Origin: Lentimicrobiaceae bacterium
GTDB taxonomy: Bacteria; Bacteroidota; Bacteroidia; Bacteroidales; UBA4417
Reading direction: 5' to 3'
Assembly (NCBI GenBank): GCA_028697555.1
Contig: JAQVEX010000011.1
Location: forward strand, 1 to 48,480
Length of the DNA: 48,480 bases
Below are positions 1 to 48,480 of this stretch, one piece after another. Made by a program: the position numbers and the translations under genes. The notes beneath the pieces were generated by a model, which saw nothing but the letters and a program-made list of their open reading frames with translations, had not been told where the DNA came from and ran no database searches. Numbering within the stretch: position 1 is the first letter of the stretch; every line of letters starts with the position of its first letter.

Positions 1-175
1 GTCAGGAGTCAGGAGTTAGGAATTAAGAGTTAGTAGTATTTATACTCGAAACTCAGAACTATCCCGTAACCCGTAACCCGTAACACGTAACACGTAACAC
101 GTAACACGTAACACGCAACACGTAACACGCAACACGTAACAGCCAACAGCTAACAGCTAACAGCCAACAGCTAAT
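1..175 (+). repeat. Heptad repeat array, copy 1
   Basis: This is a tandem array of degenerate 7-base units in one phase, 25 units long, and it may continue left of the window. It opens with GTCAGGA, GTCAGGA, GTTAGGA, ATTAAGA, GTTAGTA. A central dyad follows, AGTAT-TT-ATACT at 35-46. After 9-13 further bases come 16 regular units (64-175): CCGTAAC three times, then ACGTAAC or ACGCAAC, then AGCTAAC or AGCCAAC. The left half is roughly the reverse complement of the right half. It lies just downstream of the minus-strand peptidase gene. There are no spacers as in CRISPR and no open reading frame. The same element recurs at 26779, 29432 and 40486. Confidence 0.9.
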
Positions 176-223
176 AGTTAAAGTATCTGACAACAATAAA
201 AGTCAATATAGATTACTTAAACC

Positions 224-1429
224 TTACGGCAACAAATCCTTAAATTCAACCATAGGTTTTATAGAATCGACCAAACTTGTATATAAAGGCATAAACTCTT
301 CTTTTACCGGGGGAGCCGGCGGCGATTCTAATTTTAAAGGGTCTATTGGTTTTCCGTTTTTATAAACTCTAAAATCCAAATGCGGACCTGTAGATAATCC
401 GGTACTTCCAACATATCCAATAACTTCGCCCTGAGCAACTCGTTTTCCTTTTTTAATGCCTTTGGCAAAATTTCTTAAATGAAGATAAGCCGTAGTGTAC
501 GTGCTATTATGTTCAATTTTAACAATATACCCTGCCCCACGATCGTAACCGGCTGAAATAACCTTTCCTGAGCCTATACTATGAACAGGCGTTCCTTGTG
601 GTGCAGCATAATCAACACCGTGATGCGGGCGTCTAATCCTTAGTATTGGATGTAATCTGCTGTGCGAAAATTTTGAGCTAATGCGACTATATTTCAGCGG
701 AGCCTTTAAAAATGCTGTTCGCAAATTTTCTCCACTTTCGTTATAATATTCGGGAACAGATAAACTATCGGGTTGAAATCTGAATGCATAATAGTTTTTA
801 TTATCATGCAGAAAATTACAAGCAACAATCTTACCTATCCCTATGAACGAAGTATCTACATACATTTCTTCAAAAACTACCTTAAACGCATCGTTTGGCT
901 GAATACCAAAAAAATCAATTTTCCAGGCATAAATATCCGAAAGTTCAACAGCCACCACAGGTGATGCGTTCAATTCAATAATACTATTCCATAACGAACT
1001 GGTAATTTCACCTTCAATAGTTCTAAAAATCCTAATTACGTTTTTCTGTTCCAAAACAGCAGTAATACTGTCAGAAAAACTCCATAAAACGTAATCGACT
1101 GCATTTTTTTCGTAAACAAAATATTTTAAAACAGAATCTTTATCCAAAATAATACAATATGGATTTCCAATCCTAATATCTCTCGGATTCATAACGTCCG
1201 AAGTTTTTCTTACCAATTTATCAATTTCATTGGCAGAAATATATTTCCCCAAAATAGTGCCCAAAAATTCGCCTTCCTTAATATTATCCTGAATAACATT
1301 TAACGAATCTACACAAATACCATACATTTCCACGCTTTCAACTTCTTCAACCTTTGATGTCCTTTTGCATGAGATACTTGTAAAAAAAATAATAGCTGCT
1401 GCAAATAAAATACTAAAGTGAAATTTCAT
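224..1429 (-). CDS. M23-family metallopeptidase lipoprotein
   Basis: The product is a 401-residue secreted lipoprotein of the M23 (LytM/lysostaphin-like) zinc peptidase family, which cuts peptidoglycan cross-bridges or activates amidases. The N terminus is a signal peptide ending in a lipobox-like ISC with Cys21 as the lipidation site. Residues about 40-240 are a poorly conserved N-terminal region. The C-terminal catalytic domain (about 240-365) has the HxxxD zinc motif at H269-D273, a conserved His in YLHL (H317), and GPHLDF at 349-353. In classical M23 enzymes the last motif is HxH with the second His binding zinc; here that position is Asp352. The enzyme may therefore be active with an altered ligand, or be a degenerate structural or regulatory M23 protein. 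The gene is monocistronic and divergent from rpsU. Confidence 0.88.
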   Translation of the reverse strand: MKFHFSILFAAAIIFFTSISCKRTSKVEEVESVEMYGICVDSLNVIQDNIKEGEFLGTILGKYISANEIDKLVRKTSDVMNPRDIRIGNPYCIILDKDSVLKYFVYEKNAVDYVLWSFSDSITAVLEQKNVIRIFRTIEGEITSSLWNSIIELNASPVVAVELSDIYAWKIDFFGIQPNDAFKVVFEEMYVDTSFIGIGKIVACNFLHDNKNYYAFRFQPDSLSVPEYYNESGENLRTAFLKAPLKYSRISSKFSHSRLHPILRIRRPHHGVDYAAPQGTPVHSIGSGKVISAGYDRGAGYIVKIEHNSTYTTAYLHLRNFAKGIKKGKRVAQGEVIGYVGSTGLSTGPHLDFRVYKNGKPIDPLKLESPPAPPVKEEFMPLYTSLVDSIKPMVEFKDLLP

Positions 1430-1484
1430 ACCTGTTTTTCGTCTTTTTTATAATATTTCGTTGATGTTTTTTTATTAAAAAATA

Positions 1485-1492
1485 CAAATTTA
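1485..1492 (-). promoter_or_regulatory. Candidate -7 box for the M23 peptidase gene
   Basis: The minus strand reads TAAATTTG here, fitting the Bacteroidota TAnnTTTG -7 consensus, about 56 bases before the start codon. I see no clear TTTG -33 element, so this is tentative. Confidence 0.35.
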
Positions 1493-1525
1493 TAATAATC
1501 ATGTTATTAATTAATAAAAAATAAT

Positions 1526-1533
1526 TAATTTTG
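1526..1533 (+). promoter_or_regulatory. Candidate -7 box for rpsU
   Basis: TAATTTTG fits the TAnnTTTG consensus 47 bases before the rpsU ATG. The -33 position lacks a clear TTTG. An AGAAAGG stretch at 1564-1570 could act as a ribosome-binding site for rpsU. Confidence 0.42.
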
Positions 1534-1580
1534 CAACTCAATTAAATTTTTTATTAACCTTATAGAAAGGATGTATTAGT

Positions 1581-1775
1581 ATGATTATTGTACCCGTGAA
1601 AGAAGGCGAAAACATTGATAGAGCCTTGAAGAAGTTGAAACGTAAGTTTGAAAAAACAGGTACTCTTAAGGAATTGCGTCGCCGTCAGGCTTTCGTAAAA
1701 CCATCTGTAAAGAAAAGAGAAGACCGTAAAAAAGCTATTTACGTGCAACGACTTCAGCACGAAGAAGAAAACTAA
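1581..1775 (+). CDS. rpsU: 30S ribosomal protein S21
   Basis: This is a 64-residue, strongly basic protein of the bS21 family, part of the small ribosomal subunit platform next to the 3' end of 16S rRNA. It opens with MIIVPVKEGENIDRALKKLK, and the REDRKKA stretch is typical of S21. The length is normal for the phylum. It is the first gene of a rpsU-xerC-hpf group leading into the tRNA-tuf operon. A possible AGAAAGG ribosome-binding site lies 10 bases upstream. Confidence 0.96.
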   Translation: MIIVPVKEGENIDRALKKLKRKFEKTGTLKELRRRQAFVKPSVKKREDRKKAIYVQRLQHEEEN

Positions 1776-1794
1776 TCGGTAATCTTTACTAAGT

Positions 1795-1880
1795 AGAAGT
1801 TATTTCTGTACAAGCTGAAATGTTATTTTGTTTTCATTTTTAATGTTTATCAATAAAGTATAGGAATAACTTCTTTTTTT
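1795..1880 (+). terminator. Long-loop inverted repeat with T-tract after rpsU
   Basis: AGAAGTTATTTC (1795-1806) can pair with GGAATAACTTCT (1863-1874) as a 12-pair stem with one G-U pair, followed by a run of T at 1874-1880. The loop is long (56 bases), so this could be a weak terminator or attenuator uncoupling rpsU from xerC, or a regulatory hairpin just before the xerC start at 1888. Confidence 0.3.
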
Positions 1881-1887
1881 ATGAAAT

Positions 1888-2784
1888 ATGTTATTAAATG
1901 CATTCAATAATTACTTGACTTACGAAAAACGATATTCGGAACACACCGTTTATGCGTACAGTAATGATATTGAGGCATTTAACAAATACATAAACGATAC
2001 TTACGAAGGCACAGATATTCTTGAAGTTGACCATCAAATGGTGCGTTCGTGGGTTGCTGCTTTGGTCGATTCGGAAATTTCGGCAATTAGTATAAAACGC
2101 AAACTTTCGTCGGTAAGAGCATTTTACAGATACTGTCAACAAAAAAAGCATATCAAATATAATCCGGCTGCAAAAATTGTTGCTCCAAAAACTGGCGAAA
2201 CTTTGCCTACCTTTTTAACAACAGAGCAAACCACAAAGCTTTTAGATTTGTTACCAAAGGCGGACAATTACATTGATAGCAGAGACCGTATTATTGTTAC
2301 TCTACTCTACGCCACCGGAATAAGAAGAGCCGAACTTAAAAATCTGAAAACAACCGATATTTCTTTTGATAAGAAAACTATTACGGTCGTGGGAAAAAGA
2401 AATAAACAAAGAATTATACCTATTGGCGAAAACCTTATCAGTGAACTTAATAACTATATTGAACAACGAAGAAAATTTGTTTCTCAATTGCCGAATTTTT
2501 GCGAAAACGATTCACTTTTGTTAACTATAAAAGGAAAGCCGATATACGACAAGGCAATACATAATGTTGTTCATAGTCAGCTAACTAAAGTAGCAACCAA
2601 TAGCAAATTAAGTCCTCACGTGCTACGACACACATTTGCAACACAATTGCTAAACGACGATGCCGACATAAATGCAATTAAAGAACTGTTAGGACATTCG
2701 TCATTGGCTGCTACACAAATATATACACACAACACGATAGATAAACTAAAATCAATACATAAACAAGCTCATCCACGAGCATAA
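1888..2784 (+). CDS. xerC: Tyrosine recombinase, XerC/XerD type
   Basis: The 298-residue product is a site-specific tyrosine recombinase of the Xer class, which resolves chromosome dimers at dif. Residues about 1-85 form the SAM-like N-terminal DNA-binding domain and about 105-290 the catalytic domain. The full active-site set is present: R146 (TGIRRAEL), K170 (VGKRNKQR), H244 and R247 (SPHVLRHTFA), H270 (LLGHSS) and Tyr279 (QIYTH). The length fits cellular Xer proteins rather than longer phage integrases. It sits between rpsU and hpf among housekeeping genes, with no mobile-element signs despite the tRNA cluster 425 bases downstream. XerC and XerD cannot be told apart with certainty from sequence alone. 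The ATG at 1881 is out of frame, so 1888 is the start. Confidence 0.9.
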   Translation: MLLNAFNNYLTYEKRYSEHTVYAYSNDIEAFNKYINDTYEGTDILEVDHQMVRSWVAALVDSEISAISIKRKLSSVRAFYRYCQQKKHIKYNPAAKIVAPKTGETLPTFLTTEQTTKLLDLLPKADNYIDSRDRIIVTLLYATGIRRAELKNLKTTDISFDKKTITVVGKRNKQRIIPIGENLISELNNYIEQRRKFVSQLPNFCENDSLLLTIKGKPIYDKAIHNVVHSQLTKVATNSKLSPHVLRHTFATQLLNDDADINAIKELLGHSSLAATQIYTHNTIDKLKSIHKQAHPRA

Positions 2785-2797
2785 AAATAAAAGCATT

Positions 2798-3097
2798 ATG
2801 GATATTAAAATAAATTCCCTTCACTTTAAAACAGACCAAAAGTTAGAAGTTTTCATTCAAAATAAAGTTGAAAAATTAGCAAACTATTACAACGGAGTTA
2901 TTGGAGCTGATGTATCGCTAAAAATAGCAAACACCCAAACTAACGAAAATAAAATTGCTGAAATCAGATTAATTATACCCGGCAACGATTTATACGTAAA
3001 AAAACAAAGTAAAACTTTTGAAGAGTCGATTGACAAATCCGTTGATGCTCTAAAGAGACAGCTAACAAAGCATAAAAATAAATTAAAAGGAGAATAA
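2798..3097 (+). CDS. hpf: Ribosome hibernation-promoting factor, short form
   Basis: A 99-residue protein of the HPF/RaiA (sigma-54 modulation) family. These proteins bind the decoding channel of the 30S subunit in slow-growing cells and stabilise idle ribosomes. The family fold is visible as a beta strand at the start (MDIKINSLHFK), a long helix over residues about 13-30, and a terminal helix (ESIDKSVDALKRQLTKHK). Only the S30AE domain is present; the C-terminal dimerisation domain of long HPF is missing. It follows xerC by 13 bases and is probably cotranscribed with it. Placing a hibernation factor just before tuf and rpoBC puts it beside the growth-rate-controlled translation genes. Confidence 0.92.
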   Translation: MDIKINSLHFKTDQKLEVFIQNKVEKLANYYNGVIGADVSLKIANTQTNENKIAEIRLIIPGNDLYVKKQSKTFEESIDKSVDALKRQLTKHKNKLKGE

Positions 3098-3113
3098 AAA
3101 AAGCGAAAAATAT

Positions 3114-3144
3114 TTTGTTATTTGAAACAAAAGAATTACTTTTG
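3114..3144 (+). promoter_or_regulatory. Promoter of the tRNA-tuf operon
   Basis: TTTG at 3114-3117, a 19-base spacer, then TACTTTTG at 3137-3144 match the Bacteroidota sigma-ABfr consensus (TTTG, about 19 bases, TAnnTTTG). It lies about 65 bases before the first tRNA and is one of the best promoter matches in the window. Confidence 0.65.
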
Positions 3145-3208
3145 CAACTTCGTTTTTTAGACTAAATTTTTTCACAAAAATAATGTTTAAACAGCGATAA
3201 CAGCAAAA

Positions 3209-3281
3209 GCCGATGTAGCTCAGTTGGTAGAGCAGCTGATTTGTAATCAGCCGGTCGGGGGTTCGAGTCCCTCCATCGGCT
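3209..3281 (+). tRNA. tRNA-Thr (anticodon TGT)
   Basis: A complete cloverleaf of 73 bases. The acceptor stem GCCGATG pairs with CATCGGC, the anticodon loop is TTTGTAA with TGT, and the T-loop is GTTCGAGTC. The discriminator is T and CCA is not encoded. It is the first of four tRNAs before tuf and reads ACA threonine codons. Confidence 0.97.
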
Positions 3282-3326
3282 CAACTGAAAAAGTTCTTTG
3301 TAATATTAAATTAAGTAATATTTAAC

Positions 3327-3408
3327 GGGGAGGTACCAAAGCGGTCAAATGGGGCAGACTGTAAATCTGTTGGCTAAGCCTTCGAAGGTTCGAATCCTTC
3401 TCTCCCCA
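3327..3408 (+). tRNA. tRNA-Tyr (anticodon GTA)
   Basis: A class II tRNA of 82 bases with a long variable arm. GGGGAGG pairs with TCTCCCC (one G-U pair), the anticodon loop is CTGTAAA with GTA, and the discriminator is A. CCA is not encoded. Confidence 0.97.
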
Positions 3409-3427
3409 CGGTAAAACAACACAGCAG

Positions 3428-3500
3428 GCGGAAGTAGCTCATTTGGTAGAGCGATAGCCTTCCAAGCTATAGGTGGCGGGTTCGAGCCCCGTCTTCCGCT
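3428..3500 (+). tRNA. tRNA-Gly (anticodon TCC)
   Basis: A 73-base cloverleaf. GCGGAAG pairs with CTTCCGC, the anticodon stem-loop is ATAGC-CTTCCAA-GCTAT giving TCC, and the discriminator is T. CCA is not encoded. Confidence 0.97.
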
Positions 3501-3509
3501 CAAGTATTT

Positions 3510-3581
3510 GCCTTTGTAGCTCAGGGGTAGAGCACTTCCTTGGTAAGGAAGGGGTCGCGAGTTCAATTCTCGCCAAAGGCT
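3510..3581 (+). tRNA. tRNA-Thr (anticodon GGT)
   Basis: A 72-base cloverleaf. GCCTTTG pairs with CAAAGGC, the anticodon stem-loop is CTTCC-TTGGTAA-GGAAG giving GGT, and the discriminator is T. CCA is not encoded. With the TGT isoacceptor it flanks Tyr and Gly in the same order as E. coli thrU-tyrU-glyT-thrT before tufB. Confidence 0.97.
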
Positions 3582-3663
3582 CTACAACGAAACAAAAGCA
3601 AATAATAATTATATTATCGAAATACTTATAATAACAAATAAAAATTACTAAACATTAATTAAA

Positions 3664-4851
3664 ATGGCAAAAGAAAAATTTGAACGCTCGAAACCACACG
3701 TCAATATTGGTACTATTGGACATATTGACCACGGTAAAACAACCCTAACTGCTGCTATTACTACTGTATTAGCAAACGCAGGTTTATCGGAAAAAAGGTC
3801 TTTCGATTCGATTGACAACGCTCCCGAAGAAAAAGAACGTGGTATTACTATTAATACTTCGCACGTAGAATATGAAACAGAAAATAGGCACTACGCTCAC
3901 GTTGACTGCCCCGGACACGCCGACTACGTTAAAAACATGGTTACCGGTGCTGCACAAATGGACGGAGCTATATTAGTTGTTGCTGCAACTGATGGTCCTA
4001 TGCCTCAAACACGTGAACATATCCTACTTGCACGTCAGGTTGGTGTACCTCGCTTGGTTGTTTTTATGAACAAAGTAGACTTGGTTGACGACCCAGAATT
4101 GTTAGAACTTGTTGAAATGGAAATTCGTGACCTACTTTCATTCTACGGTTTCGACGGCGACAACGCACCTGTTGTTCAGGGCTCGGCATTGGGTGGATTG
4201 AACAACGAACCACAATGGGTAGAAAAAATCATGGAGCTTATGAAAGCTGTTGACGAGTACATTCCTCTACCACTTAGAGCAAAAGATAAAGACTTCTTGA
4301 TGCCTATTGAGGACGTATTCTCAATTACAGGTCGTGGTACAGTAGCTACCGGACGTATTGAATCTGGCGTTATCCACGTTGGCGACCCTGTTGAAATTAT
4401 TGGTATGGGTGCTGAAAAACTTAAATCAGTATGTACAGGTGTTGAAATGTTTAGAAAACTTCTTGACGAAGGTGAAGCTGGAGACAACGCAGGATTACTA
4501 CTTAGAGGTATAGATAAAGACGAAATCAGACGTGGTATGGTTATTGCCAAACCAGGTTCGATTAAACCTCACAAAAAATTCAAAGCTGAAGTATATATCT
4601 TAAAAAAAGAAGAAGGTGGACGTCACACCCCGTTTAAAAACAAATACCGTCCTCAGTTTTACTTCAGAACAACTGACGTAACCGGTGAAATTCACCTACC
4701 AGAAGGTGTACAAATGGTTATGCCTGGCGATAACTTGACAATAACTGTAGAATTAGTAGCGGAAATTGCTATGAACATGAACCTACGTTTTGCTATCCGC
4801 GAAGGTGGTAGAACAGTTGGTGCAGGACAAGTAACTGAAATTTTAGACTAA
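3664..4851 (+). CDS. tuf: Elongation factor Tu
   Basis: EF-Tu is the GTPase that delivers aminoacyl-tRNA to the ribosomal A site. The product has 395 residues, normal for the family. The GTPase motifs are visible: P-loop GHIDHGKT at 19-26, the effector region with RGITI, DCPGH, and NKVD. Domains 2 and 3 follow to the end ([14 protein letters not shown]). The P-loop carries Ile where most species have Val. The gene follows the tRNA-Thr(GGT) by 82 bases and is most likely cotranscribed with the four tRNAs. A perfect 16-base hairpin lies downstream, before tRNA-Trp. Confidence 0.99.
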
Positions 4852-4902
4852 TTCTTGTTGCATAATACATGCAAATATATTGTCCTAATTAATTAATGTA
4901 AC

Positions 4903-4937
4903 TTATGAATAGCAGGAGTTGCTCCTGCTATTCATAA
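4903..4937 (+). other. Perfect 16-bp hairpin between tuf and tRNA-Trp
   Basis: TTATGAATAGCAGGAG (4903-4918) and its exact reverse complement (4922-4937) are separated by a 3-base loop (TTG). No T-tract follows, so it does not look like a classical intrinsic terminator. It sits 10 bases before the 5' end of tRNA-Trp. It could be an RNA-processing signal, a transcript-stabilising 3' end for the tuf mRNA, or an attenuator. Confidence 0.8.
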
Positions 4938-4947
4938 TGGTTAATAA

Positions 4948-5020
4948 ACGGGTGTAGCTCAATTGGTAGAGTGGCGGTCTCCAAAACCGTAGGTTGAGGG
5001 TTCGACTCCTTCCACCCGTG
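4948..5020 (+). tRNA. tRNA-Trp (anticodon CCA)
   Basis: A 73-base cloverleaf. ACGGGTG pairs with CACCCGT, the anticodon stem-loop is GCGGT-CTCCAAA-ACCGT giving CCA, and the discriminator is G as expected for tRNA-Trp. The 3' CCA is not encoded. It ends 17 bases before secE, so it must be cut from the same transcript or carry its own promoter. Confidence 0.97.
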
Positions 5021-5037
5021 CAAAAAATATCAATACA

Positions 5038-5241
5038 ATGGCAAAAAAGAAAAACAAATTTGTAGAGTACGTTAAAGATAGTTATAACGAACTTGTAAAT
5101 AAAGTTTCATGGCCAACATGGAGTGAACTGCAAAACAGTGCAATTGTCGTATCAATAGCTTCCTTGATAATTGCTCTGATAGTGTTTTTAATGGATCAAT
5201 CATTTGAATTATTGCTCGAACAATATTATTCATTATTCTAA
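5038..5241 (+). CDS. secE: Preprotein translocase subunit SecE
   Basis: SecE is the small essential subunit that clamps SecY in the Sec translocon of the inner membrane. The 67-residue product is the minimal bacterial form with one transmembrane segment at about residues 36-57. An amphipathic cytosolic helix carries the family signature NKVSWPTWSEL just before it. It lies between tRNA-Trp and nusG, the standard order in bacteria, and is followed by nusG after 80 bases. Confidence 0.96.
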   Translation: MAKKKNKFVEYVKDSYNELVNKVSWPTWSELQNSAIVVSIASLIIALIVFLMDQSFELLLEQYYSLF

Positions 5242-5321
5242 AACACTATTCTCTGATAGTTAGTTCATAAAATGAAGTACTTGGTATTTTATTGTAACTA
5301 ATCAATTCAAACTAACAAGTA

Positions 5322-5867
5322 ATGAGCGATCCGGAAAAAAATTGGTATGTGGTTAGGGCTATAAGTGGTCAGGAATCTAAGGTTAAAACTTATATTGAAA
5401 AAGAAGTTAAAGCCTTGGGTATTGAGCATTTAGTTTCTAGAGTATTAATACCAACCGAAAAAGTTTTTACAGTACGAAATGGGAAAAAAGTTAGCAAGGA
5501 AAGAAATTATTTGCCCGGCTATATTCTTATTGAGGCTATACTAACTGGCGAGGTTCCGCATATTATTACCAATTTACCCGGCGTTATTGGATTTTTAGGT
5601 TCTAAAGATAAGCCCGAACCGCTGAGACAATCGGAAGTAAACCGTATTTTAGGTAAAGCCGACGAACTTAGCGAAGCCGACGAAGAACTTAATATCCCGT
5701 ACATTGTTGGCGAATCTGTTACGGTGATTGACGGACCCTTCAATAGTTTTACAGGAACAATTGAAGAAATAAACGAAGACAAAAAGAAGTTAAAGGTGAT
5801 GATAAAAATATTTGAACGCCGTACATTGCTTGAGTTATCGTTTACACAGGTTATGAAACAATCATAA
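5322..5867 (+). CDS. nusG: Transcription elongation/antitermination factor NusG
   Basis: NusG binds RNA polymerase, suppresses pausing and links transcription to Rho or to the ribosome. The 181-residue product begins with the NGN domain (NWYVVRAISGQESKVKTYIE) and carries LPGYILIEA in its centre. The KOW domain is near the C terminus (GPFNSFTGTIEEINEDKKKL). The length is normal. It is the second gene of the secE-nusG-rplKAJL-rpoBC string and lies 42 bases before rplK. Confidence 0.97.
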   Translation: MSDPEKNWYVVRAISGQESKVKTYIEKEVKALGIEHLVSRVLIPTEKVFTVRNGKKVSKERNYLPGYILIEAILTGEVPHIITNLPGVIGFLGSKDKPEPLRQSEVNRILGKADELSEADEELNIPYIVGESVTVIDGPFNSFTGTIEEINEDKKKLKVMIKIFERRTLLELSFTQVMKQS

Positions 5868-5909
5868 TTAGTTACCAACAAAACAATAATCCTTTAATAA
5901 AAAGACAAA

Positions 5910-6353
5910 ATGGCAAAAGAAATTTCTGGATTAATAAAACTCCAAATAAGAGGAGGAGCAGCAAATCCTGCACCTCCAATAGGTCCTGCCTTGGGTTCTA
6001 AAGGGGTTAATATTATGGAATTTTGCAAGCAGTTTAACGCCAGAACGCAAGACAAAGCAGGCAAAGTTATTCCGGTTATTATAACCGTGTATAGGGATAA
6101 ATCATTTGATTTCATCCTAAAGGCTCCGCCTGTTTCTGTTCAGCTTTTGGAGATGTCTAAACAAAAAGGAGGTTCGCCCGAACCAAACCGTAAAAAAATT
6201 GCTTCTGTAACCTGGGATCAAGTTAAAGCAATAGCCGAAAATAAAATGGAAGACTTAAATTGTTTTACAGTTAAATCGGCAATGCAACTAGTTGCAGGTA
6301 CAGCACGTAGCATGGGAATAACGGTTAAAGGTGAATTTCCTGCTGATGTATAA
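5910..6353 (+). CDS. rplK: 50S ribosomal protein L11
   Basis: L11 forms the GTPase-associated centre of the large subunit with 23S rRNA and the L10-L12 stalk. The 147-residue product has the proline-rich N-terminal domain signature ([19 protein letters not shown]) that contacts stringent-response and elongation factors. The C-terminal RNA-binding domain ends in a SMGITVKG motif. Length and position before rplA are canonical. Confidence 0.98.
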
Positions 6354-6411
6354 ACCCATGATAGGATTACGTTAAAATATGTTTTATTACCAAAAATAAA
6401 CAAACAGTAAA

Positions 6412-7107
6412 ATGGCAACACTAACAAAAAATACTAAACAGGCTTTAGCAAAATACGACAAAAATGCCGTTTACTCGCTCGATGATGCATCAAGAATTGT
6501 AAAGGAAATAACTACAACCAAATTCGATTCATCTGTTGATTTAGATGTACGTTTGGGTGTAGACCCGAGAAAAGCCAACCAAATGGTACGTGGTATAGTT
6601 ACCCTTCCGCACGGAACAGGTAAAACCGTACGCGTATTGGTTTTATGTACTCCCGACAAAGAGCAGGAAGCAAAAGATGCTAATGCCGACTACGTTGGAT
6701 TAGATGAGTATATTGAAAAAATAAAAGGCGGTTGGACAGATGTTGATGTAATTATTACTATGCCAAGTGTAATGCCAAAAGTAGGTGCATTAGGACGAAT
6801 TTTAGGTCCTAGAGGATTGATGCCAAACCCTAAAACCGGAACAGTTACTATGGATGTTGGAAAAGCTGTTGAAGAAGTAAAAGCCGGTAAAATCGACTTT
6901 AAAGTTGATAAGTATGGTATAATCCACGCCTCTATTGGAAAAGTTTCGTTCTCGAAAGAGAAAATAGCAGACAATGCAAGAGAATTAATCAATACAATTA
7001 TTAAATTGAAACCTGCTGCTGCAAAAGGAACTTACATCAGAAGCATATACATGTCGAGTACAATGAGCCCCGGAATTCGTATTGACGAAAAATCAATTAA
7101 AGTCTAA
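6412..7107 (+). CDS. rplA: 50S ribosomal protein L1
   Basis: L1 builds the mobile L1 stalk that helps release deacylated tRNA from the E site. In many bacteria it represses its own operon by binding the mRNA. The 231-residue product has the two-domain L1 fold and family motifs such as [18 protein letters not shown] near the centre and [17 protein letters not shown] near the end. It follows rplK by 58 bases. I did not recognise an L1-binding mRNA motif in the leader. Confidence 0.98.
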
Positions 7108-7142
7108 TTATTAGTAAGTACTTAGTACTAAATAATACAATC

Positions 7143-7664
7143 ATGAGAAAAGAAGATAAAAATCAATTAATTGCAACTTTAACCGAAGAGTTGAAAAATC
7201 AAAACTACTTGTATATCACCGATATATCAGGATTAAATGTTGCAAAAACAAATGAACTTCGTAGATTATGTTTTAGAAAAGACGTAAAATTGATTGTTGT
7301 TAAGAATACCCTACTCCGAAAGGCAATGGAAAATTCGGGCAAAGACTATGGCGATATGTACACAGTACTAAAAGGACAATCAGCTATAATGTTTGCCGAA
7401 CAAGCAAATACTCCAGCCCAACTTATAAAAGAGTTTAGGAGAAGTAGCGACAGACCCTTAATAAAAGGTGCTTTTGTTGAAGAAGTAACATACATTGGCG
7501 ATCACGAATTGGATAACTTAGTGGCATTGAAATCTAAAAACGAGCTTATTGCCGACGTTATTGCATTACTACAATCACCTGTAAAGAATGTTATTTCAGC
7601 ACTTCAATCAGGAGGTCAAACAATAGCCGGTGTTTTAAAAACTTTATCAGAACGTCCGGAATAA
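7143..7664 (+). CDS. rplJ: 50S ribosomal protein L10
   Basis: L10 anchors the L7/L12 dimers to the GTPase centre. The 173-residue product has the N-terminal rRNA-binding domain (residues about 1-130, including the VVKNTLLRKAM stretch). The C-terminal helix holds the L12-docking region (LLQSPVKNVISALQSGGQTI and onward). The gap to rplA is only 35 bases, so any L10-binding autoregulatory leader would have to overlap the end of rplA; I cannot see one directly. Confidence 0.97.
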   Translation: MRKEDKNQLIATLTEELKNQNYLYITDISGLNVAKTNELRRLCFRKDVKLIVVKNTLLRKAMENSGKDYGDMYTVLKGQSAIMFAEQANTPAQLIKEFRRSSDRPLIKGAFVEEVTYIGDHELDNLVALKSKNELIADVIALLQSPVKNVISALQSGGQTIAGVLKTLSERPE

Positions 7665-7726
7665 ATAAACACAAAAAATCTACAAAACAATTCAATTAGT
7701 ATTAAACCAAAAAAAATTATAACACA

Positions 7727-8104
7727 ATGGAAGATCTAAAAGCTTTCGCAGAAAAATTAGTTAACTTAACAGTAAAAGAAGTAAACGAATTAGCACAAAT
7801 TTTAAAAGACGAATACGGAATTGAGCCGGCAGCAGCAGCTCCAGTTGTAATGGCAGGTGCAGCAGGTGGCGCAGAAGCAGCAGTTGAAGAAAAAACTTCA
7901 TTCGACGTAGTATTGAAAGCGCCAGGACAAGCTAAATTAGCCGTAGTAAAACTTGTTAAAGAACTTACAAGTTTAGGTCTTAAAGAAGCAAAAGAATTAG
8001 TTGACGCAGCTCCAAAAGCTATTAAAGAAGGGGTTAGCAAAGACGAAGCCGAAGCGCTTAGAAAACAACTTGAAGAAGCAGGTGCAGAAGTTGAAGTTAA
8101 GTAA
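7727..8104 (+). CDS. rplL: 50S ribosomal protein L7/L12
   Basis: L7/L12 is the multi-copy stalk protein that recruits and activates translational GTPases. The 125-residue product has the N-terminal dimerisation helices and an Ala/Gly-rich hinge (residues about 33-52, [19 protein letters not shown]). The C-terminal domain carries the conserved [20 protein letters not shown] stretch. It closes the ribosomal part of the operon; a hairpin separates it from rpoB. Confidence 0.98.
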
Positions 8105-8129
8105 ATAAATGATTTGTACCGCTAGGTCT

Positions 8130-8169
8130 GAAACATCTGCTCAAACACGAAAATTGGAGCAGATGTTTC
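8130..8169 (+). other. Hairpin in the rplL-rpoB intergenic region
   Basis: GAAACATCTGCTC (8130-8142) pairs perfectly with GAGCAGATGTTTC (8157-8169) around a 14-base loop; a weak T-rich stretch follows. The position matches the rplL-rpoB attenuator/RNase III site known in enterobacteria. The likely role is partial termination or processing that lowers rpoBC output relative to the ribosomal proteins. Confidence 0.65.
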
Positions 8170-8222
8170 CTATATTTTTAAGCAATATATTTTACTCATT
8201 TATTTAATTTAATTTTCAAAAC

Positions 8223-11200
8223 GTGGCCACAAAAAAAACTGAACGCATCAACTTCGGTACATCTAAAATAAAAGCAGAATATCCTGACTTTCTTGATGTA
8301 CAATTAAAATCTTTTCAAGATTTTTTCCAGTTAGAAACCAACCCCGACAATAGAGAAAACGAGGGATTATATAAGGTGTTTTCTGAAAACTTCCCAATTA
8401 CCGATTCCAGAAACAACTTTAATTTGGAATTTTTAGACTATTACATCGACCCGCCTCGTTATACTATTGATGAATGTTTATCAAGGGGTCTATCCTACTC
8501 TGTTCCCCTTAAAGCACGATTAAAACTTTCGTGTAACGATACCGAACACGAAGATTTTGAAACAATTATTCAAGATGTCTATTTAGGAATGATACCCTAC
8601 ATGACTCCAAAAGGAACATTTATTATTAATGGAGCCGAAAGAGTAATAGTTTCGCAATTGCACCGTTCGCCGGGCGTTTTCTTCGGTACAAATTACCATA
8701 CAAGCGGCAAAGTTCTTTATTCTGCCAGAATTATACCCTTTAGAGGTTCTTGGATGGAATTTACCACCGACGTGCAAAACGTGATGTACGCTTACATCGA
8801 ACGTAAAAAGAAAGTACCCGTAACTACTCTACTCAGAGCTATCGGTTACGAATCCGATAAAGATATTATTGAAATATTCGGTCTTGCCGAAGAAGTTTCA
8901 GCAAAAAAAACGGTATTAAAAAAATATATAGGCAGAAAACTTGCTGCTAAAGTTCAAAAATCGTGGAAAGAAGACTTTGTTGACGAAGATACCGGTGAAA
9001 TGTCAACAGTTGACAGATTTGAAACAATTTTAGAGAGAGAAACCGTTATAGATAACGACGTTATAGAAAAAATTATTTCATCGGGTAACGAAAGTGTTTT
9101 AATTCACAACGACGATGCTGACGGTCAGGATTATTCGGTTATTTTCAACTCTTTGGAAAAAGACCCTTCCAACAATGCTAAACAAGCTTTGGAAGCTATT
9201 TATTTCCAACTCCGAAACGCAGCTCCGCCAGATGATGAAACAGCCAGATCGGTTTTTGAAAGACTTTTCTTCTCCGACAAGAGATACGATTTAGGTGACG
9301 TTGGAAGATACAGAATCAACAAAAAGTTATCGTTAAACATTCCAATAGAAACAAAAGTCCTTACCAAAGAAGACTTGATAGCCATTATCAAATACTTGGT
9401 TGGTATGATTAACGAAAAAAGAGAAATCGACGATATTGACCACTTAAGTAATCGTAGAGTTAGAACAGTTGGTGAACAACTTTACAACCAATTTGGTGTT
9501 GGTCTTGCACGTATGGCAAGAACAATTAGAGAGAGAATGAACGTTAGAGATAACGAAGTCTTTACTCCAATGGATTTGATTAACGCCAAAACTCTTTCAA
9601 GTGTTATCAACTCGTTTTTCGGAACCAACCAGCTTTCGCAATTTATGGATCAAACCAATCCGCTTAGCGAAATTGCTCACAAGAGAAGAATTTCGGCTTT
9701 AGGTCCCGGTGGTTTATCAAGAGAAAGAGCAGGTTTTGAAGTCAGAGACGTTCACTACACCCACTACGGAAGACTTTGTACTATCGAAACTCCCGAAGGT
9801 CCTAACATTGGTCTTATCTCTTCACTTTGCGTTTACGCAAAAATTAACAAATTAGGTTTCATAGAAACACCGTATAAAAAAGTTGTAAACGGAAAAGTAG
9901 ATAATTCGGAACCAATTTACCTTTCAGCCGAAGAAGAAGAAAACAAAGTTATAGCACAGGCTACGACTGAAATGAGCGACGACGGCGAACTAACTGATGC
10001 AAAAGTTAAAGTTAGATACCTTGCCGACTACCCGCTTAAAACTAAAGACGAAATAGACTTAATTGACGTAGCTCCAAACCAAATTGCATCAATTGCTGCA
10101 TCATTAATTCCATTCTTAGAACACGACGACGCTAACCGTGCATTGATGGGTTCAAACATGATGCGTCAGGCTGTACCTTTGGTAAATCCCGAACGTCCGT
10201 TTATTGGAACCGGTATTGAAGATTTGGTTGCAAAAGACTCTCGCGTACTTATTAACGCCGAAGGCGACGGTATTGTTGAGTATGTTGACTCTTCAAAAAT
10301 TGAAATCAGATACACAAGACCCGAAGAAGAAAGACTTGTCAGCTTTGATGAAGACAAAAAAACTTATAACCTAACAAAGTTTAAACGTACAAACCAGAAT
10401 ACTTGTATAAACCTTCGTCCTATCGTTCGCAAAGGCGATAAAGTAACAAAAGGACAAGTGTTGTGCGAAGGCTACGCTACGCAAGGCGGCGAATTGGCTT
10501 TAGGCAGAAACCTAAGAACAGCTTTCATGCCTTGGAAAGGTTACAATTTTGAAGATGCTATAGTTATTTCCGAAAGAGTTGTTAAAGAAGACATCTTTAC
10601 ATCTATACATATTGAAGAATTTACATTAGAAGTTAGAGATACAAAACGCGGTGTTGAAGAATTAACTAACGATATTCCCAACGTAAGTCAAGAAGCTACT
10701 AAAGACTTAGACGACATGGGTATGATAAGGATTGGTGCCGAAGTCGTTGAAGGCGACATCTTGATTGGAAAAATTACACCAAAAGGCGAAACCGATCCAA
10801 CTCCCGAAGAAAAACTTTTGAGAGCAATATTCGGCGAAAAAGCAGGCGACGTAAAAGATGCTTCGCTAAAAGCACCACCAGCAATGAAAGGTGTTGTTAT
10901 TGGTAAAGACCTATTTTCTAGAGTTATCAAAAGCAAGAAAACTAAGGAAGAAGAAAAGAAAGTATTAAACGCTCTTGAAAATGAATTCAACAAACTTTCG
11001 GCTGATTTGAAACAAAAACTTGTCGATAAATTAACCGTGCTTGTTAGTGGAAAAACATCAATGGGTGTGTACAATAATTTCGGTAACGAACTGATTGCTA
11101 AAAAAGTAAAATTTACACAAAAGCTATTACTTCAGTTAGATTATTTTACAATAAATCCAAACAGTTGGACTGATGATTCTAACACTAACAATTTGATTAA

Positions 11201-12026
11201 GAGACTGATAAACAATTACATAATCAAGTCGAAAGAAATTCAAGGACAATACAACCGCAAAAAATTTGTGGCAAGTGTTGGAGATGAATTGCCAAACGGA
11301 GTTATTCAGATGGCAAAAGTGTACATAGCCAAAAAACGTAAGCTAAAAGTTGGAGATAAAATGGCTGGACGCCACGGAAATAAAGGTATAGTTGCGCGTA
11401 TAGTTAGAGAAGAAGATATGCCGTTTTTGGAAGATGGAACACCGGTAGATATTGTTTTGAACCCTCTTGGTGTACCATCGCGTATGAATTTAGGACAAAT
11501 ATATGAAACAATTTTAGGATGGGCTGCATCGAAATTGAACGTATACTTCAAAACTCCTATCTTCGACGGAGCTACATTAGAACAAATAAACGGCTGGATG
11601 AAAAAAGCCAACCTACCCGAAAACGGTTCAGTATATCTGAGAGACGGCGGAACAGGCGAAAAATTCGACCAACCTGCTACCGTTGGATACATGTACATGC
11701 TAAAACTGCACCATCTTGTTGATGATAAGATGCACGCACGTTCTATCGGACCTTACTCACTCATCACACAACAACCATTGGGTGGTAAAGCTCAATTTGG
11801 TGGTCAGCGTTTTGGTGAGATGGAAATTTGGGCTTTGGAAGCATTCGGAGCTGCAAATATCCTTCAAGAAGTGCTTACTGTCAAATCCGACGATGTTGTT
11901 GGAAGAGCAAAAGCTTATGAAGCAATTGTTAAAGGCGATACCTTGCCGGAACCCGGCATCCCCGAATCCTTTAATGTGCTCGTTCATGAACTTAGAGGTC
12001 TATGTCTTGACATCGAATTTGAATAG
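8223..12026 (+). CDS. rpoB: DNA-directed RNA polymerase subunit beta
   Basis: This is the beta subunit of RNA polymerase, which forms one side of the active-site cleft and the rifampicin pocket. The 1267-residue product starts at GTG (8223), consistent with its [16 protein letters not shown] terminus; no better ATG lies nearby. The rifampicin region is visible around [19 protein letters not shown] and [20 protein letters not shown]. The C-terminal beta signature [19 protein letters not shown] is intact. The length matches Bacteroidota RpoB. rpoC follows after 51 bases. Confidence 0.99.
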
Positions 12027-12077
12027 ATGTTATTTTACACAAATTAACTATCCGTTATAATTGAAAAAAAATATATT

Positions 12078-15000
12078 ATGGCTTTTAGAAAAGATAATAC
12101 CACACAATACGACTTCAATAGCATTAGAATAAAATTAGCTTCTCCCGAATCGATTCTGAAACGTTCGTTCGGAGAAGTTACTAAGCCCGAAACTATTAAC
12201 TACAGGACTTATAAACCGGAACGCGATGGACTTTTTTGTGAGAGGATATTCGGACCTGTAAAAGACTGGGAATGCCATTGCGGAAAGTATAAGCGTATCA
12301 GATACAAAGGTATTACATGCGATAGATGCGGCGTAGAAGTTACTGAAAAAAAGGTGCGTAGAGAAAGAATGGGACACGTGCAGCTTATGGTGCCGGTTGC
12401 TCACATATGGTATTTCAGGTCTCTGCCAAACAAAATGGCTTTGCTATTAGGTATTAAACCTAAAAGATTGGAATCTATTGTATATTACGAAAATTATGTT
12501 GTTATTCAACCCGGTGTTTTTGAAGCAGAAGGCTTAAAAACATTGGATTTTATTGATGAACAAACTTATTTCGAATACATTGATCGTCTCCCAAAAGACA
12601 ATCAGTATCTAGAAGATTCAGACCCAAACAAATTTATTGCAAAAATGGGTGGCGAAGCTCTACACGACTTACTAAGCCGTATTGACTTAGACAAAGAATC
12701 GTACGAACTCAGAGATAAAGCAAATAACGAAACTTCGCAACAAAGAAAACAAGATGCTCTAAAACGTCTACAAGTAATAGAATCTTTTAGAGAATCGCAA
12801 CAAGGTAGAGAAAACCGTCCCGAATGGATGTTGGTAAAAGTAGTACCTGTTATTCCTCCTGATTTGAGACCTCTTGTTCCGTTAGATGGCGGACGTTTTG
12901 CTACAAGCGACCTTAACGACCTTTACAGAAGAGTTATTATCAGAAACAACCGTCTGAAAAGATTAATCGAAATAAAAGCTCCCGATGTAATTATGCGTAA
13001 CGAAAAACGTATGTTGCAAGAAGCTGTAGATTCTCTTTTCGACAACTCAAGGAAAACAAGTTCTGTTAAAACCGACTCTAATCGTCCGTTAAAATCATTA
13101 AGCGATAGCCTTAAAGGTAAACAAGGACGTTTTCGTCAGAACCTGCTAGGAAAAAGGGTTGACTATTCGGGACGTTCGGTTATTGTTGTTGGACCTCAAC
13201 TCAAGCTACACGAATGCGGTCTACCCAAAGATATGGCTGCCGAACTCTACAAGCCTTTTATTATTCGTAAAATGTTGGAACGCGGTATTGTTAAAACCGT
13301 TAAAACAGCTAAAAAAATTGTAGATAAAAAAAGTCCGGTAGTATGGGAAATACTAGAAAATATTATGAAAGGACACCCTGTTCTTTTAAACAGAGCCCCT
13401 ACCCTACACCGCCTTGGTATTCAAGCATTTCAACCCAAACTTATAGAAGGTAAAGCAATTCAACTGCACCCACTAGTTTGTACAGCTTTTAACGCCGACT
13501 TCGACGGTGACCAAATGGCTGTCCACCTTCCACTTGGCAACGCTGCAATACTCGAAGCTCAAATGCTCATGCTTTCGTCGCACAATATCCTAAACCCTGC
13601 AAACGGAGCTCCTATTACTGTTCCATCGCAGGATATGGTTTTAGGGCTGTACTATATGACCAAAAGCAGAGCTTCTATACCTGAAAAACCAGTTAAAGGT
13701 GAAAATAAAGTATTTTATTCACCAAAAGAAGTTATTATTGCGCACAACGAAGGCGCTGTTGATTTACACGCAGTTATTAAAGTTAAAATTCTAGACGTCG
13801 AAACACAAAAAGAAAATCTAATAGAAACTACAGTTGGTAGAGTGATTTTCAATCAGGTAGTACCAGAAGAATTTGGATATATCAACGAACTTCTTACAAA
13901 AAAATCGCTACGTAGCATTATTGGCGATATGCTTAAAAAAACAGGCACAGCCAAAACTGCACAATTCTTAGACGATATTAAAGACCTTGGTTTCAAAATG
14001 GCATTCGAAGGTGGTTTGTCTTTCAATATAGGCGATATAATTATACCTGAAGCAAAAGCTAAAATGATTGAAGGTGCCAACGAAAAAGTTGACGAAATTG
14101 AAGAAAGTTACAAAATTGGTATTATTACTCACAACGAAAGAACAAATCAGATTATAGATGAGTGGACACACGTAAATAATCGTCTTGCTGTAACAGTTCT
14201 TAGAGAACTTTCTGAAAGCAACCAGGGCTTTAATTCAGCTTACATGATGCTTGATTCAGGAGCTAGAGGCTCGGGCGAACAGATACGTCAGTTAGCTGGT
14301 ATGCGTGGATTGATGGCTAAACCGCAAAAATCGGGAAGCGTTGGAAACGAAATTATTGAAAACCCGATTTTATCGAACTTTAAAGAAGGGCTTTCGGTAC
14401 TTGAGTACTTTATTTCAACACACGGTGCCAGAAAAGGTTTGGCTGATACTGCATTAAAAACTGCAGACGCCGGTTACTTAACCAGACGTTTAGTCGACGT
14501 TGCTCAGGACGTAGTTATTACCGAAGAAGACTGTGGCACACTTCGTGGATTGACCATTTCGGCACTTAAGAAAAATGAAGAAGTGGTTGAAAGCCTATAC
14601 GACCGTATTTTAGGACGTGTTACTTTGCACGATATTTACCATCCTAATACAGGCGAATTGATTGTTGCAGCCAACACAGAATTAGACGAGAAAATTTGCC
14701 AAATTATTGAAAACTCTCCTATTGAATCTGTTGAAATTCGTTCGGTATTAACCTGCGAATCGAAACACGGCGTTTGTACATATTGCTACGGCAGAAACTT
14801 AGCTACCGGAAGAATGGTACAAAAAGGCGAAGCTGTTGGAGTTATTGCTGCTCAATCAATTGGTGAACCCGGTACTCAGCTAACACTTCGTACATTCCAC
14901 ATGGGAGGTGTTGCCGGTGGTAATATTGCTTCAAATTATAGTGTTACTGCTAAATACGATGGTATTATTGAAATTGATGAACTAAAAAGCGTTCCCAAAA

Positions 15001-16358
15001 TCAAATCCGACGACGAAGATCCTAAAGATTATAACATTGTTATTAGCCGTTTCTCCGAAATGCGTATTGTTGACCCAAAAACGAATATTTCTATACATTC
15101 GGCTCATATTCCGTATTCGGCTCACTTATATTTTAAACCCGGCGATGCTGTCAAAAAAGGTGATTTAATTGCCGATTGGGATCCATATAATGCTCTTATA
15201 CTTTCAGATATCAATGGTAAAGCTATCTTCGAAAATGTTATAGAAGGCGTTACCGTTAAAATTGAACACGACGAGCAAACCGGATTCCAAGACAGAATTA
15301 TTATCGATTCAAAAATTAGGGCTAACAACCCGTGTATTAAAATAGTTGACGAAATAGGCGAAGTTATTAAAACCTTCGACCTTCCCGTTGGAGCTCACCT
15401 TCAGGTAGAAGAAAACGCTAAAATTGTTCCGGGAACCGTATTGGTTAAAATACCTCGCTCATTCGGAAAATCGACCGACATTACCGGTGGTTTACCTAGA
15501 GTTACCGAGCTTTTTGAAGCTAGAAATCCTTCCGACGAAGCTAAAGTTTCAGCTATTGACGGTGTTGTATCATTCGGTCCTAAACTAAAACGTGGAAACA
15601 GAGAAGTTATAGTTACGTCAAAATCGGGTACCGAATCGTACAGCTATCTGATACCAACTACAAAACAGATTCTTGTTCAAGAACACGACTACGTAAAAGC
15701 CGGAACACCACTTTCGGTGGGAGCTATTACACCGGCTGATATTCTTGCAATTCAAGGACCTATGAAGGTTCAAGAGCACATCGTTAACGAAGCACAAGAA
15801 GTTTATCGTTTGCAACAAGTAAAAATAAACGACAAGCACTTTGAAGTTATTGTTAGACAGATGATGCGTAAAGTTGAAGTAATTGATGCAGGTGATACTA
15901 AATTCCTGGAAAAAGATGTTGTAAACAAGATAGATTTCAACGACGAAAACGATGCAATTTTTGGAATGAAAGTCGTTGAAGATGCTGGCGACAGCGATTT
16001 ATCACCCGGACAACTTATTTCTTCCAGAAAGTTGAGAGACGAAAACTCTGCACTTAAAAGAAAAGACAAGAAACTTGTTGTTGCCCGCGACGCTAAACCT
16101 GCTACAGCTCAGCAAATACTACAGGGTATTACTCGTGCCTCGTTGCAAGTTAGCTCATGGTTGTCGGCTGCATCTTTCCAAGAAACAACAAAAGTTCTTA
16201 CTCAAGCTGCCATCGAAGCTAAAAGTGATGACCTTATGGGACTTAAAGAAAATGTCATCATCGGAAAGAGAATTCCGGCAGGTACGGGACTTAAAGAGTA
16301 TAAAAATCTTATTGTTGGCTCAAAAGAAGAATACGAAACTCTTATGGCTAACAAATAA
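12078..16358 (+). CDS. rpoC: DNA-directed RNA polymerase subunit beta'
   Basis: This is the beta' subunit, which carries the catalytic magnesium. The 1426-residue product begins with the N-terminal zinc ribbon ([20 protein letters not shown]) followed by clamp motifs. The catalytic NADFDGDQ lies at about 472-479. The second zinc site is [15 protein letters not shown] near residue 895, the trigger-loop region ([19 protein letters not shown]) follows, and [10 protein letters not shown] lies near the C terminus. No large lineage insertion or break is evident. A strong intrinsic terminator follows at 16385-16418, ending the long secE-to-rpoC string. Confidence 0.99.
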
Positions 16359-16384
16359 TTTTTTCATAATCATCTATAAAAACG

Positions 16385-16418
16385 AAAACGGAGACTATTA
16401 TTATTCTCCGTTTTTTTT
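16385..16418 (+). terminator. Intrinsic terminator of the rpoBC operon
   Basis: AAAACGGAGA (16385-16394) pairs with TCTCCGTTTT (16405-16414) around a 10-base loop and runs into eight T residues. This is a clear Rho-independent terminator 27 bases after rpoC. Confidence 0.85.
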
Positions 16419-16442
16419 ATCTTTACAAAAAAAATATTTACT

Positions 16443-16757
16443 ATGAACGACTTAAAAAACAAAAATCAGCAAATCGATATCGAACTTACCGATGAAGTAA
16501 GTAGCGGAGTTTACTCAAACTTGGCTATTATCACCCACTCCAACTCCGAATTTATTTTGGATTTTGTTCAAATGATGCCCGGAGTACCTAAAGCAAAAGT
16601 AAAATCAAGAATTATTTTAACCCCACAACACGCCAAAAGACTTTACAGAGCTTTAAAAGATAATATTTCAAAGTTTGAACAACTTCATGGCAATATTAAC
16701 GACAACACTCCTAATGATATATCGTATCAGATTAGCGGACAAGGCGGAACTGCATAA
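16443..16757 (+). CDS. DUF3467 family protein
   Basis: A 104-residue cytosolic protein of unknown function from the DUF3467 family, which is frequently found next to rpoC in Bacteroidota. Recognisable features are the acidic N-terminal part with VYSNLAIITHSNSEFILDF, then MMPGVPKAKVKSRIILTPQH and a helical segment AKRLYRALKDNISKFE. No signal peptide or membrane segment is present. It starts 24 bases after the rpoC terminator, so it probably has its own promoter or depends on read-through. The conserved neighbourhood suggests a link to transcription or translation, but this is inference only. Confidence 0.85.
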   Translation: MNDLKNKNQQIDIELTDEVSSGVYSNLAIITHSNSEFILDFVQMMPGVPKAKVKSRIILTPQHAKRLYRALKDNISKFEQLHGNINDNTPNDISYQISGQGGTA

Positions 16758-16834
16758 GTAAAAACCTTTTAGCTAAACTTGTTGTTTGATGTTTGACACA
16801 CTTATTTTTTAGATAAAGTGTAGCGTAAAATTAA

Positions 16835-16865
16835 AAAGAGAGTACGCATTTCGTGTACTCTCTTT
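16835..16865 (-). terminator. Shared terminator between DUF3467 gene and beta-barrel gene
   Basis: AAAGAGAGTAC (16835-16845) pairs with GTACTCTCTTT (16855-16865) around a 9-base loop. On the minus strand the stem is followed by a T-rich stretch, so it best terminates the beta-barrel gene ending at 16885; it may also stop plus-strand transcripts from the DUF3467 gene. Confidence 0.75.
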
Positions 16866-16884
16866 ATGTATTGTTGTATACGGT

Positions 16885-17430
16885 TTAGAAATATACGGAG
16901 AATCCAACAATACCGCCAAAGGTATTTAATGTAAAACCATATAAATCGCTACGTAGGTACTGTGCACCTATATCAACTGACAAATATTCACTAACGAAAG
17001 TGGCAATGCCGATTCCAGCACCCAATACAAGTCCGGAAGAACGTCCATATCTCTTACTTGTAGAATATCCTATCCCAACTTGTGCAAAAGGTTTTATAAT
17101 GGAACTAGTTGGGATAAAATAAGAAGCTGTCGGAATAATGGAAAAAGTGATCTCCTTATTATTATTATTTGGGTATCCAGTGCTCTCCTCATTTTTTGAT
17201 ATGAACAATAAATCTAAGCTCAACGAGAAATTGTTTGCCACAAAATATCCAACACTTGGATTGATAGTAATAGTAGTATTGGTATATTTATACCATGGAA
17301 AAGTCGCTGACGAATTTGCTACCTGAATAGAAGAATTTCCGGAAAGATGCCATTTGCCTTTTTCGGTTTGCGAAAAAGCAAGTGTGGATGCTAAAAGCAA
17401 CAATGAAATAAAGATAGTTTTAAGTTTCAT
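16885..17430 (-). CDS. Small outer-membrane beta-barrel protein (porin-like)
   Basis: A 181-residue secreted protein with a clean signal peptide (KTIFISLLLLASTLAFSQ, cleavage near residue 20). The rest is made of alternating hydrophobic and polar strands rich in Gly, Ser and Tyr, such as TITINPSVGYFVANNFSLSL and IKPFAQVGIGYS. It ends in Phe, as beta-barrel proteins recognised by the BAM machinery usually do. Length and pattern fit the eight-stranded outer-membrane beta-barrel (OmpX/OmpW-like) families. The ligand and role are unknown. It converges on the DUF3467 gene. Confidence 0.8.
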   Translation of the reverse strand: MKLKTIFISLLLLASTLAFSQTEKGKWHLSGNSSIQVANSSATFPWYKYTNTTITINPSVGYFVANNFSLSLDLLFISKNEESTGYPNNNNKEITFSIIPTASYFIPTSSIIKPFAQVGIGYSTSKRYGRSSGLVLGAGIGIATFVSEYLSVDIGAQYLRSDLYGFTLNTFGGIVGFSVYF

Positions 17431-17459
17431 AATAATATTTTTTGATGATTATAAAGACA

Positions 17460-17467
17460 CAAAGATA
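17460..17467 (-). promoter_or_regulatory. Candidate -7 box for the beta-barrel gene
   Basis: The minus strand reads TATCTTTG, an exact match to TAnnTTTG, about 30 bases before the start codon. No convincing -33 element is seen at the usual spacing. Confidence 0.45.
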
Positions 17468-17555
17468 ACAAAAAAACCTAATAAAATATTCAGATATTAA
17501 AAAAACGATTTAATGAATAAAACTTGCCGACAATGTTTTCTGCTTTTTTATACAT

Positions 17556-19325
17556 TTAATCAAACAATGATAATTGTATTTCTTTGTTAGGTGTAATTTC
17601 ATTAATAAAATTGTCCCATTGCGATAAATTCACACATAAACCATATTTGCCGTTTAAAAAGTTTATCTGTTCTTCAACTTCATTTTGTGTAATAGTTTTA
17701 GCAATACTCAGTAAATCTATACGCATTAATACATCTTTCGTAAACACCCTTTTTGCATCAGAGAATGTAATTGATTTTAAAAATTCTTCTGTTATTTTAG
17801 AATTCAATAAAATAAAGGTATATACAGCATGTTCAATCGTATCAAATCCAATAAAATAACAAGTATCGTCCAACATAATAGGTTTGTTATTTTGTGGTAA
17901 CACCAATGTAAAATGAAAAGTTTTATACAAACCTGATATTGCAACTTTGTAAGGCTTAAAAGAATAGTCTCCTATTCCGAAAATTGAAAACGCTGGTTTT
18001 CCTTTGTAAATACTTGATTTCCTTGCTTGAAAGCATGAAATGTTTGTTTTTAAATAATTGTAAGTTTTGGGATACAAATATTGAATGTATGAAGTATCTT
18101 GTCCAACTTTATTTTGAGTTACAATAACGTATTTCTTAGTATTTTCAATTACTGTATTTTTTAAATCTGAGCTTTTGAGAAATCCATAAATCAAATTTTC
18201 TTCAAGTTCAATTTTCTCTGAAAGTTTATTTACAAAATGCTCATTTACTTTTTCAAGTTCCATTATACTAGAACAATCGTGTTTTATTCCTTGCCTCCAC
18301 TCAAAAGGGCACACACCGTCAATCTCTTTGGTTTCATTATAATCAACAAGATTTGAAACAAATTTTGCATTAAACCACCCAAAACTTGATTTTTCCTTTA
18401 AACTATAAAAATCAAATTCGTTACATTCAACACTGGGACTTGAATTAAGTTGGCAGAAAAGCAAAGACGCTTCAACCGAAACATTAAATTCCTTTTTGCT
18501 ATCAATGTTATATTTTTCTATTTTTCCAATTCTATGTTTTGCCTCTTTTTGGTCGAAGATAATGTTTTTTATAACCGAGTTTTTTACCAATAGTGCCAAA
18601 TATCCGTCATGTGTTTGAAAAGCGTCTAAAAGCATTAATGTAATATATTCGGCAATATCAAAATTGCCTTTACCTGTAATGGCATCTATACCGTTATAAT
18701 TTTTAAAATTTGATTTTTGGGGAAGATTTGACGAATTAAGACTACCTAATTTTGAATTTGTTACCCAAGGTGGATTCCCAATTACTAATATTTTTTCATT
18801 TGGAAATTGTTTAGAAATATTTTTTAAATCAAAATCGAAAATATTGCAATGTTTAATTGTAATTTCCGGTTTATTGGCATTTGGATTGGAAAGAAAATAA
18901 TCGAGAACACCAAATTTAGTTTCCCAAATGTACGGTTTGTATATTTCTATTCCAAATATTTTCTTTATCGTTTTGAAATTAGATAAAGCAGCAATTATAA
19001 AATTGCCTTTACCGCATGTCGGTTCTATAACAATTTCAGGAGATATTTCCCTATTTGCCAAATGTTTCGCTACATTATTTGCCAAATCTATGTTAGTTTG
19101 AAAATCACCATATTCTGCACGGTCAGATTCTGCAACAGAAGTCATGGAAACTTCAGAAACAGAGTCTTTTATCACTTGAAAATCAATATCATTTTCAAAA
19201 AAAGTATTTATACCAAAGTTGTCAAAAATTATTTGATTTGCATTTTCAAAAGATGAATTATTGTAAAAAAAATCTTTGAAAAAAGTGCAAACTTGCAACG
19301 AAATATTTGCATCAAATATCCTCAT
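17556..19325 (-). CDS. N6-adenine DNA methyltransferase of a restriction-modification system
   Basis: The 589-residue product is an adenine-specific DNA methylase. The motif X region (YGDFQTNIDLANNVAKHL, 72-89) precedes the SAM-binding motif I (EPTCGKGN, 101-108). Catalytic motif IV is NPPW (184-187), the N6-adenine type. This is the gamma order X-I-IV of the Eco57I/TaqI-like methylases. The C-terminal half (about 330-560) resembles a target-recognition region. It has no nuclease motif of its own; the partner endonuclease lies directly upstream and overlaps by one base (TAATG), so translation is coupled. The recognition sequence cannot be deduced. AT content is high. Confidence 0.87.
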   Translation of the reverse strand: MRIFDANISLQVCTFFKDFFYNNSSFENANQIIFDNFGINTFFENDIDFQVIKDSVSEVSMTSVAESDRAEYGDFQTNIDLANNVAKHLANREISPEIVIEPTCGKGNFIIAALSNFKTIKKIFGIEIYKPYIWETKFGVLDYFLSNPNANKPEITIKHCNIFDFDLKNISKQFPNEKILVIGNPPWVTNSKLGSLNSSNLPQKSNFKNYNGIDAITGKGNFDIAEYITLMLLDAFQTHDGYLALLVKNSVIKNIIFDQKEAKHRIGKIEKYNIDSKKEFNVSVEASLLFCQLNSSPSVECNEFDFYSLKEKSSFGWFNAKFVSNLVDYNETKEIDGVCPFEWRQGIKHDCSSIMELEKVNEHFVNKLSEKIELEENLIYGFLKSSDLKNTVIENTKKYVIVTQNKVGQDTSYIQYLYPKTYNYLKTNISCFQARKSSIYKGKPAFSIFGIGDYSFKPYKVAISGLYKTFHFTLVLPQNNKPIMLDDTCYFIGFDTIEHAVYTFILLNSKITEEFLKSITFSDAKRVFTKDVLMRIDLLSIAKTITQNEVEEQINFLNGKYGLCVNLSQWDNFINEITPNKEIQLSLFD

Positions 19326-19999
19326 TACTTGGCTACTTTATCAATTATTTTACTTATTCCTTGTACCGATTTTTCTAATGTAACTATTCTTTGGTATTGG
19401 AGTCGCCATTGTAAAGCATTTGAAATTGTCAAATAGCCTTGAGTTGGTGGCGATTTTAGAATTTGTTTCGCTAACTGATTTAGAGTTATTTCATCTGCAG
19501 GAATGTTTTTGTCGCTCAAGTAAGCAACTATGTCTTCAACGTTAGCCTTATCTTTAATCATTTCGCGTAAACGATAAGTTGTAGTGTAATCAGCTGTACG
19601 TTCCTTCGAAATAAATGAGCAACTAACAAAATCAAGTTTAGCAGTCTTTGTTTCGGGATAATCTGTTTTGTCGTAAACAAAAACAAGTAAGTTGTAACCA
19701 AGTCCGAACACCTTTTGCTTAGCATCCTTAAACGGACAAGACGATTGTGGCTGTCTGATTGATGTTACCTTAATATCTGTCAAAATATCTTTTAATGGCA
19801 AATCAATTCCACTTGCAGAAGAGCCAACTTTTAGACTATATTTTGAAGTTAATTGTTCTCGAAACTTGTGTTCAATATGTGTTCCCACTGCTTTTCCGTC
19901 AGTTACGCCGAAAAGTAATTTATTTTGAATTTTCGATTCCGCAATACAAAAGGCTTTAGCTTCTGCTTTCAGTTTAGCTATTGTCAGTTTTTCTTTCAT
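19325..19999 (-). CDS. Type II restriction endonuclease, PD-(D/E)XK-like
   Basis: A 224-residue protein, unassigned to a named enzyme, with a plausible PD-(D/E)XK nuclease core. Glu43 lies in a helix (GTHIEHKFREQL), Asp66 in SGIDLP, and D75-I-K77 in LTDIKVTS. A strand-helix pattern (GYNLLVFVYDKTD) follows. Its position directly before and overlapping an N6-adenine methylase supports a type II restriction enzyme guarded by that methylase. The nuclease gene is transcribed first, which would risk self-cleavage unless expression is controlled. An inverted repeat abutting the start codon (20001-20017) could provide that control. The functional call rests mainly on context plus the D-x8-DxK spacing. 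Confidence 0.7.
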   Translation of the reverse strand: MKEKLTIAKLKAEAKAFCIAESKIQNKLLFGVTDGKAVGTHIEHKFREQLTSKYSLKVGSSASGIDLPLKDILTDIKVTSIRQPQSSCPFKDAKQKVFGLGYNLLVFVYDKTDYPETKTAKLDFVSCSFISKERTADYTTTYRLREMIKDKANVEDIVAYLSDKNIPADEITLNQLAKQILKSPPTQGYLTISNALQWRLQYQRIVTLEKSVQGISKIIDKVAK

Positions 20000-20000
20000 T

Positions 20001-20017
20001 ATAATACGTTGTATTAT
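20001..20017 (-). promoter_or_regulatory. Inverted repeat at the 5' end of the restriction operon
   Basis: ATAATAC-GTT-GTATTAT is a perfect 7-bp dyad with a 3-base centre. It lies one base upstream of the endonuclease start codon (ATG at 19999-19997) and just downstream of a candidate -7 box. It is where a transcription start would be expected, so it could be an operator or a 5' mRNA hairpin masking the start. Confidence 0.5.
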
Positions 20018-20023
20018 TGTTTA

Positions 20024-20031
20024 CAAATTTA
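20024..20031 (-). promoter_or_regulatory. Candidate -7 box for the restriction-modification operon
   Basis: The minus strand reads TAAATTTG, fitting TAnnTTTG, 24 bases before the endonuclease ATG. A GTTG lies at a 21-base spacing (20053-20056) as a poor -33. The leader would be very short and start at the inverted repeat. Confidence 0.38.
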
Positions 20032-20107
20032 ACATTTATTCCACGAAAGTATCAACCTATTGTCAAAGCTCAGGTACAAAAATCATCAAGCAAACCCAAT
20101 CCGTTTT

Positions 20108-20797
20108 TTACACGTTGAATAAATTATTAATATAATCTGCGTCGGAAGCTTTGTTATCATTAATAATATCATCCATCATTATAGGATAGATACATTCTTC
20201 AAGCAACGACTGACTTGTTCGGGTTGTAACCGAATATTTTTGTCCCGTATTTGTTTTTATATCATAGCTAAAATCCCACCCTAAAACTACAACTTTGCAA
20301 TCGATAGAAATTAATTTCTTAATAAGTGGGACATAAGAAGAATCGCCGGCAATAACAACAGCAGTTTCCAAATTGCTACGCCTTGCAATATCAAAGGTTT
20401 CTAACGAAAGCCAAATATCTATGCCTTTTTCTTCGGCATCGCTGGTTTTACTGTCGACCAATAGCGGATAATTGTGTGGAATCAAGCCCTCGTACATAAA
20501 AATGTCGTCAATACGTCTCTCGTTATTCATCTGCGTAAGCCTGTAATCGGCGTCGGTATACTTCTTCTCCAACTGATTGGTAGAATAACGCCCTCTAAAC
20601 CAATGCGATTCGCAAATTCTGACGTATCGTTTTTCAATACCTTCAAATTCTGCAATTTTGTGTAAAACAAAATCAAATAGCCCTTTAAAATTAAGCGTAC
20701 TCTTTCGCGTATGATGATAACGGTAGTACGAATTTATTTTCAGAAAAAAGGTGCCGTCAATAAAAATACCAACTTTGTTAATCTTTTTTTCTTTCAT
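20108..20797 (-). CDS. NYN-domain protein (LabA/DUF88-like, predicted RNase)
   Basis: The 229-residue product belongs to the NYN (PIN-like) fold family, many members of which are metal-dependent ribonucleases or RNA-processing factors. The expected acidic residues are visible: Asp14 in the first strand (VGIFIDGTFF), Asp127 in KGIDIWLSLETFD, and GDSS at 151-154 (AVVIAGDSSYVPLI) matching the family GDsD motif. No membrane segment or signal peptide is present. It lies 108 bases upstream of the restriction pair on the same strand and has its own candidate promoter. NYN proteins occur both in housekeeping RNA turnover and in defence loci; context here does not decide between them. Confidence 0.8.
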   Translation of the reverse strand: MKEKKINKVGIFIDGTFFLKINSYYRYHHTRKSTLNFKGLFDFVLHKIAEFEGIEKRYVRICESHWFRGRYSTNQLEKKYTDADYRLTQMNNERRIDDIFMYEGLIPHNYPLLVDSKTSDAEEKGIDIWLSLETFDIARRSNLETAVVIAGDSSYVPLIKKLISIDCKVVVLGWDFSYDIKTNTGQKYSVTTRTSQSLLEECIYPIMMDDIINDNKASDADYINNLFNV

Positions 20798-20852
20798 GTG
20801 ATTTAAAAAATAATAGTTTTATAATAAAAAAATTCAGTGAGAAAATAACGCC

Positions 20853-20883
20853 CAAAAATAATCATTATTTGATAATTAGCAAT
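20853..20883 (-). promoter_or_regulatory. Candidate promoter for the NYN gene
   Basis: On the minus strand ATTG (20883-20880), a 19-base spacer and TATTTTTG (20860-20853) resemble the Bacteroidota consensus, giving a leader of about 50 bases. The region 20884-21019 up to the next gene is AT-rich and shows nothing else I can name. Confidence 0.45.
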
Positions 20884-21019
20884 ATAAATATAACGTTCAT
20901 ATTAGTTATTTGGTATATAAAAAGTAACTTAAAAAAGTAATATAAACCAAAAAGTATTAATTTTACGGCAAATATATTATCTTCGCAAGCGAATTTACAA
21001 CAACATAAACAACATTGTA

Positions 21020-24000
21020 ATGAATAAAAATTTTAAGTTAATCAACAACCTTGCAGGTTTCTCGGTATTTATTATTTCGTCAATTGTTTATATAATGACA
21101 GTTGAACCTACCGCCAGCTGGTGGGATTGTGGCGAATATATAGCCACAGCATATAAATTGCAGGTAGGACACCCTCCTGGAGCTCCATTTTTCCAATTGC
21201 TTGGTAGGTTTTTTAGTCTTTTTGCTTTTGGCGATATTACCAAAGTGGCACTAATGGTTAACATTATGTCGGCACTATGCAGCTCTGCTACAATATTGTT
21301 TTTGTTTTGGACGATAACCATGCTGGCACTTAAATTTATAAAAGATGAAGAAAATATTACCAAAGGACAGATAATTGCAGTTATAGGAAGTGGTTTGGTT
21401 GGAGCTTTAGCATACACATTTAGCGATTCGTTTTGGTTTTCGGCTGTTGAAGGCGAAGTTTACGCAATGTCATCGTTTTTTACTGCAATTGTTTTTTGGG
21501 CAATACTAAAATGGGACAGAGTTGCTAATCAGCCCCACGCCACGCGCTGGCTGATTTTTATTGCCTTCCTGATTGGACTTTCCATCGGAGTGCACTTGCT
21601 CAACTTGCTTGCTATTCCTGCTATTGCGCTTATTTTTTACTTCAACAAATATGAAAAAACCACATGGAAAGGTATATTGGTTACATTGGCAATTTCTTTT
21701 GCCATATTAGCATTTATCTTATTCGTCATAGTTCCTTATACAGTTAGCCTTGCCGGAAAATATGAAATATTTGCCGTTAATAAATTAGGATTACCTTTCA
21801 ACGTTGGAACATTTTTCTACTTGTTAGTTGTAGTCGGAACACTCTTCTGGGGTATGAGATTTACATACACCGACAAGCACACAAAGGCAGAATACGCTAT
21901 AGGTATTGTATTACTTCTACTTTTGAGCATATTCTCTACCCTTACTTTTATCATTTTCTTGTTGGTAATAGGTGCTTACTACTTGTACAAGAAAAACGCT
22001 TTCCGTGTTTCACGAAACAAAGTTAAAGTCGTTGCCAATACGGCAATACTATCTTGTATTTATATACTAATTGGATTTTCGTCATTTTTTATATTGGTTA
22101 TCAGAGCCAACACTAATACTCCAATAAATGAGAATGAGCCTATTGATGCGGTTAGTTTATTGGCATATCTGAATAGAGAACAATACGGCTCTAATCCAAT
22201 TATTTACGGACAGTATTACAATGCCCCGCTTGATGCTGACAATCCCGGAAAGGATGGAGACCCCGTATATGTTAAAGATGTTGAGAGTGGAAAATATATA
22301 ATGACAGATGAGCGAAAAAATGCTCTTCCAAATTTTGATAAAAGATTTTGCACACTTTTCCCCCGTATGCATAGCTCCGATGAATCGCGTCAGCACCCTG
22401 CAACATATAAAATTTGGGGTAAAGTAAAAGGAACTCCTATTGAGTATGTTAACCGAAACGGTGAAAAAGAAATAATTTACAAGCCGACTTTTGTTGAAAA
22501 TTTACGTTTCTTCTTTACTTATCAAGCCGGACATATGTATTTCCGCTATTTTATGTGGAATTTTTCGGGACGACAAAATAATATTCAAGGATTTGGCGAA
22601 CCTCAAAACGGAAACTGGATTACAGGAATACCGTTTATTGATAATGCTCGCCTTGGCGACCAAACGAATTTACCCGATAGTATGCAAAATGCAGCCAAAA
22701 ACAAATTTTATATGCTACCGCTTATTTTCGGATTGGTTGGTATGTTTTATCAAATTAAACAAGACAAGAAAAACTTTTTAACGGTATTTCTCTTGTTCTT
22801 TATGACAGGTTTAGCCATTATCTTATATCTGAATTCGGCTCCAAACGAGCCTAGGGAAAGAGACTACGCTTATGCCGGCTCTTACTACGCCTTTACTATA
22901 TGGATAGGCATGAGCGTTTACGCACTTTGGGATTCATTAAAGAAATACAAAACTCCTGCCACTGCGACCATTACTACTGTTGCTCTATTACTTTTGGTTC
23001 CTACTATTATGGCAAAAGAAGGCTGGGACGACCATGATAGGTCGGGAAAATATGCGACACGCGACTTTGCCGCCAACTATCTAAATTCATGCGAACCGAA
23101 CGCTTTACTTATTACTCACGGCGACAATGACACATTCCCGCTTTGGTATGTGCAAGAAGTTGAAGAAGTTAGAACAGATATGAGAGTCGTTAATTATATG
23201 CTTGCGTCAAGCGACTGGTACACTCATCAACTTATGCGAAAAGTTTACGACTCGGAAAAACTACCTTTCTATCTTGGTTACGAAGATTACAACAAAGGTG
23301 TTAACGATGTATTGCATTACGTTACCTCGGGAATAACCGAAAGAATTGATGTTCGAGATTTATTAGATTTCATTAAAAACGACCCTAGAGCGAAAATCAG
23401 ACAAGGTAATTCTACTCTGACAATTTTTCCTGCAAAAAAACTAAGACTATATGTCGATACTGCTGAAATTATAGCCAATAATTACGTTAATAAAAAATAT
23501 TGGGACAGACTAGTACCTTATATCGACTTTGATATCAAGACTAACGTAATGACTAAAAACGACCTTATGCTTTTAGACATACTTGCCAATAACAACTTTA
23601 AACGACCCGTTTACTTTGCAAATCCGCCGCAAATAAGAACTTTCGATTTTGGCGATTACTGCCATTTAGAAGGTGTTGTGTACAGATTTTTACCTGTTAA
23701 AGCTGACGGTCCTGGCTATTACAAAGGTATTGGCGATGTTCATACCGATGAAACATACGAATTGTTGATGAATAATAGCAAATGGGGTAACTTGAACGAT
23801 CCTGATGTTTATATTGATAGAGAAAGTGCAAGAAATACCATGATGATGAAGCAAGACTTCTTCAGATTGGCTATGTCGCTGATTACAGAAAATAAACCCG
23901 ATTCGGCTGTTGCCGTTTGCGACAGAGTTCAAGAGTTGTTCCCCGATAGTAAATTCCCTTACGATTTATACATGGTTCAACTTGTACAAGTGTACTACGA

Positions 24001-24232
24001 TGCCGGAGAGTTTGAAAAAGGCAATACTTTGATAAACAGACTGATTGATATTCAGGAACAAAATGTAAATTATATCAATGCTCAAAAACCTAATATCAGA
24101 AATGCTTACAAAAGCGAACTCGACGAAGCATACACACTGATTGGACACTCCTATCAGCTTTCGATAAAATATAATCAACCTGAAATTACAAAGAAAACAG
24201 AAGATATACTTAAACGATTAGGATTAATATAG
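21020..24232 (+). CDS. DUF2723 membrane protein, putative GT-C O-glycosyltransferase
   Basis: A 1070-residue inner-membrane protein of the DUF2723 family (related to TMEM260; glycosyltransferase family 117). The N-terminal part contains many hydrophobic helices from residue about 12 to 360, with more at about 555-610 and 630-665. The first periplasmic loop carries TASWWDCGEYIATAYKLQVG followed by HPPGAP. This acidic Asp-Glu site resembles the catalytic loop of GT-C enzymes that use lipid-linked sugars. The C-terminal about 350 residues are soluble and end in TPR-like helices (ALIIN-type pattern from about 935). Family members are proposed to O-glycosylate secreted proteins in Bacteroidota. 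The acceptor here is unknown. It is monocistronic with a strong terminator. Confidence 0.82.
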   Translation: MNKNFKLINNLAGFSVFIISSIVYIMTVEPTASWWDCGEYIATAYKLQVGHPPGAPFFQLLGRFFSLFAFGDITKVALMVNIMSALCSSATILFLFWTITMLALKFIKDEENITKGQIIAVIGSGLVGALAYTFSDSFWFSAVEGEVYAMSSFFTAIVFWAILKWDRVANQPHATRWLIFIAFLIGLSIGVHLLNLLAIPAIALIFYFNKYEKTTWKGILVTLAISFAILAFILFVIVPYTVSLAGKYEIFAVNKLGLPFNVGTFFYLLVVVGTLFWGMRFTYTDKHTKAEYAIGIVLLLLLSIFSTLTFIIFLLVIGAYYLYKKNAFRVSRNKVKVVANTAILSCIYILIGFSSFFILVIRANTNTPINENEPIDAVSLLAYLNREQYGSNPIIYGQYYNAPLDADNPGKDGDPVYVKDVESGKYIMTDERKNALPNFDKRFCTLFPRMHSSDESRQHPATYKIWGKVKGTPIEYVNRNGEKEIIYKPTFVENLRFFFTYQAGHMYFRYFMWNFSGRQNNIQGFGEPQNGNWITGIPFIDNARLGDQTNLPDSMQNAAKNKFYMLPLIFGLVGMFYQIKQDKKNFLTVFLLFFMTGLAIILYLNSAPNEPRERDYAYAGSYYAFTIWIGMSVYALWDSLKKYKTPATATITTVALLLLVPTIMAKEGWDDHDRSGKYATRDFAANYLNSCEPNALLITHGDNDTFPLWYVQEVEEVRTDMRVVNYMLASSDWYTHQLMRKVYDSEKLPFYLGYEDYNKGVNDVLHYVTSGITERIDVRDLLDFIKNDPRAKIRQGNSTLTIFPAKKLRLYVDTAEIIANNYVNKKYWDRLVPYIDFDIKTNVMTKNDLMLLDILANNNFKRPVYFANPPQIRTFDFGDYCHLEGVVYRFLPVKADGPGYYKGIGDVHTDETYELLMNNSKWGNLNDPDVYIDRESARNTMMMKQDFFRLAMSLITENKPDSAVAVCDRVQELFPDSKFPYDLYMVQLVQVYYDAGEFEKGNTLINRLIDIQEQNVNYINAQKPNIRNAYKSELDEAYTLIGHSYQLSIKYNQPEITKKTEDILKRLGLI

Positions 24233-24258
24233 GTATCTCTGATTTTCATTAAACTTAC

Positions 24259-24298
24259 AAAAAGCTGTCTTTTGAAATAATAAAAGACAGCTTTTTTT
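24259..24298 (+). terminator. Terminator of the DUF2723 gene (also works on the other strand)
   Basis: AAAAAGCTGTCTTTT (24259-24273) pairs with AAAAGACAGCTTTTT (24282-24296) as a perfect 15-bp stem with an 8-base loop, ending in seven T residues. Confidence 0.85.
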
Positions 24299-24312
24299 GT
24301 ATTTAGAAGTAT

Positions 24313-24346
24313 AAAAAAAGCTGCTCGATGGTTTTCAAGCAGCTTT
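24313..24346 (-). terminator. Terminator of the iorAB operon
   Basis: AAAGCTGCT (24317-24325) and AGCAGCTTT (24338-24346) form a 9-bp stem; on the minus strand it runs into seven T residues (24319-24313). It lies 23 bases after iorB. It shares the AAAGCTG core with the neighbouring plus-strand terminator. Confidence 0.8.
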
Positions 24347-24368
24347 GAGCAAAATAAATGTTATTGAT

Positions 24369-24956
24369 TTATTTTTTTGTGTAGTCTAGAGCAAATTCGT
24401 AACCTGCAGTTAATGCCTTAACGTTAACATCAACTATTTTTTCGCCTTTGCTTTCAAATATTTTGGCTATGGCTATCTTCATTTTATCAAACTCAATACC
24501 CAAAAAAGGAACTGCAGCACCAAGTACAACCATATTTGCCGACCTAACAGAGCCAAGGTCTTTGGCTATTCCGTCAGCATCAAGTGCAACATGATTTTTT
24601 AGCTTAACAATTTCCGCTTTAATATCTTGTTCGTCGGGATAATTATTGATATTGATAAATGGTTTTGTATTTGTAATAAGCCATCCGTCGGGTGAAAGGT
24701 AAGGTAAATATCTGAGCGACTCCATAGGTTCAACGGAAATAATTAAATCGGCTTTACCTAACGGAATTAAATCGGAAGCTATAGGTTGTGTTGATATACG
24801 CAAATTCGACGATACATCACCACCTCTTTGACTCATTCCGTGGACTTCAGCTTGTTTTAAATACATGTTTTCCGACAATGCAGCCATACCAATTACTGCG
24901 GCTATGCTCAATATACCTTGTCCACCCACTCCACCAAGTATAATGTCTCTTTTCAT
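24369..24956 (-). CDS. iorB: Indolepyruvate oxidoreductase subunit beta
   Basis: This is the gamma-type (pyruvate ferredoxin oxidoreductase catalytic domain) subunit of indolepyruvate:ferredoxin oxidoreductase. The complex oxidatively decarboxylates aryl pyruvates from Trp, Phe and Tyr breakdown to aryl-acetyl-CoA. The 195-residue product opens with IILGGVGGQGILSIAAVIG, the family glycine-rich signature, and has EVHGMSQRGGDVSSNLRI. The length is normal. It is the second gene of the operon, 65 bases after iorA. The enzyme is oxygen-sensitive and typical of anaerobes. Confidence 0.94.
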   Translation of the reverse strand: MKRDIILGGVGGQGILSIAAVIGMAALSENMYLKQAEVHGMSQRGGDVSSNLRISTQPIASDLIPLGKADLIISVEPMESLRYLPYLSPDGWLITNTKPFININNYPDEQDIKAEIVKLKNHVALDADGIAKDLGSVRSANMVVLGAAVPFLGIEFDKMKIAIAKIFESKGEKIVDVNVKALTAGYEFALDYTKK

Positions 24957-25021
24957 ATGTTATATATTTTAAGTATTTTACAATTATTTATTTAAAGTAA
25001 CTAAAATTTGCTTTTGCATTT

Positions 25022-26623
25022 TTAGTCTTTCTTTTGTTTTGCGCTTTTACGTGCCGTCTGAATACACTCTCTCTGCGGAATAATAACAGATACTCCCTTG
25101 TATTCAAATTCTTTCAATAAAATTTCGGAAATTTTATCTACCTCACGCGGTATAGGATTTACAACAAAAATATGATCTTTATCAACTCCAACACCACGGC
25201 AGATATTTTCAATACGACCTGTAGCAGCCGAATCCTGACCTCCTGTCATAGCAGTAGTTTCGTTGTCTAATATCATAATTGTAACATTGTTGTTATCTCT
25301 AACGCAATCAATTAGACCGGTAACACCACTGTGTGTAAAAGTGCTATCGCCAATAACGGCAACTGCCGGATGTATTCCTGCTTCGGAAGCTCCCTTTGCC
25401 ATAGTAATTGATGCTCCCATGTCAACTGTCGTGTTAATTGCATTAAAAGGAGGTAAAGCCCCTAATGTGTAACAGCCTATGTCTGCAAAAACTCTACTGT
25501 TTGGAAGTTGCGCAAGTGCTTTATTTAATGCTTCATAGGAATATACGTGTGGACATCCGTTGCACAAAGCAGGTGGACGCGGAGCAACAAGTTTTGGAAT
25601 ATCAGCTCCTCTTGTATCAGGCATATCCAAAGCCTTAGCAACAACATTGGGATTTAGCTCACCAATTCGTGGTAAGGTTCCATCTAAACGTCCTTTAATT
25701 TTTTTGCCCATATTTAACATACCTCGCAACGAGCTTTCAATAAAGGGATAACCTTCTTCTATTACAAGTATTTCTTCGGAGTGAGCGTACAACTGCATAA
25801 CATCATCAACAGGGATAGGATACTGAACAACCTTGAATACCGAATGTGGAATGTTCCTGTCGGGAAAGTTTTCCATTAAATAATTATAAGCTATACCTGT
25901 TGTGATAATTCCAAGTTTTGCATCTTTAATAGTTAACTTATTGAAACCCGATTCTCTAGCTTGTTTTTCCAATTCGGGTTGTTTTTCTAACTGACTTATA
26001 TATCTTCTTTTTGCAATTGCAGGTAGCAAAATAAAAGATCTGTCATCTTTTGGCGGAATTTTAAGTTCGTTTTGTTCACGTTTTTCTTTTCTAACAACAC
26101 CTGCACGAGAGTGAGCCAAACGTGTTGTAATCCTTAGCAAAACAGGCAAACCCACTTGCTCAGATAAATCGTAGCCGTAGCGTACCATTTCATAAACTTC
26201 TTGTTGATTCGAAGGTTCAATGATAGGTATCATGGCAAAGTTTCCGTAATATCTCGAATCTTGTTCATTTTGTGATGAGTGCATCGATGGGTCGTCGGCA
26301 GAAACAATAACAATACCGCCTTTAACGCCGGTAATAGCTGAGTTCATAAATGGGTCGGCTGCAACGTTAAGACCTACGTGCTTCATACATACTAATGCAC
26401 GCTTTCCTGCGTAACTCATTCCGAGAGCAGCTTCTAAAGCAGTCTTTTCATTCGATGCCCATCCTGTTCTCACCTCTCCCGATTTACCTTCAGGCGAATT
26501 CATTATATACTCCGTTATTTCGGTTGATGGTGTACCCGGATACGAATAAACCCCCGAAATTCCAGAATCAATAGCAGCTTGAGCCAACGCTTCGTCGCCC
26601 AATAACATAATTTGTTTATCCAT
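25022..26623 (-). CDS. iorA: Indolepyruvate oxidoreductase subunit alpha (no ferredoxin domain)
   Basis: The 533-residue thiamine-diphosphate subunit works with IorB. The N-terminal pyrimidine-binding domain (GVYSYPGTPSTEITEYI) is followed by a transketolase-like C-terminal domain. The C-terminal diphosphate domain holds CNGCPHVYSYEAL, GDSTFTHSGVTGLIDC and the NETTAMTGGQDS stretch that binds thiamine diphosphate. Archaeal IorA proteins carry an additional C-terminal 2x[4Fe-4S] ferredoxin domain with two cysteine clusters. Here the protein stops after PQRECIQTARKSAKQKKD with a single Cys, so that domain is absent and electrons must leave by another route or an external ferredoxin. The reading frame shows no break, so this looks like a genuine short form. 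Confidence 0.94.
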   Translation of the reverse strand: MDKQIMLLGDEALAQAAIDSGISGVYSYPGTPSTEITEYIMNSPEGKSGEVRTGWASNEKTALEAALGMSYAGKRALVCMKHVGLNVAADPFMNSAITGVKGGIVIVSADDPSMHSSQNEQDSRYYGNFAMIPIIEPSNQQEVYEMVRYGYDLSEQVGLPVLLRITTRLAHSRAGVVRKEKREQNELKIPPKDDRSFILLPAIAKRRYISQLEKQPELEKQARESGFNKLTIKDAKLGIITTGIAYNYLMENFPDRNIPHSVFKVVQYPIPVDDVMQLYAHSEEILVIEEGYPFIESSLRGMLNMGKKIKGRLDGTLPRIGELNPNVVAKALDMPDTRGADIPKLVAPRPPALCNGCPHVYSYEALNKALAQLPNSRVFADIGCYTLGALPPFNAINTTVDMGASITMAKGASEAGIHPAVAVIGDSTFTHSGVTGLIDCVRDNNNVTIMILDNETTAMTGGQDSAATGRIENICRGVGVDKDHIFVVNPIPREVDKISEILLKEFEYKGVSVIIPQRECIQTARKSAKQKKD

Positions 26624-26658
26624 AAATTTGTATTTTTAAGTTTATTCTCTTTTTTTGG

Positions 26659-26666
26659 CAAATATA
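26659..26666 (-). promoter_or_regulatory. Candidate -7 box for iorAB
   Basis: The minus strand reads TATATTTG, fitting TAnnTTTG, about 36 bases before the iorA start. An ATTG at a 23-base spacing (26690-26693) is a weak -33. The 322-base gap 26624-26945 otherwise holds only the heptad array at 26779-26911 and AT-rich sequence. Confidence 0.42.
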
Positions 26667-26778
26667 AAGTTTATTTCTGACAAATTGGTCAATTTATTTA
26701 ACTAAAAAAATAATTTATACTACGTATAAACAACGCCAAATATTTATGTTCTTTAATTATTGCACTGTAAAAGTTGCT

Positions 26779-26911
26779 GTTGGCTATTAGCTCTTAGCCC
26801 TTGGCTCTTGGCTGGTTCGAGGCAATTAACAATTATCAATTATCAATTAGTAATTGCTCATTGCTCATTGCCAATGGCTAACGGCTAACGGCTAACGGCT
26901 ATGGGCTAAGG
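26779..26911 (-). repeat. Heptad repeat array, copy 2
   Basis: Nineteen consecutive 7-base units in one phase. In plus orientation they run GTTGGCT, ATTAGCT, CTTAGCC, CTTGGCT (twice), GGTTCGA, GGCAATT. A run of ATCAATT-type units follows, with the dyad CAATTA-G-TAATTG at 26844-26856, then GCTCATT (twice), GCCAATG, GCTAACG (three times) and two variants. Read on the minus strand it aligns heptad by heptad with copy 4 (40486), including the run AATTGCC then YCGAACC. It fills most of the gap between the GH95 gene end and the iorA start. Confidence 0.9.
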
Positions 26912-26945
26912 GTAATTAACCGAAGGATAATGCTAAATTAAAGCA

Positions 26946-29363
26946 TTAATATATAAAGCTGCACTCAGTTTTACCACCAACTCCAATAGTAATAGGAATA
27001 GTATTTTTACCGTTAGGAATAGTTTTTTTCCCGTCGATGATGATTTTCTTTACATTTTTAGGTGTTTTTAGTTCAAAAACCTTACCTGCCTGCGAATATA
27101 TTGTAACTTTTGATGGTTTGCCTTGTTTCCATTCAAGGTCAACTTCGGCATTGCCTCTTATTCTTAACCCTTTGAAGTAGCCATTGTTCCACTCGTTGGG
27201 GATAGCCGGAAGAAGATTAATAAAACCTTCGTGACTTTGAATAAGCATTTCGGCTATTCCTGCTGTTCCGCCAAAATTGCCATCAATTTGAAAAGGGGGA
27301 TGAGCACAAAACAAGTTGGGATAAGTACCGCTTCTGACGGTTTTCGTCTCTCTATCTATAGCCGGTTTTAATAAGTTTTTTAGCAGTTTGTAAGCCCTAT
27401 TACCTTCATAAAGTCTAGCCCAAAAATTTATCTTCCAAGCCAAAGACCAACCTGTTCCTCCGTCACCTCGCCTTTCAAGAGTTTTTTTGGCTGCATCGGC
27501 TAAATGCGGTGTAGTATGTGGAGTAATTTCGTTGTACGGATACAAACCGTATAAATGTGAAACATGGCGATGCTGTGGCTCGACCTCCTTATAGTCGTAC
27601 AACCATTCTTGTAAATAGCCTTGTTCGCTTATCTGATTTGGTGGCAATCTGAGCAAAGCATTTTCAACCTTGTTGATAAAAGCGGTATCGCTATCAGATA
27701 CAATTTTCGATGCATTAATTGTATTGTTAAATAATTCTCTAATTATTTGAATATCCATTGTAGGAGCCATACAAACATATATGGGAGTTATGGTATCATG
27801 CTGATAAAAAGCATTTTCGGGCGAAGAAGACGGTGCAGTTACCAACCAATTATTTTCAGGCTCAATAATCATTGATGATAAATAGAATTGAGCAGCCTGC
27901 TTTAATACATCGTAAATTCCTGATAAGTAAGCAGTATCATTATTAAACAAGAAATGTTGAAACAAATGACTACATAACCAGGCTCCTCCGGTATTTGTTG
28001 CTCCCCACGAAGCATGCTCTGCAGGTGCTGTAAACAACCACGGATTGCTCACCGAATGCGCCACCCAACCATCGGAATTGTAAAACAATTTTGCAGTTTT
28101 TTTGCCCGAAGATGATAATCTTTGCGTGTATGACACAAGTGCTTTATGGTATTCCGACAAGTTGCAAACTTCGGCTATCCAATAATTCATTTGCAAATTA
28201 ATATTCAAATGATAATCGCCATTCCAAGGAGTTTGATACGTGTTCGCCCACAAACCTTGCAAATTTAAAGGCAACAAATCCGGACGTGAGCCGCTAATCA
28301 TCAAATATCTTCCATACTGAAAATACAATGGCACAACGGATGGGTCGTCAGTTTCTGCGAAACTACTAAGCATTTCGGATGTCAACATTATATCAGATTT
28401 TTTCTTACCTATCGACAATTCAACTCTGTCGAATTTTTGCTTATAACTGCTTATATGTCTGTCTTTAAGAGTTTTATATTCCAATGATACTGCATTTTCT
28501 AATAAGCCATCAACCGTCGTTTTATAGTTTGAGTCGAACATATCGGTAGATGACGAAATCAATATTAAAGCCTCGTCTGCGTTTGTAACTGAAATTTTAT
28601 CGCTATTCGACGTAAGAGTTCCGCCTGTTGGCAACACCTTCACTTTTGTGTAAAATCTAACTCCTTTATCGGTATTGTATCCGTCGTTTAATTGACCTTC
28701 CATGACCAAATTATCTCCATCAGATTTCACAATTGCTCTTTCGGCTCTGGCTATTGCTACATCAAAATTAAGTTTGTGCTTTGTGCCGGCACTAAGTTTT
28801 ATTATCAAAATATCATCTTCGTTAGAAGCAAAATATTCTCTTTTGTAGTTAACTCCATCAATTGTAAAAACAGTCGATGCTACAGCATCTTCAATATCTA
28901 ACTCAAAAGTGTAATTTTTAGCAACAATATCAGGATATTTATAATTGATGTTTAACTCGGCTAACATCTGAAAACAACCGTATGGCGAATCTTTGGCATT
29001 TCCGTAGTTAGTGCCAACACCGTTGCATTTAAAATATTTGTACATCAAGTCTTGAGCTTCTTTGTTTTTGCCTTCCGTAAGTAACTTTCTAATAATAGGC
29101 AAATGCTTAACTGCAAGCGGATTATAAACATCTTCGGCACTACCCGACCACATTGTAATATCGTTTAAAATAATTTTTTCAGAACTAATGCCACCATCTG
29201 GCATCATTCCAAGTCTGCCATTACCCAAAGGCAAGGTTTCTTCCCAAATTGAAGCAGGTTTGTCGTATCGTAAAACTAAATTATTACTATGCTTACCATT
29301 ACTACAAGCAATCATAAACATTGAAAAGACGGAAACAAGCAGAATTATACTTTGTTTATTCAT
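26946..29363 (-). CDS. GH95-family alpha-L-fucosidase-like lipoprotein
   Basis: An 805-residue secreted glycoside hydrolase of family GH95, which removes alpha-1,2-linked fucose (some members act on galactose) from host or plant glycans. The signal peptide ends in the lipobox IACS with Cys20 as the lipid anchor. The N-terminal domain carries LPLGNGRLGMMPDGG. The catalytic barrel shows the family landmarks: HLNINLQMNYW near 382 (the Asn pair), SSSPENAF near 514 (the general acid Glu) and QIDGNFGGTAGIAEML near 693 (the Asp). The three match the residues defined in bifidobacterial AfcA, so it is probably active. There is no SusC/D pair beside it; the nearest neighbours are iorAB and a heptad array on each side. 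Confidence 0.9.
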   Translation of the reverse strand: MNKQSIILLVSVFSMFMIACSNGKHSNNLVLRYDKPASIWEETLPLGNGRLGMMPDGGISSEKIILNDITMWSGSAEDVYNPLAVKHLPIIRKLLTEGKNKEAQDLMYKYFKCNGVGTNYGNAKDSPYGCFQMLAELNINYKYPDIVAKNYTFELDIEDAVASTVFTIDGVNYKREYFASNEDDILIIKLSAGTKHKLNFDVAIARAERAIVKSDGDNLVMEGQLNDGYNTDKGVRFYTKVKVLPTGGTLTSNSDKISVTNADEALILISSSTDMFDSNYKTTVDGLLENAVSLEYKTLKDRHISSYKQKFDRVELSIGKKKSDIMLTSEMLSSFAETDDPSVVPLYFQYGRYLMISGSRPDLLPLNLQGLWANTYQTPWNGDYHLNINLQMNYWIAEVCNLSEYHKALVSYTQRLSSSGKKTAKLFYNSDGWVAHSVSNPWLFTAPAEHASWGATNTGGAWLCSHLFQHFLFNNDTAYLSGIYDVLKQAAQFYLSSMIIEPENNWLVTAPSSSPENAFYQHDTITPIYVCMAPTMDIQIIRELFNNTINASKIVSDSDTAFINKVENALLRLPPNQISEQGYLQEWLYDYKEVEPQHRHVSHLYGLYPYNEITPHTTPHLADAAKKTLERRGDGGTGWSLAWKINFWARLYEGNRAYKLLKNLLKPAIDRETKTVRSGTYPNLFCAHPPFQIDGNFGGTAGIAEMLIQSHEGFINLLPAIPNEWNNGYFKGLRIRGNAEVDLEWKQGKPSKVTIYSQAGKVFELKTPKNVKKIIIDGKKTIPNGKNTIPITIGVGGKTECSFIY

Positions 29364-29380
29364 ATCCTGAAAATTTCAAA

Positions 29381-29388
29381 CAAATATA
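29381..29388 (-). promoter_or_regulatory. Candidate -7 box for the GH95 gene
   Basis: The minus strand reads TATATTTG, fitting TAnnTTTG, 18 bases before the start codon; the leader would be very short. No -33 element is evident. Confidence 0.38.
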
Positions 29389-29431
29389 GTAACATCTTAA
29401 TATTTTTAATTATTGTTGTCCGATAAATATC

Positions 29432-29627
29432 TTTAGCTATTGGCTTTTGGCTATTAGCCGTTGGCTATTGCGGGGTGCGGGTTTTAGAAGTTAGAAATCT
29501 GAAATTAGAAATTAGAATTTTATAGTAGTTGTTACTACTAATTACATACTTCTACCTTCTGACTTCTGACTTCTAATTTCTAACTTTACCAGCTAACAGC
29601 TAACAGCTAACAGCTAACGGCTAAAAG
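29432..29627 (-). repeat. Heptad repeat array, copy 3
   Basis: Twenty-eight 7-base units in unbroken phase, the longest copy. In plus orientation it starts with ATTGGCT and GTTGGCT-like units, passes a G-rich stretch (GCGGGGTGCGGG, 29471-29481 region) and AAATTAG units, and reaches the dyad TAGTAGT-TGTT-ACTACTA (29523-29540). It continues with TCTGACT and TCTAACT units and ends in CTAACAG repeats. The two arms are approximately reverse complements, so a single strand could fold into a long imperfect hairpin. With the two flanking promoter candidates it fills the 375-base gap (29364-29738) between divergent genes. Confidence 0.9.
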
Positions 29628-29713
29628 CAATAAACATAAACCACAGAACGATACTATTCACAAGGTTTTTCAAACAGCAATGATTTTTATAATTATTATC
29701 GAAACAAAAGCAT

Positions 29714-29721
29714 TAACTTTG
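29714..29721 (+). promoter_or_regulatory. Candidate -7 box for the DUF479 gene
   Basis: TAACTTTG fits TAnnTTTG, 18 bases before the ATG at 29739. The expected -33 position does not show TTTG. Confidence 0.4.
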
Positions 29722-29738
29722 TCGTCTGATTTATCAAA

Positions 29739-30347
29739 ATGAATTATCTAGCACATATATATTTATCGGATTTAGTTAGCAGCGAAAATGATTTTTTGGT
29801 TGGAAATTTTATTGCCGATTCCGTAAAAGGACGCCAGATTAATAAGTATTCCAAAAATATACAAGAAGGCATAATAATGCACCGTGCAATCGATCAGTAC
29901 ACGGATAACAGCGACGAAGTGAAAAGCTGTAAGCTAAAATTAAGACCTGATTTTAAAAAATTTTCGTCTGTTGTTGTCGATTTGTATTTCGACCATTTTT
30001 TGTCAAGGAATTGGAGTATGTATTCTGATGCAGATATTTCTGACTTTGTCAATGAAAAACTGCTCATTATCAGCGAATACATTGACATTATTCCGAAAAA
30101 ATCGGCACTGATGTTAAATTATTTGATTCGCTATCAACGATTAGTAACCTACTCCAAATTTGAAGGTTTAGATGCATCTCTGACTGATATGGCGATAAGA
30201 ATTAAATATCGCTCAAATATGGAAAATGCAACCGAATTTCTGAAAGCTAACTACATTTTTTTTGAAACGGAATTTTTTAAATTTTTTCCTGAACTTATTT
30301 CGTTTGTGAATGACTATAAATCATCGTTGGATTTAAAAATGACATGA
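29739..30347 (+). CDS. DUF479 / acyl-carrier-protein phosphodiesterase-like protein
   Basis: The 202-residue product belongs to the AcpH (DUF479) family, whose E. coli member removes the phosphopantetheine arm from acyl carrier protein. The opening MNYLAHIYLSD and the following LVGNFIADSVKG are family hallmarks. They are followed by IIMHRAIDQYTD and VVVDLYFDHFLSRNW, an all-helical HD-like arrangement of His and Asp residues that would bind a metal. The length agrees with AcpH. No signal peptide is present, so it acts in the cytoplasm. It stands alone between heptad array 3 and thrS. Confidence 0.85.
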   Translation: MNYLAHIYLSDLVSSENDFLVGNFIADSVKGRQINKYSKNIQEGIIMHRAIDQYTDNSDEVKSCKLKLRPDFKKFSSVVVDLYFDHFLSRNWSMYSDADISDFVNEKLLIISEYIDIIPKKSALMLNYLIRYQRLVTYSKFEGLDASLTDMAIRIKYRSNMENATEFLKANYIFFETEFFKFFPELISFVNDYKSSLDLKMT

Positions 30348-30517
30348 AATACTGCAAAGAAAGTTGACGTACAAAAGAGCTGTATTTATTTAATCTATAA
30401 TATAGAAACTCCCCAAAAAGCTTGATAATACAAGCCTTTAAAAATTGAAATTGCAGAAACATATTTCTTAACACAAAAATATTTCATAAAAAAGTGCGCA
30501 AAACTCCAAAATATATG

Positions 30518-30525
30518 TACCTTTG
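30518..30525 (+). promoter_or_regulatory. Candidate -7 box for thrS
   Basis: TACCTTTG fits TAnnTTTG, 30 bases before the thrS ATG at 30556. If used, the RNA would start near 30532, which excludes any start codon upstream of it. Confidence 0.42.
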
Positions 30526-30555
30526 TCGACTATTTTGCAAAAAGTATACAAACAT

Positions 30556-32490
30556 ATGATAAACATAACTTTACCTGATAGTACGGTTAAACAGTACCCA
30601 AAAGGTTCAACTTCTCTTGATATAGCAAAAAGTATCAGCGAGGGGTTGGCACGTAATGTATTGGCAGCCAAGGTCAATGGCGAAGTTGTAGATTTAATTC
30701 GCCCTATAAACACCGACTCTACACTGCAACTACTTACATGGAATGACGACGAAGGTAAAGCAGCTATGTGGCACTCTTCTGCTCACATTATGGCAGAAGC
30801 TATTGAAGAGCTATTTCCCGGAGCCAAGTTCGGCATCGGTCCCGATATTGAAAACGGCTTTTATTACGATATAGACTTTGGCGATCACGTTCTTACACAA
30901 GAAGAACTGCCTGCTATTGAAAACAAAATGAAAGAATTGGTTAAACAAAAACAAACGTTTAACCGCAAAGAAGTCAGCAAAGCCGATGCTATTGCTTACT
31001 TTAAAGATAAACAAGATGAGTACAAGGTAGAACTATTGGAAGAGCTGGAAGACGGTACTATAACTTTTTATCAAACAGGCAACTTTGTTGATTTGTGTAG
31101 AGGACCACACTTGGTTGATACATCGCCGATTAAAGCTATAAAACTGCTCAATATTGCAGGTGCATATTGGAGAGGCGACGAAAACAATAAAATGCTTACC
31201 AGAATTTACGGTATAACATTTCCTAAACAAAAAGAATTAGACGAATACCTTCAATTACTTGAAGAAGCAAAGTTAAGAGACCACAGACGACTTGGAAGGG
31301 AAATGGAATTGTTTGCCTTTTCTCAAAAAGTAGGACAAGGCTTGCCTTTGTGGCTTCCCAAAGGAGCAGAACTTAGAGAAAGATTGGAAAACTTTTTGAA
31401 AAAAATTCAGAAAAAAGCCGGCTATCAACCTGTAATTTCGCCACATATTGGCAATGTTGAGCTATACAAAACCAGCGGACACTTCCAAAAATACGGTAAA
31501 GACTCTTTTCAACCTATAACCACACCCATTGAAGGCGAAGCGTTTATGCTAAAACCTATGAACTGTCCACATCACTGCGAAATATACAAAGCAAAGCCAC
31601 ACTCGTACAAAGAATTACCTATCAGATATGCTGAATTTGGAACGGTATACCGATACGAACAAAGCGGTGAACTGCACGGACTTACCAGAGTCAGAGGATT
31701 TACCCAAGACGACTCGCATATATTTTGCCAGCCCGAACAACTTAAAGATGAATTTAAAGGCGTAATAGATATAGTTTTGCATATTTTTAAAACATTAGAC
31801 TTTAAAAACTATACCGCACAAATTTCTTTACGCGACCCCAACGATAAAACCAAGTATATAGGTAGCGACGAAAATTGGCAAAAAGCCGAACAAGCAATTA
31901 TTGAAGCCGCCGAAGAAAAAGGTCTGAAAACAAAAGTTGAAGTTGGCGAAGCTGCGTTTTACGGACCAAAATTAGACTTTATGGTTAAAGACGCTTTAGG
32001 TAGAAGTTGGCAATTGGGCACAATACAAGTCGACTACAACCTACCCGAGCGATTTGAGTTGGAATATATTGGCAGCGATAACCAAAAACATCGTCCTGTT
32101 ATGATACACCGTGCTCCTTTTGGTAGTATGGAACGCTTTGTGGCAATTTTGTTGGAACACACAGCAGGCAAATTCCCGTTGTGGCTAACTCCAACCCAAG
32201 TTATCATTTTACCAATTAGCGAAAAGTACAATGACTACGCAAATTTGGTTGAAGAGAAATTGAACGAACAAAACATTAGAGTTACAATTGATTTGCGAAG
32301 CGAAAAAACAGGTAAAAAAATTAGAGATGCAGAACTTGCCAAAATACCATATATGATTATTGTTGGCGAAAAAGAAGAAAACGAACAAACTGTTTCGGTA
32401 AGAAAGCAAGGCGAAGGCGATATAGGAACAATGAGTGTAAACGAGTTTGTTTCTTTTATAAATGATGAGATTTCTAAACAATTGGAATAG
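30556..32490 (+). CDS. thrS: Threonyl-tRNA synthetase
   Basis: ThrRS charges tRNA-Thr; two of its substrates are encoded at 3209 and 3510. From ATG 30556 the product has 644 residues: the TGS domain (1-60, [16 protein letters not shown]), the editing domain with H73-SSA-H77 and CRGPHLVD, the class II core and the anticodon-binding domain from about 540. The zinc ligands of the active site are recognisable as C337 (MNCPHH), H388 (DDSHIF) and H518 ([11 protein letters not shown]). An in-frame upstream extension from a TTG at 30523 overlaps the candidate promoter and is not part of the family fold, so the ATG is preferred. It starts a thrS-infC-rpmI-rplT cluster. Confidence 0.97.
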
Positions 32491-32534
32491 AATTTGATAG
32501 AGATTATAATTAATTAAATAAATTATTAACTAAT

Positions 32535-32555
32535 AAGAAAGGAGTAATAACCATA
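32535..32555 (+). promoter_or_regulatory. Strong Shine-Dalgarno and AUA start of infC
   Basis: AAGAAAGGAG (32535-32544) lies 8 bases before the ATA at 32553-32555. Such a strong ribosome-binding site is exceptional in this window, where most genes have none. It marks the non-standard start codon of infC. Confidence 0.75.
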
Positions 32556-33119
32556 GCAACAGAGTACAGACCCAATAGAAACATTAATAACAGGGATTCA
32601 CGCAGAAGACAAAATGAAAATCCCCACAATATTAATGAAGACATTAAAACTCCGGTGGTAAGAGTTGTTGGAGACAATGTGGAACAACGAATAGTACCAA
32701 TAAAAGAAGCCTTAGAAATGGCTTACAAAATGGGATTAGATTTAGTTGAAATATCTCCTAATGCAAATCCTCCGGTGTGTAGAATTATTGACTACAAAAA
32801 ATTCTTGTACGAAAGCAGAAGAAAACAAAAGGAAATAAAAGCTAAAAGTGCTAGAGTCGTCGTAAAAGAAATTCGTTTAGGACCTCAAACCGACGATCAC
32901 GACTTTAATTTTAAACTGAAACATGCCGAAAAGTTTTTGAAAGACGGTGCTAAGGTTAAAGTTGAAGTTTTTTTCAGAGGACGTACAATTATTTATAAAG
33001 ATCAGGGTGAAATTATGTTGTTAAAGTTTGCACAAGAATTGGCGGAAGTTGGAAAAGTTGAAAGAATGCCACAGTTGGAAGGAAAAAGAATGATAATGAT
33101 TATTGCTCCAAAAAAATAA
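32553..33119 (+). CDS. infC: Translation initiation factor IF-3
   Basis: IF-3 binds the 30S subunit, blocks premature 50S joining and checks the start codon. Read from ATA at 32553 the product has 188 residues: an N-terminal extension ([20 protein letters not shown]), the N domain and linker with [22 protein letters not shown], and the C domain ending MIMIIAPKK. Starting instead at the first GTG in frame (32655) would delete the beginning of the N domain (the conserved region before VRVVGD), and there is no ATG between the upstream stop (32511) and 32655. IF-3 genes in E. coli use the rare AUU codon so that IF-3 represses its own synthesis; AUA here suggests the same logic. The strong Shine-Dalgarno compensates. 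Confidence 0.93.
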
Positions 33120-33156
33120 AAATAAAAAATAACACTAATAAATAAATTAAAGTAAC

Positions 33157-33348
33157 ATGCCTAAAATGAAAAGCAAATCGGCTGCCAAAAAAAGATTCTC
33201 AAAAACAGGCACCGGAAAATTGAAGAGAAGACATGCTTACCACAGTCACATCTTAACAAAAAAGTCGAATAAAAGAAAACGTAACTTAGGTTACAGCACT
33301 ATAGTCGACAAAGCAGATGCTAAAGTGGTTAAAGAAATGCTTCAGTAA
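33157..33348 (+). CDS. rpmI: 50S ribosomal protein L35
   Basis: A 63-residue very basic ribosomal protein of the bL35 family, recognised by [20 protein letters not shown] and the [14 protein letters not shown] segment. It lies 37 bases after infC and before rplT, the universal infC-rpmI-rplT order. In E. coli its translation is controlled by L20. Confidence 0.97.
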
Positions 33349-33403
33349 CAATTTAAAACAATTATCAAAACAAATGTTTAACATTATTTTAGCTCGAAAA
33401 GTG

Positions 33404-33419
33404 CATTTCATTTGAAATG
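33404..33419 (+). other. Small hairpin in the rpmI-rplT gap
   Basis: CATTTCA-TT-TGAAATG is a perfect 7-bp dyad inside the 98-base gap before rplT. It could be part of an L20 autoregulatory site, which in other bacteria lies in this operon, but the match is structural only. Confidence 0.3.
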
Positions 33420-33446
33420 ACGCTAAAGTAAAAAAAAATTAAAATT

Positions 33447-33791
33447 ATGCCAAGATCAGTTAATGCAGTAGCATCGAAAGCCAGACGCAAAAAGATCCTT
33501 AAACAAGTAAAGGGTCAATACGGAAGACGTAAAAACGTTTGGACAGTTGCAAAAAACGCCTACGAAAAAGGCGCATTGTACGCATATCGCGACAGAAGAG
33601 TAAAAAAGAGAAATTTCAGATCGTTGTGGATCACCCGCATCAACGCCGGAGTACGCCAATACGGAATGTCTTACTCAGTTTTTATTGACAAGCTAAATAA
33701 AAACAATATAGAACTTAACCGTAAAGTTCTTGCCGATTTGGCTATGAACAATCCGGAGGCTTTTAAAGCCATTGTTGATAAAGTAAGTTAG
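33447..33791 (+). CDS. rplT: 50S ribosomal protein L20
   Basis: L20 is an early-assembly 50S protein and a translational repressor of its operon in several bacteria. The 114-residue product opens [20 protein letters not shown] and contains [16 protein letters not shown] and [17 protein letters not shown], the bL20 signatures. The length is normal. A terminator that overlaps the end of the convergent cutC gene follows. Confidence 0.97.
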
Positions 33792-33810
33792 CAGATTTTT
33801 TTAACATAAA

Positions 33811-33850
33811 ACAAAGACAGGATCTTCTATTTTGAACTTCCTGTTTTTGT
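33811..33850 (+). terminator. Terminator of thrS-infC-rpmI-rplT
   Basis: ACAAAGACAGGA (33811-33822) pairs with TCCTGTTTTTGT (33839-33850), 12 pairs with one G-T, containing a T5 run. It overlaps the last codons and stop of cutC on the other strand, so it serves convergent transcripts. Confidence 0.65.
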
Positions 33851-34579
33851 GTTTATGCCTTCCAAAATAGTTTTAATCACACTTTCTTTGGGCAAGGTAT
33901 AGCAATAATCATCAAAATAACCTGCCAAACCGAAATCGGGCTCGGTAGGTCTGTGCACCATTTTGCCATCAACTTCGTGTCGAGCCGAAAAGTGAATTTC
34001 TTTAATTCCAATATCTTTAAAAAATAAATAATTGTCGACATTGACTCCGCCACCCGGCATTATTATTATTTTATCCCCAAACAAATTATGGAGTTTTTCA
34101 ATGTTCGAAATTCCTTTTGTTACTGTATTGTAGCCACCTGAAGTCAAGATACGGGTACAACTGGTTGATAAAACACTTTCTGCTGCTTCAAAAATATCAA
34201 CAGTCTTATCAATGACTCTATGAAATGTAACTTGCATCGGATACGCAATGTCGCATAAATAATTTAGCAAATCAACATCAACCTTACCCTGTGGCGTCAA
34301 ACAGCCAATCACTACTCCGTCAATTCCAACTTGTTTGGAGTATATTATATCGTTTTTCATCACTTCAATTTCCGTTTCCGAATATAAAAAATCGCCTTCA
34401 CGAGGGCGTACCATCACATGGATAGGAATATCAATCTTTTTTCTTGCAATATCAACAGCACCTTTCGAAGGTGTAACGCCGCCACCTACCAATCCCGAAC
34501 ACAACTCAATTCTGTCGGCTCCGTTTTTGGCTGCCAATATTGCCGACTCAATATTAAAAACAGGTATTTCAATTTTCAT
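33827..34579 (-). CDS. cutC: CutC family protein (PF03932)
   Basis: A cytosolic TIM-barrel protein of the CutC family, historically linked to copper homeostasis, although its biochemical role is unsettled. From ATG 34579 the product has 250 residues. Family motifs are IEIPVFNIESAILAAKNGAD at the N terminus, RIELCSGLVGGGVTPS, HVMVRPREGDF and IMPGGGVNVDNY. An upstream in-frame TTG two codons earlier (34585) is a less likely start. It is monocistronic, converges on rplT and diverges from ftcD. No metal-regulated operator was recognised. Confidence 0.9.
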   Translation of the reverse strand: MKIEIPVFNIESAILAAKNGADRIELCSGLVGGGVTPSKGAVDIARKKIDIPIHVMVRPREGDFLYSETEIEVMKNDIIYSKQVGIDGVVIGCLTPQGKVDVDLLNYLCDIAYPMQVTFHRVIDKTVDIFEAAESVLSTSCTRILTSGGYNTVTKGISNIEKLHNLFGDKIIIMPGGGVNVDNYLFFKDIGIKEIHFSARHEVDGKMVHRPTEPDFGLAGYFDDYCYTLPKESVIKTILEGINTKTGSSK

Positions 34580-34733
34580 ATGCAATTATTTATTAAAGGG
34601 TTTAAGTTAAACTTTAATTAATACGTTATATTTAATACACACTTGATATTTTTATTGTTACAAAGGTAGTTATTTATTGATAAAAAAGAAAATATTTTGG
34701 TTAATTATGATTTTGTAATATTAGTTAAATAAG

Positions 34734-34764
34734 TTTGACAAGCCGAAAAAATCGATTAATTTTG
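34734..34764 (+). promoter_or_regulatory. Promoter of ftcD
   Basis: TTTG (34734-34737), a 19-base spacer and TAATTTTG (34757-34764) give a full match to the Bacteroidota promoter consensus, 35 bases before the ATG. Confidence 0.68.
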
Positions 34765-34799
34765 CAGTAATATTAATTAACAATTAAACTATTAAAACC

Positions 34800-36500
34800 A
34801 TGCAAAAACTTATTGAATGTGTACCCAATTTTAGCGAAGGTAACAATATGGGAGTTATCAAGCAAATTACTAACGTAATTGAAAGTGTTGAAGGAGTTAA
34901 ACTATTGGATGTTGATCCGGGTAAAGCCACCAACAGAACTGTTGTAACATTTGTAGGTTCTCCCGATTCGGTTATTGAGGCAGCTTTTCAAGCGATAAAA
35001 AAAGCCAGCGAAGTAATAGATATGCGTCATCATAAAGGCGAACATCCACGCTTTGGAGCAACCGACGTATGTCCTTTAGTACCTATTTCGGGTATAAGCA
35101 TGGAAGAAACTGTTGAATACGCTAGAAAACTTGCTAAACGCGTTGGTGAAGAATTAGGAATACCGGTTTATTGCTACGAAAATGCCGCATTTAAGCCTGA
35201 GCGAAAAAACCTTGCCAATGTAAGAGCAGGCGAATACGAGGGTTTGCCTAAAAAAATAACTTCGGAAGAATGGAAACCTGATTTCGGACCTAATACATTT
35301 ACCGAAAAAGCTGCAACTGCCGGAGCTACTGCTATAGGAGCACGTGATTTCTTGGTTGCGTACAATATCAACTTAAATACAACATCAACTCGTAGGGCAA
35401 ATGCTGTTGCTTTTGATATCAGGGAGAAAGGTCGTCCCGCCAGAGTTGGCAACCCGATAACCGGTAAGAAAAAACTTGACGAAAACGGAAAAGAAATTTG
35501 GATACCGGGCTCATTAAAAGAATGTAAAGCTATTGGCTGGTACATCGAAGAGTACGGCATTGCTCAAATATCAATAAACCTTACAAACGTCAGCATTACC
35601 CCTATTCATGTAGCATTTGAAGAAACTTGTAAAAAAGCCAACGAAAGAGGATTGAGAGTTACAGGCTCAGAATTAGTTGGATTGGTACCTTTAAAGGCTA
35701 TGCTCGACGCCGGTAAATATTTCTTAAGAAAACAAAAGCGTTCAGTAGGTGTTTCGGAAAGCGAAATCATTAAAATAGCTGTAAAATCGCTTGGTTTAGA
35801 CGATCTTAAACCTTTCAATCCGGAAGAAAAGATTATTGAATACGTTTTGGCAAAAGGCGATAAAACCAACAAACTTGTGGATATGTCGGTAAGCGGTTTT
35901 GTTGACGAAACTGCCTCGGAATCGCCGGCTCCTGGTGGAGGCTCGGTTTCTGCAACAATGGGTGCTATGGGAATAGCATTAGCTACAATGGTGGCTAATC
36001 TATCGAGCCATAAAGCAGGCTGGGACGACAGATGGGAAGAGTTTAGCAATTACGCCGAAAAAGGTCAGAAATTGAAAGACAGACTGTTATTTTTAATCGA
36101 TGAAGACACTCGCTCCTTCAATAACATTATGGAAGCCTTTGGCTTGCCAAGAGGTAACGAGCAAGAAAAAGCCGATAGAACAAAAGCTATACAAGAAGCT
36201 ACAAAATACGCTATTGAAGTACCTTTTAATGTGATGCAAACTTCTTTTAGCTGTTTTGAAGTTATTGAAGCAATGGTTGAAATTGGAAACCCGAACTCTA
36301 TCAGCGATGCTGCCGTTGGAGCTATAGCCATTAGAAGTGCAATTATTGGTGCATTTTTAAACGTTCAGATTAACGCTAACGACTTAGATGATAAAGAATT
36401 TGTAACAGATATTTTGGAAAAAGCTGCTAAAATTAGAAAAGAAGCCGAAGAAAAAGAAAGGATAATTTTAGATAAAGTTGACAAAATTCTAACCAAATAG
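34800..36500 (+). CDS. ftcD: Glutamate formimidoyltransferase / formimidoyl-THF cyclodeaminase fusion
   Basis: A bifunctional 566-residue enzyme of histidine breakdown. The first part transfers the formimino group from formiminoglutamate to tetrahydrofolate; the second cyclises it to methenyl-THF with release of ammonia. Residues about 1-325 are the formiminotransferase (start QKLIECVPNFSEGNN, with MRHHKGEHPRFGATDVCPL). Residues about 350-560 are the cyclodeaminase (SESPAPGGGSVSATMGAMG). The fused form also occurs in animals and other Bacteroidota. No other hut genes (hutH, hutU, hutI) are in the window. The gene is preceded by a good promoter and followed by a terminator. Confidence 0.95.
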   Translation: MQKLIECVPNFSEGNNMGVIKQITNVIESVEGVKLLDVDPGKATNRTVVTFVGSPDSVIEAAFQAIKKASEVIDMRHHKGEHPRFGATDVCPLVPISGISMEETVEYARKLAKRVGEELGIPVYCYENAAFKPERKNLANVRAGEYEGLPKKITSEEWKPDFGPNTFTEKAATAGATAIGARDFLVAYNINLNTTSTRRANAVAFDIREKGRPARVGNPITGKKKLDENGKEIWIPGSLKECKAIGWYIEEYGIAQISINLTNVSITPIHVAFEETCKKANERGLRVTGSELVGLVPLKAMLDAGKYFLRKQKRSVGVSESEIIKIAVKSLGLDDLKPFNPEEKIIEYVLAKGDKTNKLVDMSVSGFVDETASESPAPGGGSVSATMGAMGIALATMVANLSSHKAGWDDRWEEFSNYAEKGQKLKDRLLFLIDEDTRSFNNIMEAFGLPRGNEQEKADRTKAIQEATKYAIEVPFNVMQTSFSCFEVIEAMVEIGNPNSISDAAVGAIAIRSAIIGAFLNVQINANDLDDKEFVTDILEKAAKIRKEAEEKERIILDKVDKILTK

Positions 36501-36563
36501 TGTAAATCTCACAAAAAAAGCAATAATTTTCAACTTGTAACTTATTGCAATTCATAGCTTTAT

Positions 36564-36592
36564 AAAAAACCGTGCTTATTGGCACAGTTTTT
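36564..36592 (+). terminator. Likely terminator after ftcD
   Basis: AAAAACCGTGC and GCACAGTTTTT form an 11-position stem with one mismatch (A opposite C), ending in a T5 run, 65 bases after ftcD. Confidence 0.55.
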
Positions 36593-36630
36593 GCTATATT
36601 ATGGGCTTATTATCACAAAAAGTGAAAAAA

Positions 36631-37293
36631 ATGAACAAAAAAAAGTTTGAGAAACTATTTATTTTCTCATTAATTGCATTGTTTGTTATAGTTGCGATAG
36701 GGATATTCAGGTACGACACTATTAATGCAGCAGCTTTTGGAAACGGTTTTCACAAAGCAGAAACGAACTACAATTACGAAACAGATTCGGCAAATATTTC
36801 AAACTACTACATAGATGTTAGCGAAACTGAATTTGATAGTAAAGCTAATTTGTACAAAAAGAAATCGCTGAACTCTGAAAATGTTAGCAATAATGGCAAC
36901 TTCCATTCTCCAAAATGGCTGAAAAATACGGGTTTCAAACATCCAAACAATCTAACTTTTGAGCCTTATTTATCTGATTATACTTCGGTTAACAAAACCA
37001 ACGAAGGGTTTAACTCTGTCAGTTTAGTTTATACAGGAACATACGAAGATGCCTTAGTTTACGCCAACTTTATTTCAGACCTATACGATTTGAGCCACTT
37101 CAACATTTCGGACGCAACAGACAGCAATAAGGCAAAAATCGTGTTTACGAACTATAAATTTGCCAATACTAACGAAGAGTTGAAATACTTAGTTTCTGTT
37201 GAAATAACTCCAAAAGGTCAGTTAACATTAATAATTACCGACCAAAAACAACTAAACAAAAAAATTGCTAATTATTCTGAAAAACTTTCGTAA
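36631..37293 (+). CDS. Unrecognised membrane-anchored protein
   Basis: I do not recognise this 220-residue protein. It has a lysine-rich start (MNKKKFEKLF) followed by one hydrophobic helix (IFSLIALFVIVAIGIF, about 11-26). This makes it a probable single-span inner-membrane protein or one with an uncleaved signal, with the rest outside the cytoplasm. The centre (about 35-120) is polar and rich in Asn, Ser and Tyr; the C-terminal part (about 130-215) alternates strands and helices (SLVYTGTYEDALVYANFISD, then LVSVEITPKGQLTLIITD). An ATG ten codons upstream (36601) is less likely because it lies nearly on top of the ftcD terminator. It is followed by aspA after 55 bases, but an aspA promoter candidate overlaps its end. 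Confidence 0.72.
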   Translation: MNKKKFEKLFIFSLIALFVIVAIGIFRYDTINAAAFGNGFHKAETNYNYETDSANISNYYIDVSETEFDSKANLYKKKSLNSENVSNNGNFHSPKWLKNTGFKHPNNLTFEPYLSDYTSVNKTNEGFNSVSLVYTGTYEDALVYANFISDLYDLSHFNISDATDSNKAKIVFTNYKFANTNEELKYLVSVEITPKGQLTLIITDQKQLNKKIANYSEKLS

Positions 37294-37317
37294 TATGTCT
37301 TATTATTATTAAGTTTG
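37287..37317 (+). promoter_or_regulatory. Candidate promoter of aspA-hydF
   Basis: TTCG (37287-37290, one mismatch to TTTG), a 19-base spacer and TAAGTTTG (37310-37317) fit the consensus. The -33 element overlaps the stop codon of the upstream gene, and the leader to aspA would be about 25 bases. Confidence 0.5.
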
Positions 37318-37348
37318 CAGTCCAAATTAATAATAAAATATATCATTT

Positions 37349-38845
37349 ATGAAAGTAGAAAATAAATACAGAATAGAAACAGATTCTATTGGCGAAAAAG
37401 AAATTCCAACCGATGCGTTGTACGGCATAAACTCTATAAGAGCCGTTGAAAATTTCCCATACATCACTCCTATAGATATCGAGTGGTATAAGGCTATGGG
37501 CGATGTAAAAACTGCCGTTTACACTTCGTACAAAAAATTCTTAAAGGCTATTAATGAGCAATATCCCAACGATGAAGTTCCCCTTGACCTTATTACCGAA
37601 GATGTACTTGATGTTCTTATTGAAGCCGGCAAAGAAGTTGCCGAAGGTAAACACTTTGATAGCTACATAGTTCCCGCACTTAACGGTGGAGCCGGAACAA
37701 GCATTAACATGAACGTTAATGAAATTATTACCAACGTAGCTCTATTAAAAATGGGTAAACAACCCGGCGAATACAGCTTTATAGATCCTTTTGAAGATGC
37801 CAACGTTTACCAATCGACTAACGACGTTGTACCTACTGCTTTAAGGTTAGCGTTAATTCGCTTGATAGTCCAATTGGAAGAATCGGTACACAAACTAATG
37901 TATGCTGTTAAGAGATTTGCCAACAACTACAAAAACTCATTACGTATCGGTTACACCCAAATGCAGGCAGCCGTTCCATCATCGTATGGCAAACTGTTTG
38001 AAGCATATTATCAAGCTCTATCTCGCGACCGTAGGCGCTTTGAAAGAGCTCCTGAGATAATTAAAAACGTGAATTTAGGCGGTAGTGCTATAGGTACAGC
38101 AATGGGTGTTCCTTTGTTCATGGTTATGGATATGACAGATACGTTGCAAAAAATGACTCACCTTCCTATTAGTCGTGCCAACGACCTTTCTGACGGTACA
38201 AGTAATCTTGATGTTTTAGCAGAATTTCACGGATTGCTAAAAACTCACGCAGTGAATTTGGAAAAAATAGTCAACGATATCAGACTTATGGCAAGCGACG
38301 TTGTTGGACACTACTCTATTAATATACCTGCACGTCAGGTTGGAAGCAGCATTATGCCTGGTAAAATAAATCCTGTTATACCCGAATTTGTTATAAGTGT
38401 CTCCCACTCTGTTTATGCAAACGATGTTTTGGTCAACTCGCTTTGCGGTCAGGGTTGTATCGACCTTAACGCCTACGCTCCTGCAATTGGTAACAATATC
38501 ATTTCGAGTATAAGAATGCTTATTGCAGCCAACGACACTACCCGCGAACACTTAATAGAAGGATTAACTATTAATCCCGAAGTTGACGAAGCAAACGTAT
38601 ATAGCAGCAGATCAATAGCTACAGCTCTTAATCCACTTATTGGATACAAAAAATCTTCGGAATACTCTAAAATGATGAGAGAAACAGGTTGCAATATTTT
38701 TGAAGCAAACGAAAAGCTTAAAATTTTAGATAAAGAGCGTTTGGAATACGTATTGAGACCTGAAAACTTGCTCAAAACCGGTTTTACAATATCGGAACTA
38801 ATGGACGAGACTCATAAACACCATAATGGTAAAAAGCAAAAATAA
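37349..38845 (+). CDS. aspA: Aspartate ammonia-lyase
   Basis: Aspartase converts aspartate to fumarate and ammonia. The 498-residue product is a fumarase/aspartase superfamily member: RIETDSIGEKEIPTDALYG near the start, GGAGTSINMNVNEI, and the signature loop GSSIMPGKINPV that carries the catalytic serine. The QSTNDVVPTALRLA stretch is also typical. Its last 20 bases overlap the start of hydF in another frame, so the two are translationally coupled. aspA is repeatedly found inside hydrogenase-maturation (hyd) gene clusters of Bacteroidota. This suggests a role linked to maturation or to supply of fumarate as an electron sink, which is inference. Confidence 0.95.
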   Translation: MKVENKYRIETDSIGEKEIPTDALYGINSIRAVENFPYITPIDIEWYKAMGDVKTAVYTSYKKFLKAINEQYPNDEVPLDLITEDVLDVLIEAGKEVAEGKHFDSYIVPALNGGAGTSINMNVNEIITNVALLKMGKQPGEYSFIDPFEDANVYQSTNDVVPTALRLALIRLIVQLEESVHKLMYAVKRFANNYKNSLRIGYTQMQAAVPSSYGKLFEAYYQALSRDRRRFERAPEIIKNVNLGGSAIGTAMGVPLFMVMDMTDTLQKMTHLPISRANDLSDGTSNLDVLAEFHGLLKTHAVNLEKIVNDIRLMASDVVGHYSINIPARQVGSSIMPGKINPVIPEFVISVSHSVYANDVLVNSLCGQGCIDLNAYAPAIGNNIISSIRMLIAANDTTREHLIEGLTINPEVDEANVYSSRSIATALNPLIGYKKSSEYSKMMRETGCNIFEANEKLKILDKERLEYVLRPENLLKTGFTISELMDETHKHHNGKKQK

Positions 38846-40034
38846 AGCGTTAAGACCGCATATTGGAATATTCGGAAAACGCAATACGGGCAAAAGCTCA
38901 CTGATTAATACTTTAACCGGACAAGATATCGCGATAGTTTCGGATACTCCCGGTACAACAACCGATCCCGTGAATAAAACCATTGAAATTCGCGGGATTG
39001 GTCCTGTTGTGTTGATTGATACGGCAGGTATAGACGATAAAGATTCAACTTTGGGCAACATGCGTGTTGACAAAACCTTAAAAGTTGTTTCGGAAATTGA
39101 TGTAGCTGTATTGATTTTTACGGATAACGACTTTGGAGAATTTGAAAAGCAAATTATTAAACTGTTTGATGAGAACAAAGTTCCATTTATTATCGTTCAC
39201 AACAAAACAGATTTAACAAGTCTGAATACCGAAGTTGCAAACAATATTAAAAACACTTACAACACAAATGTTGTTGAGTTTAGCACAGTTACCAACAAGT
39301 ACGTTCAGTTACTAATTGACAAAATACAAGAAGTAATACCGCAATCGGCGTGGCAAAAACCTTCTTTGCTCGGCGATATTATTTCCAAAGGCGATATTGT
39401 ACTACTTGTTACACCAATAGATGCATCGGCTCCCGAAGGCAGAATTATACTACCACAAGTTCAAACTATTAGAGATATTTTGGATAACGATGCAATAAGT
39501 ATAGTTTGCAAAGAAGATGGAGCCGAGCAACTGATAAAAAGCAACAAAATAATTCCAAAATTGGTTGTAACTGACAGTCAAGTGTTTAATAATGTTTCTA
39601 AATTTGTTCCCGACAATATCATGCTTACAAGTTTTAGCATTATATTAGCACGACAAAAGGCAAACTTTGAAGCTTATTTGAAAGGCACAAATCATATTGA
39701 AAAACTGCAAAACAACGACAACATTCTTATGCTTGAAGCATGTACGCATCATGTTTCATGCGAAGATATAGGACGCGTTAAAATACCGAATTGGTTGGAA
39801 AAATATACAGGCAAAAAACTAAACTTCGATTTTGTTGCAGGACTTAGTCCTTACGATAAAAACATTAATAAATACAGTCTTGTTATTTCCTGTGGTGGCT
39901 GTATGATTACTCAAAAGCAACTTCAAAACCGATTGCAACCGTTTATAGATGCTGGCATACCTGTCTCCAACTACGGTATGACCATAGCTTTTGTAAATGG
40001 AATTTTTAAAAGAGCTATCCATCCGTTTAAATAA
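38826..40034 (+). CDS. hydF: [FeFe]-hydrogenase maturation GTPase HydF
   Basis: HydF is the scaffold that receives the di-iron subcluster made by HydE and HydG and hands it to the hydrogenase. The 402-residue product has the GTPase domain: P-loop GKRNTGKSS (17-25), DTAG (65-68) and NKTD (126-129). A dimerisation region follows, then the C-terminal iron-sulphur domain with C306-T-H308 and C356-G-G-C359. In described HydF proteins a His precedes CxxC (CxHx46-53HCxxC); here the spacing is exactly 46, but the residue is Ser355. No hydE, hydG or hydrogenase gene is in the window. It overlaps aspA upstream and lies 6 bases before the RseC-family gene. Confidence 0.93.
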   Translation: MVKSKNKALRPHIGIFGKRNTGKSSLINTLTGQDIAIVSDTPGTTTDPVNKTIEIRGIGPVVLIDTAGIDDKDSTLGNMRVDKTLKVVSEIDVAVLIFTDNDFGEFEKQIIKLFDENKVPFIIVHNKTDLTSLNTEVANNIKNTYNTNVVEFSTVTNKYVQLLIDKIQEVIPQSAWQKPSLLGDIISKGDIVLLVTPIDASAPEGRIILPQVQTIRDILDNDAISIVCKEDGAEQLIKSNKIIPKLVVTDSQVFNNVSKFVPDNIMLTSFSIILARQKANFEAYLKGTNHIEKLQNNDNILMLEACTHHVSCEDIGRVKIPNWLEKYTGKKLNFDFVAGLSPYDKNINKYSLVISCGGCMITQKQLQNRLQPFIDAGIPVSNYGMTIAFVNGIFKRAIHPFK

Positions 40035-40040
40035 TAGCCA

Positions 40041-40460
40041 ATGGCAGCAGAAGTAAAACACGAAGGAATTATCACAAGCATAGACAAGAACAAAGTCTTT
40101 GTCAATATGGTTGTTAAGTCGGCTTGTGCTTCGTGTAAAGCCAAAGGATTTTGTTCCGCATCCGAAATGGCTGATAAAGTTGTTGAAATTGATGTTGGAA
40201 ACAATAACAGCTACGAAGTTGGACAACAAGTAAACGTTATTATCTCAAAAAAAGAAGGCAATTATGCTGTTTTGTTGGGATACGGAATACCTTTTATTGT
40301 AGCTATTGTAACTTTAATTGCAGTTTCACGATACGCAGACGAACTGACAGCCGGAATTGCAACAATAATTGCGGTCGGTTTGTATTATTTACTGTTATTC
40401 CTGTACAGAAAACGAGTTGAGAAAAAATTTGTTTTTAAAATTGAAAGCAGAGAAGAGTAG
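40041..40460 (+). CDS. SoxR-reducing system RseC/MucC family protein
   Basis: A 139-residue protein of the RseC family (PF04246). The N-terminal part carries a cysteine cluster, CASCKAKGFC at about 31-40, likely a redox or iron-sulphur site. Two hydrophobic helices (about 77-96 and 101-121) anchor it in the inner membrane. RseC genes usually stand at the head of rnf electron-transport clusters; here it is the last gene of an aspA-hydF string and no rnf gene follows before the heptad array. Its coupling to hydF suggests shared redox physiology, for example electron supply to maturation, which is speculative. Confidence 0.85.
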   Translation: MAAEVKHEGIITSIDKNKVFVNMVVKSACASCKAKGFCSASEMADKVVEIDVGNNNSYEVGQQVNVIISKKEGNYAVLLGYGIPFIVAIVTLIAVSRYADELTAGIATIIAVGLYYLLLFLYRKRVEKKFVFKIESREE

Positions 40461-40485
40461 TAATTTAGGTTTGAATAATTAAGCC

Positions 40486-40625
40486 GTTGGCTGTTAGCTG
40501 TTAGCCGTTGGCCGTTAGCTATTGGCAATTAGCAATGAACAATGAACAATTAGCAATTAATAATTGCTAATTGCTAATTGAAGATTGATAATTGCCCCGA
40601 ACCACGTAACACGTAACTCGCAACT
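40486..40625 (+). repeat. Heptad repeat array, copy 4
   Basis: Twenty 7-base units in unbroken phase. GTTGGCT, GTTAGCT, GTTAGCC units lead into ATTGGCA, ATTAGCA and ATGAACA (twice). The centre is a perfect 13-bp dyad with a single-base axis, CAATTAGCAATTA (40547-40559) and TAATTGCTAATTG (40561-40573). ATTGATA, ATTGCCC, CGAACCA, CGTAACA and CGCAACT units finish the array. It fills the gap between two convergent genes and ends three bases before the stop codon of the OmpA-family gene. It is the same element as copy 2 in opposite orientation. No separate terminator is seen between the convergent genes. Confidence 0.9.
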
Positions 40626-40628
40626 CGT

Positions 40629-42542
40629 TCACTCAACAATAAACTCCGTTCTTCTGTTCATTGCTCTGCCTTCTTCGGTGCTATTGTCGTAAATTGGGTT
40701 TTGCTCACCCATACCTTTGTATGATATTCGGCTGCTATCAATGTTTCTATCAATTAAAAACTGATATACAGCTTTGGCTCTGTTTTCAGATAGTTTCAAA
40801 TTATATTCATCGCTGCCGACATCGTCGGTATGACCTACAATTTGAATTTTTACGCTGCTATTATTATTTAAAAACAACAAAAGCTTATTAAGTTCGGCTT
40901 CCGATTCGGGTAGTAAATCGTATTTATCGTATTCGAAAAATATATTACGAAGAGTTGTTTTTTCGCCCTTTACAATTTTGTTGAGTTCAACAATCATAAT
41001 GCTGTCTTTGTTTGTCGACAAATCAGCTTGCGGAGTAAAATTATGCGAATAAAACAAATAACCTCTGCAATTAACGTTAAGTGCGTAACTTTTATCGACA
41101 GGTAAAGAAAAAATAAATTCTCCCGAAACCTTATCCGACCACGAAGATACCACAACCGAATCTTTTTGCATATCAATTACTTCAAAATTTGCCAACAAAG
41201 GTTCGCGAGTTTTTTTGTCTATAACTTTTCCTTTAATATAAGCAATGTATTGCGGTCTGACATATTCGGGCAATTTCACCCTGTAAATATCTGTATTGCC
41301 ATAAGTATCGGCACGTTGTGCCGACATATAAGCATAATCGCCTGCTGCATTTAAAATAATATTTATTTCGTCGCCGTTAGTATTAATCGGATAACCTAAA
41401 TTTACCGGCTTAGACCATGTTCCGTCGGGTTGTAATTCGGTAACAAAAAGGTCGAACTGACCCATTCCCATGTGTCCATCTGACGAAAAATAAAGAGTTT
41501 TTCCGTCGGGATGAATATGTGGTGAAAACTCGTCGCCTTTGGTGTTTATAGTATTTCCCAAATTTTTTGGTTCCGACCAATATCCTTTATCATCCATCTT
41601 CGATACATAAATATCGGCACCGCCAACTCCGCCTGCTCTGTTTGATACAAAATACAAGGTTTTGCCGTCTGCAGCGAAACTCGGTTGCGATTCCCAAGCT
41701 CTGCTATTTATGGTTCTGCCTAAATTAATGGGTTCAGTCCAGGATTTTCCATCTTTATTTGAAAAATACAAATCGCAGCTACCATACGAATCAATTCTGC
41801 TACAACAAGTTATAATAATTGTTATACCATCGGGCGAAACGCATAATGCACCTTCGTTTCCGTCGGTATTTATCGGATAGCCGATTTCGATAGCAGTTTG
41901 CCATCTTGTATCGCCGTCTGCATCAGTCCTTGAATAAGATTTGAAAAAACTTTCATTTGCATATTTGTCTGCTCCCTTTCTTGTGAAATACATGAGACTG
42001 CCGTCTAAACTAAGTGCATTCACGTATTCGTAACCATCGGTATTAACATTACTACCAATATTCACGATTTCGACAGGTAAAGCGTTGTTGATTATACTAT
42101 CACGAAATGTACAAATGGGTATCTTTTTTTTACTATCGCTTATTTCGTAATGCTTGTTGGTATTGGAGTTTAAATAGTTTTGAAAATATTGTTTTGCATC
42201 TTTGTAATTCTCACTGTTGAAATACGAAAGTGCCGTCATATATAAAGCCGATTTAAAATTAGCCGAATCTATCTTTAATGCTGTTTCGTAAGCGTTTATG
42301 GCTTTGTCAAAATTATGGCTATCGAAATAAATATCGCCTTTAAGCATCCAAACGCTGGGAATATCGGCATTTTTGCTGATTATCTCATCGACGTATTTCA
42401 TGGCGGTAGCGTAATTTTTCTTTTGATATTCTGTAACCGCTTTTGAAAAAGTTTTTTTCAGTCTGCCTTCCGGACGTGATTGAGACAATGCAAACCCTGA
42501 AATGAGTAGCAACAGAGACAATAATAAGGTTTTAAATTTCAT
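40629..42542 (-). CDS. OmpA-family protein with TPR, PD40 and carboxypeptidase-regulatory domains (PorE-like)
   Basis: A 637-residue cell-envelope protein with a signal peptide cleaved near ALSQ (residue about 21). TPR repeats lie at about 30-130. At about 180-415, four or more PD40/WD40-like propeller blades carry repeated PDGKTLYF or ADGKTLYF motifs. A carboxypeptidase-regulatory-like beta domain (about 428-515, GKVIDKKTREPL) precedes an OmpA peptidoglycan-binding domain (about 530-637, VGHTDDVGSDEYNLKLSENR). This is the domain order of PorE, which ties the type IX secretion machine to peptidoglycan. The protein lacks the lipobox Cys of PorE, however, and the family has many paralogues, so the T9SS role is only a possibility. 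Confidence 0.87.
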   Translation of the reverse strand: MKFKTLLLSLLLLISGFALSQSRPEGRLKKTFSKAVTEYQKKNYATAMKYVDEIISKNADIPSVWMLKGDIYFDSHNFDKAINAYETALKIDSANFKSALYMTALSYFNSENYKDAKQYFQNYLNSNTNKHYEISDSKKKIPICTFRDSIINNALPVEIVNIGSNVNTDGYEYVNALSLDGSLMYFTRKGADKYANESFFKSYSRTDADGDTRWQTAIEIGYPINTDGNEGALCVSPDGITIIITCCSRIDSYGSCDLYFSNKDGKSWTEPINLGRTINSRAWESQPSFAADGKTLYFVSNRAGGVGGADIYVSKMDDKGYWSEPKNLGNTINTKGDEFSPHIHPDGKTLYFSSDGHMGMGQFDLFVTELQPDGTWSKPVNLGYPINTNGDEINIILNAAGDYAYMSAQRADTYGNTDIYRVKLPEYVRPQYIAYIKGKVIDKKTREPLLANFEVIDMQKDSVVVSSWSDKVSGEFIFSLPVDKSYALNVNCRGYLFYSHNFTPQADLSTNKDSIMIVELNKIVKGEKTTLRNIFFEYDKYDLLPESEAELNKLLLFLNNNSSVKIQIVGHTDDVGSDEYNLKLSENRAKAVYQFLIDRNIDSSRISYKGMGEQNPIYDNSTEEGRAMNRRTEFIVE

Positions 42543-42558
42543 TTAAATAAGTTTAAGA

Positions 42559-42566
42559 CAAATATA
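42559..42566 (-). promoter_or_regulatory. Candidate -7 box for the OmpA-family gene
   Basis: The minus strand reads TATATTTG, fitting TAnnTTTG, in the 34-base gap between the two minus-strand genes, 17 bases before the start codon. No -33 is evident. Confidence 0.35.
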
Positions 42567-42576
42567 ATATGCAAAT

Positions 42577-43710
42577 TTAGTCTTTATTATCAATCCAAAT
42601 TCTACCGTCTTGCGAAATTTTCCAATTATTGCCCGTTTTTTCATTAAAAAGCGAAGCTACGTACAAATTTTCGCAACAGCAATATTTTAAGTCTCTTAAA
42701 ATAGGTTCACCAACTATTAATTTCTTGTAAATGTCATTACTTTCATCGAAGAATGACTTGTTTTGCCTGAAAAACTCTTTCTGAGAATAGTAAAAATGTC
42801 TGAGTGCTTTTTTAACTTCAAAATCAGGGTCAATAATGATTGGCTCATCATTGTTTTCGCTTACAATTTTATCGGAAAACTGCAAATAGCCCCAAGTTTC
42901 GGGCTGATGCATAGCAATAACACCTTGCGGCGACCACACCCAATTATGTTCGGGTAGTAAGACTTTCTTGCCGTCCTTAACGGTCGAACGTTTTACGTAC
43001 TTGCCATTAACTATATCGGTTATCCACTGAACACGAGAAAAATTCACACGATAAATATCGCCATTTTTGGGTATTGAATTGTGATTATTGACTTCAACTA
43101 TTGCATCAAAAGGAATGGCTATTTCGCAATACCAGCCTTTGTCTATATCGTTAGGATTGTTAATTGTGCCATCAACATATACGGCTGTTTTTAATCCGTT
43201 AATATTCCAATTATCAACTGCAACATTTTGAGTTTCATCGCGGTATGGTTTCAGCAAAAGTAAATCCCATTGAGTATTAAAAGCGTTTAATTCAAGTTCA
43301 AGGTAAACGTGCGTGTCGCCGTCGGGGTCTATAAAGACTTCAAAATCGTTATCATGAAAAATAACACTCTCACGCTCGGTAAGAGTAGCCCATACATGCG
43401 GTTCTTCCATAAAAGCTGCTATGTACAAATAGGTATCGTCCCAAAGCATCTTAACATTGGTTTTGTGATATGGCAAAGGTTTTAAATCTCCTTCAATATC
43501 AACAAAATCGCTTGTCCATTTTGCTTTTTGCCAAGCTTTTTCGTCCATTTTGCCATCGATAATAATGCTGTCGTCTGTCCTGTAACAAATATAGGTTTCG
43601 GGATAAGGCAAATTGTTAAGCGGCAAACTCTGAGCAAATGCGCTTATTTGGACAAACAAAAAAACCAGAAATAAAGCGATAGTCGTATTTTTTAGTGTTA
43701 AGATATTCAT
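42577..43710 (-). CDS. Secreted carbohydrate-binding family 9-like (CBM9-like) protein
   Basis: From ATG 43710 the product has 377 residues, with a signal peptide (MNILTLKNTTIALFLVFLFV, cleavage after AFAQ). The main domain (about 35-265) matches the family-9-like carbohydrate-binding/DOMON-type fold seen in Bacteroidota secreted proteins: DSIIIDGKMDEKAWQKAKWT, TNVKMLWDDTYLYIAAFMEE, and a strand with FHDNDFEVFIDPDGDTHVYL. The C-terminal 100 residues are charged and uncharacterised. The ligand is unknown. An extension from a TTG at 43752 would place 14 extra residues before the signal peptide and overlap the upstream terminator, so it is rejected. Confidence 0.8.
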   Translation of the reverse strand: MNILTLKNTTIALFLVFLFVQISAFAQSLPLNNLPYPETYICYRTDDSIIIDGKMDEKAWQKAKWTSDFVDIEGDLKPLPYHKTNVKMLWDDTYLYIAAFMEEPHVWATLTERESVIFHDNDFEVFIDPDGDTHVYLELELNAFNTQWDLLLLKPYRDETQNVAVDNWNINGLKTAVYVDGTINNPNDIDKGWYCEIAIPFDAIVEVNNHNSIPKNGDIYRVNFSRVQWITDIVNGKYVKRSTVKDGKKVLLPEHNWVWSPQGVIAMHQPETWGYLQFSDKIVSENNDEPIIIDPDFEVKKALRHFYYSQKEFFRQNKSFFDESNDIYKKLIVGEPILRDLKYCCCENLYVASLFNEKTGNNWKISQDGRIWIDNKD

Positions 43711-43726
43711 TTTTGTACAGATGTTT

Positions 43727-43760
43727 AAAAATTGCCTTGCCACAAGTAGCAAGGCAATTT
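43727..43760 (-). terminator. Terminator downstream of the TonB receptor-lipoprotein operon
   Basis: AAATTGCCTTGC (43729-43740) and GCAAGGCAATTT (43749-43760) form a perfect 12-bp stem with an 8-base loop. On the minus strand it runs into five T residues. It separates the DUF5689 operon from the CBM9-like gene. Confidence 0.82.
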
Positions 43761-43856
43761 CAGAAAAACTTATTGTTTTTTTCTTATAATAAAAACAGTT
43801 TTTTCAATAAACTCCATGATATTAGCAAAATGTGCCAATAACATAGAAATTGAATA

Positions 43857-45140
43857 TTATTGTTTCTTTACCTTAACGTTTTTAATTTCCCACGTTGCCG
43901 ATTCGCTGTCGGAACACAAGTATTTGAATGCAAACCTCACATTACTCAAATTCGTAATATTACCCTGTAAATTAAAGTTTGCAGTAGTGTTGACAAACAG
44001 CCAATTATTTCCTGCCGGATAAGTTTCTATAGTAACCTGATGCCAATTGTTTGCAGCAAAATCGTTTTCGTTATAGTTTTCGCAAATCCACAAAGTATGA
44101 TTTGATTGTAGGTTAGCTAAACTTCCTTTATTTATTGCGTGATCGAATGAGATTTCGATACTGCTTGCTCCCGACAAATCTAATGAAGGCGAAATGAGCC
44201 AATCTTCGTTTTTATGACTTGAACCCGACTGATAGCCCGACATTTTCATGCACGAATAGTTTGCATCGTGTATCCACTGCTGCGTTCCAATAACGCTATG
44301 CGCAATAAAACTACCTATGCCGTCGGCAAAAGATTCTTCGAAAAATGCAGGCACAAACGGAACAAAACCTAAAACATCACTTGTATCTCTGATAGTAAGC
44401 TGTAAATCGTTGTTGAAAATATTTAATATTCCTTTTACAGTGCCTTTACCTCCCGGGATCAAAGAGCTTGCAAAATTGGCATACTTGCTGGTTCTAACAA
44501 TTATCTTATTGTTGCTGTTATCAACAAGGTCTCTGTTGGTTGCAGAAGCACTTTGCGTAGCCCAAACACTACCTGCATCAGGAAAACTAACATCATCAAA
44601 TTGAACTAACATGCTTAAATAAGATTTTATGTTGTTATCGTTCATTGCAATAACCTTAGGTGCAGGAACTGGTCCAGGCAAGCTGTCTCTGAACAAATGT
44701 AAGTCGATATATGCTTCGGGTAACCTACCAATGCTGTTTTCGTGAACGTATCCTAACTGATGCAATCCTCCATACTTTCCAATGTACATTCCCTGACATT
44801 TTACATAAACCAATTGACCTAAGCGATATTCGGTATATAGTGAATTTCTGTCTAACGCCAATTCTATACCTGCCGTTTCGTCTTGAATAACAAGTTTTTT
44901 GTACAAGTTGCCCGACTCGTCGTTGGCCACAACTATACCTTTGATAATAATTTCTTCCGAAATTGAATCTAAGTTAGTGTTAAATTGTGTTTTTAGCTCG
45001 GCAATAGTTTTATTTGCCGTCAGGTTAGCTTCGGGTATATCAATTGGCGGCTTATCAAATTCACCTTGAATACACGAGTTAGTCATCACTAATGTTAATG
45101 CAACAACTACTATTGCTGATAATATTTTTTTCGTTTTCAT
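43857..45140 (-). CDS. DUF5689 lipoprotein with C-terminal choice-of-anchor J-like domain
   Basis: A 427-residue surface lipoprotein. The signal peptide ends in the lipobox TNSC with Cys23. The N-terminal half (about 40-265) is a DUF5689 OB-fold-like region (IIIKGIVVANDESGNLYKKL, VYVKCQGMYIGKYGGL). The C-terminal part (about 270-427) resembles the jelly-roll domain of the choice-of-anchor J/cleaved-adhesin type (FFEESFADGIGSF, NEDWLISPSLDLSGASSIEI). It lies 22 bases after the TonB receptor and is probably its surface partner, in the way SusD partners SusC though not homologous. A substrate cannot be read from the sequence. The nearby secreted nuclease/phosphatase gene hints at nucleic acid or phosphate-ester use. 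Confidence 0.82.
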   Translation of the reverse strand: MKTKKILSAIVVVALTLVMTNSCIQGEFDKPPIDIPEANLTANKTIAELKTQFNTNLDSISEEIIIKGIVVANDESGNLYKKLVIQDETAGIELALDRNSLYTEYRLGQLVYVKCQGMYIGKYGGLHQLGYVHENSIGRLPEAYIDLHLFRDSLPGPVPAPKVIAMNDNNIKSYLSMLVQFDDVSFPDAGSVWATQSASATNRDLVDNSNNKIIVRTSKYANFASSLIPGGKGTVKGILNIFNNDLQLTIRDTSDVLGFVPFVPAFFEESFADGIGSFIAHSVIGTQQWIHDANYSCMKMSGYQSGSSHKNEDWLISPSLDLSGASSIEISFDHAINKGSLANLQSNHTLWICENYNENDFAANNWHQVTIETYPAGNNWLFVNTTANFNLQGNITNLSNVRFAFKYLCSDSESATWEIKNVKVKKQ

Positions 45141-45162
45141 ATATGTTGATGTTTTTTTAGAT

Positions 45163-47901
45163 TTATAAACTGAATGCTATGTTAAAAAAGAAATTTGTTC
45201 CGTACATATAGTAATATCTTGGCGGAAATTTATCTATATTTTTATTTTCGAAATCAAATCTCAACTGCTCGTAACCTCCCGATTTTAAAGAAGTATTGTT
45301 GAGCACATTGCTGACGTTAAGATTTATTGATAGGTAACGTGAATTAATTCTGAACGATTTTCCTATTGAAAAATCGACTGTAAATCCACCGTTTAGTTTT
45401 TCTTGCTGAGTTATTTGGTCTATCAAGGGGTCGCCTTCGCCCAAACCGGCAATAGCTTGCGAAGTACGTCTTTCAGGATTGAAACTCAAATATATTTTGT
45501 CGAAATAGTTTACACCTGCCTCAACAAACCAACGGTTTTTGTTAAACTTTAATGTTATATTTGAAGCTATTTGCGGCGTTCCCGAAACGTAGAAATTCTT
45601 TGTGTAAGCCATCCACGAAGTGTCGGGTTGAGAACCGTTTTCAAAATTTAAAGTTGCTTTTGCTCTGTTTGTATATCTGTAATTGCCAAACGAGCCCGAA
45701 CCTTGAAGCGTAAACATGCTGTTTATTTTATATTGCAAAGCTACTTCAACACCTTGATGCACCCTATCCTGAGCGCTTAATGACATATTGACGAAGGTTC
45801 TCAAATCATCGTGGTAGAAACGCATAATTTCGCTGTGATTGTGGAAAAACGTTTCAAAAACCGTAATCCTTCCGTTTAAATTCGGAAACCTTAGCAAGTA
45901 CGACATATCGGCACTGATAATATCTGTAACTAAGTTGTTGGCTGAAAGCACATCCGAAATTCTGGGCGATATATATACATTTCGTAAATTAATAGGATCG
46001 GCACCAACCATAGCATTTAGTAACAAATAATGTCTTCCGGATATTTTATAAGTTACACCTGCTTTTACATCGTAAGTAAAAAGATTTATAAGTTCCGATT
46101 TCCCTAATGATCTTTCAGGCTGTCTACCGTTACGCATAAAGCCTTCTCGCTGATACTGAGTAAATACTAAATTACCTCCAACGTAGAAATCAAATCGGGG
46201 CAAAAACCATTGTTGCATAGCCCACAAATTGTACTTGCGATTGGTTAATGTGTAGTTGTAGCCAAATTCTTCGCCCTCTTTTATTACTTTATTAGGATTG
46301 TCTAGGTCGTTTTGAAGTTTTATGCTATCGCCAACAAAATCACGTTCCGAAAACTGGTCTATATCAACCCAATGGGTTCCCCCTAAAAGGTCTCTTAACA
46401 CCTTATAATTTCTAGCCGAATAATTAATAATTTCTACGCCTGCAGTTGATTTAGTCTTATTGGTTGTGTAGTTATAAACCGATGCCAAATTAAACTGGTT
46501 TTGATCTGTAACTTCATCTTCGATAATATAAACTGCCTGCTTGCCCGATAGATTAGCCAAATAATTTTGCTGATACAGTCTGTCCCAGTCTATTTGAGTA
46601 AATTTAGTGTTATCATTTTCCCATTGCTGAGCTATATAATTTCCCAAAGCTTCATTTTGTCCGCTAACCCAACTTGGCAAATATCTGTAGTAATCGGGAC
46701 GCGGATCGCGTGCTTTATACCAATTTAAACGAGTACGACCAAACTTGCCAAAAGTGTACGATGCTGTAGTTTGCAACTTCGATTTTTCCGAAATATTCCA
46801 ATTATGTACCAGCATCGTCATCGGCTGATTGCTCCATCTAACTCTAGCATTACGTTTTTCTCCATTTTGGTAACCCCAATTAGGATTGTAGTAGATTGAA
46901 CCTGCAAGGTCATACACTTCTTGAATAACACCTGCACTTTGTCCTCTGCGGAAAGGAGAACCATAAGTAACAAGAGCTAAGCTGTGGGAACTGTTAATTT
47001 TTCTTTCAACTCCTAAATACCATGCGTAAGCATCGTAGAAAGTACCTTCCGTCCTACCCTCTTCGCTCCATCGCTTTGACCCGCTTGCAACTATTCCCCA
47101 ATTATTAGCCATCATACCTGTTGAATAAGTAAACATAACCCTATTGTTGTACGACCTGTTTGAGCGCGATAGTGTGAGTTTTGTTTGTTTGCGAATTAAG
47201 GAAGGTATAGCATTAATTTTTGTACTTCCACCAATGTTGCCGAAGCAATAATCTACAGGAGTAAAATCATCTACAGTGATTTTATTTCTTACAACTTCAT
47301 TCAAGCCTCCCCACTCGTTCCATACGGCTCTACCGGTTTCCAAATCATTAACCAAAACGCCGTTCATGTAAACGTTCTGGTACTCGTTGTCGTAGCCACG
47401 TACCTTGTAATACATAGGACTAAACGAATATGCTGCAGCTTGCGAGTACGGGTCGGAAGTACTTGTTAAAACTCCCGAATACATATCGCTACCGCCTTCA
47501 TCATCGGCATCTAAGGAGAAATCGCTAATACCTATACCAATCCCCTGATCAAAAACCGAAAATTTTAACTTTACATCTGCCATTTTAACATTGGAGTTGT
47601 CAACGCTAAAACTTATTCGTTCGGTTAAATAATTAGGAGCCGAAACTATTAACTCATAAACTCCCGAAAGCACATTATCAAATTGAAATTCTCCTTCTGA
47701 ACTTGATAGATTGAACATATTGTTAAGTTCTACCTGTGCGTTAGAAATATACTTTCCGGTTTCGCCGTCAACAACTCTACCCGAAACGGAATATCCTTGC
47801 GCATACAGCCCAATATGACCAACTGCAAATAGAATAAACAAACAATAAATTTTCGAATTTGATATGTGCTGTTTAAATTTTGTAAATAAATTGCATATCA
47901 T
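45163..47901 (-). CDS. TonB-dependent outer-membrane receptor
   Basis: A 912-residue outer-membrane receptor energised by TonB-ExbBD. A signal peptide (about 1-35) precedes a carboxypeptidase-regulatory-like beta domain at about 36-112 (VSGRVVDGETGKYISNAQVE). The plug domain runs from about 140 to 235 (YKVRGYDNEYQNVYMNGVLV), followed by a long 22-strand-type barrel rich in aromatic residues to the C terminus (YYYMYGTNFFFNIAFSL). It lacks the SusC-type LKEVVV-like signature and is paired with a DUF5689 lipoprotein instead of SusD. It is the first gene of the operon and is divergent from a secreted endonuclease/exonuclease/phosphatase gene. Confidence 0.9.
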   Translation of the reverse strand: MICNLFTKFKQHISNSKIYCLFILFAVGHIGLYAQGYSVSGRVVDGETGKYISNAQVELNNMFNLSSSEGEFQFDNVLSGVYELIVSAPNYLTERISFSVDNSNVKMADVKLKFSVFDQGIGIGISDFSLDADDEGGSDMYSGVLTSTSDPYSQAAAYSFSPMYYKVRGYDNEYQNVYMNGVLVNDLETGRAVWNEWGGLNEVVRNKITVDDFTPVDYCFGNIGGSTKINAIPSLIRKQTKLTLSRSNRSYNNRVMFTYSTGMMANNWGIVASGSKRWSEEGRTEGTFYDAYAWYLGVERKINSSHSLALVTYGSPFRRGQSAGVIQEVYDLAGSIYYNPNWGYQNGEKRNARVRWSNQPMTMLVHNWNISEKSKLQTTASYTFGKFGRTRLNWYKARDPRPDYYRYLPSWVSGQNEALGNYIAQQWENDNTKFTQIDWDRLYQQNYLANLSGKQAVYIIEDEVTDQNQFNLASVYNYTTNKTKSTAGVEIINYSARNYKVLRDLLGGTHWVDIDQFSERDFVGDSIKLQNDLDNPNKVIKEGEEFGYNYTLTNRKYNLWAMQQWFLPRFDFYVGGNLVFTQYQREGFMRNGRQPERSLGKSELINLFTYDVKAGVTYKISGRHYLLLNAMVGADPINLRNVYISPRISDVLSANNLVTDIISADMSYLLRFPNLNGRITVFETFFHNHSEIMRFYHDDLRTFVNMSLSAQDRVHQGVEVALQYKINSMFTLQGSGSFGNYRYTNRAKATLNFENGSQPDTSWMAYTKNFYVSGTPQIASNITLKFNKNRWFVEAGVNYFDKIYLSFNPERRTSQAIAGLGEGDPLIDQITQQEKLNGGFTVDFSIGKSFRINSRYLSINLNVSNVLNNTSLKSGGYEQLRFDFENKNIDKFPPRYYYMYGTNFFFNIAFSL

Positions 47902-47926
47902 AGTATAAAGACATTAAATATTTGTG

Positions 47927-47934
47927 CAAATATA
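47927..47934 (-). promoter_or_regulatory. Candidate -7 box for the TonB receptor operon
   Basis: The minus strand reads TATATTTG, fitting TAnnTTTG, 25 bases before the start codon. No -33 match is seen. The rest of the 266-base divergent gap is AT-rich; I see no riboswitch-like structure in it. Confidence 0.38.
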
Positions 47935-48117
47935 TATTAATTTTTATTATTCATGATGTTAATTGTAATCGTCTTTTATTAACAAACAGACTTATATATT
48001 TTTATTAACAATAAAACTTTTTGGTAAATAGATGAATACGTGGTCTATTAAATATAACAGCAATTCTGTTAAAAAGTAATTATTCCTTGATTGTTAAAAA
48101 ATAATTAACAAAAACAT

Positions 48118-48149
48118 ATTGATAATTTATTCAATAACACATACATTTG
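48118..48149 (+). promoter_or_regulatory. Candidate promoter of the endonuclease/exonuclease/phosphatase gene
   Basis: ATTG (48118-48121), a 20-base spacer and TACATTTG (48142-48149) approximate the consensus, 18 bases before the ATG at 48168. Confidence 0.45.
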
Positions 48150-48167
48150 CAAAAAAATTACGTTAAA

Positions 48168-48480
48168 ATGATTTTTACAAGACTCGTTACCCTATTGATA
48201 TTATTGACATTGGCACCATTATTTGTGTTTAGTCAGAGCAACACAAAGGTAGCTGTTATTGCATATTATAATTTAGAAAATTTGTTCGACACCATTGATT
48301 CGCCCAACACTAACGATGCGGAATTTTTACCAAACGGAAAGAATTTGTGGAATACCGAAAAGTACTATAAAAAGTTGTCGAACATGTCGAAGGTTATAAG
48401 CGAAATCGGTGAAGAATACATTAAAGGTGGTCCTACAATTATTGGGGTTTCGGAAGTTGAAAACAGAGCTGTATTAGAAG
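48168..48480 (+). CDS. Secreted endonuclease/exonuclease/phosphatase family protein (partial)
   Basis: Only the first 104 codons are inside the window. The protein begins with a signal peptide (MIFTRLVTLLILLTLAPLFV, cleavage after VFSQ). The start of the EEP (DNase I-like) fold follows: VAVIAYYNLENLFD, then ADEF-like acidic residues (NDAEFLPNG) and IIGVSEVENRAVLE with the conserved metal-binding Glu region. Family members cut DNA, RNA or phosphate esters. Being secreted and divergent from a TonB receptor and DUF5689 lipoprotein, it may release nucleotides or phosphate for uptake. The C-terminal catalytic His motifs lie beyond the edge. Confidence 0.85.
   Translation, partial: MIFTRLVTLLILLTLAPLFVFSQSNTKVAVIAYYNLENLFDTIDSPNTNDAEFLPNGKNLWNTEKYYKKLSNMSKVISEIGEEYIKGGPTIIGVSEVENRAVLE

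Follow-up and report, generated by a model that had tools for sequence, protein, structure and literature searches.

Near-absolute inward orientation of degenerate heptanucleotide arrays between the genes of a Lentimicrobiaceae genome

The window analysed here, a stretch of 48,480 nucleotides, is contig 11 of a 2.33-Mb genome represented by 88 contigs (completeness 97.9%), and it contains four intergenic arrays of degenerate 7-base units, present at or near the positions given in a preliminary description and showing the reported succession of forward and inner units, a dyad and reverse units (Table 1). The genes that flank them are ordinary, and include those for a GH95 glycosidase, an ACP phosphodiesterase, RseC, an OmpA/TPR protein, an M23 peptidase and a TPP-dependent oxidoreductase; a search of the window against Rfam returned tRNAs only. 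We note also that within the GH95 gene and close to its 3′ end (26993-27034) a 21-base unit is tandemly duplicated, the two copies having 90% matches.

Table 1. The four heptad arrays of the window and their decoded blocks (window positions)
Feature	Position	Strand	Description
Array 1	1-175	.	cut by contig start; decoded blocks and TRF period 7
Array 1, dialect 4 forward	1-21		GTYNNGA x3
Array 1, dialect 4 reverse	46-59		
Array 1, dialect 2 reverse	64-140		ACGYAAC x11
Array 1, dialect 1 reverse	141-175		AGCYAAN x5
Array 2	26779-26911	.	flanked by two minus-strand genes; decoded blocks
Array 2, dialect 1 forward	26779-26813		x5
Array 2, dialect 3 forward	26825-26852		x4
Array 2, dialect 1 reverse	26876-26896		x3; plus degenerate units
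Array 3 (focal array)	29432-29627	.	flanked by divergent genes; decoded blocks
Array 3, dialect 1 forward	29432-29466		x5
Array 3, dialect 6 forward	29490-29517		x4
Array 3, dialect 6 reverse	29557-29584		x4
Array 3, dialect 1 reverse	29591-29625		x5
Array 4	40486-40625	.	flanked by convergent genes; decoded blocks
Array 4, dialect 1 forward	40486-40520		x5
Array 4, dialect 3 forward	40528-40562		x5; then AATTGNT reverse units
Array 4, dialect 2 reverse	40597-40624		x4

The focal array is a nested hairpin with helices of roughly 6 bp and about one mismatch per heptad, and the folding energy that had been proposed as a check bears this out (z −8.41 as RNA and −5.08 as DNA); the RNA folds of arrays 2 and 4 have z values of −5.45 and −4.68. 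A scan of two arrays, those beginning at 26779 and 29432, for an intrinsic terminator in the form of a short G+C-rich hairpin with a T run after it found none, and the three terminator-like sites that it found elsewhere are as many as occur in shuffled sequences. The counts of 25, 19, 28 and 20 units given previously are simply the array lengths divided by seven.

Arrays of this kind are numerous throughout the genome. A triple of the commonest heptad, TTRGCNRTTRGCNRTTRGC, has 528+529 matches in the genome with no more than two mismatches, compared with 3+2 for the reversed control, and an alphabet-free scan of 1.20 Mb of the 2.33 Mb identified 196 period-7 arrays, which together occupy 22.9 kb, or 1.9%. 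Other lags (4–6 and 8–13) yield between 0 and 21 arrays each, lag 14 being a harmonic of 7. Called ORFs contain only 20 of the 196 arrays, with the other 176 lying outside them. The arrays in the window are thus real and are part of a genome-wide family.

Decoding of the arrays, with the RTTR-like orientation designated as forward, distinguishes six heptad dialects: NTTRGCY, GKTNCGD, ATKANCA, GTYNNGA, GTGRTGR and its relatives, and RTYNGAA. The commonest units are GTTGGCT, GTTAGCT, GTGATGA, GTTCTGA and GTTGCGT, all of which lack GGG. The heptad CCGNACC/CCGTAAC, previously considered a fixed step in a shared plan, is instead one of these approximately six dialects and is present in some arrays only. 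Nor is the phase unbroken as had been supposed, because the main blocks of the focal array begin at phases 4, 6, 3 and 2 modulo 7, and across the genome only 29 of the 137 dialect junctions are in frame (one in seven, or about 20, are expected), with an offset of 4 being the commonest (40 of 137). Of the 32 junctions within one dialect, 26 keep the frame, and the gaps at array centres are also restricted, being 6 modulo 7 in 20 of 28 dialect-1 centres and 3 modulo 7 in 12 of 18 dialect-4 centres, which places the arms in hairpin register. The units are therefore phase-locked within blocks and at hairpin centres, but not across dialect junctions. Centres are also flanked by the same dialect on both sides more often than expected (60 of 98, compared with 23 expected and a maximum of 36 in 2000 shuffles).

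The strongest regularity of the arrays is their orientation. Junctions between neighbouring blocks are forward-forward in 88 cases, reverse-reverse in 86 and forward-reverse in 98, with just a single reverse-forward junction, such that the internal symmetry recognised in the preliminary description is not only real but stronger than was claimed. As the heptad classes were defined after looking at the arrays, the polarity was checked in three ways: a held-out 400 kb has 27 forward-reverse junctions and no reverse-forward ones, a keto-skew test that makes no use of the classes gives 89:7, and centres formed within a single dialect, for which the choice of what is called forward is immaterial between classes, number 29 for dialect 1 and 19 for dialect 4. 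In all, a keto-rich forward block lies to the left of its reverse-complement block in 125 cases and in the opposite arrangement in one. When blocks are assembled into 177 elements, 105 are forward-reverse, 71 are one-sided (41 forward and 30 reverse), and a single one is a tandem pair. The polarity is thus near-absolute.

The composition of the units reflects that of the genome in which they reside. GTTGGCC is found once, whereas about 68 occurrences are expected (all NTTGGCC forms, from column frequencies), and we attribute this to avoidance of GGCC across the genome, where 53 occurrences are observed and 1835 expected. It follows that the arrays evolved in this genome and are not an artefact of assembly. 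GATC and CTAG are also depleted genome-wide, which together with the near-absence of GGCC suggests a long-standing GGCC restriction-modification system. The arrays are accordingly neither unique to this contig, given the 196 in 1.20 Mb, nor an assembly error, nor without a shared order of blocks.

Classified by gene context, 77 arrays are between convergent genes, 67 between tandem genes and 27 between divergent genes. The median distance to the nearest stop codon is 5 nt in convergent contexts, and between tandem genes the median is 20 nt to the preceding stop and 86 nt to the start that follows. Arrays therefore sit at the 3′ ends of genes and are rare between divergent ones, and their orientation is independent of gene direction. 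One-sided arrays have no preference for gene sense (13 versus 10), and control of orientation by the sense of transcription is rejected on these counts.

Within blocks, adjacent units are more alike than in order-shuffled controls in all five dialects tested, by about 2–3 standard deviations, which supports the earlier proposal that whole 7-base units are copied. Array cores are also common to unlinked loci: those at C5:12271 and C6:28439, for example, have a common 108-bp core (89% identity) that ends inside the arrays and differs in unit number. The many other matches between loci that derive from REP-like or palindromic sequences beside the arrays were left uncounted. Two such neighbouring sequences are recurrent. 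The palindrome CCCGAA(RY)TTCGGG is found in or beside arrays, often centrally (for example C3:57738-58055, C1:45809-46050, C19:20771-20816), and may be a separate short interspersed repeat. A REP-like sequence of 100–240 bp, CACTTCGGTCACTGAGTGCC...TCGAAGTG, adjoins arrays at C5:17964-18308, C9:32785-33270, C8:8274-8616 and C4:8791-9141. A palindromic hairpin with 15-bp arms, AAACCTAACAGGTTT...AAACCTGTTAGGTTT, is also repeated in the genome, at C31:12123-12339, C22:72-104, C38:13-45 and C23:39509-39541.

The two arms of an array share a dialect, yet neither is a copy of the other. In dialects 1 and 4, every variable position tested shows less complementarity between arms of the same array than between arms swapped from one array to another; perfectly complementary unit pairs make up 4.0% in the same array and 9.7% in swapped arms for dialect 1, and 2.2% and 11.4% for dialect 4. 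An exact complement of 13 nt is absent between same-array arms (0/29 and 0/19), compared with 32% and 19% for swapped arms, and G-U pairs between arms are not in excess over mismatches (in tandem-context sense RNA there are 30 mismatches and 17 G-U pairs). These observations argue against both snap-back copying and a selected RNA hairpin, and the strong folding in spite of low complementarity is due to pairing at the fixed positions. The specific ground for rejecting snap-back copying of one arm from the other is that the two share fewer identical units than do arms of different arrays. The depletion does not derive from a general intolerance of long inverted repeats by the genome, which has 38 exact ones of at least 15 nt in 1.6 Mb; since such repeats exist elsewhere and SbcD is encoded in this genome, purging of near-perfect palindromes is a possible cause. 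Loss of SbcD as a condition permitting palindromes is rejected, as it is present here and does not separate array-rich from array-poor relatives.

Assembly bias is another possible source of this anti-identity of arms. Of 24 contig starts, seven carry an array within 300 bp, and with this enrichment at contig ends the assembly may hide the most palindromic arrays. The starts of two contigs, C5:1-271 and C13:1-271, are inverted copies that are 99.3% identical and lie within an array, which together with the seven array-bearing starts indicates that arrays break assembly; as they fill about 2% of this genome, they affect the annotation of Bacteroidota MAGs. Anti-identity of arms is rejected as a general law, as it was not seen in small samples from other genomes.

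Of 295 genomes of the order, 19 have the dialect-1 (GTTAGCY) forward-reverse pattern, with 99+138 in this genome, and one has the reverse-forward pattern, once; the setting of the shared symmetry in Bacteroidota is thereby supported. Other genomes of the genus carry few dialect-1 heptads and have heptads of different sequence; protein identity within the genus is 41–58% at the two loci compared. One of them with a 5-Mb genome (G001; C1, L051, L052, L226-L245) has fewer arrays, which are mostly one-sided, and its heptads are GACTTCC, CTGCTTC, ACAAAAG and AACCAAT; dialects thus change within a genus. In a wider survey, covering 44 genomes reached through named loci, the forward-reverse arrangement is found in Bacteroidota and in an acidobacterial MAG, with few or no reverse-forward pairs (for example 69+72 versus 0, and 65+64 versus 0), with the exception of three genomes (G324, G325 and G326) in which a substantial share of the pairs, or all of them, are reverse-forward. 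The cultured Chitinophaga rupis and Dyadobacter are among the carriers, and the rumen MAGs behind L070 and L074 are Bacteroidota rich in forward-reverse pairs.

The TTAGC heptads of Cyanobacteria have the opposite order, with 746 reverse-forward versus 46 forward-reverse pairs in Microseira wollei, and 351 versus 4 and 158 versus 2 in two cyanobacterial MAGs; the reverse-then-forward order recurs at hundreds of places per cyanobacterial genome (L092, L097 and L119). A universal order rule for the TTAGC heptad is therefore rejected. The first arm at cyanobacterial sites is slightly keto-richer (0.54 versus 0.47), and a rule that the keto-richer strand comes first may, if only weakly, reconcile Bacteroidota with Cyanobacteria. 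A polarity that recurs across families of one order and is opposite for cyanobacterial TTAGC is a sharp clue to the generating process.

With moderate confidence we consider the arrays to be intergenic STRR-like heptad satellites arranged as convergent inverted pairs, shaped by slippage and by recombination between arrays, and for the most part probably tolerated rather than functional. Judging from the likeness of neighbouring units, replication slippage would add and remove whole 7-base units and keep the phase within a block, and recombination among arrays that share a dialect, to which the few locus pairs with common cores point, would copy blocks and cores from locus to locus, carrying the inward polarity along and generating dialect mosaics. 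Arrays accumulate just after stop codons, where they may do least harm, and are fewer between divergent promoters; arms that are too exactly complementary would be purged in this genome, plausibly because palindromes are unstable in a cell with SbcD. These host-driven processes are favoured because there is no reverse transcriptase here and no Y1 transposase in an array-rich relative (G046). Slippage and recombination alone leave unexplained the in-register centres and the inward polarity (the keto-rich strand running 5′ to 3′ toward the centre), which many families of the order share and which is almost never reversed.

It is conceivable, although we think it unlikely, that the arrays are RNA 3′-end elements, with long transcribed hairpins terminating transcription from both sides or protecting mRNA 3′ ends, as proposed for REP/BIME. 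The location fits this role, which had been suggested previously, both in the excess of convergent over divergent contexts (77 versus 27) and in the median of 5 nt to the nearest stop codon; the window arrays fold strongly (z −4.7 to −8.4), and most Xanthomonas heptad repeats are transcribed (PMC4692102). However, the arms fail the covariation test: exchanging arms between arrays raises complementarity at each variable position tested, and G-U pairs are not in excess over mismatches. Moreover, the hairpin form is equally common between divergent (15 of 23) and convergent (40 of 69) genes, 71 of the 177 elements have one arm only, and neither of the two window arrays scanned has a terminator-like site.

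The polarity is exactly what would be predicted by a process at broken ends, in which G/T-rich heptads would be added telomere-like to 3′ ends at double-strand breaks that are subsequently joined, leaving keto-rich strands pointing inward, and one-sided scars when a single end was extended. This predicts not only the polarity but also its independence of gene direction, the unequal arms of different dialects and the one-sided arrays. We nonetheless consider it improbable, as no match to a reverse transcriptase (PF00078) is found here or in array-rich G046, G048, G073 and G091, same-dialect centres (60 of 98) and in-register centres are unexpected of independent ends, and cyanobacterial TTAGC heptads are in the reverse order, even though their first arm is still slightly keto-richer. 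A reverse-transcriptase or telomerase-like origin is rejected because the genome has no RVT_1 (PF00078); extension of 3′ ends at broken or stalled DNA with keto-rich 7-nt units, before the ends are rejoined and by an unknown polymerase of a different type, seems very improbable. Were end-addition true, convergent heptad arrays would be fossil repair junctions with telomere-fusion polarity, recurring across phyla. It is likewise improbable that the arrays are a platform for a putative nucleoid or repair protein that reads heptads directionally, the heptads acting for example as chi-like sites flanking a break-prone centre; a fixed unit length combined with variable sequence has been so interpreted for 20–21- and 52-nt repeats of other bacteria (PMC8161180), and polarity toward the centre would suit a polar site, but the six dialects share few bases, no candidate protein was identified, and dialects change strongly between relatives (GACTTCC and CTGCTTC in G001). 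Least probable of all is the non-autonomous mobile element raised in the preliminary description, a MITE or a REP moved by a Y1/RAYT transposase. This genome does have three Y1_Tnp matches, and REP-like CACTGAG...TCGAAGTG sequences as well as CCGAANNTTCGG palindromes lie in or adjoin many arrays; against this, array length and block order vary freely, and boundaries are fuzzy with neither constant ends nor target duplication seen. A RAYT-driven REP is rejected, since array-rich G046 lacks Y1_Tnp.

Heptads are the commonest of the longer simple repeats in bacteria, as has long been noted, and we know of no account of why the unit should be seven bases long, nor of any function for bacterial heptads. 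The degenerate tandem heptads of Calothrix and Nostoc, known as STRR, resemble the arrays described here in being located between genes, but the cyanobacterial TTAGC heptads are reverse-then-forward in the three genomes searched whereas those here are forward-then-reverse. These cyanobacterial heptads were noted in the Xanthomonas study discussed below, with few inverted pairs reported for Nostoc (PMC4692102). The TAACTGA direct repeats of Beggiatoaceae, Cyanobacteria and five Bacteroidetes (MacGregor 2015, PMC4679880) are also intergenic heptads, with Bacteroidetes among their hosts, two of the five having long arrays with other heptamers alongside. They consist of a single unit, mostly placed immediately before start codons, with one indirect repeat in 169 sets (PMC4679880), whereas the arrays here are near stops and are mostly inverted pairs. 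REP/BIME sequences with RAYT are similarly intergenic, palindromic and present in many copies, but REPs are single hairpins of 20–40 bp with a fixed tetranucleotide tag (PMC3733652), and the arrays here are long, have a period of 7 and do not depend on a Y1 transposase. Repeats of 20–21 and 52 nt that vary in sequence at a fixed unit length are also described (PMC8161180).

The closest described case is that of the Xanthomonas GGGAATC/GGGANTN heptameric repeats (Rehm et al. 2015, PMC4692102): each genome has 70–75 convergent inverted pairs, and the repeats are intergenic, lie nearer to the end of the upstream ORF, are rare between divergent ORFs, and have no function found. The earlier view that no element with this symmetry had been described holds for Bacteroidota, for which we found no account of paired multi-dialect heptads in the open-access literature searched, but Xanthomonas does have heptads in convergent inverted pairs; a near-absolute inward orientation that spans many word families and is spread across Bacteroidota appears to be undescribed. 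The two systems have in common a 7-nt unit, hundreds of intergenic arrays and convergent inverted pairs. Whereas Xanthomonas has one G-rich, quadruplex-forming unit, there are about six dialects here and the commonest units have no GGG, and the arrays of this genome further differ in their nested layers, their larger size and a polarity that can be counted at 125:1.
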